NCBI RefSeq assembly: GCF_001748285.1
Contig: NZ_BDGT01000011.1
Coordinates: 1-64,000 of the forward strand
Origin: Thermogemmatispora onikobensis
GTDB taxonomy: Bacteria; Chloroflexota; Ktedonobacteria; Ktedonobacterales; Ktedonobacteraceae
Reading direction: 5' to 3'
DNA: 64,000 bases
Shown: in pieces, positions 1-64,000 of the stretch
How the letters are laid out: every line of letters starts with the position of its first letter
Position numbering within the stretch: the first letter of the stretch is position 1
Position numbers and translations under genes: made by a program
The notes under the pieces: model-generated
Told to the model about the DNA's origin: nothing
The model's database searches: none
What the model saw: only the letters and a program-made list of their open reading frames with translations

Positions 1-435
1 GCGGCTCATGGCCTCTTCCGCCTCGATGCGCCCAACTTCTCGTTTATCCAGCTCGGCGACCGTCAGCTCAGCAGCATCGAGGTCTTTAATCTCGATCTGA
101 CCTCGTGCTCGCTGGTGACCTTGAGCGCCTGTGAGACAGGGCGGGTGGCCGTGGGTGGAGTGGACGAAGTCATGGGCCTGGGACGTGGCTTTCTCTATGC
201 CGGGGCTGCTTCGCTGCTGCCGACGCTGTGGAAGGTGGATGATGCCAGTAGTGCCGGACTGATGACCCTCTTTTACCAGGGATTGCTGGCCGGTCGCTCC
301 AAGGACATGGCCCTGGCTGAGGCTCAGCGCGCCTTTCTGGCCCGGACACGCTCGTCGGCACCTTCTTGCTATGCTCATCCCTATTTCTGGGCAGCTTATC
401 AGCTGATCGGCGACCCGGGTCCTCTACTCCGCTGA
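1..435 (+). CDS. CHAT-domain protein, C-terminal part (gene starts before the window)
   Basis: The reading frame is open from base 1 to the TGA at 433-435 and has no start inside, so only the C-terminal 144 residues are present. It shows the two signature blocks of a CHAT (caspase HetF-associated with TPRs) peptidase: the histidine in AAHGLF at the left edge and the cysteine in LSACETG about 37 residues later. These are followed by the usual DEVMGLGRGFLYAGA and PTLWKVDD stretches. CHAT proteins are caspase-like cysteine peptidases, often with TPR repeats N-terminal. Whether this one has TPRs or a partner substrate cannot be seen. Family confident; role unknown. Confidence 0.88.
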   Translation, partial: AAHGLFRLDAPNFSFIQLGDRQLSSIEVFNLDLTSCSLVTLSACETGRVAVGGVDEVMGLGRGFLYAGAASLLPTLWKVDDASSAGLMTLFYQGLLAGRSKDMALAEAQRAFLARTRSSAPSCYAHPYFWAAYQLIGDPGPLLR

Positions 436-582
436 CCGGGCCGGAGCCGCAGGATGGCTGTAGGATATAATTGGCTGGATAGAGCACGCACGAGGAGCGC
501 TGGCGGTGGGCAGCAAGGGCCGCTGCGCCGCCGTGGCTGGTTCGCCTCGCGAAGGTGTTTTCTCTCGGCAAGGAGCGGATCG

Positions 583-924
583 ATGCAAGAAGAGCGCGAT
601 GTTTTTCCCACTTCTTTTCTGCTGGATGACCAGCAGCGGCGCCTGATCTTGAGCTGGAGCGATGGGCATGAGAGCGTCCACTCCTGGGAGAAGCTGCGCC
701 GCGCCTGCCCCTGTGCCTTCTGCGCTGGAGAAGGCGGGTCCCCGGGCATGTTACAGCGCCGCCAACAGTTGAGTAGGGAGGAGACGACGCTGGTCAACCT
801 GGAGCCGGTGGGGCGCTATGGCCTGACTCCTATCTGGGAGGATGGCCATCGGACGGGCATCTTTACCTTTGAAAAGCTGCGTCAGCTTTGTGAATGCCCG
901 CAGTGTCGTGCCAGCAGCAGGTAG
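583..924 (+). CDS. DUF971 / gamma-butyrobetaine hydroxylase-like N-terminal domain protein
   Basis: A 113-residue protein starting at ATG 583 behind AAGGAGCGG; the frame is open further upstream but only this ATG has a ribosome site. It has the DUF971 pattern: LILSWSDGHES, then LRRACPCAFCAGE, then a repeat-like second half VGRYGLTPIWEDGHRTGIF ending in CECPQC. The cysteine pairs resemble the zinc-binding N-terminal domain of gamma-butyrobetaine hydroxylase. Stand-alone versions are common in bacteria, and some are found near Fe-S or Mrp-type genes. No oxygenase domain follows, so no reaction is assigned. It sits 147 bases after the CHAT gene in the same direction. Confidence 0.85.
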   Translation: MQEERDVFPTSFLLDDQQRRLILSWSDGHESVHSWEKLRRACPCAFCAGEGGSPGMLQRRQQLSREETTLVNLEPVGRYGLTPIWEDGHRTGIFTFEKLRQLCECPQCRASSR

Positions 925-1070
925 GACAAGAACAATCCAGAAGTCCTGTCCCCCTTAACAAAGACGGGCGCTCTGCGCCATAGTAGTAAATGTAGTACAT
1001 CTAGACAATGGCAGACATGCATATCTCGCTGCAGAAGAGTGAGCGCTGTCTTTGTGAAAGGAGGTTCTCC

Positions 1071-1226
1071 ATGAGTGGAGGAAGCTCACCTGTGCACGAG
1101 AGCGCCTCAGCGCGTCGTCATCCGGGGCGTCTGCTCTCGGGGTGGACGGTTCGCCTGCTGGTTGCCTTTGTGATAAGCTGGCTGCTGCTGCTGGCGTTCT
1201 TTGCAAGTGGAGCTGTCTCGCACTAG
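1071..1226 (+). CDS. small single-pass membrane protein (51 aa)
   Basis: ATG 1071 is preceded by a near-perfect ribosome site, AAAGGAGG, 6 bases upstream. This is the main reason to believe the gene and to prefer this start over an upstream ATG. The product has a polar, basic N-terminus of about 24 residues and then one strong hydrophobic segment (WTVRLLVAFVISWLLLLAFF) close to the C-terminus. No family is recognised. Topology is probably N-terminus inside with the tail in the membrane. Confidence 0.6.
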   Translation: MSGGSSPVHESASARRHPGRLLSGWTVRLLVAFVISWLLLLAFFASGAVSH

Positions 1227-1555
1227 CATAGTATAGAGGTTTAGCCGCGCAGGTTACCTCTTGGTTGGCCCGGTGGCTGGTGGTTGCCTGCGCCTCTGGC
1301 GCCTTCTATGATCTCTGCGCCCGGCTGGCAGCCAGCGGGATCTGGCCGGCCAGGAAGCTGGTCTTTCCCGGCTCGGACAGGTCGCCGCTTGCTGCTCGCA
1401 TCGCTCGCTGTCGACTGACCTGTGTTCCGCGTGGTGAGCCTCCCCTATTGCTCCTCACTCAGTTGGGGTAGCCGCTGTTCATCTGCGTCGACTTCCATTG
1501 TTTTCCCGACCCCATCCCGTAGGTGGGCCAGGGGGCTGCCCGCCTGGTCTTGATC
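1227..1555. other. intergenic region, no supported gene
   Basis: 329 bases between the small membrane protein and the convergent MpaB-like gene. A 68-codon frame on the plus strand (1265-1471) has no ribosome site and no recognisable protein character. No T-tailed hairpin was seen. Confidence 0.5.
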
Positions 1556-2467
1556 TCAGGCCGATGCGCGCGCCTCGCGTACCGCACGGGCGTAGGCTTG
1601 CAGGCGAGCCGATGAGAGGCGGTGCTCGATGATCTGCCGCGTCACCGGCAGGGTGCGCAGCCGGAGCGGCAGGTGCGGGAGCGTGCTGCGCAGTCCCTGC
1701 ATGACCAGGTCAAACGCTTGCTGATGCCTGGGTCCCCAGGGATAGCCATACAGGATGCGCACCGGTGCCGGCAACAGACCACAGGTGATCAGGAAATGGA
1801 GGTGCAGCACCGGGCGAAAGAGGCCTGGTAGCGGCGGGAACAGCACAGTATAGGCCAGCCGGCGTGCCTGGGGTGTGGCTGCCAGTCGATCGCTCTGGAT
1901 CATCTCCTCGACGTAGCGCTGCAGGTCGGCTAACGTTGCTGGCATAGCACTGGGCGGTAGTCCGAGCAAGCGCGCCTGCGCTTTGCTCTCCTGATAGTAG
2001 CGCTCCTGCTCGTCGGCGGTCAGTGGTCCGATCAGGCTGGTATAGAGCAGCAGCGCCGTATCTACCAGGGTAGCGTGGACCCAGAGGAGCAGCTCCTGGT
2101 CGCGGGCCCGGTAGAAGGTGCCGCGGCGGTAGGGGCCAGCGTCCTGGGGCAGGTGGCCGAAGACGCTGGCATGCAGCCGGTTAATAGTGCGTGCTGCCTC
2201 ATGGGCCTCGGGCCTATCTCCGAAAGTCAGGATCTGGCCGAGCATGAAGGTATGCAGGGTGCGCGCTGCCGGGTCGGTGAGATAGCTGCTATGGGTATAG
2301 ACTCCCTCGGCCACCAGCGGGTGAGCGATCTGCAGCAGAACAGCGCGCGCGCCGCCCAGCATAATCGCGGTCTCGCGGGCAATTTTCCAGGTGACGCTCT
2401 CGGGGCCGTAGTAACCATGAAGGCCAGCCTCTGCTCGTCCTGACTCGACTTGTCTGGCCTCTCTCAT
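1556..2467 (-). CDS. DUF2236 / MpaB-family oxygenase-like protein
   Basis: A 303-residue protein starting at ATG 2467 behind GAGGAGAACGCCC. The N-terminal third has the family signature: GGARAVLLQIAHPLVAEGV, then THSSYLTDP, then a run ending in TFGDRPEA...INRLHASVFG. This places it in the DUF2236 group that includes fungal MpaB and bacterial rubber oxygenase Lcp, heme-dependent oxygenases that cleave isoprenoid C=C bonds. Substrate is unknown. There is no obvious signal peptide, unlike secreted Lcp. The next gene on this strand is an SDR oxidoreductase, and the two could share a transcript. Confidence 0.8.
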   Translation of the reverse strand: MREARQVESGRAEAGLHGYYGPESVTWKIARETAIMLGGARAVLLQIAHPLVAEGVYTHSSYLTDPAARTLHTFMLGQILTFGDRPEAHEAARTINRLHASVFGHLPQDAGPYRRGTFYRARDQELLLWVHATLVDTALLLYTSLIGPLTADEQERYYQESKAQARLLGLPPSAMPATLADLQRYVEEMIQSDRLAATPQARRLAYTVLFPPLPGLFRPVLHLHFLITCGLLPAPVRILYGYPWGPRHQQAFDLVMQGLRSTLPHLPLRLRTLPVTRQIIEHRLSSARLQAYARAVREARASA

Positions 2468-2583
2468 GGGCGTTCTCCTCGTTTCGTTTGGCTCTCAACT
2501 CGGCCCTGCCTCAAGCTCTATGCTCTCTTCCTTCTTGCTCCCTCACCATCCTTTTGAGCTGTCTTTGCCTGTCTGCCTCTAGT

Positions 2584-3432
2584 CTAGGCTGGCTCCTGAT
2601 GGGAGGCTTGGAGCTGGGTCAGGCGCTGCTGGAAGGCCCGCCCCATCAGCTCCTCGGCCTTTTCAGGATCTTGCTGCATGACTTGCAGAATGAGAGCCGT
2701 GTCGCGATCCGGCGCCAGTGTCAGATCGTGCTGGTTCTGCAGGGCCGCCTGGATCATTTCCCCAGCAACCTGCTCGGGTGTGAGCAGGGCCTGAATATTA
2801 AGGAGCTGCGAGTCGGCCTCGGCCTGCTGCACCATTGGCGTATCCACCCAGGAAGGATAGACCGTGGTGATGCCGATGCCGCTGCCATAGAGTTCCGCCC
2901 GCAGCGCGGCGGAGAAGCCACGCACGGCCCATTTGCTGGCGCAGTAGCCACTCAGGGCGGGCACTGGCAGCTTGCCGGCGACCGATGAGAGGAAAATGAA
3001 GTGACCTCGGCCCTGGCGGCGCATCGTGGGTAAAGCCGCCTTGACGCAGTGGAAGGTGCCCATGACGTTGATTGCCAGCAGGGCCTCCATGTCGCGGGCG
3101 GCGAAGCCATCGATTGGTCCGCCGCGTCCGATGCCGGCGCTGGTCACCACCAGATCGAGGTGGCCGCCGTCCAGCGCCTCGGCCTGGCGCATCAGCGCTT
3201 CAACCTGGGCTTCGACAGTGACGTCGGTAACGACAGCCAGGACCTTCCCACGCTCCTGGCCATTGCTCTCCTGCAGGAGGCGCTGGGCGGCCTCCTGCAG
3301 GCCGCTTTCATTGATGTCGGCAAGCACGACGTGTGCGCCTCGCTCGTGGAGGACGCGGGCCGTTGCCAGGCCGATGCCGCTGGCTGCCCCTGTGACGACG
3401 GCCACGGCGTTCGCAATCGCTGTCAGTGTCAT
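2584..3432 (-). CDS. short-chain dehydrogenase/reductase (SDR)
   Basis: 282 residues, starting at ATG 3432 behind GAGGAGCTGCGAGCA. It is a classical SDR: the cofactor-binding TGAASGIG lies at residues 14-21, the acidic ADI (about 38-40) suggests NAD(H) preference, LVVTSAG replaces the usual NAG block, and the catalytic set is Ser149/150, Tyr163 and Lys167. Substrate cannot be read from the sequence. The C-terminal 50 residues (NQHDLTLAPDRDTALILQV and the Gln-rich end) fit SDRs acting on larger lipid or ketone substrates. It lies 116 bases upstream of the MpaB-like gene on the same strand. Confidence 0.9.
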   Translation of the reverse strand: MTLTAIANAVAVVTGAASGIGLATARVLHERGAHVVLADINESGLQEAAQRLLQESNGQERGKVLAVVTDVTVEAQVEALMRQAEALDGGHLDLVVTSAGIGRGGPIDGFAARDMEALLAINVMGTFHCVKAALPTMRRQGRGHFIFLSSVAGKLPVPALSGYCASKWAVRGFSAALRAELYGSGIGITTVYPSWVDTPMVQQAEADSQLLNIQALLTPEQVAGEMIQAALQNQHDLTLAPDRDTALILQVMQQDPEKAEELMGRAFQQRLTQLQASHQEPA

Positions 3433-3615
3433 TGCTCGCAGCTCCTCTCGCTTCGCTCTCCTCTAGGCTGTTCGAGCTGTGTGCTCTCCTCTCGGGCCTT
3501 GTGCCACTGCGCTGCAGGGCAGACAGAACAAGGCTCCTGTGCGGATTCTACCGCGTCCACGAGGGAGCTGCAAGGTCAGTCGGCTCAAGGAGGAGCTGGC
3601 CCTGCAGTCTGCTGC

Positions 3616-4332
3616 TTAACGTGACTGTGGCGGCAGGACCTGGGGATTTTGGGGGCTCTCGTCGGGATAGGAGACCAGCGGCTGCGTGTAGCGTCTCGCG
3701 GTGGCAGCCTTCTCCGCCGGAGAGGGGGTGGACGTGTCTGGCGCTGGCGATGTCCCCGTGGTGGCCTGGGCCATGTAGCCCTGATGGTAGGGTGTGTAGG
3801 GCGGCTCGTCAACTCCGCCCGTAGGTGCTTTGGGGGCGGGGGCTGGGTCTGATGGCGATGGGGAGCTAAGGGGTGGGGGGGCTGGCAGAGGGCCTTGTGT
3901 CCCAAACAGACCCGAGAGACTGGGTCCCAGGCTACTGATCATGATGGAGAGGAGCAAGGCCAGCAGCAGCCAGCTCCAGGAGCCATTCACTATCAGCAAT
4001 GCGATGGCCAACAGCCAGACAAAGCTATTCAGACCGGCGGTCAACCGTCCCCGGGCCAGTGACTGAAAAAGGCTGCTCACGGCCAGGCCGGCGAAGAACA
4101 GGGGGAACAGCAGGTCCCAGCGGCCACTGAAGAGCGCATAGGCTGCTCCGGCACAAGTGATCAGCATCACCACTGTGCCCAGGCCGGCCAATGGTCTGGC
4201 GTAGAAACGTTGCTGCCAGCGATACGCGCGCGCCTGCTGACGCATCTGTTGTCGATAGAGCCGGGCCTGCAGACGAGCCTGCCGGCGAGCGTCTTTCATC
4301 TGCTGACGCCAGTCTGGAGAATTGCCCATCAT
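3616..4332 (-). CDS. multi-pass membrane protein with basic N-terminus and Pro-rich tail
   Basis: The start is placed at ATG 4332 because GAGGAGGG lies directly upstream; the longer frame to 4371 has no ribosome site. The 238-residue product begins with about 45 residues very rich in Arg and Gln (likely helical and cytoplasmic), then three or four hydrophobic segments (around residues 47-70, 75-95 and 105-145). It ends in a Pro/Ser/Ala-rich tail of about 90 residues. No family is recognised. Low-complexity tails like this recur in several proteins of the window. Confidence 0.65.
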   Translation of the reverse strand: MMGNSPDWRQQMKDARRQARLQARLYRQQMRQQARAYRWQQRFYARPLAGLGTVVMLITCAGAAYALFSGRWDLLFPLFFAGLAVSSLFQSLARGRLTAGLNSFVWLLAIALLIVNGSWSWLLLALLLSIMISSLGPSLSGLFGTQGPLPAPPPLSSPSPSDPAPAPKAPTGGVDEPPYTPYHQGYMAQATTGTSPAPDTSTPSPAEKAATARRYTQPLVSYPDESPQNPQVLPPQSR

Positions 4333-4498
4333 AACCCTCCTCCTCTCTTCCTGGCTCTCCCTTGTCCCCATGCGATGGTAGGGACCTCAAAGGAGAGAGG
4401 ACTCTTCTCTGTGATCAGATAGACGCAAGAACAAAGCTCTGCTCCAATGCTGCAATCTCCCTCCCTCCCTGTGCGAGCTGAGATGAGACCGCGGCCCT

Positions 4499-5584
4499 TT
4501 AAGAAGCGCCTCCCGGGCGTGTTCGTGGTAGCAGCTCATCTAGAGTGCGCTTGATGGCCGCCAGCGCCAGCTCGATCTGGGGGCGCTCGATGCCATAGTG
4601 GGTCACAGCGCGCAGCAGACCGTCATCCATACTACTCAGCAGCACACCCTCGTTTTGGAGGCGGGCCCGAAACTCGGCGCAGCGTTCCTCGGGCAGTATG
4701 CGCTCACCATCGTGCAGGCGGAAGATCACCATATTGGTCTGCACATGCGGAGCAGCCAGCCTTATCTGGGGCAACTCGGCCAGGCCCTCGGCCAGCAGAC
4801 GGGCATGGGCATGGTCCTCTGCCAGGCGCTCTACCATCTGCTCCAGGGCCACAATGCCAGCAGCCGCCAGTACCCCGGCCTGACGCAGTCCCCCGCCAAG
4901 TACCTTACGTACCCAGCGCGCCCGGCTAATAAAGTCGCGACTGCCGACCAGCAGCGAACCGACGGGAGCGCTCAGCCCCTTCGAGAGGCAAAACATGACC
5001 GAGTCAGCTTCGGCAACAAGCTGACTGACAGGCACGCCCAGGGCGACCGCTGCATTAAAGATCCGCGCCCCATCGACATGCACTTTTAGCCCCCGGGCAT
5101 GAGCCAGGCGACAGAGAGTTGTCATCTGCTCCAGCGAGAGCGCGCAGCCGCCGCAGCGATTGTGTGTATTCTCCAGGCACAGGAGAAGAGTCGGTGGCGT
5201 ATGCTCATCGCTATCGTCAGTAATGGCCGCCGCCAGCTGTTCCTGATCGAAGCCTCCATCCGGCTGGTTTGATACCACCCAGAAGTGGATACCGCCCAGG
5301 CGGGCCGCACCTCCGCCCTCATAGCGGTAAATATGGGCCTGATTGCCCACGATCACCGCCCCACCGCGTGGCACATGTGTCAGCAGCGCCGTTGTATTCC
5401 CCATTGTCCCGCTGGTCACGAAGAGCGCCGCCTCCTTCCCCAGGCGCTCCGCCGCCAGCTCCTGCAAGCGATTCACCGTTGGATCTTCGCCGTAGACATC
5501 ATCGCCCACCTCTGCGCGATACATGGCCTCCCGCATCGCCGGAGTCGGCTGCGTCACTGTATCGCTGCGCAGGTCGATTACCAT
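4499..5584 (-). CDS. ltaE: low-specificity L-threonine aldolase
   Basis: A PLP enzyme splitting L-threonine or L-allo-threonine to glycine and acetaldehyde. The start is ATG 5584 (361 residues) behind AAAGGAGAGAACAAGG; a longer open frame to 5863 is non-homologous. The N-terminus [19 protein letters not shown] is diagnostic. His83 (stacks on PLP), Asp171 in VHVDGAR and the PLP lysine Lys202 in [12 protein letters not shown] are all present. Length is close to the family norm of 340-360. It lies downstream of the pseudokinase-receptor gene on the same strand with a 262-base gap, so probably a separate transcript. Confidence 0.93.
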
Positions 5585-5846
5585 CGTACCTTGTTCTCTC
5601 CTTTCTGTTCTGCTCTCCTGCTCTCGCTGCACCAGTCGGGGCTGTGCTGGAGGATACTTTTTCAGTATATCACACAGGCCGTCCCGCAGCAGGGCGGGAG
5701 GAGAGAGGGAGAGGAGCGAGCAGCCTGCCGGGGCTGGCGCAGGCTCCATGCGAACCGTGCTGTGCCGATCGGCATGGAGCCTGTAGTAAGGATAACGCAG
5801 AGGAAGCGCCGGCTGAGAGGGCCGGCGGGCTATGGGTAGAAATGGA

Positions 5847-8597
5847 TCAATGTAGTGCCCCAAAGAGGCGGATCATCGCAAAGGTAGAGGCGCCGGTGGT
5901 CTGGTCCTGGCGGACCTGCAGCATCACCAGAGCCTTATCGCCCGGGTTCCCGAGCGAATCGAAGCTAATGCGCCCGCTGGCGCCCTGGAAGGCTGGCAGC
6001 GGACCGTTCCCGAGGGCATCGAGCATGGAGCGCACATTAGCGCCAGTGAGCGGACCCTTGACATAGGAGGCCGCGCGAGCAATCACGCGCACCGCATCGT
6101 AGGTCATGATCGCTTTCTGATCGGGGGGCGGTGCGTTATTGACGCTCTCCTTCTGGTTTTGGAAAATGCCGGCCCAGTCTGTAAAGAGCGTTGGCTGTTC
6201 CAGGGATGGCACATTATTCCACTCGCTCGGATCGGCATAGGCCAGAACGTAAATGCGCTGCATATCTTCGGGGAAAGAGCGCGCCAGGAAGGCGTCCTCG
6301 CTCTCTCCCTCGCCCAGAAGCAGGCGGGTAGCAGCCGAGGGGCCGACCAGCACCTTCAAATTGGCCAGGGCCGTATTGGCTGGCTGGGCGCGTGACAGCA
6401 GGCCAATCTCGTGAGCCAGGCGCACTGCATCGACATCGGTACCGGCCAGAAAGATCACGTCGGCCTGGTGAGCCAGCGCGTCGCTGATCGCCGTACTGTA
6501 GCTCTCCACAGGCGTTGTCTGCGTCACGAAGGTATCGCTCGCGCTGGTAACCACATGACCAGCCAGCATCTGGACGCGGGCTACGAAGGCATTAGCCAGT
6601 GCCACACTGGCGGCATCCGTTGGCGAGCGCATCACCAGGATCGCGTTGGCGTGCAACTGCTGCAGCGCGAACTCAGCGAGGGCATCGCCCTGGACATTAT
6701 AGGGCGGGCTGATGCGGAAGAAATAGGGATTGCCCACCAGGTTCACATCGGGCGCCAGTTGCGACACCAGTGGCACATGGGCCGAGGCGATCAGGTCGCG
6801 CACGGCCTGGGTCTGGCTGCTGGAAGGCCAGCCAACCACACCAATGATATGGTCCAGATTATCCGCTCGCGTCACGCGATTGACAATATCGTGGGCCACT
6901 TCGGTCACACTGGCCTGATCGGGAGGTGAGCCGGCGATCAAAATACGCAGCTGATAATTATGAGGCAGCCAGGCGAACTCATTGATCTCATACTGAGCCA
7001 CATAGGCGGCCTGGAGCATCGAGCGAGTGGCCGCCAGGGACTGAGGATCATTAGCGTTGAAGCTCAGGCCCACCACGATCGTCACGAACGGCTGGCCATT
7101 CTGCTCGATCAGCAGATTCTGGCTGTAGATGAGGGCCTCAGCGTCGGTAGGATCGAGTGCGATGGCGGAGCTGAGGGCGCTGGCCGCCGTATCCAGATCG
7201 CCCGTCTGTAGAGCGCGAGCGGCGGCCTGCTTTTGAGAGACGTCCTTACGCCCGGCGTAGGAGTCCAGCACAAAGCGCCCATCGCTGACAGCGATGCCGC
7301 GTGTTTGCCAGCTCTGCTGTTCATGGTTCAACTCCTGCTGCCAGGCAGCGGCGGCCTGACGGGCCTGCTGGGCCGTAGCGGTCTGCTGAGCCAGGGCGGT
7401 AGCGGTCGCGGCGGGGTCGGGGGCCCCCGTTGAGAGCGGAGCGCGCTGGGCGGCCACGATAATGCCTCCCACCAGTAGAGCAAAGACCACGAGCATGACC
7501 GCGGCGAAAGTCAAGGTAGAGCGGCGCGCACCGGAGCGAGGCCGAGACCGGGCGCGGCCAGGTGGCAGCGCTCCTGTCGAAGGCGCGGGGCGGGCCTCCT
7601 CGCTGCCTCGCCGCGACGAAGCTGCGGCAATTGCTGCCAGTTCCTGAAGCATCTGGGCCGGGCGCAGATAGCGCTGAGCGGCGGCCACGCGCAGACCGCG
7701 TGTCAGAATAGCCTCCATACGAGCTGAAACCTGGGGGTTCAGCCGACGGATAGGTGGATAGAAAAAGGCCATATGTTGGCGCGGATCGTAGGTCGTCAGG
7801 GCATAGTAGAGGGTGGCCGCAATCGCATACAGGTCGGTGCGTGTATCGGTTACGCCGTGAAACTGCTCGGGGGCGAAAAAGCCGGCAATGGCCTTGCCCT
7901 GCATCTCTGGGGGGAGTCGAGGAGGAAAGAGCGGCATCAGAATCAGCGAGACCTGATGGCCATCGGGGCTGATGATCACGGTCTCTGGGCTGATGGCACC
8001 GTGAACCAGCGGCGGCTCCTGCGAGGCCAGAACCTGCACCATCTCGCAAAGCTGTCGCCCGTACTCAGCGACCAGGCGCTCGGGTAAAGGCTCCCCCTGC
8101 TGCTCGACAAGCTGAGCCAGGCTCTGCCCCTCGGGATGCTGCAGCACAATGTAGTAGCAGCCGCGCTCGCTGAACATGTCAATCAAGTGAGGAAAGCCCC
8201 GGTGCTGACCCAGTTCGGCCAGCCGCTGGGCGGTCAGGTGGAGCTCTTGCTCCAGCTGGGCTGCCTTCTCGGCGGTGGGAATCACCTCGCGAATCAGTAC
8301 CAGCCGACTCACTGACTGCGCATCTCTGGCCAGCCAGGCCCTCCCCTGATCATATTGGCTACGCGGGAGAGGCAACTCCCCAACGATGCGATAACGTCCC
8401 TCGCGCAGAACATCGCCGCGCAGCACCGGGCGCGTGGCAACCAGGCTGAGCGGCCTCGACGCCGTGGTGACCAGCTCGCGGCTTTCCTGACCGAAAGATA
8501 GCGGGCGACTCCCTCTGGCGGGTAGGCGGCCATAGCCACAGCGTGGACACCCCCCATTCAGTGGTTCCCCTTCAAAGTGGCATTGAGGACAGCGCAT
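5847..8597 (-). CDS. zinc-ribbon / pseudokinase / transmembrane / ABC-type substrate-binding fusion receptor
   Basis: 916 residues, ATG 8597 behind GGAAGGAAGACC. Domains in order: a zinc ribbon (Cys3, Cys6, Cys17, Cys20); a protein-kinase fold at about 66-325; a basic linker; one membrane helix at about 361-382; a Gln/Ala-rich coil; a TPR-like stretch at about 455-490; and from about 505 to the end a Leu/Ile/Val-binding-protein-like domain. The kinase looks dead: no glycine loop, Arg103 where the ATP lysine belongs, His199-Gly-Ala instead of His-Arg-Asp, and no Asp-Phe-Gly; the APE motif (242-244) survives. The likely topology is pseudokinase inside and ligand-binding domain outside, i.e. a sensor. 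Ligand and partner are unknown. Confidence 0.85.
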
Positions 8598-9338
8598 AGG
8601 TCTTCCTTCCAGCTAAGGTCTGTTGACATGCGCACAGCTCTTCCTTCGTGTGCGCTCCAGGAATGGATGGCGTCGCATACATAAGACAAACGGGCGGAGC
8701 TGGCACCCTTTCCTTCGCTCGCTTCTCATCTGGCTTGCCCATCTCTGAGCGGACCTCTCGTTTGTTTCCCTGATCCCGCCGCAGATAGACGGAGAGGCCG
8801 CAGGCCCTGCGCCTGGACCCTGCTGTCTCACCCAACTGTCGGGCAGGCAGAACAAGGCTAAAAGCCCCAGTGGTCTTGCCCGCCTTTCGAGCGGGACTGG
8901 CCGCTTGTCTTATGTACGCCCGGTCTGGCTACTCTTCTGCTCTTGTCTGTCTTGCTCTATCTCCAGAGAATATCGCGCTCGGGCTTATCCTGTCAAAATG
9001 GTAACCCCAAGGCCCTACCTTCTTCATGGGATAGGAGAAAATGGCCATCAACTTCCTGGTTGAAACAAGGGAGCGGTTTATGGTACCATTCTCTCTGGCA
9101 GAGAAAGGACTCTCCCCTTCTTGTGCCTGCCTGGGGATGGCGTCAGTGCGTTCCCGGCGGGGACCACGTCAGAGCAAGCGTGGAAGGATGCCGCCAGGCA
9201 TGCCGCTCGCTCGGCTCGGCTCAGGCCATCGATCGAGCACGACACGCGAGGGAACCAGGGGTGCCATTTCTGGCGTGGTTATAGTGGATATAGAGGTTGT
9301 TCCTCCAGGGGTTGTTGAGTTTAGTCTAAGGAGCTGTC
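8598..9338. other. long intergenic region with inverted-repeat copies, no supported gene
   Basis: 741 bases between the divergent receptor gene and the 9339 gene. Open frames here have no ribosome sites and no protein-like composition. It contains a 12-base element TACATAAGACAA at 8678-8689 and its exact reverse complement at 8905-8916. Between them is a nested hairpin at about 8860-8900 (CCAGT...CCCGC...GCGGG...ACTGG). These may be regulatory sites for the divergent genes. Confidence 0.4.
8678..8916. repeat. 12-base inverted repeat pair (TACATAAGACAA / TTGTCTTATGTA)
   Basis: Exact 12-base arms at 8678-8689 and 8905-8916 with partly similar G/C-rich flanks (ACGGGCGG against the complement GCGGCC). 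The arms are 215 bases apart, inside the divergent intergenic region. They could be paired operator or promoter elements, or the ends of a very small inserted element. No target duplication was recognised. Confidence 0.35.
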
Positions 9339-9800
9339 ATGAGTGAGCTGATTCTCTCTGCTATGCTCCCCCGGCGGCAGGGACCCGTCGTAGAGCTGAG
9401 CGCCGAAGAGCGCGCGACCCTAACCACCATTCTTGATCTCCTCATCCCAGCAGACGGTGATTTTCCCCCGCCCTCCAGTCTCCATCTGATTGACGAGTTC
9501 CTGTGCTACCTCCGCGCTGAGGCTTTCCGTTACCCATCGCTCTCCCTGAGTCTACCCCGTTTACGCGCTGTGTTGCGCGACCTCAATCTCGCCGCCGACG
9601 GCAACTTCTGCAATGCCAGCTCTGAGCTTCAGCAAACGATCCTCTGGCAGCTGGAGCAACGTGATCCGGCCTTTTTCCAGGCTCTATGGACCCTGGCCAA
9701 CCACAGCTACTATGCTCGTCTCGCTATGCGAGCCCGTGCTACTGCCCCGGCCTCCCTCTCAGCCTCTCCTTCGGCGCCGGCGCCGGCAGCAGAGCACTGA
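9339..9800 (+). CDS. hypothetical protein, gluconate 2-dehydrogenase subunit 3-like
   Basis: 153 residues from ATG 9339 behind AAGGAGCTGTC. The pattern ERATLTTILDLLIPADGDFPPPSSLHLIDEFL, followed by a helical region ending in FFQALWTLANHSYYARL, resembles the small subunit 3 family of membrane-bound gluconate and other GMC dehydrogenases. In those complexes it aids export or assembly of the flavoprotein subunit. No GMC dehydrogenase or cytochrome c gene is adjacent and no Tat signal is visible, so the assignment is tentative. The C-terminus is an Ala/Ser/Pro tail. Confidence 0.5.
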   Translation: MSELILSAMLPRRQGPVVELSAEERATLTTILDLLIPADGDFPPPSSLHLIDEFLCYLRAEAFRYPSLSLSLPRLRAVLRDLNLAADGNFCNASSELQQTILWQLEQRDPAFFQALWTLANHSYYARLAMRARATAPASLSASPSAPAPAAEH

Positions 9801-10150
9801 GCAAGACACGCCTGGGCCATTACGCTGGCCTCTCGCCTCTTGTTCGCAAGCCTGACGGCCCTGTTTCCTCCCTGCCACTGTCATCCTCCTGCAGTGCAGG
9901 CGTAGTGCGAACAGAGAGATGAGCGTAGCATAGATAGTGTGACCGGTACAGTCAAGGAAGGAATGTTTGGAACGTCGGTGGCGGGCCCGGCAGAGGACCT
10001 GTCTGTGCATCATCTGGTTCCTCTCTGCGCTGGTGCAAGAACCAGCGGACAGCTTCGGCACGGGCCACGCCGCTCTATCGCTGCTCCCCCCATTCTCCAG
10101 GCAGGCTGACTGATTGATTGATTAATCAACTGAGGAAGATCAGGGTTACC
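9801..10150. other. intergenic region between convergent genes
   Basis: 350 bases with no supported gene. Near the right end is a CTGA/TTGA-type simple repeat (10104-10133) that includes the 12-base palindrome TTGATTAATCAA at 10118-10129, just downstream of the sugar kinase stop. No classical terminator is visible. Confidence 0.4.
10104..10133. repeat. CTGA/TTGA simple repeat
   Basis: GGCTGACTGATTGATTGATTAATCAACTGA, downstream of the sugar kinase. One of several intergenic copies of the GGCTGACTGA theme (also at 13645, 19141 and 24340). Confidence 0.6.
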
Positions 10151-11164
10151 TCAGGGAGCGCGCTCTCGTAGCAGACGTTCCAGCTCAGCGGCATCGGGAA
10201 CGGCGGCGCTTCCTGTCAAAGCGGTTGTTGCCAGACTGCCGCAGATCGTACCACACCGCAGAGCCTCGGGCAGCGCGTAGCCCTGGAGCAGCGCATAGAT
10301 AAAACCAGCATCAAAAGCATCGCCTGCCCCAGTCGGATCAAGCACCTCACTCACTGGCCAAGCCGGGCAGTGCCAGAGCTGCTCTCCTCGGCAGGCGAGC
10401 GCGCCCTCCGCTCCCAGCTTGACCACCACCAGTGGGGCCACTTGGGCCAACTGGCGGGCTGCTGTCTCAGGATCATGCGCCCCAGTCAAAGCCTCCGCTT
10501 CCAGGCGGTTAGGGAGAAAGGCGGTGCATCGGCGGAGCACCTCCGGCACGCGCGGGTCGCCCAGCAGCCTGGGATGCCAGCCAGTATCAAGGAAAACCTC
10601 GATCTGTTGCTCGGCAAACACTTCCAGAGCAGGACCCAGGGCCGGGTGCAGATAGAGAAAGACGGCCCGCCAGCGATAGCGCTGAAGCAGAGCGTGCAGC
10701 TCGGCAAGCGAGAGCGAGGGCAGCAACTCTGCCGCCAGCTCCTGCCCCTCCTCTAGAGAAGCAGCTGCCGGGCTGGCAGTGTGCTCAACATAGGAAACAA
10801 AGCCCCGCTCATCGTCGTGGACCAGAGCCACGCTCAACGCGGCAATCCGCTGCGCCCGCTGCCGTATCAGCTCGCTGTAGATGCCGGCTCGCCTGATCTC
10901 TTCAAGCAGGTAGCGACTCAAGCAATCGTTCCCCAGCTCGCCGAGCAGCGCCACCCGCAGGCCAAGGCGGCTCAGCGCTGCTGCCGTGTTAAAGACTGCG
11001 CCTGCCCCGATCGCGAAGCGCGTCGCGTAGACCTCCTTGCCGGGGACTGGCCAATGAGGAAGGCCACTGAAGATGAGGTCCACGCAAGGATTCCCAAGTA
11101 CTAACACGTCGAAGTCAGTAGGTTCCGGTTCCACAGCCAGATACACCCATAATACACCCATCAT
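10151..11164 (-). CDS. PfkB-family carbohydrate kinase
   Basis: A ribokinase-fold sugar or nucleoside kinase. The N-terminal LVLGNPCVDLIF block, the GAGAVFNTAAALSRLGLRVALLG block (PfkB signature 1) and the C-terminal DPTGAGDAFDAGFIYALLQG (signature 2, with the catalytic Asp in GAGD) are all clear. The start is uncertain: ATG 11164 or 11161 gives about 337 residues, near the family norm, but the ribosome site is weak. The open frame continues to 11266 with unrelated sequence. Substrate cannot be told; ribokinase, fructokinase and inosine kinase relatives all look like this. No transporter is adjacent. Confidence 0.88.
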   Translation of the reverse strand: MMGVLWVYLAVEPEPTDFDVLVLGNPCVDLIFSGLPHWPVPGKEVYATRFAIGAGAVFNTAAALSRLGLRVALLGELGNDCLSRYLLEEIRRAGIYSELIRQRAQRIAALSVALVHDDERGFVSYVEHTASPAAASLEEGQELAAELLPSLSLAELHALLQRYRWRAVFLYLHPALGPALEVFAEQQIEVFLDTGWHPRLLGDPRVPEVLRRCTAFLPNRLEAEALTGAHDPETAARQLAQVAPLVVVKLGAEGALACRGEQLWHCPAWPVSEVLDPTGAGDAFDAGFIYALLQGYALPEALRCGTICGSLATTALTGSAAVPDAAELERLLRERAP

Positions 11165-11575
11165 GTGCTCGCTACCTGCCCATTCCTGACCTGTACCGCC
11201 ATGTCGGCTCGGGCCAGGCGGCTGGTCCGGTCCGTGGGCGCCCACCAGAACAGACTCGCGAGCCACAGCATCAGGGCTGCCAGCGGAAAAACAGCTCAGC
11301 CTTCTGACCGTATGCTAGGGCAGGGCCGTGGCGCTGTCAAGAGGAGAGGACAGGAAAGGAGGCGAGCTACAGAAGAGAAACAGGGTCTCACTTAGGAGCA
11401 AGTGAAGAAAGGCTCCAGAGCCTGAGCCAGCCCGGCGAGGATCGCTGTTGAGAGCGACAGCAAAGGAAAGGCCATACCCTGCCTGGCCAACCCTGGCCAG
11501 GCTGACCACACGCTGGATCGGCTGGGCAAAGCTGGCGGATCGCACCGCTCAGCTGACGCCATGAGAGGCGCCATA
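11165..11575. other. intergenic region, nothing recognised
   Basis: 411 bases between two minus-strand genes. Short overlapping frames are present on both strands, but none has a ribosome site or protein-like composition. The AT/GC pattern is unremarkable. Confidence 0.4.
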
Positions 11576-11851
11576 TCAGGGGGGGGGATGAGGTGGTGGC
11601 CCCTCTTCTTCATCCTGGTCCGTTGTCAGGTTGCCCGGCATGCGTCCATGCTTGACCACGAAGCCATGAGGGTAAGGGCGGAGATCGATCAGGTTCGCCT
11701 TTTGACCGTGGCGTGCCAGCAACTCTCGGCAGCGCTCTTCAGCCTCAGCGCGCGAAGAGGCATAGACGGGTTCTAGATGATGATACTGGCTATCGCCAAG
11801 CGTGTATTCTACTATCCAGAGAATCTTCTGTGGCATTGATTGGTCGGTCAT
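11576..11851 (-). CDS. hypothetical protein (91 aa)
   Basis: The start is set at ATG 11851, with AAAGGGTGG about 11 bases upstream; the open frame extends to 12094 but overlaps the neighbouring gene and is not protein-like there. The product reads ILWIVEYTLGDSQYHHLEPVYASSRAEAEERC with a helix-rich middle, then FVVKHGRMPGNL, and ends in an acidic/Pro-rich tail. No family is recognised. It follows the DUF1464-like gene on the same strand. Confidence 0.5.
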   Translation of the reverse strand: MTDQSMPQKILWIVEYTLGDSQYHHLEPVYASSRAEAEERCRELLARHGQKANLIDLRPYPHGFVVKHGRMPGNLTTDQDEEEGPPPHPPP

Positions 11852-12008
11852 AGCAGCGTGCCACCCTTTCGGCAGAAGTTGTGCAGGTTGACCACCCCAA
11901 GGTCCCGCACCTGGGCGGACAGCTGGCTGTTCTTCTTCCAGGCTGCCTCTAATATGACGAATGCCGCTCAGGAGGATCAAACGATAGCGTCGATTTTTTA
12001 CTGAACTA

Positions 12009-12956
12009 CTAAAAAACGGGGACGGGTCTCCAAAGTTGGAGATGCTGCACCACTTCTGCAGCCAGGCTGTGGGGGTGTTGGAGGCCGGAGGCAATCAGTG
12101 CGGCCCCCAGAGCGGCCTCGAAGCCGTGGGGTTCGTGAGGAGCGTAGGGGAAATAATAGAGCTGATAGACCTCGCTGAGGCGGGTAGCCAGGGCCTCGCT
12201 GCGCCGGCCACTGATCACCACCTCATCCAGGTGGTGGATAGCCAGCAGGCCGGCCAGATCGCGTAGCAACCCCTCCCAGTAGGCCTGTTCGAAGGTACCT
12301 TCTGCCGGAGCTGGAGCCAGAGGCAAAGGCAGCGCCAGATCGCGCGGTGTCCCGTGGACCCCATTGGTCAAGTAGCCATCCTCGACCACCAGTATCTGCC
12401 AGGAAGCGCTGCGTGCCTCCAGGGTGAGAAAACGCATCTCTGGCCAGCTGGCCTCGCGCTGACGCAGGCGATAAAGCAGTGTCACCACGCGGCAGACTGC
12501 CGCGGGGCTGCCAGGTAGGCGCTCCAACAGCAAACGATAAGCCGGTACCGTGGGCACATGTGCCAGGCCAGGAAGCACATAGCTATGGAGGTTCAGACTG
12601 CGCAGCGTCTCCACGAAGCCTGTCAGGGCCAGTGGAGCACCTTCCTGCGTCTGTGGCAGGGCTTCGCCTGCTGCGCTGGCTATCCGAGAGCTTGGGGCCA
12701 GGACGGGCTCATCGTAGCCAGTTGTCCAGGCATCAATCTGCTCAGACACCAGGCGATCAAGTCGCTCAAGAGGCAGGCCATTGCCGGCTGCCAGCGTAAT
12801 GACCGGTTCTGGGAAGAGGGCGCAGAGGCGAGTCAGGCCGGCCAGCAGCTCGGCGGGCGACGCGAAGCAGTGATATTCCGGCGGCTGGGCCTCATCCAAC
12901 AAACAGAGCTTCCAGCTTCTGCGACCGTAGTCAATACCGATGCTCAGGCTCATCAT
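12009..12956 (-). CDS. DUF1464-like / ASKHA-fold protein
   Basis: About 315 residues if started at ATG 12956, where GGGAGCAGAG precedes. The protein opens with SIGIDYGRRSWKLCLLDE, the phosphate-1 loop of an actin/sugar-kinase/Hsp70 (ASKHA) fold. Near the end are DEVVISGRRSEAL and a final GFEAALGAALIASGL, as in DUF1464 and acetate/butyrate-kinase-like proteins. No substrate can be assigned. A TATAAT lies on this strand at 13075-13080, about 120 bases upstream of the start, without a good -35. The family call is moderate. Confidence 0.6.
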   Translation of the reverse strand: MMSLSIGIDYGRRSWKLCLLDEAQPPEYHCFASPAELLAGLTRLCALFPEPVITLAAGNGLPLERLDRLVSEQIDAWTTGYDEPVLAPSSRIASAAGEALPQTQEGAPLALTGFVETLRSLNLHSYVLPGLAHVPTVPAYRLLLERLPGSPAAVCRVVTLLYRLRQREASWPEMRFLTLEARSASWQILVVEDGYLTNGVHGTPRDLALPLPLAPAPAEGTFEQAYWEGLLRDLAGLLAIHHLDEVVISGRRSEALATRLSEVYQLYYFPYAPHEPHGFEAALGAALIASGLQHPHSLAAEVVQHLQLWRPVPVF

Positions 12957-13673
12957 CTCTGCTCCCATGCCCCATTCCGCCAGAGAGCGGCGCACGGCCA
13001 GGCGTACCCCTGTATTCGTCCGTGCCTGCCTCTCTTCTCCACCACCCACGGCTCAGTTTTGGTCTTTGCCTGAAATTATAACATGTCGTTACGCCCTCGT
13101 GCATCCTTGCGAGCCGTCCTTCTCTTGCGCTGACGGCGGAGAGCGGAGCCCGGCGTGCCGAAGCCATCAGAAGAGACAACCATCAGCACAGGCAGGAAGC
13201 ACTTCCCGAGAGCGGCGGGAGTTTTCGACCGCGCTCTTCAGCCCCTTGACAGATATTCTTAGTGATGGGACAATAAGAGCATAAGATACCAGCAGACGAG
13301 CACCATGAACATGAAGCCGGCAGGCCGCCGGTGTCAGAGCCTTGGCTTAGCTGACGGGCGGACCCGGGCCACCGCAGCACTCTCATCTCCGGGTGCCTGC
13401 GCACCAACCAGCAGCGGGAGAGAGGGGCCAGGGTCTCAGGTGGTATATGCATACCGCCCTGCCCTGCGTGCCGACGAGCCGGCCAGCGCTCGCGCCCGCG
13501 CGATAGACGTGCGCGGCTCCACAGCGGCTGGTCGCCGCGAAGCAGCTCTTTCTTCCTCTGCTTGCTCGCCTTCCCTGCCTGCAGTTCCTGTCTGCGAGGA
13601 AGCAGAGCGATCGCTCTCAGTGTGAGAACAGACGACCAGGTTCTGTCAGTCAGTCTGGAAATAGTGCGAGGTC
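12957..13673. other. divergent intergenic region
   Basis: 717 bases between the DUF1464-like gene (minus) and the large histidine kinase (plus). It holds a candidate plus-strand promoter at 13246-13274, a -10-like TATAAT for the minus strand at 13075-13080 and a GTCAGTCAGTC simple repeat at 13645-13655. A 106-codon frame at 13305-13625 is Ser/Ala/Arg-rich, lacks a ribosome site and was not accepted as a gene. Confidence 0.4.
13246..13274 (+). promoter_or_regulatory. candidate sigma-70-type promoter
   Basis: TTGACA (13246-13251), 17-base spacer, GACAAT (13269-13274). The consensus -35 and spacing are good; the -10 matches 4 of 6. It would give a leader of nearly 400 bases before the histidine kinase at 13674, so the match may be fortuitous. 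Confidence 0.4.
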
Positions 13674-16600
13674 ATGTGCATGCCATCGCAGGAACAGCCT
13701 GCCTCTAGCCAGAACAGTGAACACCAGCGCTTGCTAAGCGCCTTACGTGAGAGCGAGATTCTCCGTGAGCTGGCTGGCCTGCTGGCCTCCTCTTTGGATC
13801 TAGACCGTGTGCTGCAGGTACTGGTGCAGCGGACGACTGAGGTTTGCCGGGTTGGGCGCTGCGCCGTCTGGCTTCACGACGAGGAGCGCCAGCTGCTGCG
13901 CCCCGTTGTCTACCACCTGGCGCGCGAGCTTGTCGACGCCAAACGCCAGCGCATTGCAGATCAGCTCTGGTATCGCAGTACCATCCCCACAACAAATCCG
14001 CTGATGAGTCGCCTGCTCAGCGGGCGTGAGATGCTGTACATATACGATCTGCGCGACGAGCGCCCACTGCGGGCCCTGGCCGAGCTCTTCCTCGTGCGTT
14101 CGATCCTCCTGGTTGCCCTTGTCCGTGAGGATCGTCCGGTTGGTGTGATGTCGCTAGACAACCCGGGGGAACATGGCAGCTTCTCAGCGGAGCAGCAGCA
14201 GCTGGCGCGTGCCATTGGCCAACAGGCGGCGGTGGCTATCGATAACGCGCGCCTCTATCGGAGGGTAGAGAGAGAGCGTCAGCGGGCTGAACAGCTGATT
14301 GAGCGATCTCAGGCTATCTATCAGGTAGCAATGGCCGTCAACTCCGACGAGGACCTGCCGACGATCCTGGAAATTGCCATCCAGCAGCTGCGGCAAGTCT
14401 TAGGGGCTGATAGCGGCAAGATCCTCCTCTTGGAAGAGGGGAGGCTCTACCTGCCCTGCTCCCCCGAAGAGGCGAACGAGGCGCAGCAGGAGACGCAGGG
14501 GCGGTCTCACAAGGGGGAAGCAGTGGGGAGGCGTGAAGAGAGCGTCCTTGGGCAGCCGCTCCAGGCCCTGTCGCCGCTGCGGGGACGTCTGGCCGCCTCG
14601 CTGGACGAGCTACCTTTCTGCCGCCAGGCGGCAACGAATGGCGCGCCACTCTTTGTCTCACTTGATCGCCTGGGTATCAGTGAGCTGCATTGGTTTCAGA
14701 CCCAGAATCTAGAGCATACCCTGATTACGCCGCTGATGGTGGGGGTGCGCTCATCCTTGCCCGCGGACGGGCGGGGCCATTCTGGCCCGCGCTGTGTGGG
14801 CCTGGCGTTCGTCAGCTTTAGTGATCCCCATTTTCGGCCCTCCAAGGACCACTATACCTTTGCCCAGGACATCGCAGCCCAGTGTGCTCTGGCGGTCCAA
14901 AAGACCCAGTTACTGGAGCAGGCGCGCCGCGCCGCCTCACTGGCGACCGAACGAGCCAATACCCTCAACGCGGTCTTCCATGCCATGACCGAAGGCATCT
15001 CCGTGCTCGACATGGAAGGGCGGCTTCTGATGGCCAATGCCACCGCGCGTGAGTTTGTGGGGGGGCGTCTGGAAGGAACGGCCACCCTGAAGGAGTTGCT
15101 GCGCCGTCATCCGGCCTACACCCTGCAGGGGCAGCCGCTGCGCAGCGAAGATTTTCCCCTGGCCCGGGCCTTGCGCGGCGAGCAGGTACGGGGAGAGCGC
15201 TTCATCACACGCCGCGCTGATGGGCGCGAACGCATTCTTGAAATCAACGTAGCGCCTCTCCTGGCCCCGACCGGCCAGCAGCTAGGCGTCGTCAGCGCCT
15301 TCCGCGACATCACCTCCCAGATGCGTATCGAGCAGCACATCCATCAGGCCCTGGAGACCATGCTGCGCATGGCGGAAGCGCTCTCGGGGCTGACCGAAGT
15401 GACGGCCATTCTGCGCAGTGTGCTCAGCATGGCTCTCCAGGCCCTCGATTGCCAGCGTGGACTGGTGGCGCTCTATGATCCGGAGCAGGGCCAGCCTGGC
15501 GAGCGCCTCCATCTAGAGCGGGAGCAGCCCGAGGCAGGCCCCCTTGCCATCCCGCTGGAAGCGAGCGAGCGCTGGACAAACGGCCAGGCCGAAGCCCAGC
15601 AGCTTGACTGGCTGCTCACAGCTCTACTGGATCACGAAGATTATTTTCTCCAATTGAGCGCAGGCCATGCCTTCCTTCTCACGCCGGGCCAGTTTCTGCA
15701 TCTGCGCCGCTTCAGCCGTGGCCACGGTCACAGTAGCCAGGGGCCGGGGCCAGGCCCAGGCCAGCCGCCAGCCTTGCCTCCAGGAGCCAGCCGCTGGCTG
15801 ACCTTAGTGGCACCTATCACCCACAGCGGGCGCTTGCTCGGGGTCATGCTCCTGACGCGGCCCTCGACCCTCCCTCTCGGAGAAAGCGAGGGCGGCGATG
15901 AAGAGAGCGAGCCGCAGTACGAGTTTACGATCTGGGAAATGGCGGTCATCGAGGGAGTGGCCCAGCTGGCCGGCCTGGCCATTGAGCAGGCTCGCTGGCA
16001 GCATGAGGCCATTGCTGCCCGGGCCAGCGAGGCCGCCATGCGCGAGGCCAATGCCCTCAAAGATGAGTTCCTGGCCCTTACCGCCCATGAGTTTCGCTCG
16101 CCGCTCACCATCATCCTGACCAACGCCCAATATGCCAGGCGCACCCTCAACCGTGGTAGCGGCCCACGTCAGCGCGAGCGCTTACTCGAACAGTTGGGGA
16201 TGATCGAAGAGCAGACGCGCCTGTTGACCAACATCGTCAATACCTTCCTGGAGGCCACCCAGATCAATCGGGGGCAGCTTGTCATTGCTCGTGAGCGAGT
16301 AGACCTGGAAGAGCTGGCGCAGCAGGTGGTAGCCCAGCATCGCACGGCCACGGCCCTCCATGATCTGGTCTGTCGAGTTGACGAAAGCGGACGCCCCTAT
16401 CTGGTCAGTGGCGATCGCGAGCGCCTGCTCCAGGTGCTTGTCAACCTCATTCAAAATGCGATAAAATACAGCCCGCAGGGTGGGCCGGTGCTCCTCTCGC
16501 TCTGCCGCTGTCCGCAAACGGACGGCAATCTGATCCAGGTAGAGGTAGAGGATCGCGGCATTGGCATCCCTCCAGAGGCCAAGGAACATCTCTTTGAACG

Positions 16601-16772
16601 CTTCTATCGTGCCCCCAACACTGGTACCGGCCAGGCGCGAGGCCTGGGCCTGGGTCTCTACTTTGTCGCCGAGATCCTGCGCATGCACGGTGGCTCGATC
16701 CGTGTAGAGAGCAGTGGCGTACCTGGCGAGGGGAGTCGCTTTATCCTGACGCTCCCAGCCCTGCAAAACTAA
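13674..16772 (+). CDS. multi-GAF/PAS hybrid sensor histidine kinase
   Basis: 1032 residues with no membrane segment, so a cytoplasmic sensor. Domains by position: GAF about 45-190, a short coil, GAF about 225-410, PAS about 430-545 (MTEGISVLDMEGRLLMAN), a third GAF-like region about 560-785 with a Gly/Pro-rich insert, dimerisation/H-box with His805 in AHEFRSPLT, and an ATPase domain about 910-1030. The ATPase has the N box (NLIQNAIKYSP), G1 (EDRGIGIP) and G2 (GLGLGLYFV). The H-box is AHEFRSPL rather than SHELRTPL. No response regulator is adjacent; the next gene, 22 bases on, is an HD-domain protein. Input signals are unknown; GAF domains often bind nucleotides, bilins or heme. Confidence 0.92.
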   Translation: MCMPSQEQPASSQNSEHQRLLSALRESEILRELAGLLASSLDLDRVLQVLVQRTTEVCRVGRCAVWLHDEERQLLRPVVYHLARELVDAKRQRIADQLWYRSTIPTTNPLMSRLLSGREMLYIYDLRDERPLRALAELFLVRSILLVALVREDRPVGVMSLDNPGEHGSFSAEQQQLARAIGQQAAVAIDNARLYRRVERERQRAEQLIERSQAIYQVAMAVNSDEDLPTILEIAIQQLRQVLGADSGKILLLEEGRLYLPCSPEEANEAQQETQGRSHKGEAVGRREESVLGQPLQALSPLRGRLAASLDELPFCRQAATNGAPLFVSLDRLGISELHWFQTQNLEHTLITPLMVGVRSSLPADGRGHSGPRCVGLAFVSFSDPHFRPSKDHYTFAQDIAAQCALAVQKTQLLEQARRAASLATERANTLNAVFHAMTEGISVLDMEGRLLMANATAREFVGGRLEGTATLKELLRRHPAYTLQGQPLRSEDFPLARALRGEQVRGERFITRRADGRERILEINVAPLLAPTGQQLGVVSAFRDITSQMRIEQHIHQALETMLRMAEALSGLTEVTAILRSVLSMALQALDCQRGLVALYDPEQGQPGERLHLEREQPEAGPLAIPLEASERWTNGQAEAQQLDWLLTALLDHEDYFLQLSAGHAFLLTPGQFLHLRRFSRGHGHSSQGPGPGPGQPPALPPGASRWLTLVAPITHSGRLLGVMLLTRPSTLPLGESEGGDEESEPQYEFTIWEMAVIEGVAQLAGLAIEQARWQHEAIAARASEAAMREANALKDEFLALTAHEFRSPLTIILTNAQYARRTLNRGSGPRQRERLLEQLGMIEEQTRLLTNIVNTFLEATQINRGQLVIARERVDLEELAQQVVAQHRTATALHDLVCRVDESGRPYLVSGDRERLLQVLVNLIQNAIKYSPQGGPVLLSLCRCPQTDGNLIQVEVEDRGIGIPPEAKEHLFERFYRAPNTGTGQARGLGLGLYFVAEILRMHGGSIRVESSGVPGEGSRFILTLPALQN

Positions 16773-16794
16773 AGCCTGGAGCAGGAGTGAGCAA

Positions 16795-17496
16795 GTGCCA
16801 GAGGCAAAAGAAGAGCAGGCGGAGCCTGCTGAGCTGCGAGGCTGGTTGCTGGAGCTGGCGCGTGCGACCATGCTGCGTGAGGGAGGCAGCGATGTGGCGC
16901 ACGATATGGATCATATTCTGCGGGTGATGTCCCTGGCCGAGACGATTCAGCGGCGTGAGGGTGGCGAGCTGTCCGTTATTTGGGCGGCGGTAGCTCTGCA
17001 CGATATCGGCCAGGAACGGGAGCGTCGGCACGGCGGCGACCACGCACTGATTGGGGCCCAGATGGCCGCCGAGCTGCTGCGCGGTACAAGCTTTCCCCAG
17101 GAGGCGATCCCAGCAGTGCAGGAGGCTATCGCCGATCATCGCCTGATTGCGGGCCGGCGACCGCGCTCACTGGAGGGCCAGGTGCTCTACGATGCCGATA
17201 AACTGGATGCGCTGGGCGCCATTGGGATCGGGCGCCTCTATATGATCACGGGGCGACGCGGCCAACGAGTCTATTCCCCCATACCGGAGGACCTGGTACT
17301 GCCGGTCCCGCCGCTGCAGGTGCGCGAGCTGCGCAATCGTCCCGATTACTCCCCCTCGATCGAGTTTCAGCTCCTTTTCATAGATCTGCCTGAACAGCTC
17401 TGCACAGCCACAGGGCGCCACCTGGCCCGGCAGCGCTACGCTTTTATGCTAGAATTTTTCCGGCGCCTGGAGGCGGAGGCGCGCGGCGAGTGCTAG
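16795..17496 (+). CDS. HD-domain phosphohydrolase
   Basis: 233 residues, GTG start at 16795 with AGGAGTGAGCAA just upstream. The metal-binding HD pattern is complete: His36-Asp-Met-Asp-His40, His69-Asp70 in ALHDIG, histidines at about 79-83, and Asp133-Ala-Asp-Lys in DADKLDALGAIG. It resembles the YedJ/YpgQ-like HD family (uncharacterised nucleotide or phosphate hydrolases). It begins 22 bases after the histidine kinase and is probably co-transcribed, which suggests a link to nucleotide signalling, but this is inference. Confidence 0.85.
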   Translation: MPEAKEEQAEPAELRGWLLELARATMLREGGSDVAHDMDHILRVMSLAETIQRREGGELSVIWAAVALHDIGQERERRHGGDHALIGAQMAAELLRGTSFPQEAIPAVQEAIADHRLIAGRRPRSLEGQVLYDADKLDALGAIGIGRLYMITGRRGQRVYSPIPEDLVLPVPPLQVRELRNRPDYSPSIEFQLLFIDLPEQLCTATGRHLARQRYAFMLEFFRRLEAEARGEC

Positions 17497-17575
17497 CCAG
17501 GGCAGGGCAGGCCCGGGCCACTCAGGACAGAGCCGACCCCGCTGCGCTGGACCGGGAGAACTAGGTGTGCTGGCG

Positions 17576-18865
17576 CTAGCCTTTGCCTGGTTGCGAGCGC
17601 TCCGCGTCGCTGCCGACCGGGGCGCTTTCGAGTACGACGTAGTGAAAAGGCGTCTCGCGCTGTGTGGGGGCGCTCAGGTGGACCGTGAACCCTCGTCCGG
17701 GTTGCAGCGACACGTACTGCACGACGACAGGCCCGGGGTCCCCCGTTAAGGTCACCAGCACGACGCTGGTCTCGCTGACCGTGGGGCAGTGCACGGCGGC
17801 CTCGCCCTGTCCGCGTGTGAAGCAGCTTTTGCCCATCTGCCAGCGGAAGGGAAGGGCGGGCGCACCTGCTGCAGCGGGGGCCGGAGCCGACTGCTCTTGT
17901 CGACCCGGGCGTGGGCGCGTTGCAGAACCGGCGGCTGGCAGGGGCTGCTCCGGTAGCGCTGCGGGAGCGCTGGCGGGAGCCGGTCGGGCTGGAGCGCTGG
18001 CCGGGGGATAGCCGCCTCCCAGAGCTGGGAGCGGACGTGTGGTCTGGGGGGGGGCGGTCAGGCTCGGGCTTGCCGGGGCGGAAGGAGGGCCGGCAAGCTT
18101 GGGAGCTGCCTCCAGCCGTACGCGCGTCGTCCGCCCAGCCAGACGTTGAGAAGAGGGGCGGGTCGTCTCACGAGGCTGAGGCAAGGCCGCTGGCGGCCTG
18201 GCTCCAGCCACTGGCCTGGTCCCACTCTCATGGTCGCTCCCAACCGCTGGGGCAGTCGCGGTGTGAGGAGAGGCCATCGGCGACTGCTCCGGCGTGGGTG
18301 CGGGTGTGGGTTCGGGGACGGACGGCGTGCTGGCAGAGGCCTTGACAGTTGTGGAAGACATTCCCGCCTCGCTACCGGCTGGCAGGGCTGGCAGCACCGC
18401 TGTGACCGGCGCGGGCGGGCGCTGGCCCGGCTGCCGCACCTTACCCAATGCTGCCAACGAGGCGGTGACACGCCGCGCAAAAGCGGCCAGCACGCGGTTC
18501 GCCGCCAGCTTCTCGGCCTCCTCCTTCTCGTGGAGAGCGCTGCCCTGGCTCTCAGGGCCAGGCTGGGCCGGCTCTTGCTCTGTCGTGGCGTCTCCCGTGG
18601 CTGATGGAACCGCCAGCTCGCGCGATTGCAGGCTCAGGCGCGGTGGAATCAACCCGGCTGACCGAGCATCTGTCTGGTGGGCGCGGACCAGCTCGGCTTC
18701 TCCGGATTCCTCTTCCTCCAGGGACTCATTACTCGGGCGCTCGGCCAGTACATCCTCGACGGAAGCCGACAGCCGCTGGCGGCCTCGCTCGGCTCGCCTG
18801 CGCCAATGGAGCTGCTCTTGTTGCTGCTGTTGCTCGAAATTGATGTCTTCTTCTCTCCGAACCAT
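17576..18865 (-). CDS. Pro/Ala-rich low-complexity protein with C-terminal beta domain
   Basis: The start is set at ATG 18865 behind GGAAGGGAAGC; the frame runs open to 19003. The 429-residue product has a charged, Gln-rich N-terminal coil (about 1-130), a long Pro/Ala/Ser/Thr-rich linker (about 150-340) and a compact C-terminal domain. That domain carries CFTRGQGEAAVHCPTVSE, then VVLVTLTGDPGPVVVQYVS, then GRGFTVHLSAPTQ and TPFHYVVLE. This end resembles a beta-sandwich tail found in many uncharacterised bacterial surface or assembly proteins. No signal peptide or membrane helix is seen. Function unknown. Confidence 0.65.
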   Translation of the reverse strand: MVRREEDINFEQQQQQEQLHWRRRAERGRQRLSASVEDVLAERPSNESLEEEESGEAELVRAHQTDARSAGLIPPRLSLQSRELAVPSATGDATTEQEPAQPGPESQGSALHEKEEAEKLAANRVLAAFARRVTASLAALGKVRQPGQRPPAPVTAVLPALPAGSEAGMSSTTVKASASTPSVPEPTPAPTPEQSPMASPHTATAPAVGSDHESGTRPVAGARPPAALPQPRETTRPSSQRLAGRTTRVRLEAAPKLAGPPSAPASPSLTAPPQTTRPLPALGGGYPPASAPARPAPASAPAALPEQPLPAAGSATRPRPGRQEQSAPAPAAAGAPALPFRWQMGKSCFTRGQGEAAVHCPTVSETSVVLVTLTGDPGPVVVQYVSLQPGRGFTVHLSAPTQRETPFHYVVLESAPVGSDAERSQPGKG

Positions 18866-19203
18866 GATGCTTCCCTTCCAGACGAACACGTACACATTGC
18901 GGCGCTGGAGAGATCTGGCCTCTCTACATACGCTGATACTCGATAGGACGTTTTCAGGCAGTATAACACAGAGCGAGACAGAGGGAAGGAGGGGATAGCA
19001 CATTTAGGCCAGAGGACTGAGGGCGGCTTCGTGCATAGGAATATAAGGTATCCTCAATCTTGCGGGCTTGAAAGTGCGGTAGCGAGTGGCTAGAATAAAG
19101 CCCGACGTTGCCCAGTGGTCAGGAGCTGCGTCTCAAGCAGGCTGGCTGACTGAGGAACGCCGCACATACCAGTTATTTCGCTGATGCAAAAGGATGGATC
19201 TGG
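18866..19203. other. divergent intergenic region with plus-strand promoter
   Basis: 338 bases between the Pro-rich gene (minus) and the coxG-like gene (plus). It contains the promoter at 19068-19096 and a GCTGGCTGACTGA simple repeat at 19141-19153. Nothing else was recognised. Confidence 0.45.
19068..19096 (+). promoter_or_regulatory. sigma-70-type promoter for the coxG-like gene
   Basis: TTGAAA (19068-19073), spacer of exactly 17, TAGAAT (19091-19096); each hexamer matches 5 of 6. The predicted start is near 19103, about 100 bases before the ATG at 19204. Confidence 0.6.
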
Positions 19204-19641
19204 ATGAAGTTCAACGGTACGTATAAGTTTCATGCACCTAGCCAGCGCGTCTTTGAAGCTATTTTGAATCCGGCGGTGCTGAAGCAGTGTATTCCTGGTT
19301 GCGAGGCTGTCGAGTACGCTGACGAGAATCATCTAAAAGTAACGCTCTCACTCCCGATCCCGGGGCTGAAGGGCACCTATACGGCCCTGCTCAACATTGT
19401 CCAGCGTCAGGCGCCCAATCTACTCGTGCTGCAGCTGCAGCGCCAGGGGCGCGGCGGCTCGATCGATGCCACAGCCCAGATCACGCTGGCCGATGAGCCA
19501 GATGGGGCCTTGCTCTCCTATGATGCCAATGCCGAGATGAGTGGCCCGATCGCGGTTGCGAACAATCCTGTGGGGCAGGGAGTGGCCAAGAACTCTCTGA
19601 GCACGTTCTTCAAGAATCTGGAAAAGGTTCTGGCGGCCTAG
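19204..19641 (+). CDS. CoxG/SRPBCC-family protein (CO dehydrogenase subunit G-like), copy 1
   Basis: 145 residues, ATG 19204 after AAGGATGGATCTGG. The SRPBCC fold of the CoxG family is recognisable: FNGTYKFHAPSQRVFEAILNPAVLKQCIPGC at the N-terminus, a middle GLKGTYTALLNI, and the C-terminal AKNSLSTFFKNLEKVL helix. CoxG proteins recruit CO dehydrogenase to the membrane or, more recently, have been linked to quinone delivery; relatives also serve other molybdenum hydroxylases. This copy stands alone 20 kb from the cox cluster, which has its own coxG at 44827. It has its own promoter and no cox neighbour, so its partner is uncertain. Confidence 0.85.
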   Translation: MKFNGTYKFHAPSQRVFEAILNPAVLKQCIPGCEAVEYADENHLKVTLSLPIPGLKGTYTALLNIVQRQAPNLLVLQLQRQGRGGSIDATAQITLADEPDGALLSYDANAEMSGPIAVANNPVGQGVAKNSLSTFFKNLEKVLAA

Positions 19642-20038
19642 GAGGTTTGTGCCTCCTCGCTGCTGTTCCTGGCTGGAAGACAGCCAGAGCAGGCCCTGAC
19701 GCCTACGTCGTTTCTCTCCTTACTTCTGTTCTTTGCCAGGCAGGCAGGTAAGAGACCCTCAGTTTTTGGTTTGGGCGCCGCGCCAGGCTGCCGGAGGTCT
19801 CAGTTGCCCGCCTGGTTTCTTTTTATTTTGATTGAGCGAGTAGCCATTGTTGTGAGAGAGCTGCGAGAGCGCGCGCGTGTGGCTTCTGTTCGGGGGCTGG
19901 CCAGATCAAGCCGTCTGCTCGCTGCCAGTCGGGTCCTCTGCGTGTGGTACTATATACAGCAGCGGCAGCAGCAGGACAGCGTCGTCTGGTGCGGCGAGGG
20001 CGGGCTGGAGGGAGCTAGTGATCTCTGCGGTGAGCAAA

Positions 20039-20067
20039 GCGGCCACAGTGGTCGCCCTCTTTTTTTT
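20039..20067 (+). terminator. intrinsic terminator upstream of hemA
   Basis: GCGGCC (20039-20044), loop ACAGT, GGTCGC (20050-20055), giving a 6-bp stem with one G-U pair, then CCTC and eight T. It lies 400 bases after coxG, so it either ends a long coxG read-through or an unrecognised short transcript, and it insulates the hem cluster. Confidence 0.65.
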
Positions 20068-20128
20068 AGCGAAGTCCACCTGAGACAAAATACGGTGATC
20101 ACCTGATGAGATATCCGGGGATTCGGCC

Positions 20129-20156
20129 TTGACTCTTCAGCGAGAATCGCTAAAAT
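20129..20156 (+). promoter_or_regulatory. hemA promoter
   Basis: TTGACT (20129-20134), 16-base spacer, TAAAAT (20151-20156); both hexamers match 5 of 6. The -10 lies inside the left arm of the inverted repeat at 20145-20193. The leader would be about 55 bases to the ATG at 20219. Confidence 0.55.
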
Positions 20157-20193
20157 CTCCATAGACCGCCAATGATTTGAGATTTTAGAGATT
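20145..20193 (+). promoter_or_regulatory. candidate operator: inverted repeat overlapping the hemA -10 and leader
   Basis: CTAAAATCTC (20150-20159) and GAGATTTTAG (20179-20188) are exact complements. The match continues outward past one mismatch (AATC against GATT), so the arms are 15 bases with one mismatch, separated by 19 bases. The left arm covers the -10 and the right arm lies in the leader, a layout suited to a dimeric repressor. The geometry recalls CIRCE but the sequence does not match it. Confidence 0.5.
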
Positions 20194-20218
20194 TCTTCTG
20201 TGAGCTGTTGAGGAGAGC

Positions 20219-21604
20219 ATGCAGATTGTCCTGGTAGGCGTTGATCACACTTCGGCGCCGATTCAGTTGCGTGAGCAGCTAGCCTGTGCACCGCGTCAGG
20301 TGGCGGCGCTCTTGAGGGCGGTGCGCCAGGTTACGCAGGAGGCCGTGCTGCTATCGACCTGCAACCGCTTCGAACTCTACGCGGTCTGTGCGGAGGAGGG
20401 GCAAAGGGGGCGTGAGGCTCTGCTGGGGGTGCTCTGTGAGCAGCGTAGTGTGGAGCGGGCGTCGCTGGAGCAGCACAGCTACACCTATACCGACCTGGAG
20501 GCGGCGCGTCACCTGTTCGGCGTGGCCTGCGGCTTATATTCGCTGATCCCGGGAGAGCCGCAGATCCAGGGGCAAGTAGCCGATGCTCTGGAGTTAGCCC
20601 AGGGAGGAAGCTTTGCCGGGCCGGTCCTCTCGGCCCTCTTCCGTGCGGCGCTGGTCACAGGCAAGCGGGCACGGCGCGAAACAGGCATCAGTCGACGGGC
20701 GGTCTCGATCAGCCATGCGGCGGTCCAATTAGCGCGCCAGCTCTTTCCCCATCTTAACGAAGCGTCGGTCTTGCTCGTCGGTTCGGGCCAGATGAGCGAG
20801 CTGGCGGCGCGTAATTTGTGCGACAACGGCGCGCGTCGTCTGATCATCGTGAATCGCACCGCTGAGCATGCCCAGCAGCTGGTGGAGCAGCTTGGGGAGC
20901 GAGCCTTTTTCCGTCCCTTTAGCGAGCTGCCAGAGGTGCTGGTGGAGGCGGATGTCGTCATTACTTCAACAACGGCCCCCCATACGGTGGTCACTGAGGA
21001 AATGATGCGGGCGGTTCTGCCAAGGCGGCAGGGGCGCCCGTTGCTCATCATTGATATTGCCTTGCCGCGCGATGTTGATCCGGCGGTGGGAGCGCTGCCC
21101 GGGGTTCATCTCTACAATATTGATGATCTGCGCCTGGTGGTTGATGAAGGTATTCGCCTGCGTCTGCAGGAAGTGGCCCAGGTTGAACGCATTATCGCTG
21201 AGGAAGTCGAAGCTTTTGCGCGCTGGCTCAGCTCGTTGAGCGTGACCGACACCATCGTCGAGCTGCGCGAGCACGTGGAGGCGCTCCGTCAGCAGGAGCT
21301 GGCGCGCACCTTGCGCCAGCTTGCGCCCTCGCTCTCGGAGCGAGAGCTGGCGGCCATCCAGGAGCTGACCACCCGTCTGATGAATAAGGTGCTCCATAAA
21401 CCGGTGACGCGCCTGAAGGAAGCTGCTGTTGCCGGGCGTGGTCATGTCTACGCCGAGGCGCTGCGCTATCTTTTTGATCTGGAAGTGGCGACGGATGAAC
21501 AGACTAGTGATCGGGACACGCGCCAGCAAGCTGGCCCTGGCTCAGACACAGACGGTGATCGCCAGGCTGCGGCAGCTATATCGCGAGCTGGAGATCATCA
21601 TTGA
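20219..21604 (+). CDS. hemA: glutamyl-tRNA reductase
   Basis: First enzyme of C5 tetrapyrrole synthesis: reduces glutamyl-tRNA(Glu) to glutamate-1-semialdehyde with NADPH. ATG 20219 follows GAGGAGAGC. The N-terminal GVDHTSAPIQLREQL, the nucleophile Cys48 in LLSTCNRFELYA, PGEPQIQGQV, the NADPH-binding LLVGSGQMSELAARNL and the C-terminal dimerisation helix are all present. The normal end lies near LRYLFDLE (about 21483). The frame then runs on for about 38 residues to 21604, overlapping hemC by 110 bases, and that tail is low-complexity. It leads the hem cluster, with a promoter and candidate operator upstream. Confidence 0.96.
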   Translation: MQIVLVGVDHTSAPIQLREQLACAPRQVAALLRAVRQVTQEAVLLSTCNRFELYAVCAEEGQRGREALLGVLCEQRSVERASLEQHSYTYTDLEAARHLFGVACGLYSLIPGEPQIQGQVADALELAQGGSFAGPVLSALFRAALVTGKRARRETGISRRAVSISHAAVQLARQLFPHLNEASVLLVGSGQMSELAARNLCDNGARRLIIVNRTAEHAQQLVEQLGERAFFRPFSELPEVLVEADVVITSTTAPHTVVTEEMMRAVLPRRQGRPLLIIDIALPRDVDPAVGALPGVHLYNIDDLRLVVDEGIRLRLQEVAQVERIIAEEVEAFARWLSSLSVTDTIVELREHVEALRQQELARTLRQLAPSLSERELAAIQELTTRLMNKVLHKPVTRLKEAAVAGRGHVYAEALRYLFDLEVATDEQTSDRDTRQQAGPGSDTDGDRQAAAAISRAGDHH

Positions 21605-22451
21605 GCCGATTCATACCCAAGGGGACCGCGCGACGGAGGCGCCGCTGGCGCGGATTGGCGGCGATGGTGTTTTTGTGACAGAGATCGAGCGTGCCCTGCG
21701 AGCGGGTGTAGTCGATCTGGCGGTCCATAGTCTAAAGGATCTCCCCACGGCGCCGCCGGATGGCCTGCTGGTTCTGGTGCCGGGGCCGCGCGAGGACGTG
21801 CGGGATGTGCTGGTGCGCCGCCGCGACTTTCTCGGCTCGCCTGCCGAGCCTGGGGTGCGTATTGGGACCTGCAGCCTGCGCCGTGCCGCCCAATTGCGCG
21901 CACTCTATCCGCAGGCGCAGATCCTGCCCGTGCGTGGCAATGTAGACACGCGCCTGCGCAAGCTCGAGGCTGGCGATTACGATCTGATTGTGCTGGCCGC
22001 GGCGGGGCTGAGCCGTCTCGGCCTCTCTGAGGGGCTGGCGGATCGCCTGGAGTGTTTGCCGGTGGAGACGCTGCTCCCAGCTCCCGGTCAGGGAGCTCTG
22101 GCCTTAGAGCTGCGGGCAGATTCGGAGCTGGTGCCGCTGTTGACCGCGCTTAACGACGTGGAGGTCCAGGCGGCCACCAGCGCCGAGCGAGCCTTCATGC
22201 GTCGTCTGGGGGCCGGTTGCTATCTACCGGTCGCCGCCCATGCCTGGCTGGCCGATGAGCGCCTGCACCTGCGGGCCCTGGTGATCAGTCTGGACGGGTG
22301 CCGGGCGGTCCGTGTCCAGGGAAGCATTGCCTGGCATGCTGCGCAGGCTCTACGCCTGGCGGCTCAACTGGGGATGATGCTGGCCGAGCAGGCCCTGGCG
22401 CAGGGGGCCGAGGAGATTATTGCCGAGATCCGCGCCGCCAGCACTGTCTGA
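21495..22451 (+). CDS. hemC: porphobilinogen deaminase (hydroxymethylbilane synthase)
   Basis: Polymerises four porphobilinogen to hydroxymethylbilane. The start ATG 21495 (318 residues) is fixed by homology of NRLVIGTRASKLALAQT; the longer frame upstream is hemA sequence read in another frame. The dipyrromethane-cofactor cysteine is Cys242 in LGAGCYLPVAAHA. The catalytic-loop motifs GDGVFVTEIERALRAG, DLAVHSLKDLPT and RGNVDTRLRKLE are intact. It overlaps the hemA tail by 110 bases and is followed by hemD after 48 bases. Confidence 0.96.
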   Translation: MNRLVIGTRASKLALAQTQTVIARLRQLYRELEIIIEPIHTQGDRATEAPLARIGGDGVFVTEIERALRAGVVDLAVHSLKDLPTAPPDGLLVLVPGPREDVRDVLVRRRDFLGSPAEPGVRIGTCSLRRAAQLRALYPQAQILPVRGNVDTRLRKLEAGDYDLIVLAAAGLSRLGLSEGLADRLECLPVETLLPAPGQGALALELRADSELVPLLTALNDVEVQAATSAERAFMRRLGAGCYLPVAAHAWLADERLHLRALVISLDGCRAVRVQGSIAWHAAQALRLAAQLGMMLAEQALAQGAEEIIAEIRAASTV

Positions 22452-22499
22452 GCTGGGAGCCAGTCAGCGCGATGCCGCGACATGTAAGGAGGAGGTGCG

Positions 22500-23417
22500 A
22501 TGATGGTTGCCGTTGAGGAGCAGGGGCAGCCGCTGCGTGGGCGGACGATTCTGGTGACGCGCGCTCAGGAGCAGGCCGAAGCCCTCAGCAGCCGCCTGCA
22601 GGCTCTTGGGGCAGAGACGCTGAGCTTCCCCGTGATCCGCCTGGTGCCGCCAGAAGATTGGGCGCCGCTTGATCGAGCCTTAGAACGTCTGGCAGCAGGT
22701 GCCCAGGAGGGACGTGCCCCCTATGACTGGCTGGTCTTTACCAGTGTCAACGGGGTGCGTTTCTGCGTTGAGCGCCTGCGCACCCTGGGGCTGGAGCCGG
22801 CCCTGCTGGGCAGAGGGGCGGCGCGGGTGGCCGCTATTGGACCAGCCACAGCGGCAGCCTTGGCCGAGCAGGGCGTGAGAGGGGTGCTGGTGCCCGAGGA
22901 GTATGTGGCTGAGCAGGTGGCCGCGGCCCTGTTGGCGGAATGCCAGCGTCAGGGGAGCAGCCCGGCGGGCCAGCGCGTCCTGCTGGCGCGCGCTGCTGAG
23001 GCCCGGCGCGTGTTGGCCGAGGCGCTGCGTCAGGCTGGCATGCTGGTCGAGGAGGTACCGGCCTATCGCACTCTGGCGGCGGCTGGTGACGATCCACGCG
23101 GGCAGCAGGTCCTGGCTTTGATCGACGAGGGGCGCCTCTCACTGGCGACCTTTACCAGCTCGTCTACGGTCCGCTCTTTTGTGCGCTGGCTGGAGCTGGC
23201 CGTGGGCGAACAAGCTGCAGGAGCCACTCCAGGTACTCTCTTAGCTCGTCAGGGAGTGGCGATCGCCTGCATTGGTCCCATTACTGCCGCCACGGCGCGC
23301 ACCCTGGGCCTGCAGGTGGCCGTCGAAGCCCAGCCCTTTACCATCGAGGGGCTGGTCGCGGCCATTGTGGCCTATTATCGACGCCAGACCCAGGCTCCTC
23401 AAGAACAGGCAATTTAG
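22500..23417 (+). CDS. hemD: uroporphyrinogen-III synthase
   Basis: Closes and inverts hydroxymethylbilane to uroporphyrinogen III. 305 residues, ATG 22500 (or 22503) behind a strong AAGGAGGAGGTGCG. HemD is poorly conserved. The diagnostic points are GRTILVTRAQEQAEALSSRLQALGAETLSFPVI, DWLVFTSVNGVRF, the RVAAIGPATAAALAEQGV block and the late LATFTSSSTVRSFV and IACIGPITAATARTLG. The position directly after hemC supports the call. It is longer than the usual 250-270 because of inserts in the linker between lobes. Confidence 0.93.
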   Translation: MMVAVEEQGQPLRGRTILVTRAQEQAEALSSRLQALGAETLSFPVIRLVPPEDWAPLDRALERLAAGAQEGRAPYDWLVFTSVNGVRFCVERLRTLGLEPALLGRGAARVAAIGPATAAALAEQGVRGVLVPEEYVAEQVAAALLAECQRQGSSPAGQRVLLARAAEARRVLAEALRQAGMLVEEVPAYRTLAAAGDDPRGQQVLALIDEGRLSLATFTSSSTVRSFVRWLELAVGEQAAGATPGTLLARQGVAIACIGPITAATARTLGLQVAVEAQPFTIEGLVAAIVAYYRRQTQAPQEQAI

Positions 23418-23563
23418 AACGCTGTCTGACGAGAGGAGAATGGGCGGCATCTCCCTGCCTTGTCCTGGAAGGAAGCCAGAGAGCGAATCAACAAGAAACG
23501 GATAGCAACACCAGACAAGGTGTGTTAGAGTAGATAGAGAGAAGTGAAGAAGAGAGAAAGGCC

Positions 23564-24328
23564 ATGTCAGGTCAGATGGAAACGGTTGAGCAGAGAGTCA
23601 CAACTCAGCCCGAGCAGGAACCAGCCCGGGCCAAATCGAAGCAGCCTCGTCAGCTTGTGCGCTTCGTCTTTTACAAGCTTGATCCCCAGTGGCTGCGCCT
23701 GCCTGCCGAGCAGCGGCGCGCGGGCCGCGAGGAGCTGCTGGCCATCTACAATGAATATGCCCAATGCTCGCTGATCCGCAGCTATGCCCTCTATGGCTTG
23801 CGCTCCGACTGCGATTTTATGCTCTGGCAGGCGACCTACGATATCGAGCATCTTCAGGGATTGAGCAGCAAGATTCGCCGCAGCGCTATCGGACCCTATT
23901 TGTCCGAAGTGCGCTCATTCCTCTCGATGACCAAACGCTCCGTCTATGTGGGCAAAGGCCCGCGCGGGGCGGCGCATGACCCACGGCTGGTTATTACGCT
24001 CGAGGACAAGCCCTATCTCTTCGTCTATCCTTTTGTCAAAACTCGCCCCTGGTATGCTCTGCCGCTGCAGGAGCGCAAGCGTATGATGGACGAGCATATT
24101 CGCATGGGGGTGGCCTATCCCAACATCAAGATCCACACCACCTACTCGTTTGGATTGGACGATCAAGAATTTGTCGTCGCCTTTGAGTCCGACAGCGTAG
24201 CGGATTTTCTTGACCTCGTGCAGGAGATGCGCGAGAGCGAGGCCAGCCAGTATACCTTGCGCGACACGCCCATGTTCACCTGTATTGCGCGTTCCTTGCC
24301 GGAGATCCTGGACGACATTGGGGCGTGA
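23564..24328 (+). CDS. hemQ: coproheme decarboxylase (HemQ, chlorite-dismutase family)
   Basis: Last step of the coproporphyrin-dependent heme pathway: converts Fe-coproporphyrin III to heme b using peroxide. 254 residues; ATG 23564. The C-terminal half has the HemQ signature: the proximal heme ligand His191 in HTTYSFGLDDQEFVVAFE, and Tyr155 with Lys159 (YPFVK), spaced like the catalytic Tyr/Lys pair of Gram-positive HemQ. The N-terminal 30 residues are polar and probably disordered. The distal arginine of true chlorite dismutases is not evident. Its presence implies HemY-type oxidase and coproporphyrin ferrochelatase elsewhere. Confidence 0.93.
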   Translation: MSGQMETVEQRVTTQPEQEPARAKSKQPRQLVRFVFYKLDPQWLRLPAEQRRAGREELLAIYNEYAQCSLIRSYALYGLRSDCDFMLWQATYDIEHLQGLSSKIRRSAIGPYLSEVRSFLSMTKRSVYVGKGPRGAAHDPRLVITLEDKPYLFVYPFVKTRPWYALPLQERKRMMDEHIRMGVAYPNIKIHTTYSFGLDDQEFVVAFESDSVADFLDLVQEMRESEASQYTLRDTPMFTCIARSLPEILDDIGA

Positions 24329-24339
24329 TCCCCAGAGCT

Positions 24340-24373
24340 GGCTGACTGACTGGCTGACTGACGGACTAACTGA
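24340..24373 (+). repeat. GGCTGACTGACT simple repeat between hemQ and hemL
   Basis: GGCTGACTGACT then GGCTGACTGAC and two degenerate units within 34 bases, starting just after the hemQ stop (24328). Tetranucleotide CTGA repeat in the 130-base gap. May lead to length variation; no function inferred. Confidence 0.7.
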
Positions 24374-24458
24374 GGGCCTGGGCAGGCAGCAGCGTGAATG
24401 GAGTAACATAGGGGCGAGATGAGTACGGGAGAGTATGGATCTATAGAAGGAGCTGGCG

Positions 24459-25808
24459 ATGCAAACGGAGCGGCAACAGTCAGGCAAAAAGGCGGGACGG
24501 GAATGGTCGCGAGCCCTCTACCGTGAGGCTCAGAGCCTCATGCCTGGGGGGGTCAACAGTCCGGTGCGGGCCTTCCGCGCTGTAGGGGGGGAGCCAGTCT
24601 TTATCGAGCGTGGCGAGGGGGCCCATCTCTATGATGTCGATGGCAACCACTATCTGGATTATGTTGGCTCCTGGGGGCCGTTGATCCTGGGTCATGCCCA
24701 TCCAGCGGTGGTGGAGGCTGTGACCCGGGCGGCGCGGCGTGGCTTTAGCTTTGGGGCGCCGACCGAGGCTGAGAACGAGCTAGCCCGTCTGGTCGTGGAA
24801 AGCGTCCCTTCGGTTGAACTGGTGCGCTTCGTTAACTCGGGCACGGAGGCCACCATGAGCGCGCTGCGCCTGGCCCGCGCCTATACGGGGCGTTCCAAGA
24901 TCCTTAAGTTTGATGGCTGCTATCATGGCCATGCCGACCTGCTGCTGGTGCAGGCTGGCTCGGGCGTGGCCACGCTGGGTCTGCCCGGCAGCGCCGGGGT
25001 GCTGGCAGAGGCGACGGCTCACACGATCAGCCTGCCCTACAACGACAGTGCCGCCGTTGAGGAAGCCTTCCAGCGCTATCCCGAGGAAATTGCGGCGGTG
25101 ATTGTGGAACCAGTGGCGGCCAATATGGGGCTGGTGTTGCCTCAACCTGGCTTTCTAGAGACGCTGCGGCGTCTGACCACTCAGTACGGGGCCGTCCTGA
25201 TCTTTGACGAGGTGATTACGGGCTTCCGCGTAGCCCTGGGGGGCATGCAGGCGCGCACGGGCATTGTGCCTGACCTGACCTGTTTTGGCAAGATCATCGG
25301 CGGCGGTTTGCCTGTGGGAGCCTACGGTGGGAAGCGGGCCATCATGGAGCTGGTAGCCCCGCTGGGGCCGGTTTACCAGGCAGGGACCCTTTCCGGTAAT
25401 CCCCTGGCTATGGCTGCCGGCATCGCGACCCTCAAAGAGTTGCAAAAGCCTGGCTGCTACGAGGAGCTGGAGCGCAAGGGGGCGCTGCTGGAGGAGGGCC
25501 TGCGCGCGGCGGTGGAAGCCTCTGGGTTGCCAGTCCAGGTCGTACGTTTGGCCTCGCTCTTCTGCCTCTTCTTCAGCGCGGAGCCGGTGCGCAACTATGC
25601 GGCGGCCAGGCAAGCCGACAGCGAGCGCTACGCGCGCTTCTTCTGGGCCCTCTTAGAGCGTGGCATCTACTTCCCACCTTCGCAGTTTGAGACCTGTTTC
25701 CTCTCGCTGGCTCACAGCGATGCCATGCTGGAGGAGACCTTACATGCCATTGCGCAGGCGCTGCGGGTCGTGGCAGGAAACGATGCCGACTCCAGCTCGC
25801 GGCCCTGA
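24459..25808 (+). CDS. hemL: glutamate-1-semialdehyde 2,1-aminomutase
   Basis: PLP/PMP enzyme converting glutamate-1-semialdehyde to 5-aminolevulinate. 449 residues, ATG 24459 behind AGAAGGAGCTGGCG. It has [13 protein letters not shown] near the N-terminus, [20 protein letters not shown], the PLP-ring Asp250 in [10 protein letters not shown] and the Schiff-base Lys278 in [18 protein letters not shown]. Length is slightly above the 425-430 norm because of extra residues at both ends. It lies 130 bases after hemQ. Confidence 0.96.
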
Positions 25809-25908
25809 CTGAGGGCGAGGGCCGGTGCTGGAGCTCTGGAGACCAAAGAAGAGGGCGAGGCAGGAAGGAAGGAAAGAAGGGAGCGAGGAAGGAAAGGAGC
25901 GCGATGGC

Positions 25909-26889
25909 ATGAGTCAATTCCCCATCACACGCCTGCGGCGCACGCGCCGGACGGAGCGTCTACGCGGGCTCGTGCGTGAGACCCATCTTGCAGTTGAGCA
26001 ATTGATCTATCCACTCTTCGTCGCCGAGGGCGTCAGCGAGCCGCGCCCGATCGCTTCCATGCCGGGCGTGGTGCAGTGGCCGCTGGAGCAGGTGGCGGGC
26101 GAGGCCGAGCGGGTAGCGGCTCTGGGCATTCCCGCTGTCCTGCTCTTTGGCATTCCTACCACCAAGGATGAACAAGGCTCGCAGGCGTATCATCCCGAGG
26201 GCATCATCCAGCGAGCTATCCAGCGCATCAAGGCTGCAGTGCCGGAGCTGCTCGTCGTGACCGACGTTTGTCTCTGCGAGTATACCAGCCACGGTCACTG
26301 CGGTGTGATTGCCGGTGGTGAAGTGCAAAACGATCCCTCGCTGGAGCTGTTGGCGCGCATGGCCCTCTCGCATGTCGAAGCCGGAGCCGATATCGTTGCT
26401 CCTTCGGACATGATGGATGGGCGTGTTGGCGCCATTCGACGCCTGCTCGATGAGCGAGGTTTTGCCCAGATACCGATCATGGCCTACTCAGCCAAATATG
26501 CTTCTGGCTTCTACGGCCCCTTCCGCGAAGCCGCCGAGTCGGCTCCCCAGTTTGGTGACCGGCGCTCCTATCAAATGGACCCGGCCAACGCGCGTGAAGC
26601 CTTGCGCGAGGTCGAGCTGGACATTGCCGAAGGAGCCGACATTGTCATGGTCAAGCCGGCTCTAGCCTATCTCGACGTCATCCGGCGCGTGCGCGAGCAC
26701 TGTGATCTGCCGCTGGCGGCCTACAATGTCAGTGGCGAATATGCCATGATCAAGGCGGCGGCTCAGCAGGGCTGGCTGGAAGAGCGGCGCATCGTGATGG
26801 AAGTCTTAACCGGTATTCGCCGGGCCGGCGCCGATATCATCATCACCTATTTTGCTCCCGATGTCGCGCGCTGGCTGCGGGAAGGCTGA
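25909..26889 (+). CDS. hemB: porphobilinogen synthase (5-aminolevulinate dehydratase)
   Basis: Condenses two 5-aminolevulinates to porphobilinogen. The start is set at ATG 25909 (326 residues) behind GGAAAGGAGC; the frame is open to 25825 but reads low-complexity Lys/Glu/Arg there. The zinc-binding cysteine triad Cys121, Cys123, Cys131 ([14 protein letters not shown]) marks the zinc-dependent type. The two active-site lysines are Lys196 ([15 protein letters not shown]) and Lys249 ([12 protein letters not shown]). It is the last gene of the cluster, followed by a folded stretch and an intrinsic terminator. Confidence 0.96.
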
Positions 26890-26984
26890 GCACGCCGGGC
26901 GAAAGTCCCCTAAAAGTCCTACTCTCTGCCCGACTACCGGGCTAAGCAGTTCTTGATGGCTCCTGGAGGGCAGAGAGAGCGTGC
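26890..26984 (+). ncRNA. candidate structured RNA element directly after hemB
   Basis: Starting at the base after the hemB stop, GCACGC (26890-26895) pairs with GCGTGC (26979-26984). Inside it CTCTCTGCCC (26922-26931) pairs with GGGCAGAGAG (26968-26977). On the 3' side the two arms are separated by one base, so they could stack; on the 5' side a 26-base bulge separates them. The apical loop is 36 bases. It may be a 3'-UTR element, a leader for something downstream or a chance fold. It matches no known class to my reading. Confidence 0.4.
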
Positions 26985-27078
26985 GGGCGAATAGCCGGAC
27001 CGGGGGAAAGGAGGCCCAGGTCATTTGACAGCAGGCCCGAATGCGATTAGAATGATGCCTGTACCGGTCAGCAATGGC

Positions 27079-27117
27079 GGGATGGATGAACCCATCCATC
27101 CCTCCTTTCTTTATTTT
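27079..27117 (+). terminator. intrinsic terminator of the hem cluster
   Basis: GGGATGGATG (27079-27088), loop AACC, CATCCATCCC (27093-27102), a perfect 10-bp stem followed by TCCTTTCTTTATTTT. It lies 190 bases after the hemB stop and is the best plus-strand terminator in the window. Confidence 0.85.
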
Positions 27118-27844
27118 GGCACGATGGCGGGAGCAGGGGCGGCTGGCCTGGGGGGCACTGTCAGGGAGAGCAGCCGCAGGCAAAGGCGTAGGGAAGAAAT
27201 AAAATGGCCGGTTTTTTCTTTCTAAAGAGTAGGCAGTGTAGGAGGCAGTGGCAAGGTGGGAGTGAGAGCAGGGCAGAAGGAAGGCAGCGCACAATGAGTG
27301 GTCGTCGTTACCTCAGCGCTTTTCTTCCGTTCTCACCACATATAGGAGTAGCCCCAGCGCTGCCAGGGCGGCGGGCCGGGCAAGGCTAGCACTGCTGTCC
27401 GTGCTGTCCGCGGAAGCCGCCGCCAGAACAGGAGGATGGGCTAGGGAGTCCAGAAGAGCAGAGGGGGAGGTGGCGAGGCGAGGGAAGGAGGCCAGAAGGA
27501 GCTGACAAAATGTGGGGCTGTCAGAAAGGAGCGGGGCCAGCGGTCTTTAGAAGTAAAGGGGAAAGGGAATCTTTTTTTCTCCAGGCGATCTCTCCGCTGC
27601 CAGGGCAGAGGAGGGGAAACCGGCTCTTCCCCCATTTTTAGGGTTATGCTGATATCTTGTTACCAGAGAGGGTTCTGCTCCGTCCTCTTCACAAAAGGGG
27701 CCGGAGAAGGAGCCGGCTTCAGTGGGGAAGAGCCCCACAGAGGAAGGAACCTGGGAGCCCCGCAGAAGGCTCGGCAAGCCCGGTTCTTTTCGGAAGGAGC
27801 TGTTAAAAGCAAGAGTTTAGCTCACTAAAGGGAAGATTCGTGCT

Positions 27845-29857
27845 ATGGTTGGGTTGAACACCAAAAATCGCTCTTATCAGCCCATCGGATCGTATGGAGT
27901 CATCGGAGACTGTCATTCAGCTGTGCTGATAGCGCCGGATGGTTCGGTAGACTGGGCCTGCCTGCCCGATTTTGACAGCCCGGCCATTTTTTGTCGGCTG
28001 CTCGATGCCGGGCGGGGTGGCTTTTTCCAGATTACCCCGACCGATAACACGATTCCTGGAGTTCAGCGCTATCTTCGCGATAGCAATGTGCTGCAGACGC
28101 GCTTTACAAGCATTGGTGGCGAGATCGTGCTCACCGACTTCATGCCGGTGGAGTCGCTGGAGGCCTGGCCCTACCGCGGCTTGAACAACAATACCTGGTC
28201 GTATGAGGACGGCTCGTGCCATAGCCTGGTGCGCATTGTGGAATGTACGCATGGAGAGCTGCCGATTACGGTAACCCTGAAGGCGACGCCCAACTATGGA
28301 GCGACAACAAGCCAGATCGAGCTGCTGCCCAACGCTACGGGGGCGGTGATCTCGGATGGCCAACAGCATATTGGGCTGGCGATCATTGGGGCCTATCGGC
28401 TGCCGGGCTTCTCTCTGGAGATCGTGCCGGACGAGGGGGAGGAGCCGGAGGCGCTCCATCCCGCTCTGGTGGTGCAAGCCACACTGCGCGAGGGCGAGCG
28501 GCTGATCTTTGCGATCGGTATGGGGCGCAGCCTGCGCGCGGCACGGAAGCTGGTGGAGCAGGAGCTGCTCCAGCGCGATTTTACCGCGGAGCTGGCCCAT
28601 ACGTTGCATTGCTGGCGACGCTGGATCTCGGGGATCAACTACGATGGCCCATATGCCGAATGGGTTCGACGCAGCGCCCTTGTGCTGAAGATGATGACCT
28701 ATGCGCCGACTGGGGCCCTGGTGGCCGCGCCCACAACGTCGCTGCCAGAGGAGATCGGGGGCGTGCGCAACTGGGACTATCGCTTTACCTGGCTGCGCGA
28801 TGCCGCCTTTACGCTCTATGCCCTGCTGGTGCTCGGCTTTACCGATGAGGCCCGCGCCTTTACCTACTGGCTGCGCCGCCTGTCGTATTCTAACGGCGAG
28901 GACCTGCAGGTGATGTACGGCATCCGTGGCGAGCGCGAGCTGCCGGAGCGGGAGCTGCCACATTTGGAGGGCTATTGTGGCTCGCGCCCGGTGCGCATCG
29001 GCAACGCCGCTGCCGATCAGAAGCAGATGGATGTCTTCGGCGAGATCCTGGATTGCATCCATCTCTACCGCCGCCGCGGTGGCTTCGAACGCTACGGCGA
29101 GAAGCTGGAAGGCCCCCTGTGGGAAATGCTGCGCTCACTGGTCGACTACGTCTGCGCCCACTGGCATGAGCCGGACCGCGGCATCTGGGAGATGCGTGGC
29201 GAGCCCCGCCACTATGTGTATTCGAAGGTCATGTGTTGGGTCGCGCTGGACCGCGGCATCCGCGCCGCTGAGCAGCTCCATCTGGAGGCTGATCTCCTGC
29301 GCTGGTACCGCGTGCGCGATCAGATTCGGGCGGATGTGCTGGCCCACGGCTATAATACCGAGATCGGTGCGTTCACCCAATCATATGCGAGCACGGCCCT
29401 TGATGCCTCCAATCTGCTCCTGCCGCTGATCGGCTTCATCCCTGCCGACGATCCCCGGATGCGCTCAACAGTCGATCGCATTATGGAGCAGCTCACGGAC
29501 GAGCATGGCTTCGTCTACCGCTACCTGTCGGAGGACGGCTTGCCCGGCCAGGAGGGTACGTTTACGATCTGTACCTGCTGGCTGATCGATAATCTGGCCA
29601 TGCAGGGCCGCCTCGATGAGGCGCGCTCGCTCTTCGAACGCTTGCTGACTTACGGCGGGAATCTCGGCCTCTTCTCGGAAGAGATCGATTCGCGCAATCG
29701 TGTGGCTCTGGGCAATTATCCCCAGGCTTTTACTCATATCGCTCTTATCAATAGCGCTTATAATCTTTATAAGGCAGAACAGCGTCTGGCTGAGCGCGAT
29801 CGCTGCACGCAGCCGGTAATCGCCGCCATCCAGTTGCAGAAGAAGACCGACGAGTAA
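27845..29857 (+). CDS. glycoside hydrolase family 15 protein (glucoamylase/trehalase-like)
   Basis: 670 residues with no signal peptide, so probably cytoplasmic. The N-terminal domain begins YQPIGSYGVIGDCHSAVLIAPDGSVDWACLP, the typical opening of bacterial GH15 enzymes. The (alpha/alpha)6 barrel has NWDYRFTWLRDAAFTLYAL with the catalytic-acid region, QMDVFGEILDCIHLY, and the C-terminal general-base block GLFSEEIDSRN...LGNYPQAFTHIALINSA. Characterised relatives hydrolyse maltooligosaccharides, dextran or trehalose; this one cannot be assigned further. It stands alone with long gaps on both sides. Confidence 0.92.
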   Translation: MVGLNTKNRSYQPIGSYGVIGDCHSAVLIAPDGSVDWACLPDFDSPAIFCRLLDAGRGGFFQITPTDNTIPGVQRYLRDSNVLQTRFTSIGGEIVLTDFMPVESLEAWPYRGLNNNTWSYEDGSCHSLVRIVECTHGELPITVTLKATPNYGATTSQIELLPNATGAVISDGQQHIGLAIIGAYRLPGFSLEIVPDEGEEPEALHPALVVQATLREGERLIFAIGMGRSLRAARKLVEQELLQRDFTAELAHTLHCWRRWISGINYDGPYAEWVRRSALVLKMMTYAPTGALVAAPTTSLPEEIGGVRNWDYRFTWLRDAAFTLYALLVLGFTDEARAFTYWLRRLSYSNGEDLQVMYGIRGERELPERELPHLEGYCGSRPVRIGNAAADQKQMDVFGEILDCIHLYRRRGGFERYGEKLEGPLWEMLRSLVDYVCAHWHEPDRGIWEMRGEPRHYVYSKVMCWVALDRGIRAAEQLHLEADLLRWYRVRDQIRADVLAHGYNTEIGAFTQSYASTALDASNLLLPLIGFIPADDPRMRSTVDRIMEQLTDEHGFVYRYLSEDGLPGQEGTFTICTCWLIDNLAMQGRLDEARSLFERLLTYGGNLGLFSEEIDSRNRVALGNYPQAFTHIALINSAYNLYKAEQRLAERDRCTQPVIAAIQLQKKTDE

Positions 29858-29902
29858 GCGAGCGCACCGGCGGGCGCTCGATCGGTAGTAGCTGGAGAGA
29901 AA

Positions 29903-29946
29903 GAGGAGCAAACGGAGCCTCCCACTGCTTGAGTCCGTTGCTCCTC
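29903..29946 (+). terminator. strong hairpin after the GH15 gene, no T-run
   Basis: GAGGAGCAAACGG (29903-29915) against CCGTTGCTCCTC (29935-29946): 12 pairs with one bulged A. A smaller CGAGCGC/GCGCTCG hairpin precedes it at 29859-29880. Downstream is C/T-rich but not a T-run, so termination is plausible, not proven. Confidence 0.45.
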
Positions 29947-30276
29947 CCCCGCTTACTCACTCACTCGCTCGCTTGCTCGCTCTGCAAGCGTCAGCGTCAG
30001 TACTCAGCCGACCAGCTGGCAGGAAGGACGAGGTCGCCTCCTTGCTGCTGCGGCAGGACGCCGTACCCAAGATGGGCTGCCTCTGTACGCGGGTCACTGG
30101 GGACCTCCCCGGTGGCCCGCTTGTTGTTTGTTCCAGCGCCATGTATCGCGCTGCGCTCTGAGGCGCGCGTATGGTCTCGCCTGACCTGGCCCTCTCTGGC
30201 TTCGCTGCCGCCGCCGCCAGCTCCCCTCGGGCCGCGCCCTTCCCTGGCCCCCCGCGCCGTTGCTCTGGTGCGCCTA

Positions 30277-30305
30277 TTGACAAACAGTGCTCTGTATCGT
30301 ATGTT
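30277..30305 (+). promoter_or_regulatory. sigma-70-type promoter of the sulfite reductase / siroheme genes
   Basis: TTGACA (30277-30282), exactly 17 bases, TATGTT (30300-30305). The -35 is consensus and the -10 matches 4 of 6, in a locally AT-rich stretch. The ATG of cysI is 51 bases beyond the -10. Confidence 0.6.
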
Positions 30306-30356
30306 AATTAATAGTTTCTATAGTTGATCCATTATGTCAACTTTGAGGACTGAGGT

Positions 30357-32138
30357 ATGGCGACCGAGCAAGAGCATCAGACCCCTTCTTCCGCTGGCAA
30401 CAACCTCCTGAGCCTGGGAGTCGGCGGCGGCAGCAAGGTAGAGCGCATCAAGGCTGAGAGCCAGTATCTGCGCGGGGCGATTGCCGAAGAGCTGGCTCAG
30501 GACGGCACGCATTTCAGCGAGGCGCAGGTCCAGCTCATCAAATTTCATGGGATCTATCAGCAGGAGAACCGTGACCTGCGTCAGGCCCGTAAGGCCGCGG
30601 GTGAGGAAAAGGCTTATCAATTCATGGTCCGCTCGCGTATTCCGGGGGGCGCATTGACCGCCGAGCAATATCTGGTCGAAGATGATCTGGCGGGCCGCTA
30701 TGCCAATGGAACCTTACGCTTCACGACGCGCCAGGGCATTCAGCTGCATGGCGTTCTGAAGCACGACCTGCGCGCGACGATCCGCGCCATCAATGAGGCG
30801 CTGCTCTCGACGCTGGCGGCCTGTGGCGATGTGAATCGCAACGTGATGGCCTGTCCGGCGCCGGCGCGCAATCGGGCCCAGGCGCAAGTACAGGAGGTAG
30901 CGCGGCAGATCGCTCGTCATCTGGCGCCGCGCAGCCGGGCCTATCATGAGATCTGGATCGATGGGCAGCATGTCCAGACAGTGGGGACGCCGGACGATGA
31001 GGTGGTGGAGCCGATCTACGGGCCGACCTATTTGCCGCGCAAATTCAAGATCGGCGTGGCTTTTCCGGGCGATAACTGTATCGATGTCTACACCCAGGAT
31101 ATCGGGCTGGTGGCAGAGCTGGACGACGGCGGCGAGCTCGCGGGCTTCACGGTCCTGGTAGGCGGCGGCATGGGGATGACCCACGGCAAGGCTGAGACGT
31201 TCCCCCGTCTGGGGACGCCGCTCTGCTTTGTGCCGGCGGCTGAGGCCCTCTCGGTGGTGGAGACCATCGTGACGATCCAGCGTGACTATGGCGATCGCCA
31301 GAACCGCAAGCATGCGCGCATGAAATATGTGGTTGAGGAGCGGGGTATCGCCTGGTTCCGCGCTGAGTTAGAGCGCCGCCTGGGCCATGCGGTGGCCGAT
31401 CCTCATCCTCTCCACTGGGAGGGGGTCGATGATCATCTGGGCTGGCACGAGCAGGGAGATGGGCGCTGGTTTCTGGGGATCTATGTGCAGAATGGGCGCG
31501 TGCGCGATACGGACTCCTGCCAGTTGCGCACGGGCCTGCGGAAGGCGATCGAGACCTTCCGTCCTGGTATCCGTTTAACCGGACAGCAGAATATCCTACT
31601 GACCGATCTGACTGCGGATCAGCGTGAGCCGCTGGAGGCCTTGCTGCGGGAGCATGGCATCGAGACGGACCCCTCGAAGCTGGGGGTGAAGCGCTATGCG
31701 ATGGCCTGCCCGGCCTTGCCGACCTGTGGTCTGGCGGTGGCTGAGGCCGAGCGCGTTCTGCCCGGCGTGGTGGGCGAGATCGGGCGCCAGCTGGAAGAGC
31801 TGGGCCTGGCCGGTGAACGCCTCAGTCTGCGGATGAGCGGCTGCCCCAATGGCTGTGCCCGTCCCTATATGGGCGACATTGGCTTCGTGGGCCGCTCGAA
31901 GGATCTCTACAATATCTATGTCGGCGGCGATTGGGAGAATACGCGCCTGACGACGCTCTACGCCGCCTCGGTACCTTTGCGGGAAATCCCGGCGACTCTT
32001 CGCCCGCTGTTACTCCTCTGGCGCGATGAGCGCGCTCCCGGCGAGACCTTCGGCGATTATTGCCAGCGCGTCGGAGTGGAGTATCTGCGTCAGCGGGCCT
32101 TGACCCTCGGCGAGCGCGAGCCGAGTGGCTTGCATTGA
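30357..32138 (+). CDS. cysI: assimilatory sulfite reductase hemoprotein (siroheme/4Fe-4S)
   Basis: 593 residues. It reduces sulfite to sulfide at a siroheme coupled to a [4Fe-4S] cluster. The four cluster/siroheme cysteines follow the family pattern: Cys451 and Cys457 (ACPALPTCG), Cys496 and Cys500 (SGCPNGCARP). Blocks typical of the CysI branch rather than nitrite reductase are YGPTYLPRKFKI, LVGGGMGMTHGK and the TIQRDYGDRQNRKHARMKY stretch. No CysJ flavoprotein gene is adjacent, so the electron donor may be ferredoxin. Siroheme-making genes follow on the same strand, which fits the need for cofactor. A nitrite reductase role is less likely but not excluded. Confidence 0.88.
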   Translation: MATEQEHQTPSSAGNNLLSLGVGGGSKVERIKAESQYLRGAIAEELAQDGTHFSEAQVQLIKFHGIYQQENRDLRQARKAAGEEKAYQFMVRSRIPGGALTAEQYLVEDDLAGRYANGTLRFTTRQGIQLHGVLKHDLRATIRAINEALLSTLAACGDVNRNVMACPAPARNRAQAQVQEVARQIARHLAPRSRAYHEIWIDGQHVQTVGTPDDEVVEPIYGPTYLPRKFKIGVAFPGDNCIDVYTQDIGLVAELDDGGELAGFTVLVGGGMGMTHGKAETFPRLGTPLCFVPAAEALSVVETIVTIQRDYGDRQNRKHARMKYVVEERGIAWFRAELERRLGHAVADPHPLHWEGVDDHLGWHEQGDGRWFLGIYVQNGRVRDTDSCQLRTGLRKAIETFRPGIRLTGQQNILLTDLTADQREPLEALLREHGIETDPSKLGVKRYAMACPALPTCGLAVAEAERVLPGVVGEIGRQLEELGLAGERLSLRMSGCPNGCARPYMGDIGFVGRSKDLYNIYVGGDWENTRLTTLYAASVPLREIPATLRPLLLLWRDERAPGETFGDYCQRVGVEYLRQRALTLGEREPSGLH

Positions 32139-32142
32139 GAGA

Positions 32143-32177
32143 GTGCGCCTGCTCCTCTGCGGGAGAAGCAGGCGCAC
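32143..32177 (+). terminator. hairpin after cysI (attenuator or terminator-like, no T-run)
   Basis: GTGCGCCTGCT (32143-32153) pairs perfectly with AGCAGGCGCAC (32167-32177). It begins 5 bases after the cysI stop and lacks a following T-run, so it may lower or stabilise read-through into the siroheme genes. Confidence 0.45.
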
Positions 32178-32307
32178 GCGCTCTATGAACTCTGCTGGAC
32201 GGAGCAGATGCTGGAAAGATGGGACAACGTGGGTGGCTGTGCTGTTTTGAGCCTATGAGAGAGCGTGTGAGAGACCTGAGAGAGCACAGAGAGGAACGGC
32301 GACCGAG

Positions 32308-33018
32308 ATGCCGAATTATTACCCGATTATGCTCGATGTACGCGGTCGGCGCGTGGTGGTAATCGGAGGCGATCGCATTGCGGCGGAGAAGGTGCAGACC
32401 TTTGCCGCCTGTGGGGCGCGAGTCTGTCTGATCGCTCCTGAATGGTGCCCGGAGCTGGAGCAGGTCGTGCAGGAGCTGGGCCCGCAGCTGGAGCTGCGGC
32501 GACGCCCTTATCTGCCTGGCGATCTGGAAGGGGCTTTTGTCGTGATTGCCACGACGCGCGAGCCGAAGCTGGTGGAAGCCGTCTGGGGTGAGGCCCAGCA
32601 GCGTGGGCAGTTGCTCAATATTGTTGATCTGCCCGAGCGCTGCAATTTCATCACGCCTTCTATTCTGCGTCGCGATTCCTTGACGGTGGCGGTCTCGACA
32701 GAGGGAGTGAGCCCGGGCCTGGCGAAGTTGATCCGTCAGGAGCTGGAGCAGCACTTTTCCCCTGCTTATGGGGCCTTCTTGCGCCTGGCTGCGGAGGCGC
32801 GGGCCTTGCTGCGGACCCAGGGAGTCACCTATGAGCAGCGTGATGCTTTCTTTCAGGAGTTTTACCGCTCGCCGGTACTGGCTCATCTGGAGGCCGGCGC
32901 CGAGGCCGAGGCCCGCGCTCTGACGGCGGAGCTCCTGCGCCACTATGGCGTGGAGGTAGCTCACTCGTTCGGCGAGAGAAGCACCGGCGCCACTGATGGG
33001 CGCTCGCTGGCCTCATAG
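32308..33018 (+). CDS. precorrin-2 dehydrogenase / sirohydrochlorin ferrochelatase
   Basis: 236 residues, equivalent to the N-terminal part of CysG (SirC/Met8 type): oxidises precorrin-2 with NAD and may insert iron to give siroheme. YYPIMLDVRGRRVVVIGGDRIAAEKV is the Rossmann opening; the usual third glycine of the VVGGG motif is Asp here. The NIVDLPERCNFITPSI block keeps the catalytic Asp of NVVD-type enzymes, and VAVSTEGVSPGLAKLIRQELE is the dimerisation region. It lies 169 bases after cysI and 16 bases before cobA. Confidence 0.92.
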   Translation: MPNYYPIMLDVRGRRVVVIGGDRIAAEKVQTFAACGARVCLIAPEWCPELEQVVQELGPQLELRRRPYLPGDLEGAFVVIATTREPKLVEAVWGEAQQRGQLLNIVDLPERCNFITPSILRRDSLTVAVSTEGVSPGLAKLIRQELEQHFSPAYGAFLRLAAEARALLRTQGVTYEQRDAFFQEFYRSPVLAHLEAGAEAEARALTAELLRHYGVEVAHSFGERSTGATDGRSLAS

Positions 33019-33034
33019 GGGAGGGGGGGAATGG

Positions 33035-33871
33035 ATGAGCGAGAGGTTGGAGCAGCCGGAGGCGGCGCCGGTGCGTGGCAAGGTCTATCTGGTTGGGGCT
33101 GGCCCCGGGGCGCCCGAGCTGATTACTGTCAAGGGGTTGCGCTGCCTGCGCGCCGCCGATGTGGTGATCTACGATCGCCTGGTGGCCCCTGACCTGCTGG
33201 CGGAGGCGCGGGCCGAGGCGGAGCTGATCTTTGCTGGCAAGCAGCCGGGCTGTCATCAGTTGCCCCAGGCTGAGATCAATCGCCTGCTGATCGAGCATGC
33301 CCGCCGCGGGCGCCTGGTGGTACGTCTGAAGGGTGGCGATCCCTTTGTCTTTGGGCGCGGTGGTGAGGAGGCGGAAGCGCTGGCACAGGCTGGGATTCCC
33401 TTTGAGGTGGTGCCGGGAGTAAGTGCCGCCCTGGCTGTGCCGGCCTACGCGGGGGTGCCGGTCACCCATCGTGGCCTGGCTTCGTTGGTGACCGTGGTGA
33501 CCGGCCACAAGGAGCGCGGCACTGAGGCGAGCGCCGTGGATTGGCGCACACTGGCGCGTGTCGGGGGGACGCTGGTGATTTTGATGGGCGTGAAGACGCT
33601 GCCGCAGATTGTGGCTGAGCTGCAGGCTGGGGGACTGGACCCCGCGACTCCGGCCCTGGTGGTCGAGTGGGGGACGCTGCCCCGGCAGCGCGCAGTTCAG
33701 GGCAGGCTGGCCGAAATTGCGGAGCGCGCTGCTCAGGCCGCCGTACGGGCGCCAGCGGTCATCGTGGTCGGTGAGGTGGTGCGCCTGCGCGAGGTGCTGG
33801 CCTGGTTCCAAGACGAAGGGGCCGCTCCCCTTGCTGCTGATGATCCGTATGCTATAATGGCCGACGAGTAG
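33035..33871 (+). CDS. cobA: uroporphyrinogen-III C-methyltransferase
   Basis: SAM-dependent bismethylation of uroporphyrinogen III to precorrin-2, the branch into siroheme and cobalamin. 278 residues from ATG 33035, with GGGGAGGGGGG just upstream. The motifs are clear: VYLVGAGPGAPELITVKGL, ADVVIYDRLVAPDLL, the VVRLKGGDPFVFGRGGEEAEAL block, and GVSAALAVPAYAGVPVTHRGLA. Gene order cysI, dehydrogenase, cobA says the product is meant for siroheme. No HemD domain is fused; hemD is in the hem cluster 10 kb upstream. Confidence 0.95.
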   Translation: MSERLEQPEAAPVRGKVYLVGAGPGAPELITVKGLRCLRAADVVIYDRLVAPDLLAEARAEAELIFAGKQPGCHQLPQAEINRLLIEHARRGRLVVRLKGGDPFVFGRGGEEAEALAQAGIPFEVVPGVSAALAVPAYAGVPVTHRGLASLVTVVTGHKERGTEASAVDWRTLARVGGTLVILMGVKTLPQIVAELQAGGLDPATPALVVEWGTLPRQRAVQGRLAEIAERAAQAAVRAPAVIVVGEVVRLREVLAWFQDEGAAPLAADDPYAIMADE

Positions 33872-33940
33872 CGCCGGTGGTCTGCCTGGCTGAGATGTGA
33901 TGAGGCGAGGCTGCCGGCAGGCAAGGGGCTGGCCATTGTA

Positions 33941-35170
33941 ATGTCTACCGTCTATCCACAGGTACGTTTGAAGCCGCAGCGCGAGGAGCCGCTGCTCAAT
34001 GGGCATCTCTGGGTCTTCTCGGGAGCCTTGCAGCAGGTGCCGCGCGAGGTCGAGCCGGGCGGGCTGGTTGAGGTGCGCTCGGCCTCGGGGCAGTTCCTCG
34101 GGCGCGGCTATTATCATCCTCACACCGATATTGCGATCCGTCTGCTGACGCGCCGTGAGGAGCCGATCGATGCAGCGCTGCTGCGCCGACGTATTCGCCG
34201 CGCTCAGGAGCTACGCCGCGTCTTTGATCCTGCTGTCACCAACATCTATCGGCTGATCCATTCAGAAGGTGATGGTCTGCCTGGTCTGGTCGTCGATCGC
34301 TATGCTGAGGTTCTGGTGGCTCAGGTGCACACGCTCGGCATGGAGCGCCTTTTGCCCCTGCTGGTGGAGCCGCTCCTTGAAGAGACGGGGGCACGTGGTC
34401 TACTTCTGCGGAACGATAGCCAGGCGCGGCGTCGTGAAGGGCTGGCGCTGGAGGAGCCGCGCTTGCTGGCCGGCGAGGTGCCACCAGAGGTAGAAGGGCG
34501 CGAAAACGGTGTGCGCTACCTGATTGATCCCTGGCGTGGTCAAAAAACTGGCTTCTTTCTTGATCAACGGGACAAGCGGGCTGCGCTGGCCAAGTATGTG
34601 CGGGCTGTGGTCGCGGAACTGGCGCCCGAGGGCGTGGCCCGTGTGCTCAATTGCTTCTCCTATACTGGCGGCTTTTCGCTGGTCGCTGCCCTGAGTGATG
34701 GGCGAGTGCGGGTGACCAGCGTGGATAGCTCGCAGCCGGCAATGGAGGCGGCCCGACGCCACTTCGCGCTCAATGGGCTGGATGCTGATCAGCATGCCTT
34801 TGTCATTGCCGATGTCTTTACCTATTTGGAGGAGGCCCGGACCCGGGGCGAGCGCTTCGACATTGTTGTCCTTGATCCGCCGGCCTTTGCGCGCAGCCAG
34901 GCGGCGAGGTCGCAGGCTCTGCGCGCCTATCGTCGTCTGAACCTGCTGGGCATGAGTGTCCTGCGCCCCGCCGGTATTCTGCTGAGCTGCTCTTGCTCGG
35001 GGGCGATTGGTCTGGATGATCTCGCGGGGACGCTCTCGCTGGCAGCGCGCGCCCTTGACCGCGAGGTGCAGGTGTTGGAAGTGTTGACCCATAGCTGCGA
35101 TCATCCTGTCAGGCTGGCTATGCCCGAGACCCTCTATCTCAAAGCCATCTTCTGTCGTCTGCTCTGGTGA
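33941..35170 (+). CDS. rlmI: class I SAM-dependent rRNA methyltransferase, RlmI-like
   Basis: 409 residues: N-terminal PUA domain (LLNGHLWVFSGAL, GYYHPHTDIAIRLLTR), a linker RNA-binding domain (EGDGLPGLVVDRYAEVLVAQ) and a Rossmann methyltransferase. The SAM motif is VLNCFSYTGGFSL, motif IV is VVLDPPAFARSQ, and SCSCSGAIGLDDL contains the late Cys-rich segment seen in RlmI-like 5-methylcytosine enzymes. The family modifies 23S rRNA (C1962 in E. coli). It lies 69 bases after cobA in the same direction, perhaps co-transcribed by chance. Confidence 0.88.
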   Translation: MSTVYPQVRLKPQREEPLLNGHLWVFSGALQQVPREVEPGGLVEVRSASGQFLGRGYYHPHTDIAIRLLTRREEPIDAALLRRRIRRAQELRRVFDPAVTNIYRLIHSEGDGLPGLVVDRYAEVLVAQVHTLGMERLLPLLVEPLLEETGARGLLLRNDSQARRREGLALEEPRLLAGEVPPEVEGRENGVRYLIDPWRGQKTGFFLDQRDKRAALAKYVRAVVAELAPEGVARVLNCFSYTGGFSLVAALSDGRVRVTSVDSSQPAMEAARRHFALNGLDADQHAFVIADVFTYLEEARTRGERFDIVVLDPPAFARSQAARSQALRAYRRLNLLGMSVLRPAGILLSCSCSGAIGLDDLAGTLSLAARALDREVQVLEVLTHSCDHPVRLAMPETLYLKAIFCRLLW

Positions 35171-35370
35171 CATGGCTCTCTTTCCCTCTCTGAGGGCCCG
35201 ACAACTATCGTGGCCGGCTTTCGCGCTGCCTGTTGGCGCAATTCTGTGCACCTGAGAGAGATACGTGTCGATGATGCCATCTCTCTCTGCTGCTGGTGCG
35301 TTTCCCTTTCCCGGGCCGGTGACGGAGAGTCGTCTATCTCTCTTTCACGTGACCTGCTGCCAAGAGAGGC

Positions 35371-35452
35371 ATCCGTTTCAGACGCAGAGCCGCCTGGCTC
35401 CTGCGACTCTGAAACGGATGATGCTGGTCGGGGAGGATCAAAGGGCCTCCCC
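35371..35452 (+). terminator. tandem hairpins after rlmI, possibly bidirectional
   Basis: ATCCGTTTCAGA (35371-35382) is the exact complement of TCTGAAACGGAT (35408-35419), with further pairing inside (GCAG/CTGC, GCC/GGC). A second stem GGGGAGG (35430-35436) / CCTCCCC (35446-35452) follows, then GTTTGTAT. The region lies between convergent genes and could end both. The rest of the 313-base gap holds no gene. Confidence 0.55.
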
Positions 35453-35483
35453 GTTTGTATCAGTGTCGGCCCGGGCACTTCTG

Positions 35484-36929
35484 CTAAACTGAAGCTTTGT
35501 TAGAGCTGAGCTGGAGCGGAATCTGCGCCTCCTGGCTATTGGGAAGAAGATCGCTGTGCATCATAATCACTGTACAAGCCGTGGTTCCTTCCGGTAGTGT
35601 GAAGATAGCATCGCCGGTCTGGTTGGTGGTTCCTGCCTTCATGATTACGGGGATGGTACTCGCTGTAGGCGGGAAGCGATCGTTGCCGACCTGAAGGCGC
35701 AGGAAGTCATCGGCGTTGAAGCCAACATCCTGGTCGGACGGGTTATCGATGCGGAAGCTTAAGGTCAAGAAACGTTTTCCGCTATCCGCTTGCTTACCGT
35801 GAGCGCTCCAGCTCACAGTAGTGGACGTGACCGTCCATTTCATGCCGGCGTAGGTGGTCTGGGCGTTCGTTGGCTTGGTGGTAGAGGGATCGTATTTCGT
35901 GAGGTCGGGCTTGTTCTGGAGGGGGATGTCCATGATCGCTTCGGTGGGGGCTCCCAGACGCAAAAGCGTATGGTTCACATCCACGTTGCTGGGAACGGGG
36001 AAATCAAGCCAGTTGGTGCGTGTCGAGCTGGGTTGCGGGGCCCCGCCGTATTGTAGGGCGTTTGGTGCAACGCTCGTTTGATCGGGAAGGATCAGGCGAG
36101 CAATCTCATTATAGGAATAAGAGGCAAAGTCATTGGTCCTGTTGTTCTCCTTGAGGAGGACGCGCAAGAGCGCCTCACTATTGGTGGTATTGAGGTCATC
36201 AGGGAAGTTGGTGGCTAATTGAACATTCACGACGGTGATTGTGATGGAGGAGTAGGTCAAGGTGCCGTTCACAGGGAAGGTGCGGGTTGGGATGCTTGTT
36301 GGTGTGTTGGAACGGAGCGTAGTGCTCCCACTGGTGCCACTGCCGTGTGAAGAGGTGCTGGTGGTGCCGGTGCTGGTGAGGTTGCGCAGGAGGAGGTAAC
36401 CGCCCAGGCTCAAGGCCCCACAGACGACCACGATCAGCAGAATGATCAGCAGCACGCCACAGCTGAGGCCGGTGATGACGCCGCGGCTGCCGTTCTGCTG
36501 TGGGCGCGCGTAAGGGGGGGGTACACTGACTGGCTGGGGTGGACGTATGGCTCCTTGCTGACCGTAGGGGGGAGTGGGAGGAAAGGGACCGGCAGGGGTG
36601 GGGGTGGATGGCGGGGAGGGCGTATAGCCCGGCTGGCCTGGCTGCCGTTGGCCAAAGACCGCTTGCTGCGGGCCGGAGCTGGGCGGCTGTTGATTGGGAG
36701 GCGGGGCAGGAGACCAGGCAGGAGGATGGGAAGGGGGAGCTGGTGAGGGTGGCGGTGACACAACGGTCCTCTCTGTCGACTCGGAAGATCCGGCTGGTCC
36801 CCCTGCTCCAGACGAGTGGGTAGGGTCGCCGGTTTCCGCACTGAGAACAGTACCGCACATTGAGCAGAAAGACTGCTGTCCTTGTAATGGGGCGCCACAG
36901 TTTGGACAGAAGCGAAAGTTGGACTGCAT
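35484..36929 (-). CDS. zinc-ribbon / Pro-rich / transmembrane protein with extracytoplasmic DUF4352-like domain
   Basis: 481 residues. The N-terminal zinc ribbon has two CxxC pairs (FCPNCG and FCSMCG). A Pro/Gln/Ser-rich linker of about 120 residues follows, then one strong membrane helix (VITGLSCGVLLIILLIVVVCGAL). After a Ser/Thr-rich stretch comes an outer domain of two beta modules, ending in KRFLTLSFRIDNPSDQDVGF and later VIMMHSDLL. The topology matches the receptor at 5847: zinc ribbon inside, sensor-like domain outside. DUF4352-type domains are immunoglobulin-like; ligand unknown. Confidence 0.75.
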   Translation of the reverse strand: MQSNFRFCPNCGAPLQGQQSFCSMCGTVLSAETGDPTHSSGAGGPAGSSESTERTVVSPPPSPAPPSHPPAWSPAPPPNQQPPSSGPQQAVFGQRQPGQPGYTPSPPSTPTPAGPFPPTPPYGQQGAIRPPQPVSVPPPYARPQQNGSRGVITGLSCGVLLIILLIVVVCGALSLGGYLLLRNLTSTGTTSTSSHGSGTSGSTTLRSNTPTSIPTRTFPVNGTLTYSSITITVVNVQLATNFPDDLNTTNSEALLRVLLKENNRTNDFASYSYNEIARLILPDQTSVAPNALQYGGAPQPSSTRTNWLDFPVPSNVDVNHTLLRLGAPTEAIMDIPLQNKPDLTKYDPSTTKPTNAQTTYAGMKWTVTSTTVSWSAHGKQADSGKRFLTLSFRIDNPSDQDVGFNADDFLRLQVGNDRFPPTASTIPVIMKAGTTNQTGDAIFTLPEGTTACTVIMMHSDLLPNSQEAQIPLQLSSNKASV

Positions 36930-37044
36930 GGTAGAAGCCTCCTGTCATAAGGAAGGATAGGCAAAGGTGTCTGTCAGCAAGAGAACGCTGGAAGGGAAGA
37001 ATTCTCTAGGGTGAATGTGAGCAATACGGAGTGAGGGCAGAGGG

Positions 37045-37356
37045 CTGGGAATCCTGCTCAAGGATGCTCCGTCGGCGCAGCTGGCCACCGCCATTCGGCG
37101 GGCGCTGGCAGGTGAGCGCATCGTTGATCTTAGCCCGGCAATGGCGGCCCTCAGCGAAGGAGACAATCCTCTGACCGAGCGCGAGCGAGAAGTCTTGCGG
37201 GCCGCTCTGCCTGGAGCAAGCATAGCCGAGATCGCGGCTCAGCTCTTTCTCTCCGAGGGAACGGTGCGTAACTATCTCTCAGTTGCCATTCAGAGGATGG
37301 GGGCGCGCAATCGCATCGAGGCAGCGCAGCTGGCCCGTCAAAAAGGCTGGCTTTAG
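37045..37356 (+). pseudogene. truncated NarL/LuxR-type response regulator
   Basis: Only the end of the receiver domain (GILLKDAP, from about 37048) and the DNA-binding part remain, with the LuxR-type helix-turn-helix (NPLTEREREVLR, IAAQLFLSEGTVRNYL, and a KGWL end). Upstream in the same frame the receiver sequence is lost; stops lie just before 37020. An internal ATG at 37141 could still express a 71-residue DNA-binding module. Its C-terminus matches the end of the intact regulator at 38913 in pattern but with many changes, so it is a diverged paralogue, not a recent copy. Confidence 0.8.
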
Positions 37357-37552
37357 GGGCCAGTGGCGTCAAAGGAGTCGTCAATGGAGGGTGGGGGCGG
37401 GTGTGGATGGTCCCTTTTGCCCGGACCTTGCTCGTGAGCGTACAAGGGCAGGAGCCAGAGAGAGCTGCTATAATAATTAGAAGTCAACGACGACAAGAGA
37501 GACGTCTTTGCTCGGGCCCGGGTAGTTGCGCGTCACAGAGAAGAAGCCTGCT

Positions 37553-38938
37553 ATGGTACAGACCAGCGATGACAGCCGGACAAACCTGATTGCCAGCCTG
37601 CAGGAGCGTGCCGAAGAGCTGGCCCAGCTCAACCGCATTGCCATTGCGCTCACCTCAGAGTTTGACCTCCAGCGCCTGCTCCAGATGATCACCGATGCCG
37701 CGCGCAAGGTGACCGCTGCCGAGTATGCGGCCTTTTTTCTCATTCCTGAACTCACCAGAGAATCGCCGGAGCGGCGCAGCAAGAAGGGCCTCTTTCATCT
37801 GGCGGCCATCTCTGGCGAGCATGGAGTCGAAGAGCACTTTCGCCATGTCGGTCCGGTCGAGGGGGTTGGCGTGCTTCATCCCGTCTTCTGGAAGGGCACC
37901 TCAGTGCTGGTAGACGACGTCCTTGCTGACCGGCGCTACCTTGGCATTCCCCGCGGCCATATCCCCGTGCGCAGTTTTCTCGGCGTCCAGCTGCGGACGC
38001 GCGAGGGGTCGATCCTGGGGGCCTTCCTCATTGGCCACACTCAGCCCGACCGCTTCAAGCCGCGTCACGTCGAGCTTATCGAGGCCCTCAGCGCGCAAGC
38101 CGCTGTTGCCATTCACAACGCCCAGCTCATTGCCCGCGAGCGCCACGCCATGGAAGAGCAGGCCGCGCGGCTCGAACGCGAGGTTCGCGAACGCACTGCC
38201 GAGCTAGAGCGGCGCAACCAGGAGCTGACGCGAGTAGCCACCGACCTCCAGACTTTACATCACGAGCTCACCGAAGCTCAGAAGCGCCAGATGCTGGCCG
38301 ACGAGCGCAGCCGCATTGCTCAGGAGCTACACGACCGCGTCCAGCAGACGCTATTCACCATTGGTCTCAAGGCTGACTGGGCGTTGGAGCAGCTGCCGCC
38401 GGGGTCGCCGCTGGAGCGTCCCCTGCTCACCATCAAGCAGCTGGCCTCATTGGGCACGGCCCAGGTGCGCGATGCCATCTTTGCCCTCTCCTCCAGCGAG
38501 CCACAGACGCAGGACGGCGGACTGATCAGTCGCCTGCATACCCTCATCCACGACCTGCGCGAATCTGCGGCGGGCCTTGACATGGACCTGGTAGTCGCCG
38601 AGTGGGCCAGTGCGCCGCCGGCAGCGATCGAGAACGCCCTCTTTAACGTGGCGCGCGAGGCTCTTTCCAACGTCCTGCGCCATGCCCAGGCGACCACTGT
38701 CGTGGTCACCGTGCAGGTCACGCGCACACAGGCCATGCTGGTCGTTCAGGATAACGGGGTTGGCCTGGCGCCGGAGATCCTGGAGAACTACCGTCACAAT
38801 CCGGCCCATCTGGGGCTGCGCGGCATGCAGCAGCGGGTGAGCGACTGTGGCGGGCAGCTTCTGCTGGTCAATGGCGAGGAAGGCGGCCTGATCGTGAAGG
38901 CGGTGATCCCCCTTGATTCGCTTACTGATCGTCGATGA
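37553..38938 (+). CDS. GAF-domain sensor histidine kinase, NarX/DegS type (HisKA_3)
   Basis: 462 residues from ATG 37553; a TTG at 37526 in frame is an alternative with no better ribosome site. No membrane helices, so cytoplasmic. GAF domain at about 35-190, a coiled coil at about 195-250, then the H-box with His260 in ERSRIAQELHDRVQQTL. The small ATPase has FNVAREALSNVLRHA, VQDNGVGLA and HLGLRGMQQRV. It overlaps its response regulator by 26 bases, a sure pair. A link to the cox genes 1 kb downstream is possible but unproven. Confidence 0.93.
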   Translation: MVQTSDDSRTNLIASLQERAEELAQLNRIAIALTSEFDLQRLLQMITDAARKVTAAEYAAFFLIPELTRESPERRSKKGLFHLAAISGEHGVEEHFRHVGPVEGVGVLHPVFWKGTSVLVDDVLADRRYLGIPRGHIPVRSFLGVQLRTREGSILGAFLIGHTQPDRFKPRHVELIEALSAQAAVAIHNAQLIARERHAMEEQAARLEREVRERTAELERRNQELTRVATDLQTLHHELTEAQKRQMLADERSRIAQELHDRVQQTLFTIGLKADWALEQLPPGSPLERPLLTIKQLASLGTAQVRDAIFALSSSEPQTQDGGLISRLHTLIHDLRESAAGLDMDLVVAEWASAPPAAIENALFNVAREALSNVLRHAQATTVVVTVQVTRTQAMLVVQDNGVGLAPEILENYRHNPAHLGLRGMQQRVSDCGGQLLLVNGEEGGLIVKAVIPLDSLTDRR

Positions 38939-39548
38939 TCACGAAATGGTGCGCGAGGGCCTGAAGGCCATGCTGGTCTCGGAGCCGGATTTCGAGATTG
39001 TGGGCGAGGCGGCCAATGCTGAGCAGGCCCTGGGGCTGGTCGAGCGCCTGCGCCCCGACATCATTCTGCTCGATGTGCGCCTGCCGGGAGTGAGCGGCGT
39101 CGCGCTCTGCCGTCAGGTCTGCGAGCGTTACCCTGAGATCGGGGTTATCATTGTCACCACCTATACTGATGAGCAGCTGGTGGCCGAATGTCTGCAGGCG
39201 GGCGCCCGTGGCTACATTGTCAAGGACATCGAGCGCTTTGATCTCAAGCGCTCGATTCGCGCGGTGGCGCGTGGCGAGGCGGCCATTGATCCCAAGGCGG
39301 CGGTGGCCGTGCTGGCCCAGCTACGCCGGACGCCGGTGCGCCAGGAGCCGGGGCCGGAGCCGCTGAGCGCCCAGCAACTGGTGATTCTACGCCTCATTGC
39401 GCAGGGCCTCTCCAGCCGCGAGATCGCCGCCAAGCTCTACCTCAGCGAAAATACAGTCAAGAGTTACGTTCAAGAGATCCTCCACCGTCTGGGAGTCAAG
39501 AACCGCACCGAGGCCGTCATGGTGGCCGTCAAGCAGGGCTGGCTGTGA
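38913..39548 (+). CDS. NarL/FixJ-family response regulator
   Basis: 211 residues with a TTG start at 38913 inside the 3' end of the kinase gene (translational coupling). The receiver has Asp8-Asp9, the phosphoacceptor Asp54 in IILLDVRLPG, the switch Thr in VTTYTDEQ and Lys104 in YIVKDIERF. The C-terminal LuxR-type helix-turn-helix is complete (LSAQQLVILRLIAQGLSSREIAAKLYLSE...). It partners the kinase at 37553. Target genes are unknown; the nearest downstream operon is coxMSL. Confidence 0.93.
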   Translation: MIRLLIVDDHEMVREGLKAMLVSEPDFEIVGEAANAEQALGLVERLRPDIILLDVRLPGVSGVALCRQVCERYPEIGVIIVTTYTDEQLVAECLQAGARGYIVKDIERFDLKRSIRAVARGEAAIDPKAAVAVLAQLRRTPVRQEPGPEPLSAQQLVILRLIAQGLSSREIAAKLYLSENTVKSYVQEILHRLGVKNRTEAVMVAVKQGWL

Positions 39549-39904
39549 GCGAGAGGGAGGCCGCCCTGCGGCTGCGGCCTTGGACACCTGGCCAGACGCT
39601 CTGCTGCAGCTTTTGCCGAGGGCACTTCCCTCCAAAAGCAGGGGAGTAAGACCCTGCATTCGGGGGTAACAGGCGCTTCCCCGCTCTGGCTATACTGGAA
39701 GCAGTGTAGACCATGCATAAACCACGCCACGCTCTGCGAAATGCTGATCCGAGACGCTCTGCACTCAGACCCAAGCCAGCGCCAGACAGGAGCGAGCACG
39801 TCACAAAGGCCGACTGGAGCCAGACGCATCCGGCCTGGCCTCGGGTCATGCCCCGCCCTGCCTGCTCAGTAGGCTGCCAGTGACGAAACGGAGGTGATCT
39901 CCCC
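39549..39904. other. intergenic region upstream of coxM
   Basis: 356 bases, no supported gene. A TATACT lies at about 39689-39694 without a convincing -35. A strong ribosome site GGAGGTGATCT is at 39890-39900 for the TTG start of coxM. A cox promoter must lie here or be activator-dependent. Confidence 0.4.
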
Positions 39905-40783
39905 TTGATCCCTGGTCCTTTTGACTATCAGGTGGCCAGCAGCGTTGCTGAAGCCATCGCCCTACTGGACCAGCACGGCGCCGATGCCAAGGTGCTCGCG
40001 GGTGGGCACAGCCTCATTCCCCTCCTGCGCTTCCGCCTCGCCTCCCCCGCCGTTCTGGTGGACATCAACCGTCTGCACGACCTGGAGTACATGCAAGAAG
40101 CCGACGGTACCCTGCACATTGGGGCCTTGACGCGCGAAGTCGACCTGGAGGCCTCGGACCTCATTCGCCGGCGCTATCCCATTCTGGCGGATACGGCCCG
40201 CGTCATCGCCGATCCCGTGGTGCGCAACTGGGCCACCATCGGCGGCAATCTGGCCCACGCTGATCCTGCCAACGATCACCCGGCGACCATGCTCGCCCTC
40301 GGGGCCCAGCTCGTAGCGACCGGTCCCACCGGCCAGCGCCTCATTCCGGTCGAGCAGTTCTTTACCGACAGCAGCTTTGAGACGACGCTGCAGCCCAACG
40401 AGCTGCTGACCGAGATCCGCATTCCGGCCCCGGCAGAGCGCAGCGGCGGCGCCTATTTGAAGCTAGAGCGCAAGGTTGGTGACTACGCCATCGCCGGCGT
40501 GGCCGCCTACGTTGTCCTGGACGGAGCCGGGCACGTCACCTACGCTGGTATCGGGCTGACCAACGTCGGCCCGACCCCCATCAAGGCCCGCGCCGCTGAG
40601 CAGCTCCTGCTTGGCAGCACCCTTGACGACGCGGTCATCGCCCAGGCCGCCAGGCAAGCCGCTGCCGAAGCTCAGCCTGTCAGCGACCTGCGCGGTCCCG
40701 CTGACTACAAGCGTGCGATGGTTGAGACATTGACCATGCGGGCGCTGCGCCAGGCGCGCAGCCGCGCAACAGGAGGCGCCTAG
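39905..40783 (+). CDS. coxM: aerobic CO dehydrogenase medium (FAD) subunit
   Basis: 292 residues. It carries FAD and passes electrons from the 2Fe-2S subunit to the acceptor. The start is TTG 39905, fixed by GGAGGTGATCT five bases upstream. FAD-binding motifs are [12 protein letters not shown] at about 30-41 and [19 protein letters not shown] at about 109-127, plus the C-terminal CO_deh_flav_C region ([27 protein letters not shown]). Gene order medium-small-large with 2-base gaps is typical of form I CO dehydrogenase operons. Confidence 0.95.
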
Positions 40784-40785
40784 CC

Positions 40786-41304
40786 ATGAGCATCCACCAC
40801 ATTCGCGTCACCATCAACGGCAAGCTCTACGAAGGCGACGTTGAGGCGCGTACCCTGCTGGTTCACTGGCTGCGCGACAGCCTGCGCCTCACCGGCACTC
40901 ACATTGGTTGTGACACCTCCTCCTGCGGCGCCTGTACCATCCTGGTCGATGGCAAGGCGGTCAAATCCTGCACCATGCTGGCCGTGCAGGCCGATGGGCG
41001 CGAGCTGCTGACCGTCGAGGGCCTGGAGCAAAACGGCAAGCTCCACCCGCTGCAGGAAGGCTTTCACGTCGAGCACGCCCTGCAGTGCGGTTACTGCACG
41101 CCGGGCATGATGATGGCCGCCCTGGCTCTGCTCAAGCGCAATCCCGATCCCAGCGAGCAAGAGATCCGCGAAGGCATCTCGGGCAATCTCTGCCGCTGCA
41201 CGGGCTACGTCAATATTGTCAAGGCCATCCAGTACGCCGCGCAGAAGCTGCGCGAGCCGCAACCCGAGCAGGTACCCGCCGGCAGCGGCGGCGGAGGTGA
41301 ATAG
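40786..41304 (+). CDS. coxS: aerobic CO dehydrogenase small (2Fe-2S) subunit
   Basis: 172 residues with two 2Fe-2S clusters. The plant-type ferredoxin cluster uses Cys42, Cys47, Cys50 and Cys62 ([15 protein letters not shown]). The second, all-helical cluster uses Cys101, Cys104, Cys136 and Cys138 ([17 protein letters not shown]). All eight ligands are present. It starts 2 bases after coxM and ends 2 bases before coxL, so the three are one transcript. The Gly-rich tail is slightly longer than usual. Confidence 0.96.
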
Positions 41305-41306
41305 CC

Positions 41307-43682
41307 ATGACCACCACCAGTGCAGGCCCACACGTCCACGGCCTGGGAGAACCCTACAAGCGCAAGGAAGATGCGCGCTTCATTCGCGGCAAGGGCAACT
41401 ACGTCGACGATATCCAGCTCCCGGGCATGCTCTATGCCGACATTGTGCGCAGCCCCTACGCCCATGCCCTGATCAAGGGCATCGACATCAGCAAGGCCCT
41501 GCAGGTGCCGGGCGTTGTCGCCGTCATTACTGGCAAAGACCTGGAGGCCGCCGGCCTGGCCTGGATGCCGACGCTCTCCGGCGATAGCGAGGCCGTGCTG
41601 GCCGTCGATCGCGTCCTCTACCAGATGCAGGAAGTCGCCTTTGTTGTAGCCGAGAGCCGCTACGCTGCCGCCGATGGCGCAGCCGCGGTTGAAGTCGACT
41701 ACGAGCCCCTGCCCGTCGTCGTCGATCCTCACAAAGCGCTGGCGCCCGACGCTCCACTGCTGCGGCCTGACAAGAAGGATCGCCAGCCGACCAACCAGAT
41801 CTACCACTGGGAGACCGGCGACCGCGCTGCCACCGATGCCGCCTTTGCCGAGGCCGAGCAGAACGGCGTTGTCGTGCGTCAGGACATGTACGTCCCGCGT
41901 ATCCACCCGGCGCCCATCGAGACCTGTGGCTGTGTGGCTGATTACAACGCGGCCACCGGCAAGCTGACCGTCTGGATGACCTCGCAGGCTCCGCATGCCC
42001 ATCGCACGCTCTTCGCCATCGTCTCCGGCCTGCCTGAGCACCGCATCCGTGTCATCTCGCCCGACGTCGGTGGTGGCTTCGGCAACAAAGTTCCCATCTA
42101 TCCCGGCTACGTCTGCGCTGTCGTCGCAGCCCTCAAGACTGGCAGGCCGGTCAAATGGATCGAGGATCGTACCGAGAATCTGACCAGCACCGGCTTTGCG
42201 CGCGACTACCACATCCACGCGGAGATCGCCGCTGACAAAGAGGGCACCGTCAAGGCGCTGCGTGTCTACACCCTGGCCGATCACGGAGCCTTTGATGCGG
42301 CGGCCCAGCCGACCAAGTTCCCCGCTGGCCTCTTCCACATCTGCACCGGCTCCTACGACTTCAAGCAGGCGCACGTCGCTGTCGATGCCGTGCACACCAA
42401 CAAAGCCCCCGGCGGCATCGCGTACCGCTGCTCCTTCCGCGTCACGGAGGCCTCCTATCTCATCGAGCGCATGATGGACACGCTGGCGCGTGAGGTGGGC
42501 AAAGATCCCGCGGAGATCCGCCTGCAGAACTTCATCAAGCCCGAAGCCTTTCCCTACCGCTCGGCCCTGGGCTGGACCTACGACAGCGGCAACTATGAGC
42601 GTGCCCTGCGCCTGGCGATGGAGAAGATCGGCTACGAGGAGCTGCGCCGCGAACAGGCCGAGAAGCGAGCGCGCGGCGAGCTGATGGGCATCGGCATCTC
42701 CTCCTTTACCGAGATCGTCGGGGCTGGTCCCGGCAAGCACTTCGACATCGCTGGCATCCAGATGTTTGATAGCTGCGAGATCCGTGTCCATCCCACCGGC
42801 AAAGTGCTGGCCCGCATCGGTGTCCAGACGCAGGGCCAGGGGCACGAGACAACCTTTGCCCAAATCATCGCCGCCGAGCTGGGTATCTCGCCCGACGACG
42901 TCGACGTCGAGCATGGCGACACCGATACCGCCCCTTACGGCCTGGGTACCTACGCCAGTCGCAGCACTCCCGTCGGCGGGGCCGCCACCGCCGTGGCCGC
43001 GCGCAAGATCCGCGACAAGGCGCGCAAGATCGCGGCCTATCTGCTCGAAGTAGGCGAAGAAGACCTCGAATGGGAGCCGGGCCGCTTCTATGTGCGCGGC
43101 AGCCCGAGCAAAGGGAAGACCATCCAGGAGATCGCCTTTGCCGCTTATACCAACTGCCCGCCCTATCTGGAGCCGGGCCTGGAGGCCGTCAACTACTACG
43201 ATCCCCCCAATCTGACCTATCCCTTTGGCAGCTACATCTGCGTTGTCGACATCGACCGTGGCACCGGCGAGGTGCACATTCGCCGCTTCCTGGCCGTCGA
43301 CGACTGCGGCACGGTCATCAACCCGATGATCGTCGAGGGGCAGATTCACGGCGGCCTGACCCAGGGATTGGCGCCGGCCCTCTACGAGCAGTTGGCCTAC
43401 GATGAGGACGGGAATGTCCTGGGAAGCAACTTCCAGGACTACCTGATCCCGACGGCGATAGAGACCCCGCGTTGGGAGACGGATCGCACGGTGACGCCCT
43501 CGCCACACCATCCCATTGGGGCCAAGGGCGTGGGCGAGTCCCCGACAGTGGGCGCTCCGCAGGCCATCGCCAATGCGGTGGTCGATGCCCTGGCGCACGT
43601 TGGTGTACGCCACATCGACATTCCCATCACCCCGTGGAAGGTCTGGGCCATTCTCAAAGAGAAAGGGCTTGCCACAGCGTAG
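41307..43682 (+). CDS. coxL: form I aerobic CO dehydrogenase large (Mo-Cu) subunit
   Basis: 791 residues; oxidises CO to CO2 at a Mo-S-Cu centre with molybdopterin cytosine dinucleotide. The form I active-site loop AYRCSFR is present, with the copper-binding Cys375; form II enzymes have AYRGAGR instead. The catalytic glutamate lies in GAKGVGESPTVGAPQAIANA near the C-terminus, and Moco-binding segments such as GGGFGNK and QGQGHETTFAQ are intact. This supports genuine CO oxidation rather than a generic molybdenum hydroxylase. A long antisense frame runs through the gene and is a codon-bias artefact. Confidence 0.97.
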   Translation: MTTTSAGPHVHGLGEPYKRKEDARFIRGKGNYVDDIQLPGMLYADIVRSPYAHALIKGIDISKALQVPGVVAVITGKDLEAAGLAWMPTLSGDSEAVLAVDRVLYQMQEVAFVVAESRYAAADGAAAVEVDYEPLPVVVDPHKALAPDAPLLRPDKKDRQPTNQIYHWETGDRAATDAAFAEAEQNGVVVRQDMYVPRIHPAPIETCGCVADYNAATGKLTVWMTSQAPHAHRTLFAIVSGLPEHRIRVISPDVGGGFGNKVPIYPGYVCAVVAALKTGRPVKWIEDRTENLTSTGFARDYHIHAEIAADKEGTVKALRVYTLADHGAFDAAAQPTKFPAGLFHICTGSYDFKQAHVAVDAVHTNKAPGGIAYRCSFRVTEASYLIERMMDTLAREVGKDPAEIRLQNFIKPEAFPYRSALGWTYDSGNYERALRLAMEKIGYEELRREQAEKRARGELMGIGISSFTEIVGAGPGKHFDIAGIQMFDSCEIRVHPTGKVLARIGVQTQGQGHETTFAQIIAAELGISPDDVDVEHGDTDTAPYGLGTYASRSTPVGGAATAVAARKIRDKARKIAAYLLEVGEEDLEWEPGRFYVRGSPSKGKTIQEIAFAAYTNCPPYLEPGLEAVNYYDPPNLTYPFGSYICVVDIDRGTGEVHIRRFLAVDDCGTVINPMIVEGQIHGGLTQGLAPALYEQLAYDEDGNVLGSNFQDYLIPTAIETPRWETDRTVTPSPHHPIGAKGVGESPTVGAPQAIANAVVDALAHVGVRHIDIPITPWKVWAILKEKGLATA

Positions 43683-43750
43683 TGTGGCCCTCAGCAACCC
43701 AACCAGGTGGATGATGGCAGCCGCCAGACCGGAGGCCGGAGCCAGGCGCA

Positions 43751-43798
43751 GACAAGCAGGCAGACAAGCAGGCAGACAAGCAGACAGATAGATAGACG
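43751..43798 (+). repeat. 12-base tandem repeat between coxL and the XdhC gene
   Basis: GACAAGCAGGCA occurs twice in a row (43751-43774), a third unit differs by one base (43775-43786, ending GACA), then a degenerate GATAGATAGACG. Near-perfect microsatellite in the 172-base gap. It could vary in copy number between strains. Confidence 0.7.
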
Positions 43799-43854
43799 CT
43801 GCTTGCCGCCTGGCGCAGCCGGTCGCCGGTGCTGGCTGCCCGGAGGGAAACGGT

Positions 43855-44817
43855 ATGCCTGAGAATGTGCTCAAGCTGGCCCAGCGTCTGGAGCAGGCGC
43901 GCAAGCCCTTTGTCCTGGCGACCGTGGTCTGGTGCGAGCGGCCCACTTCGGCCAAGCCAGGGGCGCGGGCTTTGATCCAGGCCGATGGCAGCATCAGCGG
44001 CTGGATCGGCGGTAGCTGTGCCCAGCCGGTGGTCGTGCGCGAGGCCCTGCGCCTCCTCCACGAAGGGGGCGACCCCTATCTCCTGCGCCTGGGCGCGCCG
44101 GAGGCTGGTCTTACGCGCACCGGTTCTGGAGTGCGCGTCTTCCCCATGACCTGTAGCAGCGGAGGAATTCTAGACATTTATATGGAACCACATCTACCGC
44201 CGCCGCGTCTCTTCCTGATTGGCGCCTCTCCGGTCGTAGCGGCTCTCGCGCGCCTGGCGCCCGTCCTCGACTTTGGCGTTGTCCAGATCGACGAGGGCGG
44301 CCTGGTCAGCATGCAGCCCGACGAGCGCAGCGCTGTCCTGGTGGCCACACATGGCGAATACGACGAAGAGGCCGTTGCCCGCGCCCTACGCAGTCCCGCC
44401 TGGTATGTAGGCATGGTTGGCAGCCGCCGGCGGGCCGAGGCCTGTCGCCAGTACCTGCGCGAGGCCGGCCTGGAGGAACACGTCATTGCTCGCCTGAGGG
44501 CGCCCGCTGGTCTTGATCTGGGGGCGGTCACACCCGAAGAGATTGCTGCCAGTATCCTGGCCGAGCTGGTTCAGGTGCGCCGGCGCCAGTCCGCCCAGGC
44601 GCCAGCCGCAGCAGCGTCGCCTGCCGTTGTCGAGGCGGCGCCTGCGACCGCCATTGATCCGGTCTGTGGTATGATAGTAGAAGTAGTCGCCGCCAGGCAG
44701 CGCAGCACCTATCAAGGGCAGACCTTCTATTTCTGCTGCCCCGCCTGCAGGCGGCTCTTCGAAAGCGATCCGCAGCGCTATCTTGCGCCCAAGGCACACG
44801 CAACACACGAAAGGTGA
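43855..44817 (+). CDS. XdhC/CoxI-family maturation factor fused to a YHS domain
   Basis: 320 residues, ATG 43855 behind GGAGGGAAACGG. The N-terminal XdhC/CoxI part has VLATVVWCERPTSAKPGARAL, GWIGGSCAQPVVVREALRLL, and the later XdhC Rossmann domain (LFLIGASPVVAALARLA, WYVGMVGSRRRAEACRQYL). XdhC-type proteins bind the molybdenum cofactor and help sulfurate or insert it. After an Ala/Pro linker there is a YHS metal-binding domain at about 267-312 (DPVCGM with Cys271; Cys294, Cys295, Cys298). A metal-binding YHS tail on a Mo-Cu enzyme's maturase is suggestive of copper, but this is inference. Confidence 0.88.
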   Translation: MPENVLKLAQRLEQARKPFVLATVVWCERPTSAKPGARALIQADGSISGWIGGSCAQPVVVREALRLLHEGGDPYLLRLGAPEAGLTRTGSGVRVFPMTCSSGGILDIYMEPHLPPPRLFLIGASPVVAALARLAPVLDFGVVQIDEGGLVSMQPDERSAVLVATHGEYDEEAVARALRSPAWYVGMVGSRRRAEACRQYLREAGLEEHVIARLRAPAGLDLGAVTPEEIAASILAELVQVRRRQSAQAPAAAASPAVVEAAPATAIDPVCGMIVEVVAARQRSTYQGQTFYFCCPACRRLFESDPQRYLAPKAHATHER

Positions 44818-44826
44818 CAGGTCGCT

Positions 44827-45285
44827 ATGGATTTCTCTGGTTCGCAGACCATCGCCGCCCCGATCGATAAGGTCTGGGCCTTCCTGCTGGATGTCAACAA
44901 AGTCGCTGAATGCGCTCCCGGCTTTCAGAGTCTCGAAGTGCTCGGAGAGGAGCACTGGAAGGCCGTGGTCAGCGTCGGCATTGGGGCCGTGAAGGCCAGG
45001 TTTACGCTGGATGTAACGCGGCCCGAGATGCATGAGCCGGATCACATGGTGGTGAAGGCGCGGGGGAAGGCGCCGGGGAGCGCCGTGGAACTCTCGGGCG
45101 ATATGCACCTGACGGCGGTCGATAGCAATCAGACGCGCATGGACTGGGAGGCCAAAGTGATTGTGAGTGGGACGATCGCCAGCGTGGGGGCGCGCCTCTT
45201 GCAAGGAACCGCTGAGAAGCTGACTGGCCAATTCTTTGCCTGTTTAAAGACAAAGCTGGAGCCAGGCGGGACCTCGCAGAGCTAG
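44827..45285 (+). CDS. coxG: CoxG-family SRPBCC protein, copy 2
   Basis: 152 residues, ATG 44827, 9 bases after the XdhC-YHS gene. MDFSGSQTIAAPIDKVWAFLLDVNKVAECAPGFQSLEVLGEE is the CoxG opening, followed by the SVGIGAVKARFTLDVT strand pair and the VIVSGTIASVGARLLQGTAEKLTGQFFACL end. CoxG is needed for CO dehydrogenase function and membrane association. It is only distantly similar to the stand-alone copy at 19204, so the two are not recent duplicates. Confidence 0.9.
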   Translation: MDFSGSQTIAAPIDKVWAFLLDVNKVAECAPGFQSLEVLGEEHWKAVVSVGIGAVKARFTLDVTRPEMHEPDHMVVKARGKAPGSAVELSGDMHLTAVDSNQTRMDWEAKVIVSGTIASVGARLLQGTAEKLTGQFFACLKTKLEPGGTSQS

Positions 45286-45348
45286 GGAGGCTCCGCGCCC
45301 CAGGGTCGTGCCTGGCTCCGCGAGCAGCTGCTGAGCAGAGAGGGGGCT

Positions 45349-46194
45349 ATGGAGAGCGCAATTGAGCGTTGGTATGCTATTCATGATGCGCGCGCACAGC
45401 AGATGGAGGCGATCTATGCCCGCCTGGGGCGCTCCAGTGCCGGTTATTGGGACCGGCGCGCGCGCTTCTTCCATCGCAGCACGCGCGCACGTGCTGTGAG
45501 TGATCCATTCTTTCAGCGCGTGCGCCAGGGGCTGGAGCCGACGCTGAGCGTCCTGGATGTGGGAGCCGGAACGGGCCGCTTCGCTCTGGCTGTGGCACCG
45601 CTGGTACGGGTGGTCTACGCGGTCGAACCCAATGCCACTATGCTGAGCTATCTGCGTCAGGAGGCGGGGGAGCGCGGGGTGAACAACATCGTGCCCATTC
45701 AAGCGACCTGGGAGGCAGCTCCTGCCGATCTGCGTGCTGATCTGGTGCTCTGCAGTCATGTGCTCTATCCGATCCGCGAGGTGGTCCCCTTCGTCGAAAA
45801 GCTGCGCGCTGCGGCCCGGAGAACGTGCTATATTTACATGCGCGCTACCCACTTCGATGACTTTACGGCTCCCGTCTGGCGCCATTTTCATCACACGGAG
45901 CGAGCCCGCTCTCCGACCTATATCCACTTGCTGGATGTCCTCTTTGAGATGGGCATCTATGCCAATGTGGAAATTGTGAAGACGCCGATCTCGCTGCGCT
46001 ATTCCTCGCTTGATGATGCAGTGGAGGAGATGCTTGAGCAGCAACTTCTGCCCGACGATGAGGCGACGCGCCGCGAATTGCGCAGCTTCCTGGCAAACTG
46101 GCTGGTTCCTGACAACGATGAGCTGGTGGTCCCAGGCGGTGAGATGGTGAGCGCCGTTATCTGGTTCCCCGGGGCGGAGAGAGCAGACCCCTGA
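45349..46194 (+). CDS. class I SAM-dependent methyltransferase
   Basis: 281 residues, ATG 45349 behind AGAGAGGGGGCT. Motif I VLDVGAGTGRFALAVAP and the acidic VVYAVEPNATML that follows define the SAM-binding Rossmann fold; LVLCSHVLYPIREVVPFVEKL is motif IV/V. The N-terminal WYAIHDARAQQMEAIYARLGRSSAGYWDRRARFF is not a known substrate domain to me. It is on the same strand 63 bases after coxG, probably co-transcribed. Substrate unknown; no known cox gene matches. Confidence 0.8.
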   Translation: MESAIERWYAIHDARAQQMEAIYARLGRSSAGYWDRRARFFHRSTRARAVSDPFFQRVRQGLEPTLSVLDVGAGTGRFALAVAPLVRVVYAVEPNATMLSYLRQEAGERGVNNIVPIQATWEAAPADLRADLVLCSHVLYPIREVVPFVEKLRAAARRTCYIYMRATHFDDFTAPVWRHFHHTERARSPTYIHLLDVLFEMGIYANVEIVKTPISLRYSSLDDAVEEMLEQQLLPDDEATRRELRSFLANWLVPDNDELVVPGGEMVSAVIWFPGAERADP

Positions 46195-46260
46195 GTGGTA
46201 CTGGCCAGGAGGGCGCGCTGGCTGCCCTCTTTGGCCACGCTGTTGACTCGCTCGTTCCGT

Positions 46261-46292
46261 CCGGCCAACCTGCCCACGAGCAGGTTGGCCGG
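46261..46292 (+). terminator. hairpin ending the cox transcript, no T-run
   Basis: CCGGCCAACCTGC (46261-46273) and GCAGGTTGGCCGG (46280-46292) pair perfectly over 13 bases with loop CCACGA. The following sequence is C/T-rich but lacks a T-run. It lies 67 bases after the methyltransferase stop. Confidence 0.6.
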
Positions 46293-46433
46293 CTGCTCCT
46301 CATCCTCCTCTCGCGTTACTGCTGTAACCGTCTCCTGACGAACTGGCTGGCTTCCTTGTGGTCTGACCCTTGTCGCCCTGCCCCCAATGTGCTACTATCC
46401 TGGCAGATTGTCCATGAGGAGCTGAGCGTCTGC

Positions 46434-47966
46434 ATGCAAGAATCCGAACATTCTGAGCGCACTGCTGCCGCTCCCCAGGCCCAGGAAGGCGCCGAGGAGA
46501 AGCCTGCTGCTTCTGAGCCGGCGGAGCGACAGGCAGGCGAGACGGCTGCGACAGCCACGCCGGAAACTGCTCTCGTTGAAGGGAAGAGCCAGCCTCGGGC
46601 AAAAAGTGGACCCGACTGGCTGGCGGTGGAAGTGGTGACCGTAGTGGGCCTGCTCTTCGCTATTATTGCCCGCTTGAATGTCCAGCCCTCAACGGCGCTG
46701 GTGCCTGTGGCGGTGCTGGCTGCTCCCGGCTGTGGCCTGTTGGTGACGGCCATTCGTAAGCTGCGCACCTTGCAGCGTCCCGGCCTGCTGGAGGCGGCCC
46801 TATCCGGCGCTATTCTGGCGCTGTGTCATCTGGGGGCCGCCCTGACTTATCCCTCGGTGCTGTCGACGCTCTTGGCTCAGGCCGAGCTGCGCCTGGCCTT
46901 TTTGAGTACCTGGGGCCTGGTGGCCCTCTTTGCGCTGGTGCTGAGTGTCGTCGGGGCCGCGCTCGGCCATTTGGCCTTCGCCCCGTTACGGCCACTACCG
47001 GCCCGCTCGGAGGCTGCCGCGAAGGTGAGGCAAGACCAGGTCTTTGCTCAGGCTGAAGAAGGAGAGACCTCGGAAGAGGAAGAAGGAGGAGCAGATTCCG
47101 GGGAGTCGGCGCTGGCGGTTTCTCTCAGAACTGACGAGGGCGCAATAGAAGTGCCAGCCCGGGAAACGGTGAGCGCTTCCTCTGAGACCGCTCAGGCAGC
47201 GGCTCGAATCATCGACGGGCAGGATAGAGAGGACGAAGCAGAGGGAGAGCAGGCGGGAGAAGCGGGGGAGGCTGCGGATGCTGGCGAGACGGTGGCGGAT
47301 TCAAGGCCGACTCGCCGTCCGTTGCTGAGCTATGCGATCGCCGTTCTGTTTCTGGCGCTCCTGCCGACGGTAGTGGGCTACCTCTTCGCAGCGGCCTACG
47401 ATGCCATGTTTGTCCTCTACCAGTTTGCGCCCGGTCCTTTCCCAACGCTGCGCCTGTTGTCGGCGCTTTTGCCCTGGCAGGTGCCTATTCATATCGACCT
47501 GAGCCGGCCCGACGCCGCCCTGATTATTTTCTCGCTCTTGTGGCGCATCCCGCTCTTCCTCGGCAATGGGACCATGTTCGATGTCCTGGCCCTGGAGCCA
47601 GTGGTCTTGAATGGTGCTGCTCTGGCCTTGCTCCTCCTGACCACCTATGGTCAGGAGACGACTGGAACGGCTGCTGCCTCTGGAGGAGAGCCGGCGCTGC
47701 CAGGCTGGCCATCCTACCTGCTCTTGGCGGCCTTGCTGGGCCTGGCGCTGGTGCTGGCTCCTGATCTCTGGATCTTTCAAGGTCTGGCGGGCCTGTTGCA
47801 GATTCCCCATGCCGATATCGCGCTGCCACTCCGTACGCTGCGCATTCTTGATCCGCTCACGTTCAGTCTGAATCTCGTGACGGGGCCGCTGCTCTCTCTG
47901 CTCCTGGCACTGGCCTTGCGCTGGCAGTATGAGCGTGCACATGCCAGCCGGACAGGCTGGTCGTGA
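46434..47966 (+). CDS. integral membrane protein with acidic linker
   Basis: 510 residues, ATG 46434 preceded by GAGGAGCTGAG; the upstream extension of the frame is not protein-like. After an acidic/Ala-rich N-terminus come four or so hydrophobic segments (about 60-180), then a Glu-rich low-complexity loop (about 200-300, likely cytoplasmic), then another five or more segments. The second half includes LLSYAIAVLFLALLPTVVGYLFAAAYDAMFVLY and several long Leu-rich helices. No family recognised. It may be a transporter or scaffold. It has the same direction as the cox genes but lies after a hairpin. Confidence 0.7.
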   Translation: MQESEHSERTAAAPQAQEGAEEKPAASEPAERQAGETAATATPETALVEGKSQPRAKSGPDWLAVEVVTVVGLLFAIIARLNVQPSTALVPVAVLAAPGCGLLVTAIRKLRTLQRPGLLEAALSGAILALCHLGAALTYPSVLSTLLAQAELRLAFLSTWGLVALFALVLSVVGAALGHLAFAPLRPLPARSEAAAKVRQDQVFAQAEEGETSEEEEGGADSGESALAVSLRTDEGAIEVPARETVSASSETAQAAARIIDGQDREDEAEGEQAGEAGEAADAGETVADSRPTRRPLLSYAIAVLFLALLPTVVGYLFAAAYDAMFVLYQFAPGPFPTLRLLSALLPWQVPIHIDLSRPDAALIIFSLLWRIPLFLGNGTMFDVLALEPVVLNGAALALLLLTTYGQETTGTAAASGGEPALPGWPSYLLLAALLGLALVLAPDLWIFQGLAGLLQIPHADIALPLRTLRILDPLTFSLNLVTGPLLSLLLALALRWQYERAHASRTGWS

Positions 47967-48047
47967 CGCTGGTCTTCGCCCCACCGGGCTTGCGCAATTG
48001 ACCAGGCAGCGATTACTCTTACTCTCATTGAGTGAGTATGTATACTT

Positions 48048-48548
48048 ATGAATGATCCACGTATTCTTGTCATCTTTGGTCTCTTCTTTGTGGCCCTGGG
48101 GGGGTATAACCTGGTGGTTGGGCGTCGCCGCTTACGCGCCCAGCCAGGGATGCGCCCCCTGCAGCAGGTCAATATTCTCACGGGCAGCGAGTACCTGCTG
48201 CTGGCGCTGGTCTTCTTCATCAGTGCTCTGGCCAGAACGACGCTGCTGCCCTCCTCGGTAACGCCCTATCTGTTCGGGGCCTCTTTTGCCTTACTCATCA
48301 TCTCCCTGGTCCTGGCCGTGATGGTGGTGCGTATGGCCACGCGAGGACGGGCGGTACCCCGCCAGGGTGTGGGAGAGGCTGCTGTGGCCTCCGGTGGTGA
48401 TCAGGCGAGGAGCGGCAGTCAGACGTTGGAGACGGTGGAGAGCGATCCAGAGCTGGAAGCGGCCCGGCGCCGGGAGCGCCGTCGTCGCCGTCTGGAGCAT
48501 CGGCGCAGGATGGCCGAGCAGCGCCGCCGACGGGCAGGCAAAGCCTGA
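48048..48548 (+). CDS. small membrane protein with Arg-rich C-terminal tail
   Basis: 166 residues, ATG 48048. Three hydrophobic segments (ILVIFGLFFVALGGYNLVVG; EYLLLALVFFISALARTTLL; YLFGASFALLIISLVLAVMVVRMA) are followed by a polar linker and a very basic tail of about 35 residues dominated by Arg, likely binding nucleic acid or acidic lipid on the inside. Its upstream gap of 81 bases contains the palindrome AGTATGTATACT near 48035. No family recognised. Confidence 0.65.
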   Translation: MNDPRILVIFGLFFVALGGYNLVVGRRRLRAQPGMRPLQQVNILTGSEYLLLALVFFISALARTTLLPSSVTPYLFGASFALLIISLVLAVMVVRMATRGRAVPRQGVGEAAVASGGDQARSGSQTLETVESDPELEAARRRERRRRRLEHRRRMAEQRRRRAGKA

Positions 48549-48580
48549 GCGAGATCAGGAAGAATGACGACGAAGAAAAG

Positions 48581-48618
48581 GGCGCCCCGACTCGCTCGAA
48601 TGAAGAGCCGGGCGCCCA
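48581..48618 (-). terminator. intrinsic terminator of the DJ-1/PfpI gene (minus strand)
   Basis: GGGCGCCCCGACTC (48581-48594) pairs with GAGCCGGGCGCCC (48606-48618) with one bulge. Read on the minus strand the stem is followed by TTTTCTTCGTC. It lies between convergent genes and probably also slows the plus-strand transcript of the membrane protein. Confidence 0.65.
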
Positions 48619-48642
48619 CGGGGTCCTGTAGCCTGGTATAGC

Positions 48643-49311
48643 CTAGCTCAGGGCCTCGATCACAGCGTGCGCGATGCTGGCGCTCGATTGTGGGTTCTGG
48701 CCCGTGATCAGCAGCCCATCGCGCTCCACGTGGTCGGACCAATTGGGGCGGGTCACGAAATTGGCCCCCAACTCGCGCAGGCGCGTCTCCAGCAGGAAGG
48801 GCATAAACTTATCCAGCCCGGTGGCGCGCTCCTCCTCGTCGGTGAAGGCCGTGATGGTCTTACCCGCCACCAGTGGCTGGCCATCGGCACGCCGGGCCCC
48901 GACCAGGCCCGCTGGACCGTGGCAGACAGCGGCGATGACCTTGCCCTGACCCTCGAAGTCGCCAAGCAGGCGGTGCAGAGTCGTATCTTCGGCCAGATCG
49001 AACATCACGCCATGCCCGCCAGGCAGGAAGATGGCGTCGTAATCGGCGGCATTCAGCCCAGCCAGGGGCCGCGTATTCTGCAGCTGGGCCCGGGCCTCGG
49101 CGTACTTCTGGGCCTCTTCCTCCTTGGGTTCGCTGCGCGGGTCAACGGGCACGCTGCCACCGCGCGGGCTGGCGACTGTGATCTGCCAGCCTTGCTCTTT
49201 GAAAGCCTGATAGGGAACCGCGAATTCCTCAAACCAGATCCCGGTCCGGTGCTCGTCGTCAATGCGATCGTGACCAGTCACTACCATCAGAATACGACGC
49301 GGTTGAGCCAC
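48643..49311 (-). CDS. DJ-1/PfpI-family type 1 glutamine-amidotransferase-like protein
   Basis: 222 residues, GTG start at 49311 behind AAGGAGTGAG. The DJ-1/Hsp31 fold is plain: nucleophile Cys130 followed by His131 in IAAVCHGPAGL (nucleophile elbow), Glu28/29 in GIWFEEFAVP, and IFLPGGHGVMFDL. Relatives are glyoxalase III/deglycase or chaperone-like stress proteins. The decayed LysR gene lies divergently upstream, a common arrangement for this family's own regulator. Biochemical role not determinable. Confidence 0.92.
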   Translation of the reverse strand: MAQPRRILMVVTGHDRIDDEHRTGIWFEEFAVPYQAFKEQGWQITVASPRGGSVPVDPRSEPKEEEAQKYAEARAQLQNTRPLAGLNAADYDAIFLPGGHGVMFDLAEDTTLHRLLGDFEGQGKVIAAVCHGPAGLVGARRADGQPLVAGKTITAFTDEEERATGLDKFMPFLLETRLRELGANFVTRPNWSDHVERDGLLITGQNPQSSASIAHAVIEALS

Positions 49312-49515
49312 AGAGAACTCACTCCTTTCTTCGGGTCTCGGCTAGGAAGGCAAGCTGTGCTCTGCACAGAGAGAGATGCATCTTACCACGATTGAGCGAC
49401 GCCCACTCGCTGGAAACGCTGCGTCTCCTCTTCGGTGCTTTGGCGCGCCGCTCCGCTGACATTCTATATCGTGGCCCGGCTATAAAGCAAATAGTCTTTC
49501 TGATGATATAAGTTT

Positions 49516-49748
49516 ATGATTAATCTGGAGTGGTACCGCTGCTTTGCTTTGCTGCCATCTACCGCGCCGGAGCTGTCTTCGGGGTGGCGTAGGCCCTCTT
49601 GCTGATGCTGCCTGCGGTGACCCAGCACCTGACGGCGCTGGAGGCCGCCGTGGGTGAGCCGCTCTTTCTGCGGCACCGCGGCAACAAGGAACTTTACAAC
49701 CAGATTGTGCAGGAGGCCGTGCCAGGGCCAGAGTGGCTGGCATCATGA
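49516..49748 (+). pseudogene. decayed LysR-family regulator
   Basis: The N-terminal helix-turn-helix is still legible across two frames: MINLEWYRCFA from ATG 49516, then AIYRAGAVF in a shifted frame. A direct duplication TTGCT-TTGCT at 49544-49553 causes the frameshift. A TAG at 49590-49592 interrupts the second half (PAVTQHLTALEAAVGEPLF), and the remainder is shortened before a stop at 49748. Only about a quarter of a normal 300-residue LysR protein is left. It is divergent from the DJ-1/PfpI gene, so that gene has probably lost its regulator. Confidence 0.85.
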
Positions 49749-49752
49749 CCGC

Positions 49753-49781
49753 AAAAAACGGTCACTGATGACCGTTTTTTT
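49753..49781. terminator. perfect bidirectional intrinsic terminator
   Basis: AAAAAACGGTCA (49753-49764), loop CTGA, TGACCGTTTTTTT (49769-49781). A 6-bp GC-bearing stem is extended by A-T pairs, with A-run and T-run on the two sides. It can terminate in both directions: the LysR remnant on plus and the large minus-strand gene ending at 49896. Confidence 0.9.
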
Positions 49782-49895
49782 GGGATGCTCGAAAAGGCTT
49801 GACTGAGGCCGCCTGCGATGCTATTTTAGGAAGGGTACCGTCAGAATGCCTGTTTAGCCCGCTCTGGGATTGAAAGGGGATTGAAAATTGAAACG

Positions 49896-51956
49896 CTAAA
49901 GACCTTCCAGCTCAAGCTGCATCTCTGCCAGACCCTGCTGAGCGGCGTAGCGGACCGTCAGGCCGCTGATGCGACAGGTCAGATTCTGGCCGCTGCCCGT
50001 AGGTGCCAGGCTATCGATCAGCGTCACTGCATCGAAGAGCTGTAGCGCTGGATTCAGCGGCACAGTGATGCGGTGGCGACTGGCGGCGCGCTGCTCCTGA
50101 GCCAGCAAGAAGGCCGCCTTCTGAGCGCATTGGCTGGTAGTGGTCAGCTTGTGGTCAATGTGGTAGCGCAGGCGCTCGCAGCCCACCTGCTGTACATGGA
50201 GATCGTCGTAGGCCTCGGCGGTCGTCAAAGCTTGAGGCGAACCACTGGCCGGTGGCCTGCCACTGACGATGATATGGTTGGCGCGCTCGTCGCTACTGCC
50301 GATACTGAGCAGCTCGATCTCGGGCTGGTAGGACCAGACAGGGGTCTCGCCGCTACTCAGCTCGCGGAAGCGCAGGACCTCATCCTGGTCGAGGAAGTAG
50401 ACCAGCCCGTATGTATTGCACAGCTCGTCGAGGGCCGCGCGGTAAGGCTGGCCTGCCTGGATGACAAAAGAGGGAATAGTCTGGCTCAGCTGGTCGGTAG
50501 CGGGAAGAGCGATGGTAAAGAGGCCAGCCCGGGCGCAGACCTCGCTAATCAGAAAGGCCAGCGTCTGGCCATTGTAGCTGTTCTGGTAGCGGGCGAGCAG
50601 ATCGAGCTGGCGCGTGCGATCGTTGGCGACGAGCAAGAGGCGATGCTCCTGGGGAGAGCGCAGAAAGTGGAGCTGACTCAGGACATAGCTGCCAGTCTTG
50701 ATCTGCGTCGGAGAAGGCGGCGTACCTGCGTAGTAGCCTTCGCTCAGGGTCAGCGTGGCTCCCGGGCCGAGTGGACGGTAGCTACCAGCGCTGCTGACCA
50801 GCGCGTTATAGCTGCCACCGCTGTTGTCCAGCAGCACCTCTAAGCGAGCGGGACGGCCTGGGCGCTCCAGGCGCCGATAGGCCAGCACAGCGGGCGAGAG
50901 ATCGAGAGACTGCTGAGGGTTAGTGCTCTGGAAGAGGGGGGCGCTGGCGATCGTTGGCATCGTCAGGACGTAGGAGCGCGGACCTGCGTTTCCACTGGCG
51001 GGACTGGCGACGGGCAACACGACGGCCCCATAGGTACAGGACAGCATGTGCAGAATAGTCCCATTTGACCAGTGGACCAGGTCCAGCGACTGGCGCAGTC
51101 GTGGGTAGCTGTAGACTGAGCCGGTCAGGTTGCCGCTGTCGGCCTCGACGCAGCTCAGAGTGTAGAGGCCATCCGCGAAGGAGAGGCGCGGAGCCAGGCG
51201 CATAATAGCGGTAGTCGTAGCCGGGGCGATCGCCACGCCAGAACTCCACTGCCCATTAGCGGCGTTGAAGGTGCAGGTGCTCAGCGAGTAATTATCTGAG
51301 TAAATCAGCGTGTAGAGGGAGCCAGAGCAGGCGCTGGCCAGTCCGCCACCGGCTCCCAACGGTGGCAGTGACCAGCTCTGCAGACTGGACCAGCCAGTGC
51401 CGTTGAAAAAAGAGCAACCCAGGGCTTCGCCACCAACGACATCGTAGAGAAAAAAGACATCGTTGGTGCCAGCGCAGGCAATACCTTTGATCAGAGCGTT
51501 GCCCGGTGGGGAAAGCACAGTTGTCGGGCCGCTCCAACTCAGGCCATTGTTGGCTGAGGTCCAGACCCAGAGCTGGTTGCCGCCACTGCCACGCTGAGCG
51601 AAAGCCCGCAGCAGCCCCCCACAGTTAGCAACAGCGCAACTGCCGTCCTGATTCATAACGCCAGCCGCGCCCGGTAGCGTCACCCAGGCGCTGGTAGCCC
51701 ACTGGCTGGCCTGAGCAGGATCAGTGATGCGTTGAACCTGGAATGTCCCGGTAAGAAAGGAGCTGGCGCGCGCCAGACGGACACGCACGATGCTGCCATC
51801 GCTGGCGAGACAGGCGTCGTGCCAGCTCTCAGGGGTCCCCGGGGTCTGGTAAGGAGCGTAGTGGAGGACATGGTCGGCGACGTTGAGAGTCAGGACTGGG
51901 CGGCGCGTAAGGCTGTTGAGAGCGGCGCTCAGGGGATTGGGAAGAGTACGAACCAT
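49896..51956 (-). CDS. large phage-tail/baseplate-like protein with propeller-like middle region
   Basis: 686 residues from ATG 51956, behind AGGAGATTCCCCTC, a very good ribosome site. An in-frame GTG at 52067 would add a hydrophobic, signal-peptide-like N-terminus (LVVLLLSS) but has no close ribosome site. The middle (about 60-390) has Trp- and Ser-rich repeats (WVTLPGAAG, WVWTSANNGLSWSG, WSLPPLGAG) like a sialidase-type propeller. The C-terminal 200 residues (LAFLISEVCARAGLF, RAALDELCNTYGLVYFLDQDEVLRF, LFDAVTLIDSLAP) recall phage tail hub/late-control proteins. No other phage genes are adjacent. Role unknown. Confidence 0.6.
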   Translation of the reverse strand: MVRTLPNPLSAALNSLTRRPVLTLNVADHVLHYAPYQTPGTPESWHDACLASDGSIVRVRLARASSFLTGTFQVQRITDPAQASQWATSAWVTLPGAAGVMNQDGSCAVANCGGLLRAFAQRGSGGNQLWVWTSANNGLSWSGPTTVLSPPGNALIKGIACAGTNDVFFLYDVVGGEALGCSFFNGTGWSSLQSWSLPPLGAGGGLASACSGSLYTLIYSDNYSLSTCTFNAANGQWSSGVAIAPATTTAIMRLAPRLSFADGLYTLSCVEADSGNLTGSVYSYPRLRQSLDLVHWSNGTILHMLSCTYGAVVLPVASPASGNAGPRSYVLTMPTIASAPLFQSTNPQQSLDLSPAVLAYRRLERPGRPARLEVLLDNSGGSYNALVSSAGSYRPLGPGATLTLSEGYYAGTPPSPTQIKTGSYVLSQLHFLRSPQEHRLLLVANDRTRQLDLLARYQNSYNGQTLAFLISEVCARAGLFTIALPATDQLSQTIPSFVIQAGQPYRAALDELCNTYGLVYFLDQDEVLRFRELSSGETPVWSYQPEIELLSIGSSDERANHIIVSGRPPASGSPQALTTAEAYDDLHVQQVGCERLRYHIDHKLTTTSQCAQKAAFLLAQEQRAASRHRITVPLNPALQLFDAVTLIDSLAPTGSGQNLTCRISGLTVRYAAQQGLAEMQLELEGL

Positions 51957-52520
51957 GAGGGGAATCTCCTGCTTGGTGGGGGAGTCTCTGGCCTGGGCCT
52001 GCTGCTGAGGAGAAGAAAGGAGCAGGACAACAAGCACAGGGGATAGGGGAGGAAGACGCTGCTTCACCCGGCGCGGGGGACGCGCCCCAACCTCCTTTTA
52101 TCAGTAGTAGTATAGCTGAGTGACAGCGCGAAAGCAAGATGTCCCGCTGAGAGGGCGGGACATCTTCATATAGACATTAGTCTATATAGTCGCCGTGCGC
52201 GGCTGGTGCTGATGAGAGGAGCGAACCGATCCAGGCGGGGGCCGCCGAATATTGTGCACAATGCATAAATATTTGAAGTGAGAATTAGCTATTCTACTCA
52301 TTTACGGGGGAAATAGAAAATGATACTGTATAACCAGAGAAACGGATTGGGCATAATTAACAATAGCGTCCAGCCTGGCGGCTGATGCAGGGCAGGGCAG
52401 CGAGCGGGATCGGCGAGCAAGGGCGCCAGCGATCTGGGGCTGTCTGATCCTGTTGCCGCGCGAGAGGTGAAGGAAGGACGGATAGCAAGAGAGACAAGAA
52501 AGGAAGAGAGGCGACGCGCC
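51957..52520. other. intergenic region with two dyads
   Basis: 564 bases between divergent genes. A perfect hairpin GATGTCCCGC / GCGGGACATC at 52138-52164 is followed by the palindrome TATAGAC-ATTA-GTCTATA at 52169-52186. On the minus strand an AAAGGAGG lies at about 52092-52099, 25 bases before the in-frame GTG 52067, too far for normal initiation. Otherwise no gene is supported. Confidence 0.45.
52138..52186. promoter_or_regulatory. adjacent hairpin and 7-bp palindrome upstream of the large minus gene
   Basis: A 10-bp perfect stem (52138-52147 with 52155-52164, loop TGAGAGG), then 4 bases later the palindrome TATAGAC/GTCTATA (52169-52175 and 52180-52186). The first could be a terminator, the second an operator. 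No regulator for either is known. Confidence 0.4.
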
Positions 52521-52922
52521 ATGAATGCGCCCTTGCTCAAAGAAAGCTTTGGGCTGATTGCCCCTCAGAAAGAAGCTTTCGCGCGCCAGTTCTACGAACG
52601 CCTTTTCGCGACCTATCCGCAAACGCGCCCGCTCTTTGCCAACACCGACATGCGGCGCCAGGAAAGCGCTCTCATGGCCACGCTCGCCGCCGTGGTCGCT
52701 GGCGTTGAGCGTGGGGAGAACCTTGTGCCGGTGCTACACAAGCTGGGTGAACGCCATTATCGCTATGGTGTGCAACCGGAGCACTATCCCCTGGTTGGGC
52801 AAGCCCTGATTGCCACCTTTGTCGACTTTCTTGGGCCGCGTTTCACGCCGGCCATGCAAGATGCCTGGGTACAGGCTTTTGAGGTCATCAGCTCCCAGAT
52901 GATTGCTGCTGGTGAACCATAG
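52521..52922 (+). CDS. single-domain bacterial globin
   Basis: 133 residues from ATG 52521. It is a three-over-three bacterial hemoglobin-like globin: the N-terminal LLKESFGLIAPQKEAFARQFYERLFATYPQTRPLF (A and B helices), and the F-helix with proximal His79 in GERHYRYGVQPEHYPLVGQAL, the pattern of Vitreoscilla hemoglobin and flavohemoglobin N-domains. It has no FAD/NAD reductase domain, so it depends on an external reductase. Likely O2 or NO binding. It stands alone, convergent with folD. Confidence 0.9.
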   Translation: MNAPLLKESFGLIAPQKEAFARQFYERLFATYPQTRPLFANTDMRRQESALMATLAAVVAGVERGENLVPVLHKLGERHYRYGVQPEHYPLVGQALIATFVDFLGPRFTPAMQDAWVQAFEVISSQMIAAGEP

Positions 52923-52932
52923 CACGTTGCGT

Positions 52933-52979
52933 GGGGGGGCATCGCACTGCTTATTTGCCCTCCTGGGTGCGAATGCCCC
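52933..52979. terminator. hairpin between the globin gene and folD
   Basis: GGGGCATCGCAC (52936-52947) pairs with GTGCGAATGCCCC (52967-52979) with one bulge, extended by G/C on the outside. Convergent genes on both sides; no T-run. Confidence 0.5.
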
Positions 52980-53009
52980 TCCCTCCCCCCACCTTGCTGG
53001 GTCTTTCCC

Positions 53010-53903
53010 TTAAGACTGGGGCACGGAAAGGTCCGGCTTCTCCTCCGCCAGCCCGTTGGCCAGCCAGGCGGCGCGGACGCACTGCTTGAGCAGCATCACA
53101 TTCGTCAACGGGCCGACGCCGCCCGGCGTTGGGGTGATGGCTGCAGCCACCTCGTGCACCGCCTCAAAGTCCACATCGCCCACGATCCCCCCTTCTGGCA
53201 AGGCGTTGATCCCGACATCGATGACCACCGCTCCCGGGCGCACCATCTCGGCGGTCACCAGGCGTGGGCGTCCGACAGCGGCGATCAGCACATCGGCCTG
53301 GCGCGTCAGCGTGGTCAGGTCGCGCGTACGCGAATGGCAGACGCTTACCGTAGCGTTGCGCTGGAGCAGCATCAAGGCCAGTGGCTTACCCACCACATTG
53401 CTGCGTCCCAGTATCACCACGCGCTTGCCTGCTAGCGGTATCCGATAGCGATCGAGAATCTCCATGACGGCGGCGGCGGTCGATGGCAGGAAGCTAGGGA
53501 GGCCCAGGAAGAGATTGCCGGCGCTACCTGGGCTGATGCCATCGATATCTTTCGCTGGTGCCACCGTATCGGCGACCATCTTCTGCGAGAGATGGGCGGG
53601 CAAGGGCATTTGCACGATGATGCCGTGGGTACGCTGGTCCTCATTGAGCTGAAGCAGCAGGGCGCGCAGCTCGTCGGCGCTTGTCAGCGCTGGCAGCTCC
53701 TCTAAACGGGCCTGCACGCCGATCTCGCCAGCCAGGCGTAGGATAGCCTTGGTGTAAACGCCGGAAGCTGCGTCGCCGCCCACGCGCACAATCACCAAAC
53801 CGGGCGGGTATCCTTGCTGCTCACGGAAGCGAGCGATCTCGTCCCGCAGCTCTCCCCGAATCTCGCTGCTGAGGGCGCGCCCGTCGAGAATCGTTGCGCT
53901 CAC
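53010..53903 (-). CDS. folD: methylenetetrahydrofolate dehydrogenase (FolD), cyclohydrolase lysine missing
   Basis: 297 residues, GTG start at 53903 behind AGGAGGGGCCTT. It has the FolD fold: IVQMPLP, DIDGISPGSAG, the NADP site ILGRSNVVGKPLALML, and the C-terminal TPTPGGVGPLTNVMLL. In the substrate-site motif, normally Tyr-x-x-x-Lys, Tyr50 is present but the lysine position (54) is Ile (GVYTKAILR). The adjacent Lys52 is at a different spacing. That lysine is essential for the cyclohydrolase reaction in characterised FolD/DC301. The enzyme may therefore be mainly a dehydrogenase, with FchA next door doing cyclohydrolysis. Confidence 0.94.
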   Translation of the reverse strand: MSATILDGRALSSEIRGELRDEIARFREQQGYPPGLVIVRVGGDAASGVYTKAILRLAGEIGVQARLEELPALTSADELRALLLQLNEDQRTHGIIVQMPLPAHLSQKMVADTVAPAKDIDGISPGSAGNLFLGLPSFLPSTAAAVMEILDRYRIPLAGKRVVILGRSNVVGKPLALMLLQRNATVSVCHSRTRDLTTLTRQADVLIAAVGRPRLVTAEMVRPGAVVIDVGINALPEGGIVGDVDFEAVHEVAAAITPTPGGVGPLTNVMLLKQCVRAAWLANGLAEEKPDLSVPQS

Positions 53904-54523
53904 AAGGCCCCTCCTACCAGGCGAACCACGTCGGCATGGCCCGTCTCCACTTGCTGCAGGGCCGTCTCCAGGCGCCCCTGCAGCTGCTCGACCAACTGCT
54001 GGTTTCTGAGCGAGCGCACATTGACGCGCACCATCCAGGCCGCGCCCTGGGCCGCGCTCACCACCAGGGCGGCCCCGGCAGCGATGTCGCTGCGGACGTT
54101 CTTGTTGCCAATCTGGGCCAGGCGCACGCAGAAACCCATCAGCTCCGCCGCCCGCTCGGCGACCTCCAGGGGCACCAGGGCCGCCTCATGGAGGCGTACC
54201 TGAATGACGCGGCTGCGAGCCTCGTTCTCTTCAGCGTTCCCTTTGGGAAGCCGAAAACTCATGGCCAGTCGCTCGTAGGCGTCACTATCCTCTTGTATGA
54301 GTTGCTGGAATCGCTCGCGCAATTCCTCTGTCTTCTGTAGAATGTCTTCGATCTCATCCTGTACATCGGCGTAACCACTCTTGCCAATAGTGAGTCGGGT
54401 GACCATGCTGGCAAGGGCCGCACCCATCGCTCCACTCAGCGCCGCAGCGGAGCCGCCCCCGGGTGTTGGTTGAGAGGAAGAGAGGTCATTAAGATACTCC
54501 CGTAGGGATTGATCTAGATACAT
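53900..54523 (-). CDS. fchA: methenyltetrahydrofolate cyclohydrolase (FchA, cyclodeaminase family)
   Basis: 207 residues, start at ATG 54523 with AAGGA seven bases upstream; other ATGs in frame upstream are less well placed. The FTCD_C fold is shown by [23 protein letters not shown] near residues 20-42, [34 protein letters not shown] and [25 protein letters not shown]. Stand-alone members act as methenyl-THF cyclohydrolase. It overlaps the folD start by 4 bases (translational coupling) and the two together give the full methylene- to formyl-THF route. Confidence 0.92.
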
Positions 54524-54695
54524 GTACATGTCCTTGCAAAGAGCAGTAGCTATTGGCTGTCTGCAGTATCCCAGAGGGACAGGCGTTTTGTGGGACATTA
54601 TAGCACAGAACTATTGATGCTGCGCGTGCTCTCGTGCCTGCTGGTGCGGCGGGTGCAGGCTGGGCCTGGAAGCTTGAGGATGAGAGAGGCTGACC

Positions 54696-55401
54696 TTGAG
54701 CCACCGTTTGGGGATCGACGTGGCTCAGGGCACGCTTCCAGCCCAGCTACAGGTAACGGCGCCGGTGCTTTAGCTGGAAGAGGTAGGCAGGTTGTTAGGG
54801 TTGGGGCTGGACCACTGCTTGAGCCATGCCGGGTCTTCTAGCGAGAAGAGGAAGCATCTCGCCTTACTAAGGGGGCGGAAGCTGGCGGCCCACAAGGCAC
54901 AGCATAGGGACACGCGCAGTGTTCGACGGGTGCTGAATCGGCTTGGTCGCCGGCAACGACACCCCACCCAGACCTTCGCGCAGACGGTGGCCTGGCGCCT
55001 GGTGGACTGGGTGCCCCTACAGGCGGTGCTGGTCTTCGAACGGCTGCAGGTGCCTCTTACCGCAGCAAGAGCACATCCAAGGGCGGACCCTGCGGCGCAG
55101 GCTTGCGCTGTGGCAGCGGGGACTGATCCGCCGGTGGGCAGAGCAGCAGGCCCAGGGGCGGGGGCTGCGTGTGGTGGAGGTGAATCCGGCCTATACCAGC
55201 CAGACCTGTTCTCGCTGTGGGCAGCGAGGGAACCGCCGCCGGCACGCTTTCACTTGCCCACACTGTGGCTTCCAGGAGCATGCTGACATCAACGCCGCGC
55301 GCACTATCCGTACACGCTTTCCTGTCCTACGGGGCAGTGGGCTGCCATCAACCAGCCCTGAAGCCCGGGCCGACGAGGCTGCGGGCAAGCCCCTGGCTTG
55401 A
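54696..55401 (+). pseudogene. decayed IS200/IS605-family TnpB (RNA-guided nuclease ancestor)
   Basis: A TnpB reading frame with at least two lesions. It begins LGIDVAQGTL (RuvC-I region, TTG 54696 in frame) and has an in-frame TAG at 54771-54773. It continues through RKHLALLRGRKLAAHKAQ and AVLVFERL, then shifts frame near 55060 to HIQGRTLRRRLALWQRGLIRRW. Last come the zinc ribbon (TCSRCG, FTCPHCG) and HADINAARTIR, with a low-complexity tail to 55401. No TnpA, no intact end. It is an old insertion. Confidence 0.82.
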
Positions 55402-55489
55402 GCCTGGGGCCGTTGATGAGAAAGAACGTTGCTAGACTTACTTCTCTGCCTGCCTCTCTGGCAGATATCCCGAAAGGGTAGTCGATCCC

Positions 55490-55558
55490 AAAAAAAGCGC
55501 TCCGTACGAGCCGGCTGTCTGTCCGTGATCAGACAGGCAGACGCTTCGCACGGAGCGC
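55490..55558 (-). terminator. intrinsic terminator for the SHOCT gene (minus strand)
   Basis: GCGCTCCGT (55497-55505) and ACGGAGCGC (55550-55558) form the base of a long hairpin with inner CTGTCTGTC/GACAGGCAG pairing. Seven A at 55490-55496 become a T-run on the minus strand. It lies 100 bases after the SHOCT stop codon. Confidence 0.8.
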
Positions 55559-55657
55559 GGCTACTCTCTCCCTCAAGGAGGAAGGGTAGCGGGCCAGCGA
55601 GCTAGCTGGCCGTTGCCACGGAGCAAACCGCTTTCAATCGAGGCGGCATCAGTCGTA

Positions 55658-55999
55658 TCAGTAGCCGCTCAGAATGCGCTGCTTCTCGGCCTCAAACTCG
55701 GCCTCTGTCAGGACTCCCGAGGCGCGCAGCCGCTCCAGCAGCTGCAGCTGAGCCAGACGGGCATCCGTCGAGGCACCAGGATTCTGGGCCGGCGCCTGAT
55801 AGGGCGGATAGCCATAATAGCCCTGCTGATAGTATGGCGGGTAGCCCTGATACGGCTGGTTGCGTCCCTGCCAGCGACCAAGCATATAGCCCAGGCCGCC
55901 CGCTAGCAAATCGCCGAGCAGTCCTCCGCCAAAGCCGAAGCCGAAGGGGAAGAAGACAGGGCCACCCCAGCCCCAACCGTGATGGTGATGATGATGCAT
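55658..55999 (-). CDS. SHOCT-domain protein with natural N-terminal hexahistidine
   Basis: 113 residues, ATG 55999 behind AAGGAGAGTGAACCGT. The sequence opens with six histidines followed by a Gly/Trp/Phe-rich membrane-like region (GPVFFPFGFGFGGGLLGDLLAGGLGYMLG), a Tyr/Pro/Gln-rich linker and the SHOCT motif at the end (LLERLRASGVLTEAEFEAEKQRIL). SHOCT is a short oligomerisation motif found at the C-terminus of many membrane-linked proteins. The histidine tract could bind metal. Function unknown. Confidence 0.8.
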   Translation of the reverse strand: MHHHHHHGWGWGGPVFFPFGFGFGGGLLGDLLAGGLGYMLGRWQGRNQPYQGYPPYYQQGYYGYPPYQAPAQNPGASTDARLAQLQLLERLRASGVLTEAEFEAEKQRILSGY

Positions 56000-56642
56000 A
56001 CGGTTCACTCTCCTTACTGTGTAAGACTGTGTAAGCTTCTCTTGCCTTCCTTTTCGTTCTCCCCCGCCCTCTGGAAGCACGCGCGCCAGCCGTTCTCTCT
56101 GGCGCTCTCCTGGGTGCTCCCTCCAACCAGCTAGAGAACCGGCAGGCAGATCAGGAGGCAGTCAGCCGGCTCAAAACTCGCTCGGGGCTGTTGCTGGCGC
56201 CCGGCGTTCTGCTGCCCATCCACTCCTCTCTCCGGCTCACGTACGTCGTCTGCCTGCCGGCCTTTTTCTCTCCTCCACTCAAGAGATACGCACGAGGAGT
56301 CCACGGGTTAAATGCTCTTCAGCCGGCTCCTTGCCCCTGGTGGCAAGCCGCCCTCGCCTACTGACTCCTCGTGCTGGCTTCCCGCTGGGCTGCTCTCTCT
56401 TCCGCTCCCAACGTATGGAACACCGTCGCCTGACCATCCATTTCTTTGGTGCGGGCGGGGCAGCGGGCGCGCTGCGTCGGCTGCTGGCCGCGCTGGCCGC
56501 ATAGATGGCGGAGCCGCGGAAGGATTCCCGCCGATAGCCACGGCAGGCAGGGGGGCCGCTCTGCAGCAAAGCCTGCAGCTGGCGTTCCTTGCAGAGGAAC
56601 AAAAGAGCAGCGAGGTGGGCGAAGCAGGAACGGCCTGCCAGT
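56000..56642. other. intergenic region, nothing recognised
   Basis: 643 bases between the SHOCT gene and the HxlR gene, both on the minus strand. Overlapping frames on both strands have no ribosome sites and no recognised protein. Base composition is similar to neighbours; no strong dyad or T-run was seen. Confidence 0.4.
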
Positions 56643-57128
56643 TCAGTGCTGGGCGTCTTCCTTCGTCTCAGCGAGTCTATCGCTCTCGCCGCGGAGAGTA
56701 GTGGGGTTGAGCCTACCGGCGAGAGCTGAGTCAGACGGTTGGGAGGAGCAGAGCGTGCCGCAGGAAGCCGGCGGCAAAGGATCTGTCAGATTCTTGCGCG
56801 CGAACTCCTCAATCGCGGCAATGACCTGGCCAAACTCCTGGCCTGTGGGCGTCAGATGATACTCGACGCGCGGCGGAATCTCCAGGAAGGCGCGCCGCTC
56901 GACAAAGCCCAGTTCCTCTAGCAAGCGGAGGCGTTGAGTCAGGGTGCGCGAACTGATGTGGCCTAGCTGCTCCAGCAGCTCGCTGAAGCGCCGCGGCCCG
57001 GACAAGAGATTAATGACGATCAGCAGAATGCAGACATCGCCGACCAGGCGAATGGCTCGCCCCATTGGGGTTGTTGCGTTACAGGCCTCCGGCCTCGCCG
57101 CCGGCTGTTCTCGCTCAGCTCTCTTCAT
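56643..57128 (-). CDS. HxlR-family transcriptional regulator
   Basis: 161 residues, ATG 57128. The winged helix is typical of HxlR: VINLLSGPRRFSELLEQLGHISSRTLTQRLRLLEELGFVERR, then PPRVEYHLTPTGQEFGQVIAAIEEFA. The usual N-terminal Cys of the HxlR motif is displaced (Cys33 in GDVCILLIV). A 45-residue C-terminal tail is unusual. It is divergent from the DoxX gene with palindromes between, so it probably controls DoxX and itself. Confidence 0.9.
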   Translation of the reverse strand: MKRAEREQPAARPEACNATTPMGRAIRLVGDVCILLIVINLLSGPRRFSELLEQLGHISSRTLTQRLRLLEELGFVERRAFLEIPPRVEYHLTPTGQEFGQVIAAIEEFARKNLTDPLPPASCGTLCSSQPSDSALAGRLNPTTLRGESDRLAETKEDAQH

Positions 57129-57134
57129 GGCTAC

Positions 57135-57189
57135 AGTATATCATACTATAAATAAGAAAGCAACATCCTTGACGATAGAAACTTTCTAT
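57135..57189. promoter_or_regulatory. two palindromes in the HxlR-DoxX divergent region
   Basis: AGTAT-ATC-ATACT (57135-57147) next to the HxlR start, and ATAGAAA-C-TTTCTAT (57175-57189). A TTGACG -35-like hexamer (about 57169-57174) abuts the second. Both fit binding by a dimeric winged-helix regulator. Confidence 0.5.
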
Positions 57190-57297
57190 GATACCCTTAC
57201 TTTCATAAAGAAAGAAAAGAGAGGCATCGCTGCCGAGGAAGAGAGAAGTCTCTTCCCGGAGCGAGTCGGCAATAGAAAGGAAAGGAGTGGTCTTCTC

Positions 57298-57816
57298 ATG
57301 TCAACAACCCTGAGCCTGGGGCTGCTTATCCTGCGTCTCGGGGCTGGTTTAACGCTGACCGGGCATGGACTGCAGAAGCTTTTTGGCTGGTTTGGCGGAG
57401 CGGGACTGGCGCGCACGCGCGAGAACTTCGCGCGTCAGGGCCTGCAGCCGGCCTGGCTCTGGGTGACGCTCGCTGTTCTGGGGGAGGTAGGGGGTGGTCT
57501 GGCGGTGGCGCTGGGCTTCCTCACCGCTGTAGGAGCAGCTGGTATGGCGGGCGCGATGGCAATGGCGACCTTCAAAAGCCACTGGCGCAACGGCTTCTGG
57601 ATGCAGCGCGGTGGCTATGAATATAGTCTGCTTCTGCTGCTGGTGAGCATCGTCATCGGTCTCACGGGGCCGGGCAACTATGCGCTCGATGCCCTGCTTG
57701 GCATTGGCCAGCGAGAGACAGCGCTCTTTATTGGGCTGGCCCTGGCTGCACTCATCGTGGTAGCAATTGGGATTGTCATTAGTCGCAGGCCGCAGACAGC
57801 CTCGCAGGATGCCTGA
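57298..57816 (+). CDS. DoxX-family membrane protein
   Basis: 172 residues, ATG 57298 behind AAAGGAGTGGTC; the open frame upstream (to 56944) is not homologous. Four hydrophobic helices of the DoxX family: LGLLILRLGAGLTLTGHGLQKLFGWFGG with GHGLQKLFG at the first turn, LAVLGEVGGGLAVALGFLTAVGA, AMAMATFKSHWRNGFWMQRGGYEYSLLLLLVSI and a C-terminal helix. DoxX relatives are linked to thiosulfate:quinone oxidoreductase or to stress responses. Divergent from and likely regulated by the HxlR gene. Confidence 0.88.
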   Translation: MSTTLSLGLLILRLGAGLTLTGHGLQKLFGWFGGAGLARTRENFARQGLQPAWLWVTLAVLGEVGGGLAVALGFLTAVGAAGMAGAMAMATFKSHWRNGFWMQRGGYEYSLLLLLVSIVIGLTGPGNYALDALLGIGQRETALFIGLALAALIVVAIGIVISRRPQTASQDA

Positions 57817-57921
57817 GCCTGTCTGCTTAAAAGCTGGCTGGCTCGCGGCGCCCTGTCGGACAGTTCGGTCTGGGACTGGAGCCGGGGGGCCAGCCGGCCA
57901 GCGCGGAGCGAGGCGAGTGTC

Positions 57922-58677
57922 ATGGAGATTGAGATCTGGTCGGACCTTGTTTGTCCCTGGTGCTATATCGGCAAGCGGCGTCTGGAGAAGGCGCTGGCGG
58001 GCTTTCCCCAGCGCGAGCGCATCAGGCTGGCCTGGCGTAGCTTTCAGCTTGATCCGCAGGCGCCGCATGAGGCACGTGAGAGCGTCAGTGCGATGCTGGC
58101 GCGTAAGTATGGTGTCTCCCTGGCCGAGGCCGAGGCCATGAATGCGCGCGTCAGTGCCCTGGCCGCCCAGGAGGGGCTGACTTTCCATCTGGAGCAGGCG
58201 CGCTATGGCAATACTTTCGATGCCCATCGCTTGCTCCATCTGGCCGCCGCCCATGATCTGACTCAGGCGCTGGCGGAACGCTTCTTTCGCGCCTACTTCA
58301 GCGAGGGGGTGGCCTTAAGTGAGCCGGAGACGCTCCGGCGCCTGGCTGGCGAGGTGGGCCTGCCGGCGGAAGAGATAGAGCTTGTGCTGCACAGCTCGGC
58401 CTACGCTGAGGCGGTGCATGAGGATGAGCGACGCGCCCAGGAGCTGGGCGTGCAGGGTGTGCCTTTCTTCCTCTTCGCAGGTCGCTATGCGGTCTCGGGG
58501 GCACAGCCAGTCTCGCTACTGCGTCAGGTATTGGAACGGGCCTGGCGCGAGACCGCTCGTGAGGCAACGCCACAGGTGATGACTGCTGTCAGCTCAGGAA
58601 GCGAGCAGGATCAGAACCAGGACGAGGCTTGCACCGATGGGAGCTGTGCCTTGCCAGGCAGCGAGCGCGCTGGCTGA
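57922..58677 (+). CDS. DsbA-family (FrnE-like) thiol oxidoreductase
   Basis: 251 residues, ATG 57922. Thioredoxin fold with active-site Cys11-Pro-Trp-Cys14 (SDLVCPWCYIGKRRLEKAL) and a cis-Pro region in GVQGVPFFLF. There is no signal peptide, so cytoplasmic, like FrnE. The helical insert AHRLLHLAAAHDL and the late EELVLHSSAYAEAV stretch fit the FrnE group (2-hydroxychromene-2-carboxylate isomerase-like). The C-terminus ends in an acidic tail with two more cysteines (CTDGSC), perhaps metal-binding. Function beyond disulfide chemistry is unknown. Confidence 0.9.
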   Translation: MEIEIWSDLVCPWCYIGKRRLEKALAGFPQRERIRLAWRSFQLDPQAPHEARESVSAMLARKYGVSLAEAEAMNARVSALAAQEGLTFHLEQARYGNTFDAHRLLHLAAAHDLTQALAERFFRAYFSEGVALSEPETLRRLAGEVGLPAEEIELVLHSSAYAEAVHEDERRAQELGVQGVPFFLFAGRYAVSGAQPVSLLRQVLERAWRETAREATPQVMTAVSSGSEQDQNQDEACTDGSCALPGSERAG

Positions 58678-58748
58678 GGCACTGGGGGGACTGGGCCAGG
58701 CCATCCACTGTCGCCAGCGCGGCCCAGCTCCTGCCCGGCGCGCAGCGC

Positions 58749-58940
58749 CTAGCGCAGAATCAGATAACAGGCAAGCACAATCAGGATGAGCAAGATCAGG
58801 AGCACCAGGATCAGCAGCGCTATCAAGAGGCGCTGCTGCCTGCTCTCCTCGAAACCGGGCAGAGCACCAGAAAGGCGCCCAAGCTGGCGGCTGATCCTGC
58901 CGGCGATCTCAGTCCCCCATGTCGTTGTTGTGCTGGCCAC
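58749..58940 (-). CDS. small overlapping membrane protein (63 aa)
   Basis: GTG start at 58940 with GGAGGAATCTTTTC directly upstream, the strongest evidence for the gene. It overlaps the 3' end of the minus-strand gene ending at 58909 by 32 bases, a coupling geometry. The product has a polar half (TTTTWGTEIAGRISRQLGRLSGALPGF) and one very hydrophobic C-terminal helix (LLIALLILVLLILLILIVLACYLIL). No family recognised. Confidence 0.65.
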   Translation of the reverse strand: MASTTTTWGTEIAGRISRQLGRLSGALPGFEESRQQRLLIALLILVLLILLILIVLACYLILR

Positions 58941-59730
58941 GAAAAGATTCCTCCGGAGGCCACTCGATGATCTCCTTCCCCTTGTGAAAGACCTCCTCGT
59001 ACCAGCTTGCGTCTGCATCCAATTGCTTGAGCTGCTCTTCGCTGATCTCAGAAGTATCGCGCAGGCCTCGCACTTCGAGCGCGGCCAGAACGGCCAGGGC
59101 GTGCCTCATAGAAGCTGAGAGAGGCCCATAGCGCTGGCGATCCGCTCGGGCCTTGGCGGCCAGTTGTTGATCGGCCTCAGTGGCCAGTATGCGGTAGTTG
59201 AGGGCCTTCTCTGTGAGTGCCTGCTCCAGCTCTTTAGATGAGTAGGCCAGGCCAGACTCAACGATCTCGTCGACAGCTTTTCTAGTAGGGATGGGCAGGT
59301 TGAGCGTGTTGAGTTGGTTTTTAATAAATCGACGCAGTATCCTGTTGAGCCTTTCTTGATGAATGGTGATGAGATCACCTGACCCGGCCATCTCTTGAAT
59401 CTCGTCAGTAAGAGTGGAGAGCTTGATGTTGAGCTGGCTTCTCAGCGCTGAGGGGATTTCATGGCTCTCGCTGGTTGAAAGCGGGTGCTGCCCAAAGGCC
59501 GAGAAGAGCGTCACATTATCAGGCTCGGGATAAAGATCGTTGCCGACCATGATGACGATGATCCTTTCTGTGAGTTGCCAGACACGCACGTTCGCCAGTT
59601 GCTGTGACTTGACTGCTGGTAGGGCCTGTCTCTCCTCCCTGGCTGGCGTCGGCGGCGGAGGCCGCCAGTAGCGACGCCGCCAGCGGCGTAACCAGGCTCG
59701 GGGACCATGCCGCCCATAGTGGTGCACCAT
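58909..59730 (-). CDS. hypothetical protein, helical, C-terminal part upstream of a coupled membrane peptide
   Basis: 273 residues if started at ATG 59730. A promoter at 59794-59822 predicts transcription from about 59787, so the longer frame to 59802 cannot be used in full. The first 30 residues are Arg/Trp/Pro-rich (WLRRWRRRYWRPPPPTP). The rest is mixed helical: LANVRVWQLTERIIVIMVGNDL, LRSQLNIKLSTLTDEIQEM, RKAVDEIVESGLAYSSKELEQALTEKALNYRIL. No family recognised. It is followed by the overlapping small membrane gene. Confidence 0.6.
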   Translation of the reverse strand: MVHHYGRHGPRAWLRRWRRRYWRPPPPTPAREERQALPAVKSQQLANVRVWQLTERIIVIMVGNDLYPEPDNVTLFSAFGQHPLSTSESHEIPSALRSQLNIKLSTLTDEIQEMAGSGDLITIHQERLNRILRRFIKNQLNTLNLPIPTRKAVDEIVESGLAYSSKELEQALTEKALNYRILATEADQQLAAKARADRQRYGPLSASMRHALAVLAALEVRGLRDTSEISEEQLKQLDADASWYEEVFHKGKEIIEWPPEESFRGQHNNDMGD

Positions 59731-59793
59731 TATTTTTGCACTAAAAAATTGACTCGCCCTGACGCACTGGAAATCGATGTTTTTCTGTAGAAG

Positions 59794-59822
59794 AGTGTAC
59801 AATTATCGATGCTTATTGTCAA
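59794..59822 (-). promoter_or_regulatory. sigma-70-type promoter of the 59730 gene
   Basis: On the minus strand TTGACA (59817-59822), 17 bases, TACACT (59794-59799). The -35 is consensus, the -10 matches 4 of 6, in an AT-rich region unlike the surroundings. It gives about 57 bases of leader. Confidence 0.6.
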
Positions 59823-59987
59823 GAGATATCAACTGGTATCAATGTTTCACTCCATTGAAAAATAATGCCTGGTTGCTAGCTGCCCCAGCCTACTTCTGGC
59901 CGGAAGACGAGGATAACCTTGCCCTGCTATCCTGCCGCATGCTATAACTCGTAAGAGCACAGCTCTCCACTGTTCAGGAGCAGAACG

Positions 59988-60506
59988 ATGCCACAAAAAA
60001 AAGAGGAGCCGCGGCAGCTTTCCGCCCTGCCGCCTCACCCGCTGGATGGAGCAGCCGGAGCCATCAGGAGGCGCTTGCGTATCTGCGGCTGCGTCGCTCA
60101 TACCCTGGAGTTAGAGGCGGCGGACCTGGCCCATCTCCCTCGCCAGACCTGGCAGGCCCCTTTCTCGTGTGAGGAGGGCTGGACCGTGCCCGCCCTGATC
60201 TGGGAAGGCTGGCGTTTGCACAGCCTGCTCGATCTGGCCCGGCCCTTGCCCACGGCGCGCGCAGTGGCCGTCTGCGCCGGCAGCTATGCGGTCTGGCTGA
60301 CCCTCGAAGAGGCCGGGCAGGCCCTGCTCTGTGATCGTCTGAACGGCGCTCCCCTGACGCTCGAGCATGGGGCCCCGTGGCGGCTGCTCGTTCCTGGTGG
60401 CAGATGTTACACAAGTGTGAAGTGGGTCGATACTCTGCTTGTGGGCGAGACAGCTGGTGTCTCCACCGCCGAGGAGATCGCCCGTCAGCGTCTACTGGCT
60501 CGCTAG
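59988..60506 (+). CDS. short molybdopterin-domain (sulfite oxidase-fold) protein
   Basis: 172 residues, ATG 59988 behind AGGAGCAGAACG. It carries the oxidoreductase molybdopterin-binding domain: PFSCEEGWTVPALIWEGWRLHSLLDLA, with Cys61 at the position of the Mo-ligand cysteine, then YAVWLTLEEAGQALLCDRLNGAPLTLEHGAPWRLLVPGG and CYTSVKWVDTLLV. The length (under 180) is about the size of the core domain alone; no dimerisation domain, heme or signal peptide. Substrate unknown. It could be an enzyme or a cofactor carrier. Confidence 0.82.
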   Translation: MPQKKEEPRQLSALPPHPLDGAAGAIRRRLRICGCVAHTLELEAADLAHLPRQTWQAPFSCEEGWTVPALIWEGWRLHSLLDLARPLPTARAVAVCAGSYAVWLTLEEAGQALLCDRLNGAPLTLEHGAPWRLLVPGGRCYTSVKWVDTLLVGETAGVSTAEEIARQRLLAR

Positions 60507-60720
60507 AGCGCGAAAGCAAACCGCTGCCCTGACTTGTGGCAGAGCCTGGCCGGAAGGGGCGAGGCTGGCCCTGGCAGCTCGCGCTCCGGCGATTAGCCCA
60601 GCCGGAGCAAGTCCCAACCCGGCCCGCGGCGCCTTTCCCCTGAGCCTCGCCCAGGCACATGAGCGAGCCAGGTTTGCTCTACCCTGTGGCGCCGCCCGGG
60701 TGTGGCCTGGCCTGATCAGT

Positions 60721-61674
60721 TCAGCCCTGTTCTGCTCTCCCCGCCTCGGTGTCGCCCTGCTCGCTCGACGACGGTGGCTGGCCAGCACTGGGAGAGCCAG
60801 GGACACCAGCCATCTGGGCCAGCACATCGAAGAGCACCGCGAAATCCTCCTGGCCCAGTCCCAAAGCTCGCGCCGCCGTGAGCAACTCGTTGGTGAGAGC
60901 GACCGACGGCAGCGGCACATCGACCTCGCGCCCCAGCTCCTGAGCCAGCAGCAGGTCCTTCTGCATCATGTTGACGGAGAAGAGCGCCTCCGCTGGACGC
61001 TCAAGCACGAACGGACCGCGGTATTGCATGGCCGGCGAGGCCACAACGCTTTCCATCCAGACCCGAAAAGCTGTCTCGCGAGGGATACCCCCTTTCTCGG
61101 CCAGCAGCAAGCCCTCGCTGAAGGCCAGGAACTGCACCGGCAGGCTGAGGTTAATGGCGATTTTCATCAGCACGGCCTGTCCGTTGGAACCAACATAGTT
61201 GACTTTCGGGCCAATGTCGAGCAGCACAGGCCGCACCTGTTCGAAAACGGCCTGATCGCCGCCGACCATAATCGCCAGCCGGCCCTGCTCGACCGTCACC
61301 GTGCTCCCCGAAACGGGCGCGTCGAGCATGTGGGCGCCGCGCTCAGCGACGCGAGCCGCCAGGGCGCGACTGATCCCAGGGCTGACCGTGCTCATATCAA
61401 TATAGATTTTGCCTGGACCCAGGCCGGCCAACAGGCCCTGTGGTCCCTCGGTAATGGCCTGCAGGGCCGCTGTATCAGCCACCATGCTGAAAATAATGTC
61501 GGCGGCCTGAGCCACCGCTGCCGGACTCTCTCCCCAGTGCATGCCGGCTTCCAGCAACCAGCGCGCCTTCTCACGGGTACGATTGTAGCCAGTGAGTGTA
61601 TGCCCGGCTTGCAGCAAACGGTAGGCGATGCGCCCACCCATCGCTCCAAGGCCAACGAAACCCAGATTTGCCAT
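60721..61674 (-). CDS. beta-hydroxyacid dehydrogenase (3-hydroxyisobutyrate dehydrogenase family)
   Basis: About 317 residues from ATG 61674; an in-frame TTG at 61683 is equally close to GAGGAGGG. Rossmann motif GFVGLGAMGGRIAYRLLQAGH, NRTREKARW, the VDMSTVSP-like IYIDMSTVSPG, the substrate block LDAPVSGSTVTVEQGRL and the catalytic lysine in AVLMKIAINL are all clear. Relatives oxidise 3-hydroxyisobutyrate, tartronate semialdehyde or glyoxylate derivatives. The C-terminus has a Gly/Ser-rich tail. Divergent from a FadR-type regulator, which may control it. Confidence 0.92.
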   Translation of the reverse strand: MANLGFVGLGAMGGRIAYRLLQAGHTLTGYNRTREKARWLLEAGMHWGESPAAVAQAADIIFSMVADTAALQAITEGPQGLLAGLGPGKIYIDMSTVSPGISRALAARVAERGAHMLDAPVSGSTVTVEQGRLAIMVGGDQAVFEQVRPVLLDIGPKVNYVGSNGQAVLMKIAINLSLPVQFLAFSEGLLLAEKGGIPRETAFRVWMESVVASPAMQYRGPFVLERPAEALFSVNMMQKDLLLAQELGREVDVPLPSVALTNELLTAARALGLGQEDFAVLFDVLAQMAGVPGSPSAGQPPSSSEQGDTEAGRAEQG

Positions 61675-61834
61675 CGCTGTCAATACCCTCCTCTACGGTA
61701 GAGTTGGTAGAGCGCGCTCCGCGCCCTGCTTCCTAGATAGTTCTACTCCAACCTCTCGCTCCAGTGCTACTGACTGGCCGTGAGAAGCGTCGCCTGTCCA
61801 GACTGAGCGCGCAGCCAACAGGCGAGTGGGAGTC

Positions 61835-61863
61835 TTGCCAAAGGCAGGCGGTCTGATTATACT
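61835..61863 (+). promoter_or_regulatory. promoter of the FadR/GntR-type regulator
   Basis: TTGCCA (61835-61840), exactly 17 bases, TATACT (61858-61863). Each hexamer matches 5 of 6. TATAAT (61863-61868) overlaps the -10. The operator at 61872-61890 begins 8 bases beyond. Confidence 0.65.
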
Positions 61864-61871
61864 ATAATCAT

Positions 61872-61890
61872 TGGTATGATAAACATACCA
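61872..61890 (+). promoter_or_regulatory. operator: TGGTATG-ATAAA-CATACCA
   Basis: A perfect 7-bp inverted repeat (61872-61878 and 61884-61890) with a 5-base centre, sitting across the expected start of transcription. This is the TGGT...ACCA dyad type of FadR/GntR regulators, so autorepression by the gene at 61937 is the natural reading; the divergent dehydrogenase may share it. Confidence 0.7.
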
Positions 61891-61936
61891 TCTGGTCTCT
61901 GACCGGGGAAAGATCCTGGCTGCAGCGGAGAAAGGA

Positions 61937-62635
61937 TTGTACTCACCTATTCAATCCAGCAAGCTGTTCGAACAGATTGCGGAACAGATCGAAGAGCGTA
62001 TTCTGCGAGGCGAACTGCGCAGCGGCGATCGTCTGCCGAGCGAGCGTGAATTAAGTGAGCAATTTGGGGCGAGCCGGACGGCGGTCCGGGAGGCCATGAA
62101 GACGCTGGCTCAGCGAGGGCTGGTCGATATGCGACCGGGACGTGGCACCATCGTCATCAATGCCACCTCGCGCGCCATGCAACAGACCTTAGAGCTAATG
62201 GTGCGTGTTGGTCGCGAGGATGGCTACGCCAATCTGGTCGAGCTACGGGAGCTACTGGAGCCGGGCATTGCGGCCCTGGCTGCGGCGCGGGCCAGCGAAG
62301 AACACCTTGCGCGCCTGCGCGCGGTCGTGGAGCAGATGGATGCCAGCCTCCACGATGTCGAGGCCTACATTGCCGCCGACAACGACTTCCATCGTACGCT
62401 CGCCACGGCTTCGGGCAATCGCCTGATCCTCACCTTTGTTGACTCGATCGTCGATCTGCTCAGCGAGCAGCGCAAACATATCTCGCGTATCAGCGGAGCA
62501 ATGGAGCGGGCCCAATACCATCACAAGCGCATTCTAGAAGCGGTGAGCTGCCGCGATGCCGAAGCCGCCCGTCTGGCCATGCAGGAGCACCTGCACCAGG
62601 TCCGTCAGGATCTGGAGACGGCCAACCGCGGCTAG
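61937..62635 (+). CDS. FadR-subfamily GntR transcriptional regulator
   Basis: 232 residues, TTG start at 61937 directly behind GGAGAAAGGA. N-terminal GntR winged helix (LFEQIAEQIEERILRGELRSGDRLPSERELSEQFGASRTAVREAMKTLAQRGLVDMRPGRGT) and C-terminal FCD domain with the metal-site residues in NDFHRTLATASGN and the HHKRILEAV region. FCD regulators respond to organic acids. Its neighbours are a beta-hydroxyacid dehydrogenase and a 2-oxoacid dehydrogenase, which fits an organic-acid signal. Confidence 0.93.
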   Translation: MYSPIQSSKLFEQIAEQIEERILRGELRSGDRLPSERELSEQFGASRTAVREAMKTLAQRGLVDMRPGRGTIVINATSRAMQQTLELMVRVGREDGYANLVELRELLEPGIAALAAARASEEHLARLRAVVEQMDASLHDVEAYIAADNDFHRTLATASGNRLILTFVDSIVDLLSEQRKHISRISGAMERAQYHHKRILEAVSCRDAEAARLAMQEHLHQVRQDLETANRG

Positions 62636-62905
62636 GAGCAGCGCCCGCGCGCCCGCCCTCCAGTCGGGCCCAGCGGTTAGTGAGCCAGCCGGCAGTCCAG
62701 CGGGCCTCAGTCGCTCTCTCAGACTGCCGGAGGGGGCGGGACGGCTGAGCTATTGATTGCTCCCCCGTGGGCCAAGGTTGGTGAGATATGCTCATCCTAT
62801 TGTCCTTTCATCAGGCTACAATAGCTGACCCGGTGGTCGGTCGGCAGAGCAGCCGGGGCACTGCGTGAGAATGTCGCAGCAGTCAGGAGCGGGAGAAGCA
62901 CAACG

Positions 62906-63931
62906 ATGGTCTCAGAGCACATCACCTCATCCGGGGAGCGTCCCCTGGCCTTTGACGAAGCCACGCGGACGCGCGAACGACAATTTTGGCTGGGTCTCTA
63001 CGAGCAGATGCTCACCATACGCCTCTTCGAGGAGCAAGTCAACGAGCTGTATATGAGCGCCAAAATGCCGGGCCTGGCCCATTTGTACAGCGGCGAAGAG
63101 GCGGTAGCTGTCGGGGTCTGCGCGGCCCTGCGCCGCGACGACTACATCACCAGCACCCACCGTGGTCATGGGCACTGTCTTGCCAAAGGCGCCGCCGTCG
63201 ACCGTATGTTTGCCGAGTTGCTCGGTAAGCAGCCCGGCTACTGTCGCGGCAAGGGCGGCTCGATGCACATCGCCGATCAGGAAAGCGGCAATCTGGGGGC
63301 CAATGCCATCGTCGGCGGTAGCGCTGGTATTGCCACAGGGGCTGCTCTCTCCTGCAAGCGCCGGGGCAGCGGCCAGGTCGTGGCCTGCTTCTTTGGCGAT
63401 GGCGCCTTGGGGCAGGGCCTGCTCTATGAGGCCATGAACATGGCGGCGCTCTGGCAGCTGCCAGTCATCTACGTCTGCGAAAACAACCTCTACAACGAGT
63501 ACACGCCCAACCGCGAGACGACTGCCGGTGATATGCTGGCTCGGCCCCGGGCCTTCGGCATCCAGACCGAGGAAGTCGATGGACAGGATGTACGCGCCGT
63601 TTACGCGGCTGCTGTGCGCCTTGTCGAGCGCGCGCGGCGCGGCGAGGGTCCGGCTTATCTCCAGTGCAACACCTACCGTTTCTATGGTCATCATGTTGGC
63701 GACATTCAGCGCAGCTACTATCGTGCCCGCGAAGAAGAGGAATGGTGGAAGGCGCAGCGCGATCCTCTCAAGATTCTCAGCTCCTGGCTGCGTGAGCAAG
63801 GGCTGGCCGAGGAGCGCCACTTTGCCGAGATCGAGCGGCGCGTGCGTGCCCTGATCGAGGCAGGGGTGCGCTTTGCTCTGGAGGCTCCCTATCCTGATCC
63901 GCAAGAGGTGGCCCAGCATGTCTATGCCTAG
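62906..63931 (+). CDS. pdhA: 2-oxoacid (pyruvate/acetoin) dehydrogenase E1 alpha
   Basis: 341 residues, ATG 62906. Thiamine-diphosphate E1 alpha: FEEQVNELYMSAKMPGLAHLYSGEEAVAVG, the HRGHGHCLAKGA loop, the TPP motif GDGALGQGLLYEAMNMAALWQLPVIYVCENN and the C-terminal YRFYGHHVGD. The shape (AMNMAALW) is shared by pyruvate and acetoin dehydrogenases; the shorter length favours the acetoin/PdhA-like group. The E1 beta gene overlaps its 3' end. The complex would make acetyl-CoA; substrate not certain. Confidence 0.93.
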   Translation: MVSEHITSSGERPLAFDEATRTRERQFWLGLYEQMLTIRLFEEQVNELYMSAKMPGLAHLYSGEEAVAVGVCAALRRDDYITSTHRGHGHCLAKGAAVDRMFAELLGKQPGYCRGKGGSMHIADQESGNLGANAIVGGSAGIATGAALSCKRRGSGQVVACFFGDGALGQGLLYEAMNMAALWQLPVIYVCENNLYNEYTPNRETTAGDMLARPRAFGIQTEEVDGQDVRAVYAAAVRLVERARRGEGPAYLQCNTYRFYGHHVGDIQRSYYRAREEEEWWKAQRDPLKILSSWLREQGLAEERHFAEIERRVRALIEAGVRFALEAPYPDPQEVAQHVYA

Positions 63932-64000
63932 TGTCTCTAGTGCTGCCAGTGCGCCGCAGGCTCCAGAAGGCTGGCGCGAAATTACCCTGGGACAAGCGAT
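63918..64000 (+). CDS. 2-oxoacid dehydrogenase E1 beta, start only (cut by window end)
   Basis: ATG 63918 or 63924 inside the end of E1 alpha (overlap 14 bases). After a Ser/Ala-rich stretch it reads WREITLGQA, the normal opening of E1 beta (REIT.GQAI). GAGGTGG lies about 9 bases before the first ATG. Only 27 codons are in the window. Confidence 0.85.
   Translation, partial: MSMPSVSSAASAPQAPEGWREITLGQA

Follow-up and report, generated by a model that had tools for sequence, protein, structure and literature searches.

The gene at positions 5847-8597 of a 64,000-nucleotide stretch of DNA (the window) from Thermogemmatispora onikobensis, a heat-loving soil bacterium, encodes a 916-residue member of a receptor-kinase family. 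It represents a pseudokinase branch of this family, and its pocket is changed in Thermogemmatispora. Along the chain, a zinc ribbon is followed by a pseudokinase, a membrane helix, a long helix, TPR-like helices and a type I periplasmic-binding protein (PBP) domain. With a probability of roughly two in three, the protein is a membrane-anchored, catalytically dead receptor or co-receptor that works without catalysis and signals via protein contacts. Intact and dead versions of one receptor family occur within this single genome, and a genus with an altered sensing pocket can be set against sister genera that have kept theirs, which amounts to a natural comparison. Such comparisons bear on the passage of a signal across the membrane by way of a dead kinase, and on the conditions under which a protein under continued selection can lose catalysis and ligand binding.

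Domain layout and predicted folds

The initial annotation had described a zinc ribbon, one membrane helix and a PBP-like domain around a kinase-like domain devoid of the ATP-binding lysine, the catalytic aspartate and the Asp-Phe-Gly motif, and all of these features are borne out by the sequence (Table 1); the stalk helix (395-433), the TPR-like segment (453-500), Arg125 and the altered pocket go beyond it. The four cysteines of the zinc ribbon (3, 6, 17 and 20) are invariant among 10 aligned orthologues, and in the intact paralogue (L073:4418) the Pfam zinc-ribbon models score slightly under their cut-offs. The Pfam ANF_receptor model matches residues 528-893 above its cut-off (E 7e-11). The Pkinase match stays under its own (21.6 bits vs 31.7) and ranks among the four weakest of the 73 Pkinase-matching stretches in the whole genome. 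NCBIfam kinase equivalogs, including the LanL and PknB-type models, score far below cut-off and were set aside as reflecting the kinase fold only. No guanylyl cyclase domain was found by Pfam in the 916 residues. The 36 residues preceding the membrane helix hold nine arginines and two acidic residues, a charge pattern that puts the kinase part on the cytosolic side. Beyond the membrane, a clear heptad pattern was sought in the stalk helix and none was seen; a conserved SDGR motif (438-441) lies ahead of the TPR-like segment, which is itself conserved in the family.

Table 1. Features of the 916-codon gene and its product, with window coordinates
Feature	Coordinates	Strand	Basis or comparison
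Whole gene	5847..8597	-	916 codons, ATG start
Zinc ribbon, residues 3-20	8538..8591	-	CxxC...CxxC, Cys 3, 6, 17, 20
Pseudokinase domain, ~residues 61-326	7620..8417	-	AlphaFold2, Foldseek, dN/dS
Arg103 at ATP-binding beta-3 Lys position	8289..8291	-	Lys in 35/35 intact paralogues; orthologues R 9, Y 2, H 1
Arg125 at alpha-C Glu position	8223..8225	-	Glu in 35/35 intact paralogues; Arg in 12/12 orthologues
Pseudo-catalytic loop HGAISPET (199-206), replacing HRDIKPAN	7980..8003	-	12-orthologue comparison
LMPLF, residues 220-224, at DFG position (Leu-Met-Pro 220-222)	7926..7940	-	DFG in 35/35 intact paralogues
APE motif (242-244), retained	7866..7874	-	Glu244 in 12/12 orthologues
Arg-rich flexible linker, residues 327-360	7518..7619	-	pLDDT <50 over 328-362
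Single transmembrane helix, residues 361-384	7446..7517	-	Hydropathy maximum 2.9 at 364; helix in model
Long stalk helix, residues 395-433	7299..7415	-	AlphaFold2 model
TPR-like helices, residues 453-500	7098..7241	-	Pfam TPR_14 E 5.5e-4 (below cut-off); model
Type I periplasmic-binding (Venus flytrap) domain, residues 504-912	5862..7088	-	ANF_receptor, Foldseek
Ser593 = LivJ Ser79, sole one of five contact positions kept	6819..6821	-	LivJ alignment
Pro616 at LivJ Thr102 position	6750..6752	-	Ser/Thr in all intact-kinase relatives
Ala663 at LivJ Tyr150 position	6609..6611	-	Tyr in all intact-kinase relatives
Thr720 at LivJ Tyr202 position	6438..6440	-	LivJ alignment
Pro753 at LivJ Glu226 position	6339..6341	-	Asp of GGD motif in all intact-kinase relatives

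Fold prediction, proposed earlier as a check on these assignments, returned both a kinase fold and a type I PBP fold. The whole protein, modelled by AlphaFold2 from an alignment of 54 family members, reached a mean pLDDT of 85.3 and a pTM of 0.61, with low confidence for the linkers and for how the domains are arranged overall. Modelled alone, the kinase part forms a bilobe (pLDDT 90.5, pTM 0.91) for which the best Foldseek match is Staphylococcus aureus PknB (4eqm, E 4e-15), with TM-scores to PknB of about 0.7. The predicted outer domain (504-912) resembles LivJ (4gnr, E 2e-18, target TM-score 0.80) and LivK (3td9, E 3e-18, target TM-score 0.83) across its entire length, followed in the ranking by the ectodomains of calcium-sensing (CaSR) and metabotropic glutamate (mGlu) receptors.

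Loss of catalytic residues under continued selection

The kinase domain was compared, residue by residue, between 35 intact kinase-PBP paralogues and 12 orthologues from six genera of the Ktedonobacteraceae. All five catalytic residues (beta-3 Lys, alpha-C Glu, HRD Asp, loop Asn and DFG Asp) are replaced in the protein under study and in 12/12 orthologues. HRD, Lys203 and Asn206 are each present in every one of the intact paralogues; the orthologues instead share HGAIS without exception (H-G-A 12/12, Ser203 12/12), with Thr206 in 11 of the 12 and Ala once. At the DFG position, residue 220 is Leu, Phe, Tyr or His and never Asp, while Pro222 occurs in 11/12 and Phe224 in all. Residues of the C-lobe fold (Glu244, Asp255 and Arg309) are retained in 12/12. 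No displaced catalytic motif was seen among the 12 orthologues, nor did an invariant replacement Lys or Asp stand out in the alignments.

The arginines at active-site positions 103 and 125 could be taken to mean that the fold now catalyses a different ATP-dependent transfer, as in SelO or SidJ, and switches of this kind are known among pseudokinases (PMC12599244). However, no metal-binding Asp or Asn is left, the glycine loop has disappeared and three orthologues have Tyr or His at residue 103; we regard such a repurposed enzyme as improbable.

Selection acts strongly on what is left. Comparison of five Thermogemmatispora orthologues gives dN/dS values of 0.04-0.09 for the kinase domain, 0.07-0.12 for the PBP domain and about 0.1 or below for the protein as a whole; every full-length orthologue recovered has an open reading frame. 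Since the replacements are shared across genera and dN/dS is low, the protein is maintained rather than decaying. The loss of kinase and pocket residues is what a non-functional, decaying paralogue might be expected to display, but with selection of this strength, open frames and a replacement motif fixed in six genera, decay is hardly a credible account.

The linker alone is less constrained (dN/dS 0.2-0.5 among the five Thermogemmatispora orthologues, the least constrained part of the protein), and this bears on a further alternative, in which active kinases would phosphorylate the linker or tail and the phosphorylated protein would recruit an FHA-type protein. A precedent is provided by mycobacterial MviN (PMC12599244), and a membrane pseudokinase with a disordered linker rich in Ser/Thr and Arg, in a genome that encodes many kinases, would suit such a scaffold. 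Yet the segment on which it would depend is the least conserved, and its Ser/Thr positions are not clearly common to different genera; a phosphorylated scaffold of this type seems rather unlikely to us. A protein that acts by contact is most likely, given the combination of absent catalytic residues, a conserved fold and strong selection.

A receptor family with intact and dead members and an altered pocket

We define here a Ktedonobacterial kinase-PBP receptor family by the order of its parts: a zinc ribbon comes first, then a kinase fold, a membrane helix, an SDG/TPR-like segment and finally a PBP domain, all of which the 916-residue protein possesses in this order. A search of 47 Ktedonobacteria genomes and of the DNA around the matches recovered at least 71 distinct genes in which a kinase domain and a PBP domain occur together, and family members were matched in 29/29 family genomes. 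Kinase domains could be scored in 70 of these genes, 35 being intact and 35 degraded under a simple Lys/HRD/DFG rule, although a few of those called degraded, for example L083:5073 (HRD, DFS), may judging by their residues still be active. The architecture had been flagged as unusual for a sensor; the domain order is as described, but the protein is not a one-off, given that receptors of the kinase-PBP type occur widely across Ktedonobacteria and that half of the scored ones are intact. In the genomes examined from other Chloroflexota, the closest kinases are intact and have no such PBP domain. A plasmid search with the intact paralogue returned no record covering 80% of it. No description of PBP-fused kinases was found in the literature searched; kinase/substrate-binding fusions presumably carry a RefSeq product name in actinobacteria.

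Five more Thermogemmatispora genomes each have a one-to-one orthologue, which in one case is a fragment, and the nearest named relative is a Thermogemmatispora carboxidivorans protein with 97% identity. The clade that contains the protein (support 100/99) spans six genera including Thermogemmatispora, Ktedonobacter, Ktedonosporobacter and Dictyobacter. In a tree with other kinases added, it falls within a wider clade marked by the HG motif (SH-aLRT 100), together with a short membrane pseudokinase (C20) of the same genome, PBP-pseudokinases from two further families and one other group. The C20 pseudokinase (L074:9178-10296:+), conserved in Thermogemmatispora, comprises 373 residues with a zinc ribbon and a terminal membrane helix and has no outer domain. 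The genome also carries three tandem kinase-PBP genes in graded decay (L073, C61:10417-19421), one intact, one with HCD/GFG and one with HGD and no DFG; in sibling species the middle gene has HRD/DFS. The decayed members of this array group with the intact branch and not with the HG-motif clade. We infer from the trees at least two separate losses of kinase activity in the family, the exact number being unsure because of long branches.

The neighbourhood of the gene is less informative. No conserved neighbour was found beyond the genus, as neighbours differ between genera. In one genome (G020), two other kinase-like genes lie beside the orthologue. A pseudokinase-like gene (L063:6039-8063:+; HGN, without DFG) that carries a fused PBP_like_2 domain lies next to the orthologue. 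A downstream threonine aldolase-like gene (4502-5863 ORF), found in this place only in Thermogemmatispora, was discarded as a functional clue; between the two genes lies an inverted repeat (window:5740-5783) whose 12-nt arms match perfectly around a 20-nt loop, and promoter and terminator scans were uninformative.

The pocket of the outer domain was mapped by alignment to E. coli LivJ, with a sequence and contact-residue numbers that we take to be correct; the contact residues landed on those numbers, and the solved LivJ structure 4gnr aligns to the family in the same way. Four of the five contact positions are replaced (Table 1), and these replacements are common to all full-length Thermogemmatispora orthologues, while orthologues from other genera retain the pocket residues. 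For complete domains scored at positions 79, 102, 150 and 226, the pocket is kept in 34/34 intact-kinase proteins and in 13/13 without a kinase; among dead-kinase proteins 18 keep it and 16 do not. Pocket loss therefore occurs only with dead kinases, but the 16 proteins fall in about two lineages, so that the association reflects few events and is possibly a coincidence. At the level of sequence, the pocket change alongside a dead kinase in Thermogemmatispora is a new observation. The initial annotation had also spoken of a nutrient-type receptor; the term is doubtful for the Thermogemmatispora protein because the canonical amino-acid-binding positions are replaced there, though kept in orthologues of other genera.

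The outer module is not confined to kinases. The SDG/TPR-like/PBP module is also joined to other cytosolic parts, namely HTH_3 and NB-ARC in L071:9128-12256:-, whose PBP domain falls inside the clade of the protein under study, and TPR repeats in L087, and it looks like a portable sensor. The first of these genes adjoins a nonribosomal peptide synthetase gene. Proteins of ~700 residues (L109-L113) combine a weak zf-HC2-like N-terminal segment with the PBP module.

Proposed mode of action and comparison with known systems

In the mechanism that we favour, a LivJ-type Venus flytrap outside the cell is linked through the TPR-like helices, the long helix and the membrane helix to the cytosolic pseudokinase. 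The state of the outer domain, set by a ligand or by a partner receptor, would be passed to the pseudokinase, which would dock on a different protein of the cytosol or control it allosterically; the likeliest target is one of the many active Ser/Thr kinases of the cell. Candidate partners include about 70 Pkinase-type stretches in the genome and its kinase-PBP paralogues (three in the C61 array, one intact), and transmission of occupancy from the outer domain to such a candidate, as the initial annotation had suggested, is possible. Against it, no partner gene adjoins the gene at 5847-8597.

A specific form of this explanation, which we put forward only tentatively, is that the Thermogemmatispora protein binds no small ligand but pairs with intact kinase-PBP receptors and tunes their kinase output, in parallel with GABA-B2 and ErbB3 in animals. 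Neither the kinase nor the pocket signature survives, although purifying selection on both domains is strong, and an intact paralogue resides in the same genome. Conversely, a pocket without the LivJ-type residues may still bind some other ligand, and orthologues in other genera retain the pocket. Moreover, in other families of the order, the PBP-domain matches all lie in dead-kinase proteins with no intact PBP-kinase paralogue (among the matches listed), so that an intact partner cannot be demonstrated as a general requirement. Should this tentative form hold, a receptor dead at both ends would have been kept by selection as a dedicated co-receptor for active receptor kinases, and the animal-type split into sensing and allosteric subunits would also have evolved in bacteria.

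Among known systems close to the protein are the intact Ktedonobacterial receptors (for example C61:10417-13281 of the same genome, L073:4418-7282). At ~30% identity they agree with it in the order of their domains and in having a zinc ribbon, a membrane helix, an SDG motif, TPR-like helices and a PBP fold, but they retain the pocket residues for amino acids as well as Lys, HRD, Asn and DFG. With active Hanks-type Ser/Thr kinases it has the predicted bilobal fold in common but none of the five catalytic residues, and with LivJ/LivK (4gnr, 3td9) the type I PBP fold, although here fused to a membrane pseudokinase and with four of five contact positions replaced. The functions of bacterial pseudokinases are largely unknown; EssB/YukC and MviN demonstrate that they are able to act as scaffolds (PMC12599244). 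The families ActPs1-3, GLW, CP1, DLHK and DYD likewise have degraded catalytic motifs, often beside a membrane helix, and the review that describes them makes no mention of periplasmic-binding domains or Chloroflexota (PMC12599244). Compared by description, HGAIS and the alpha-C Arg are not among the hallmarks consulted for these families (PMC12599244). ActPs2 is marked by beta-3 Lys to Arg, HRD Asp to Asn and a large activation-loop insertion (PMC12599244); Arg103 agrees, but the HRD Asp is Ala here and there is no large insertion. In GLW pseudokinases GLW replaces HRD, where our protein has HGA, and ActPs1 and ActPs3 are marked by family-specific constraints and deletions.

In the GlnH-GlnX-PknG system of Actinobacteria, a periplasmic binding protein also reports to a Ser/Thr kinase, but through three separate proteins, with an active kinase and a defined Asp/Glu ligand (PMC9769921). 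Like the 916-residue protein, the natriuretic-peptide receptors GC-A and GC-B combine an outer domain of the Pfam ANF_receptor type and a single membrane helix with a pseudokinase in the cytosol; they differ in their reverse chain order, guanylyl cyclase domain and non-bacterial origin. The pseudokinase of receptor guanylyl cyclases in general is thought to act as a scaffold and to relay movement of the outer domain (PMC10400071). By analogy, the protein may work like the natriuretic-peptide receptor family, its closest functional parallel, of which it is not a member.
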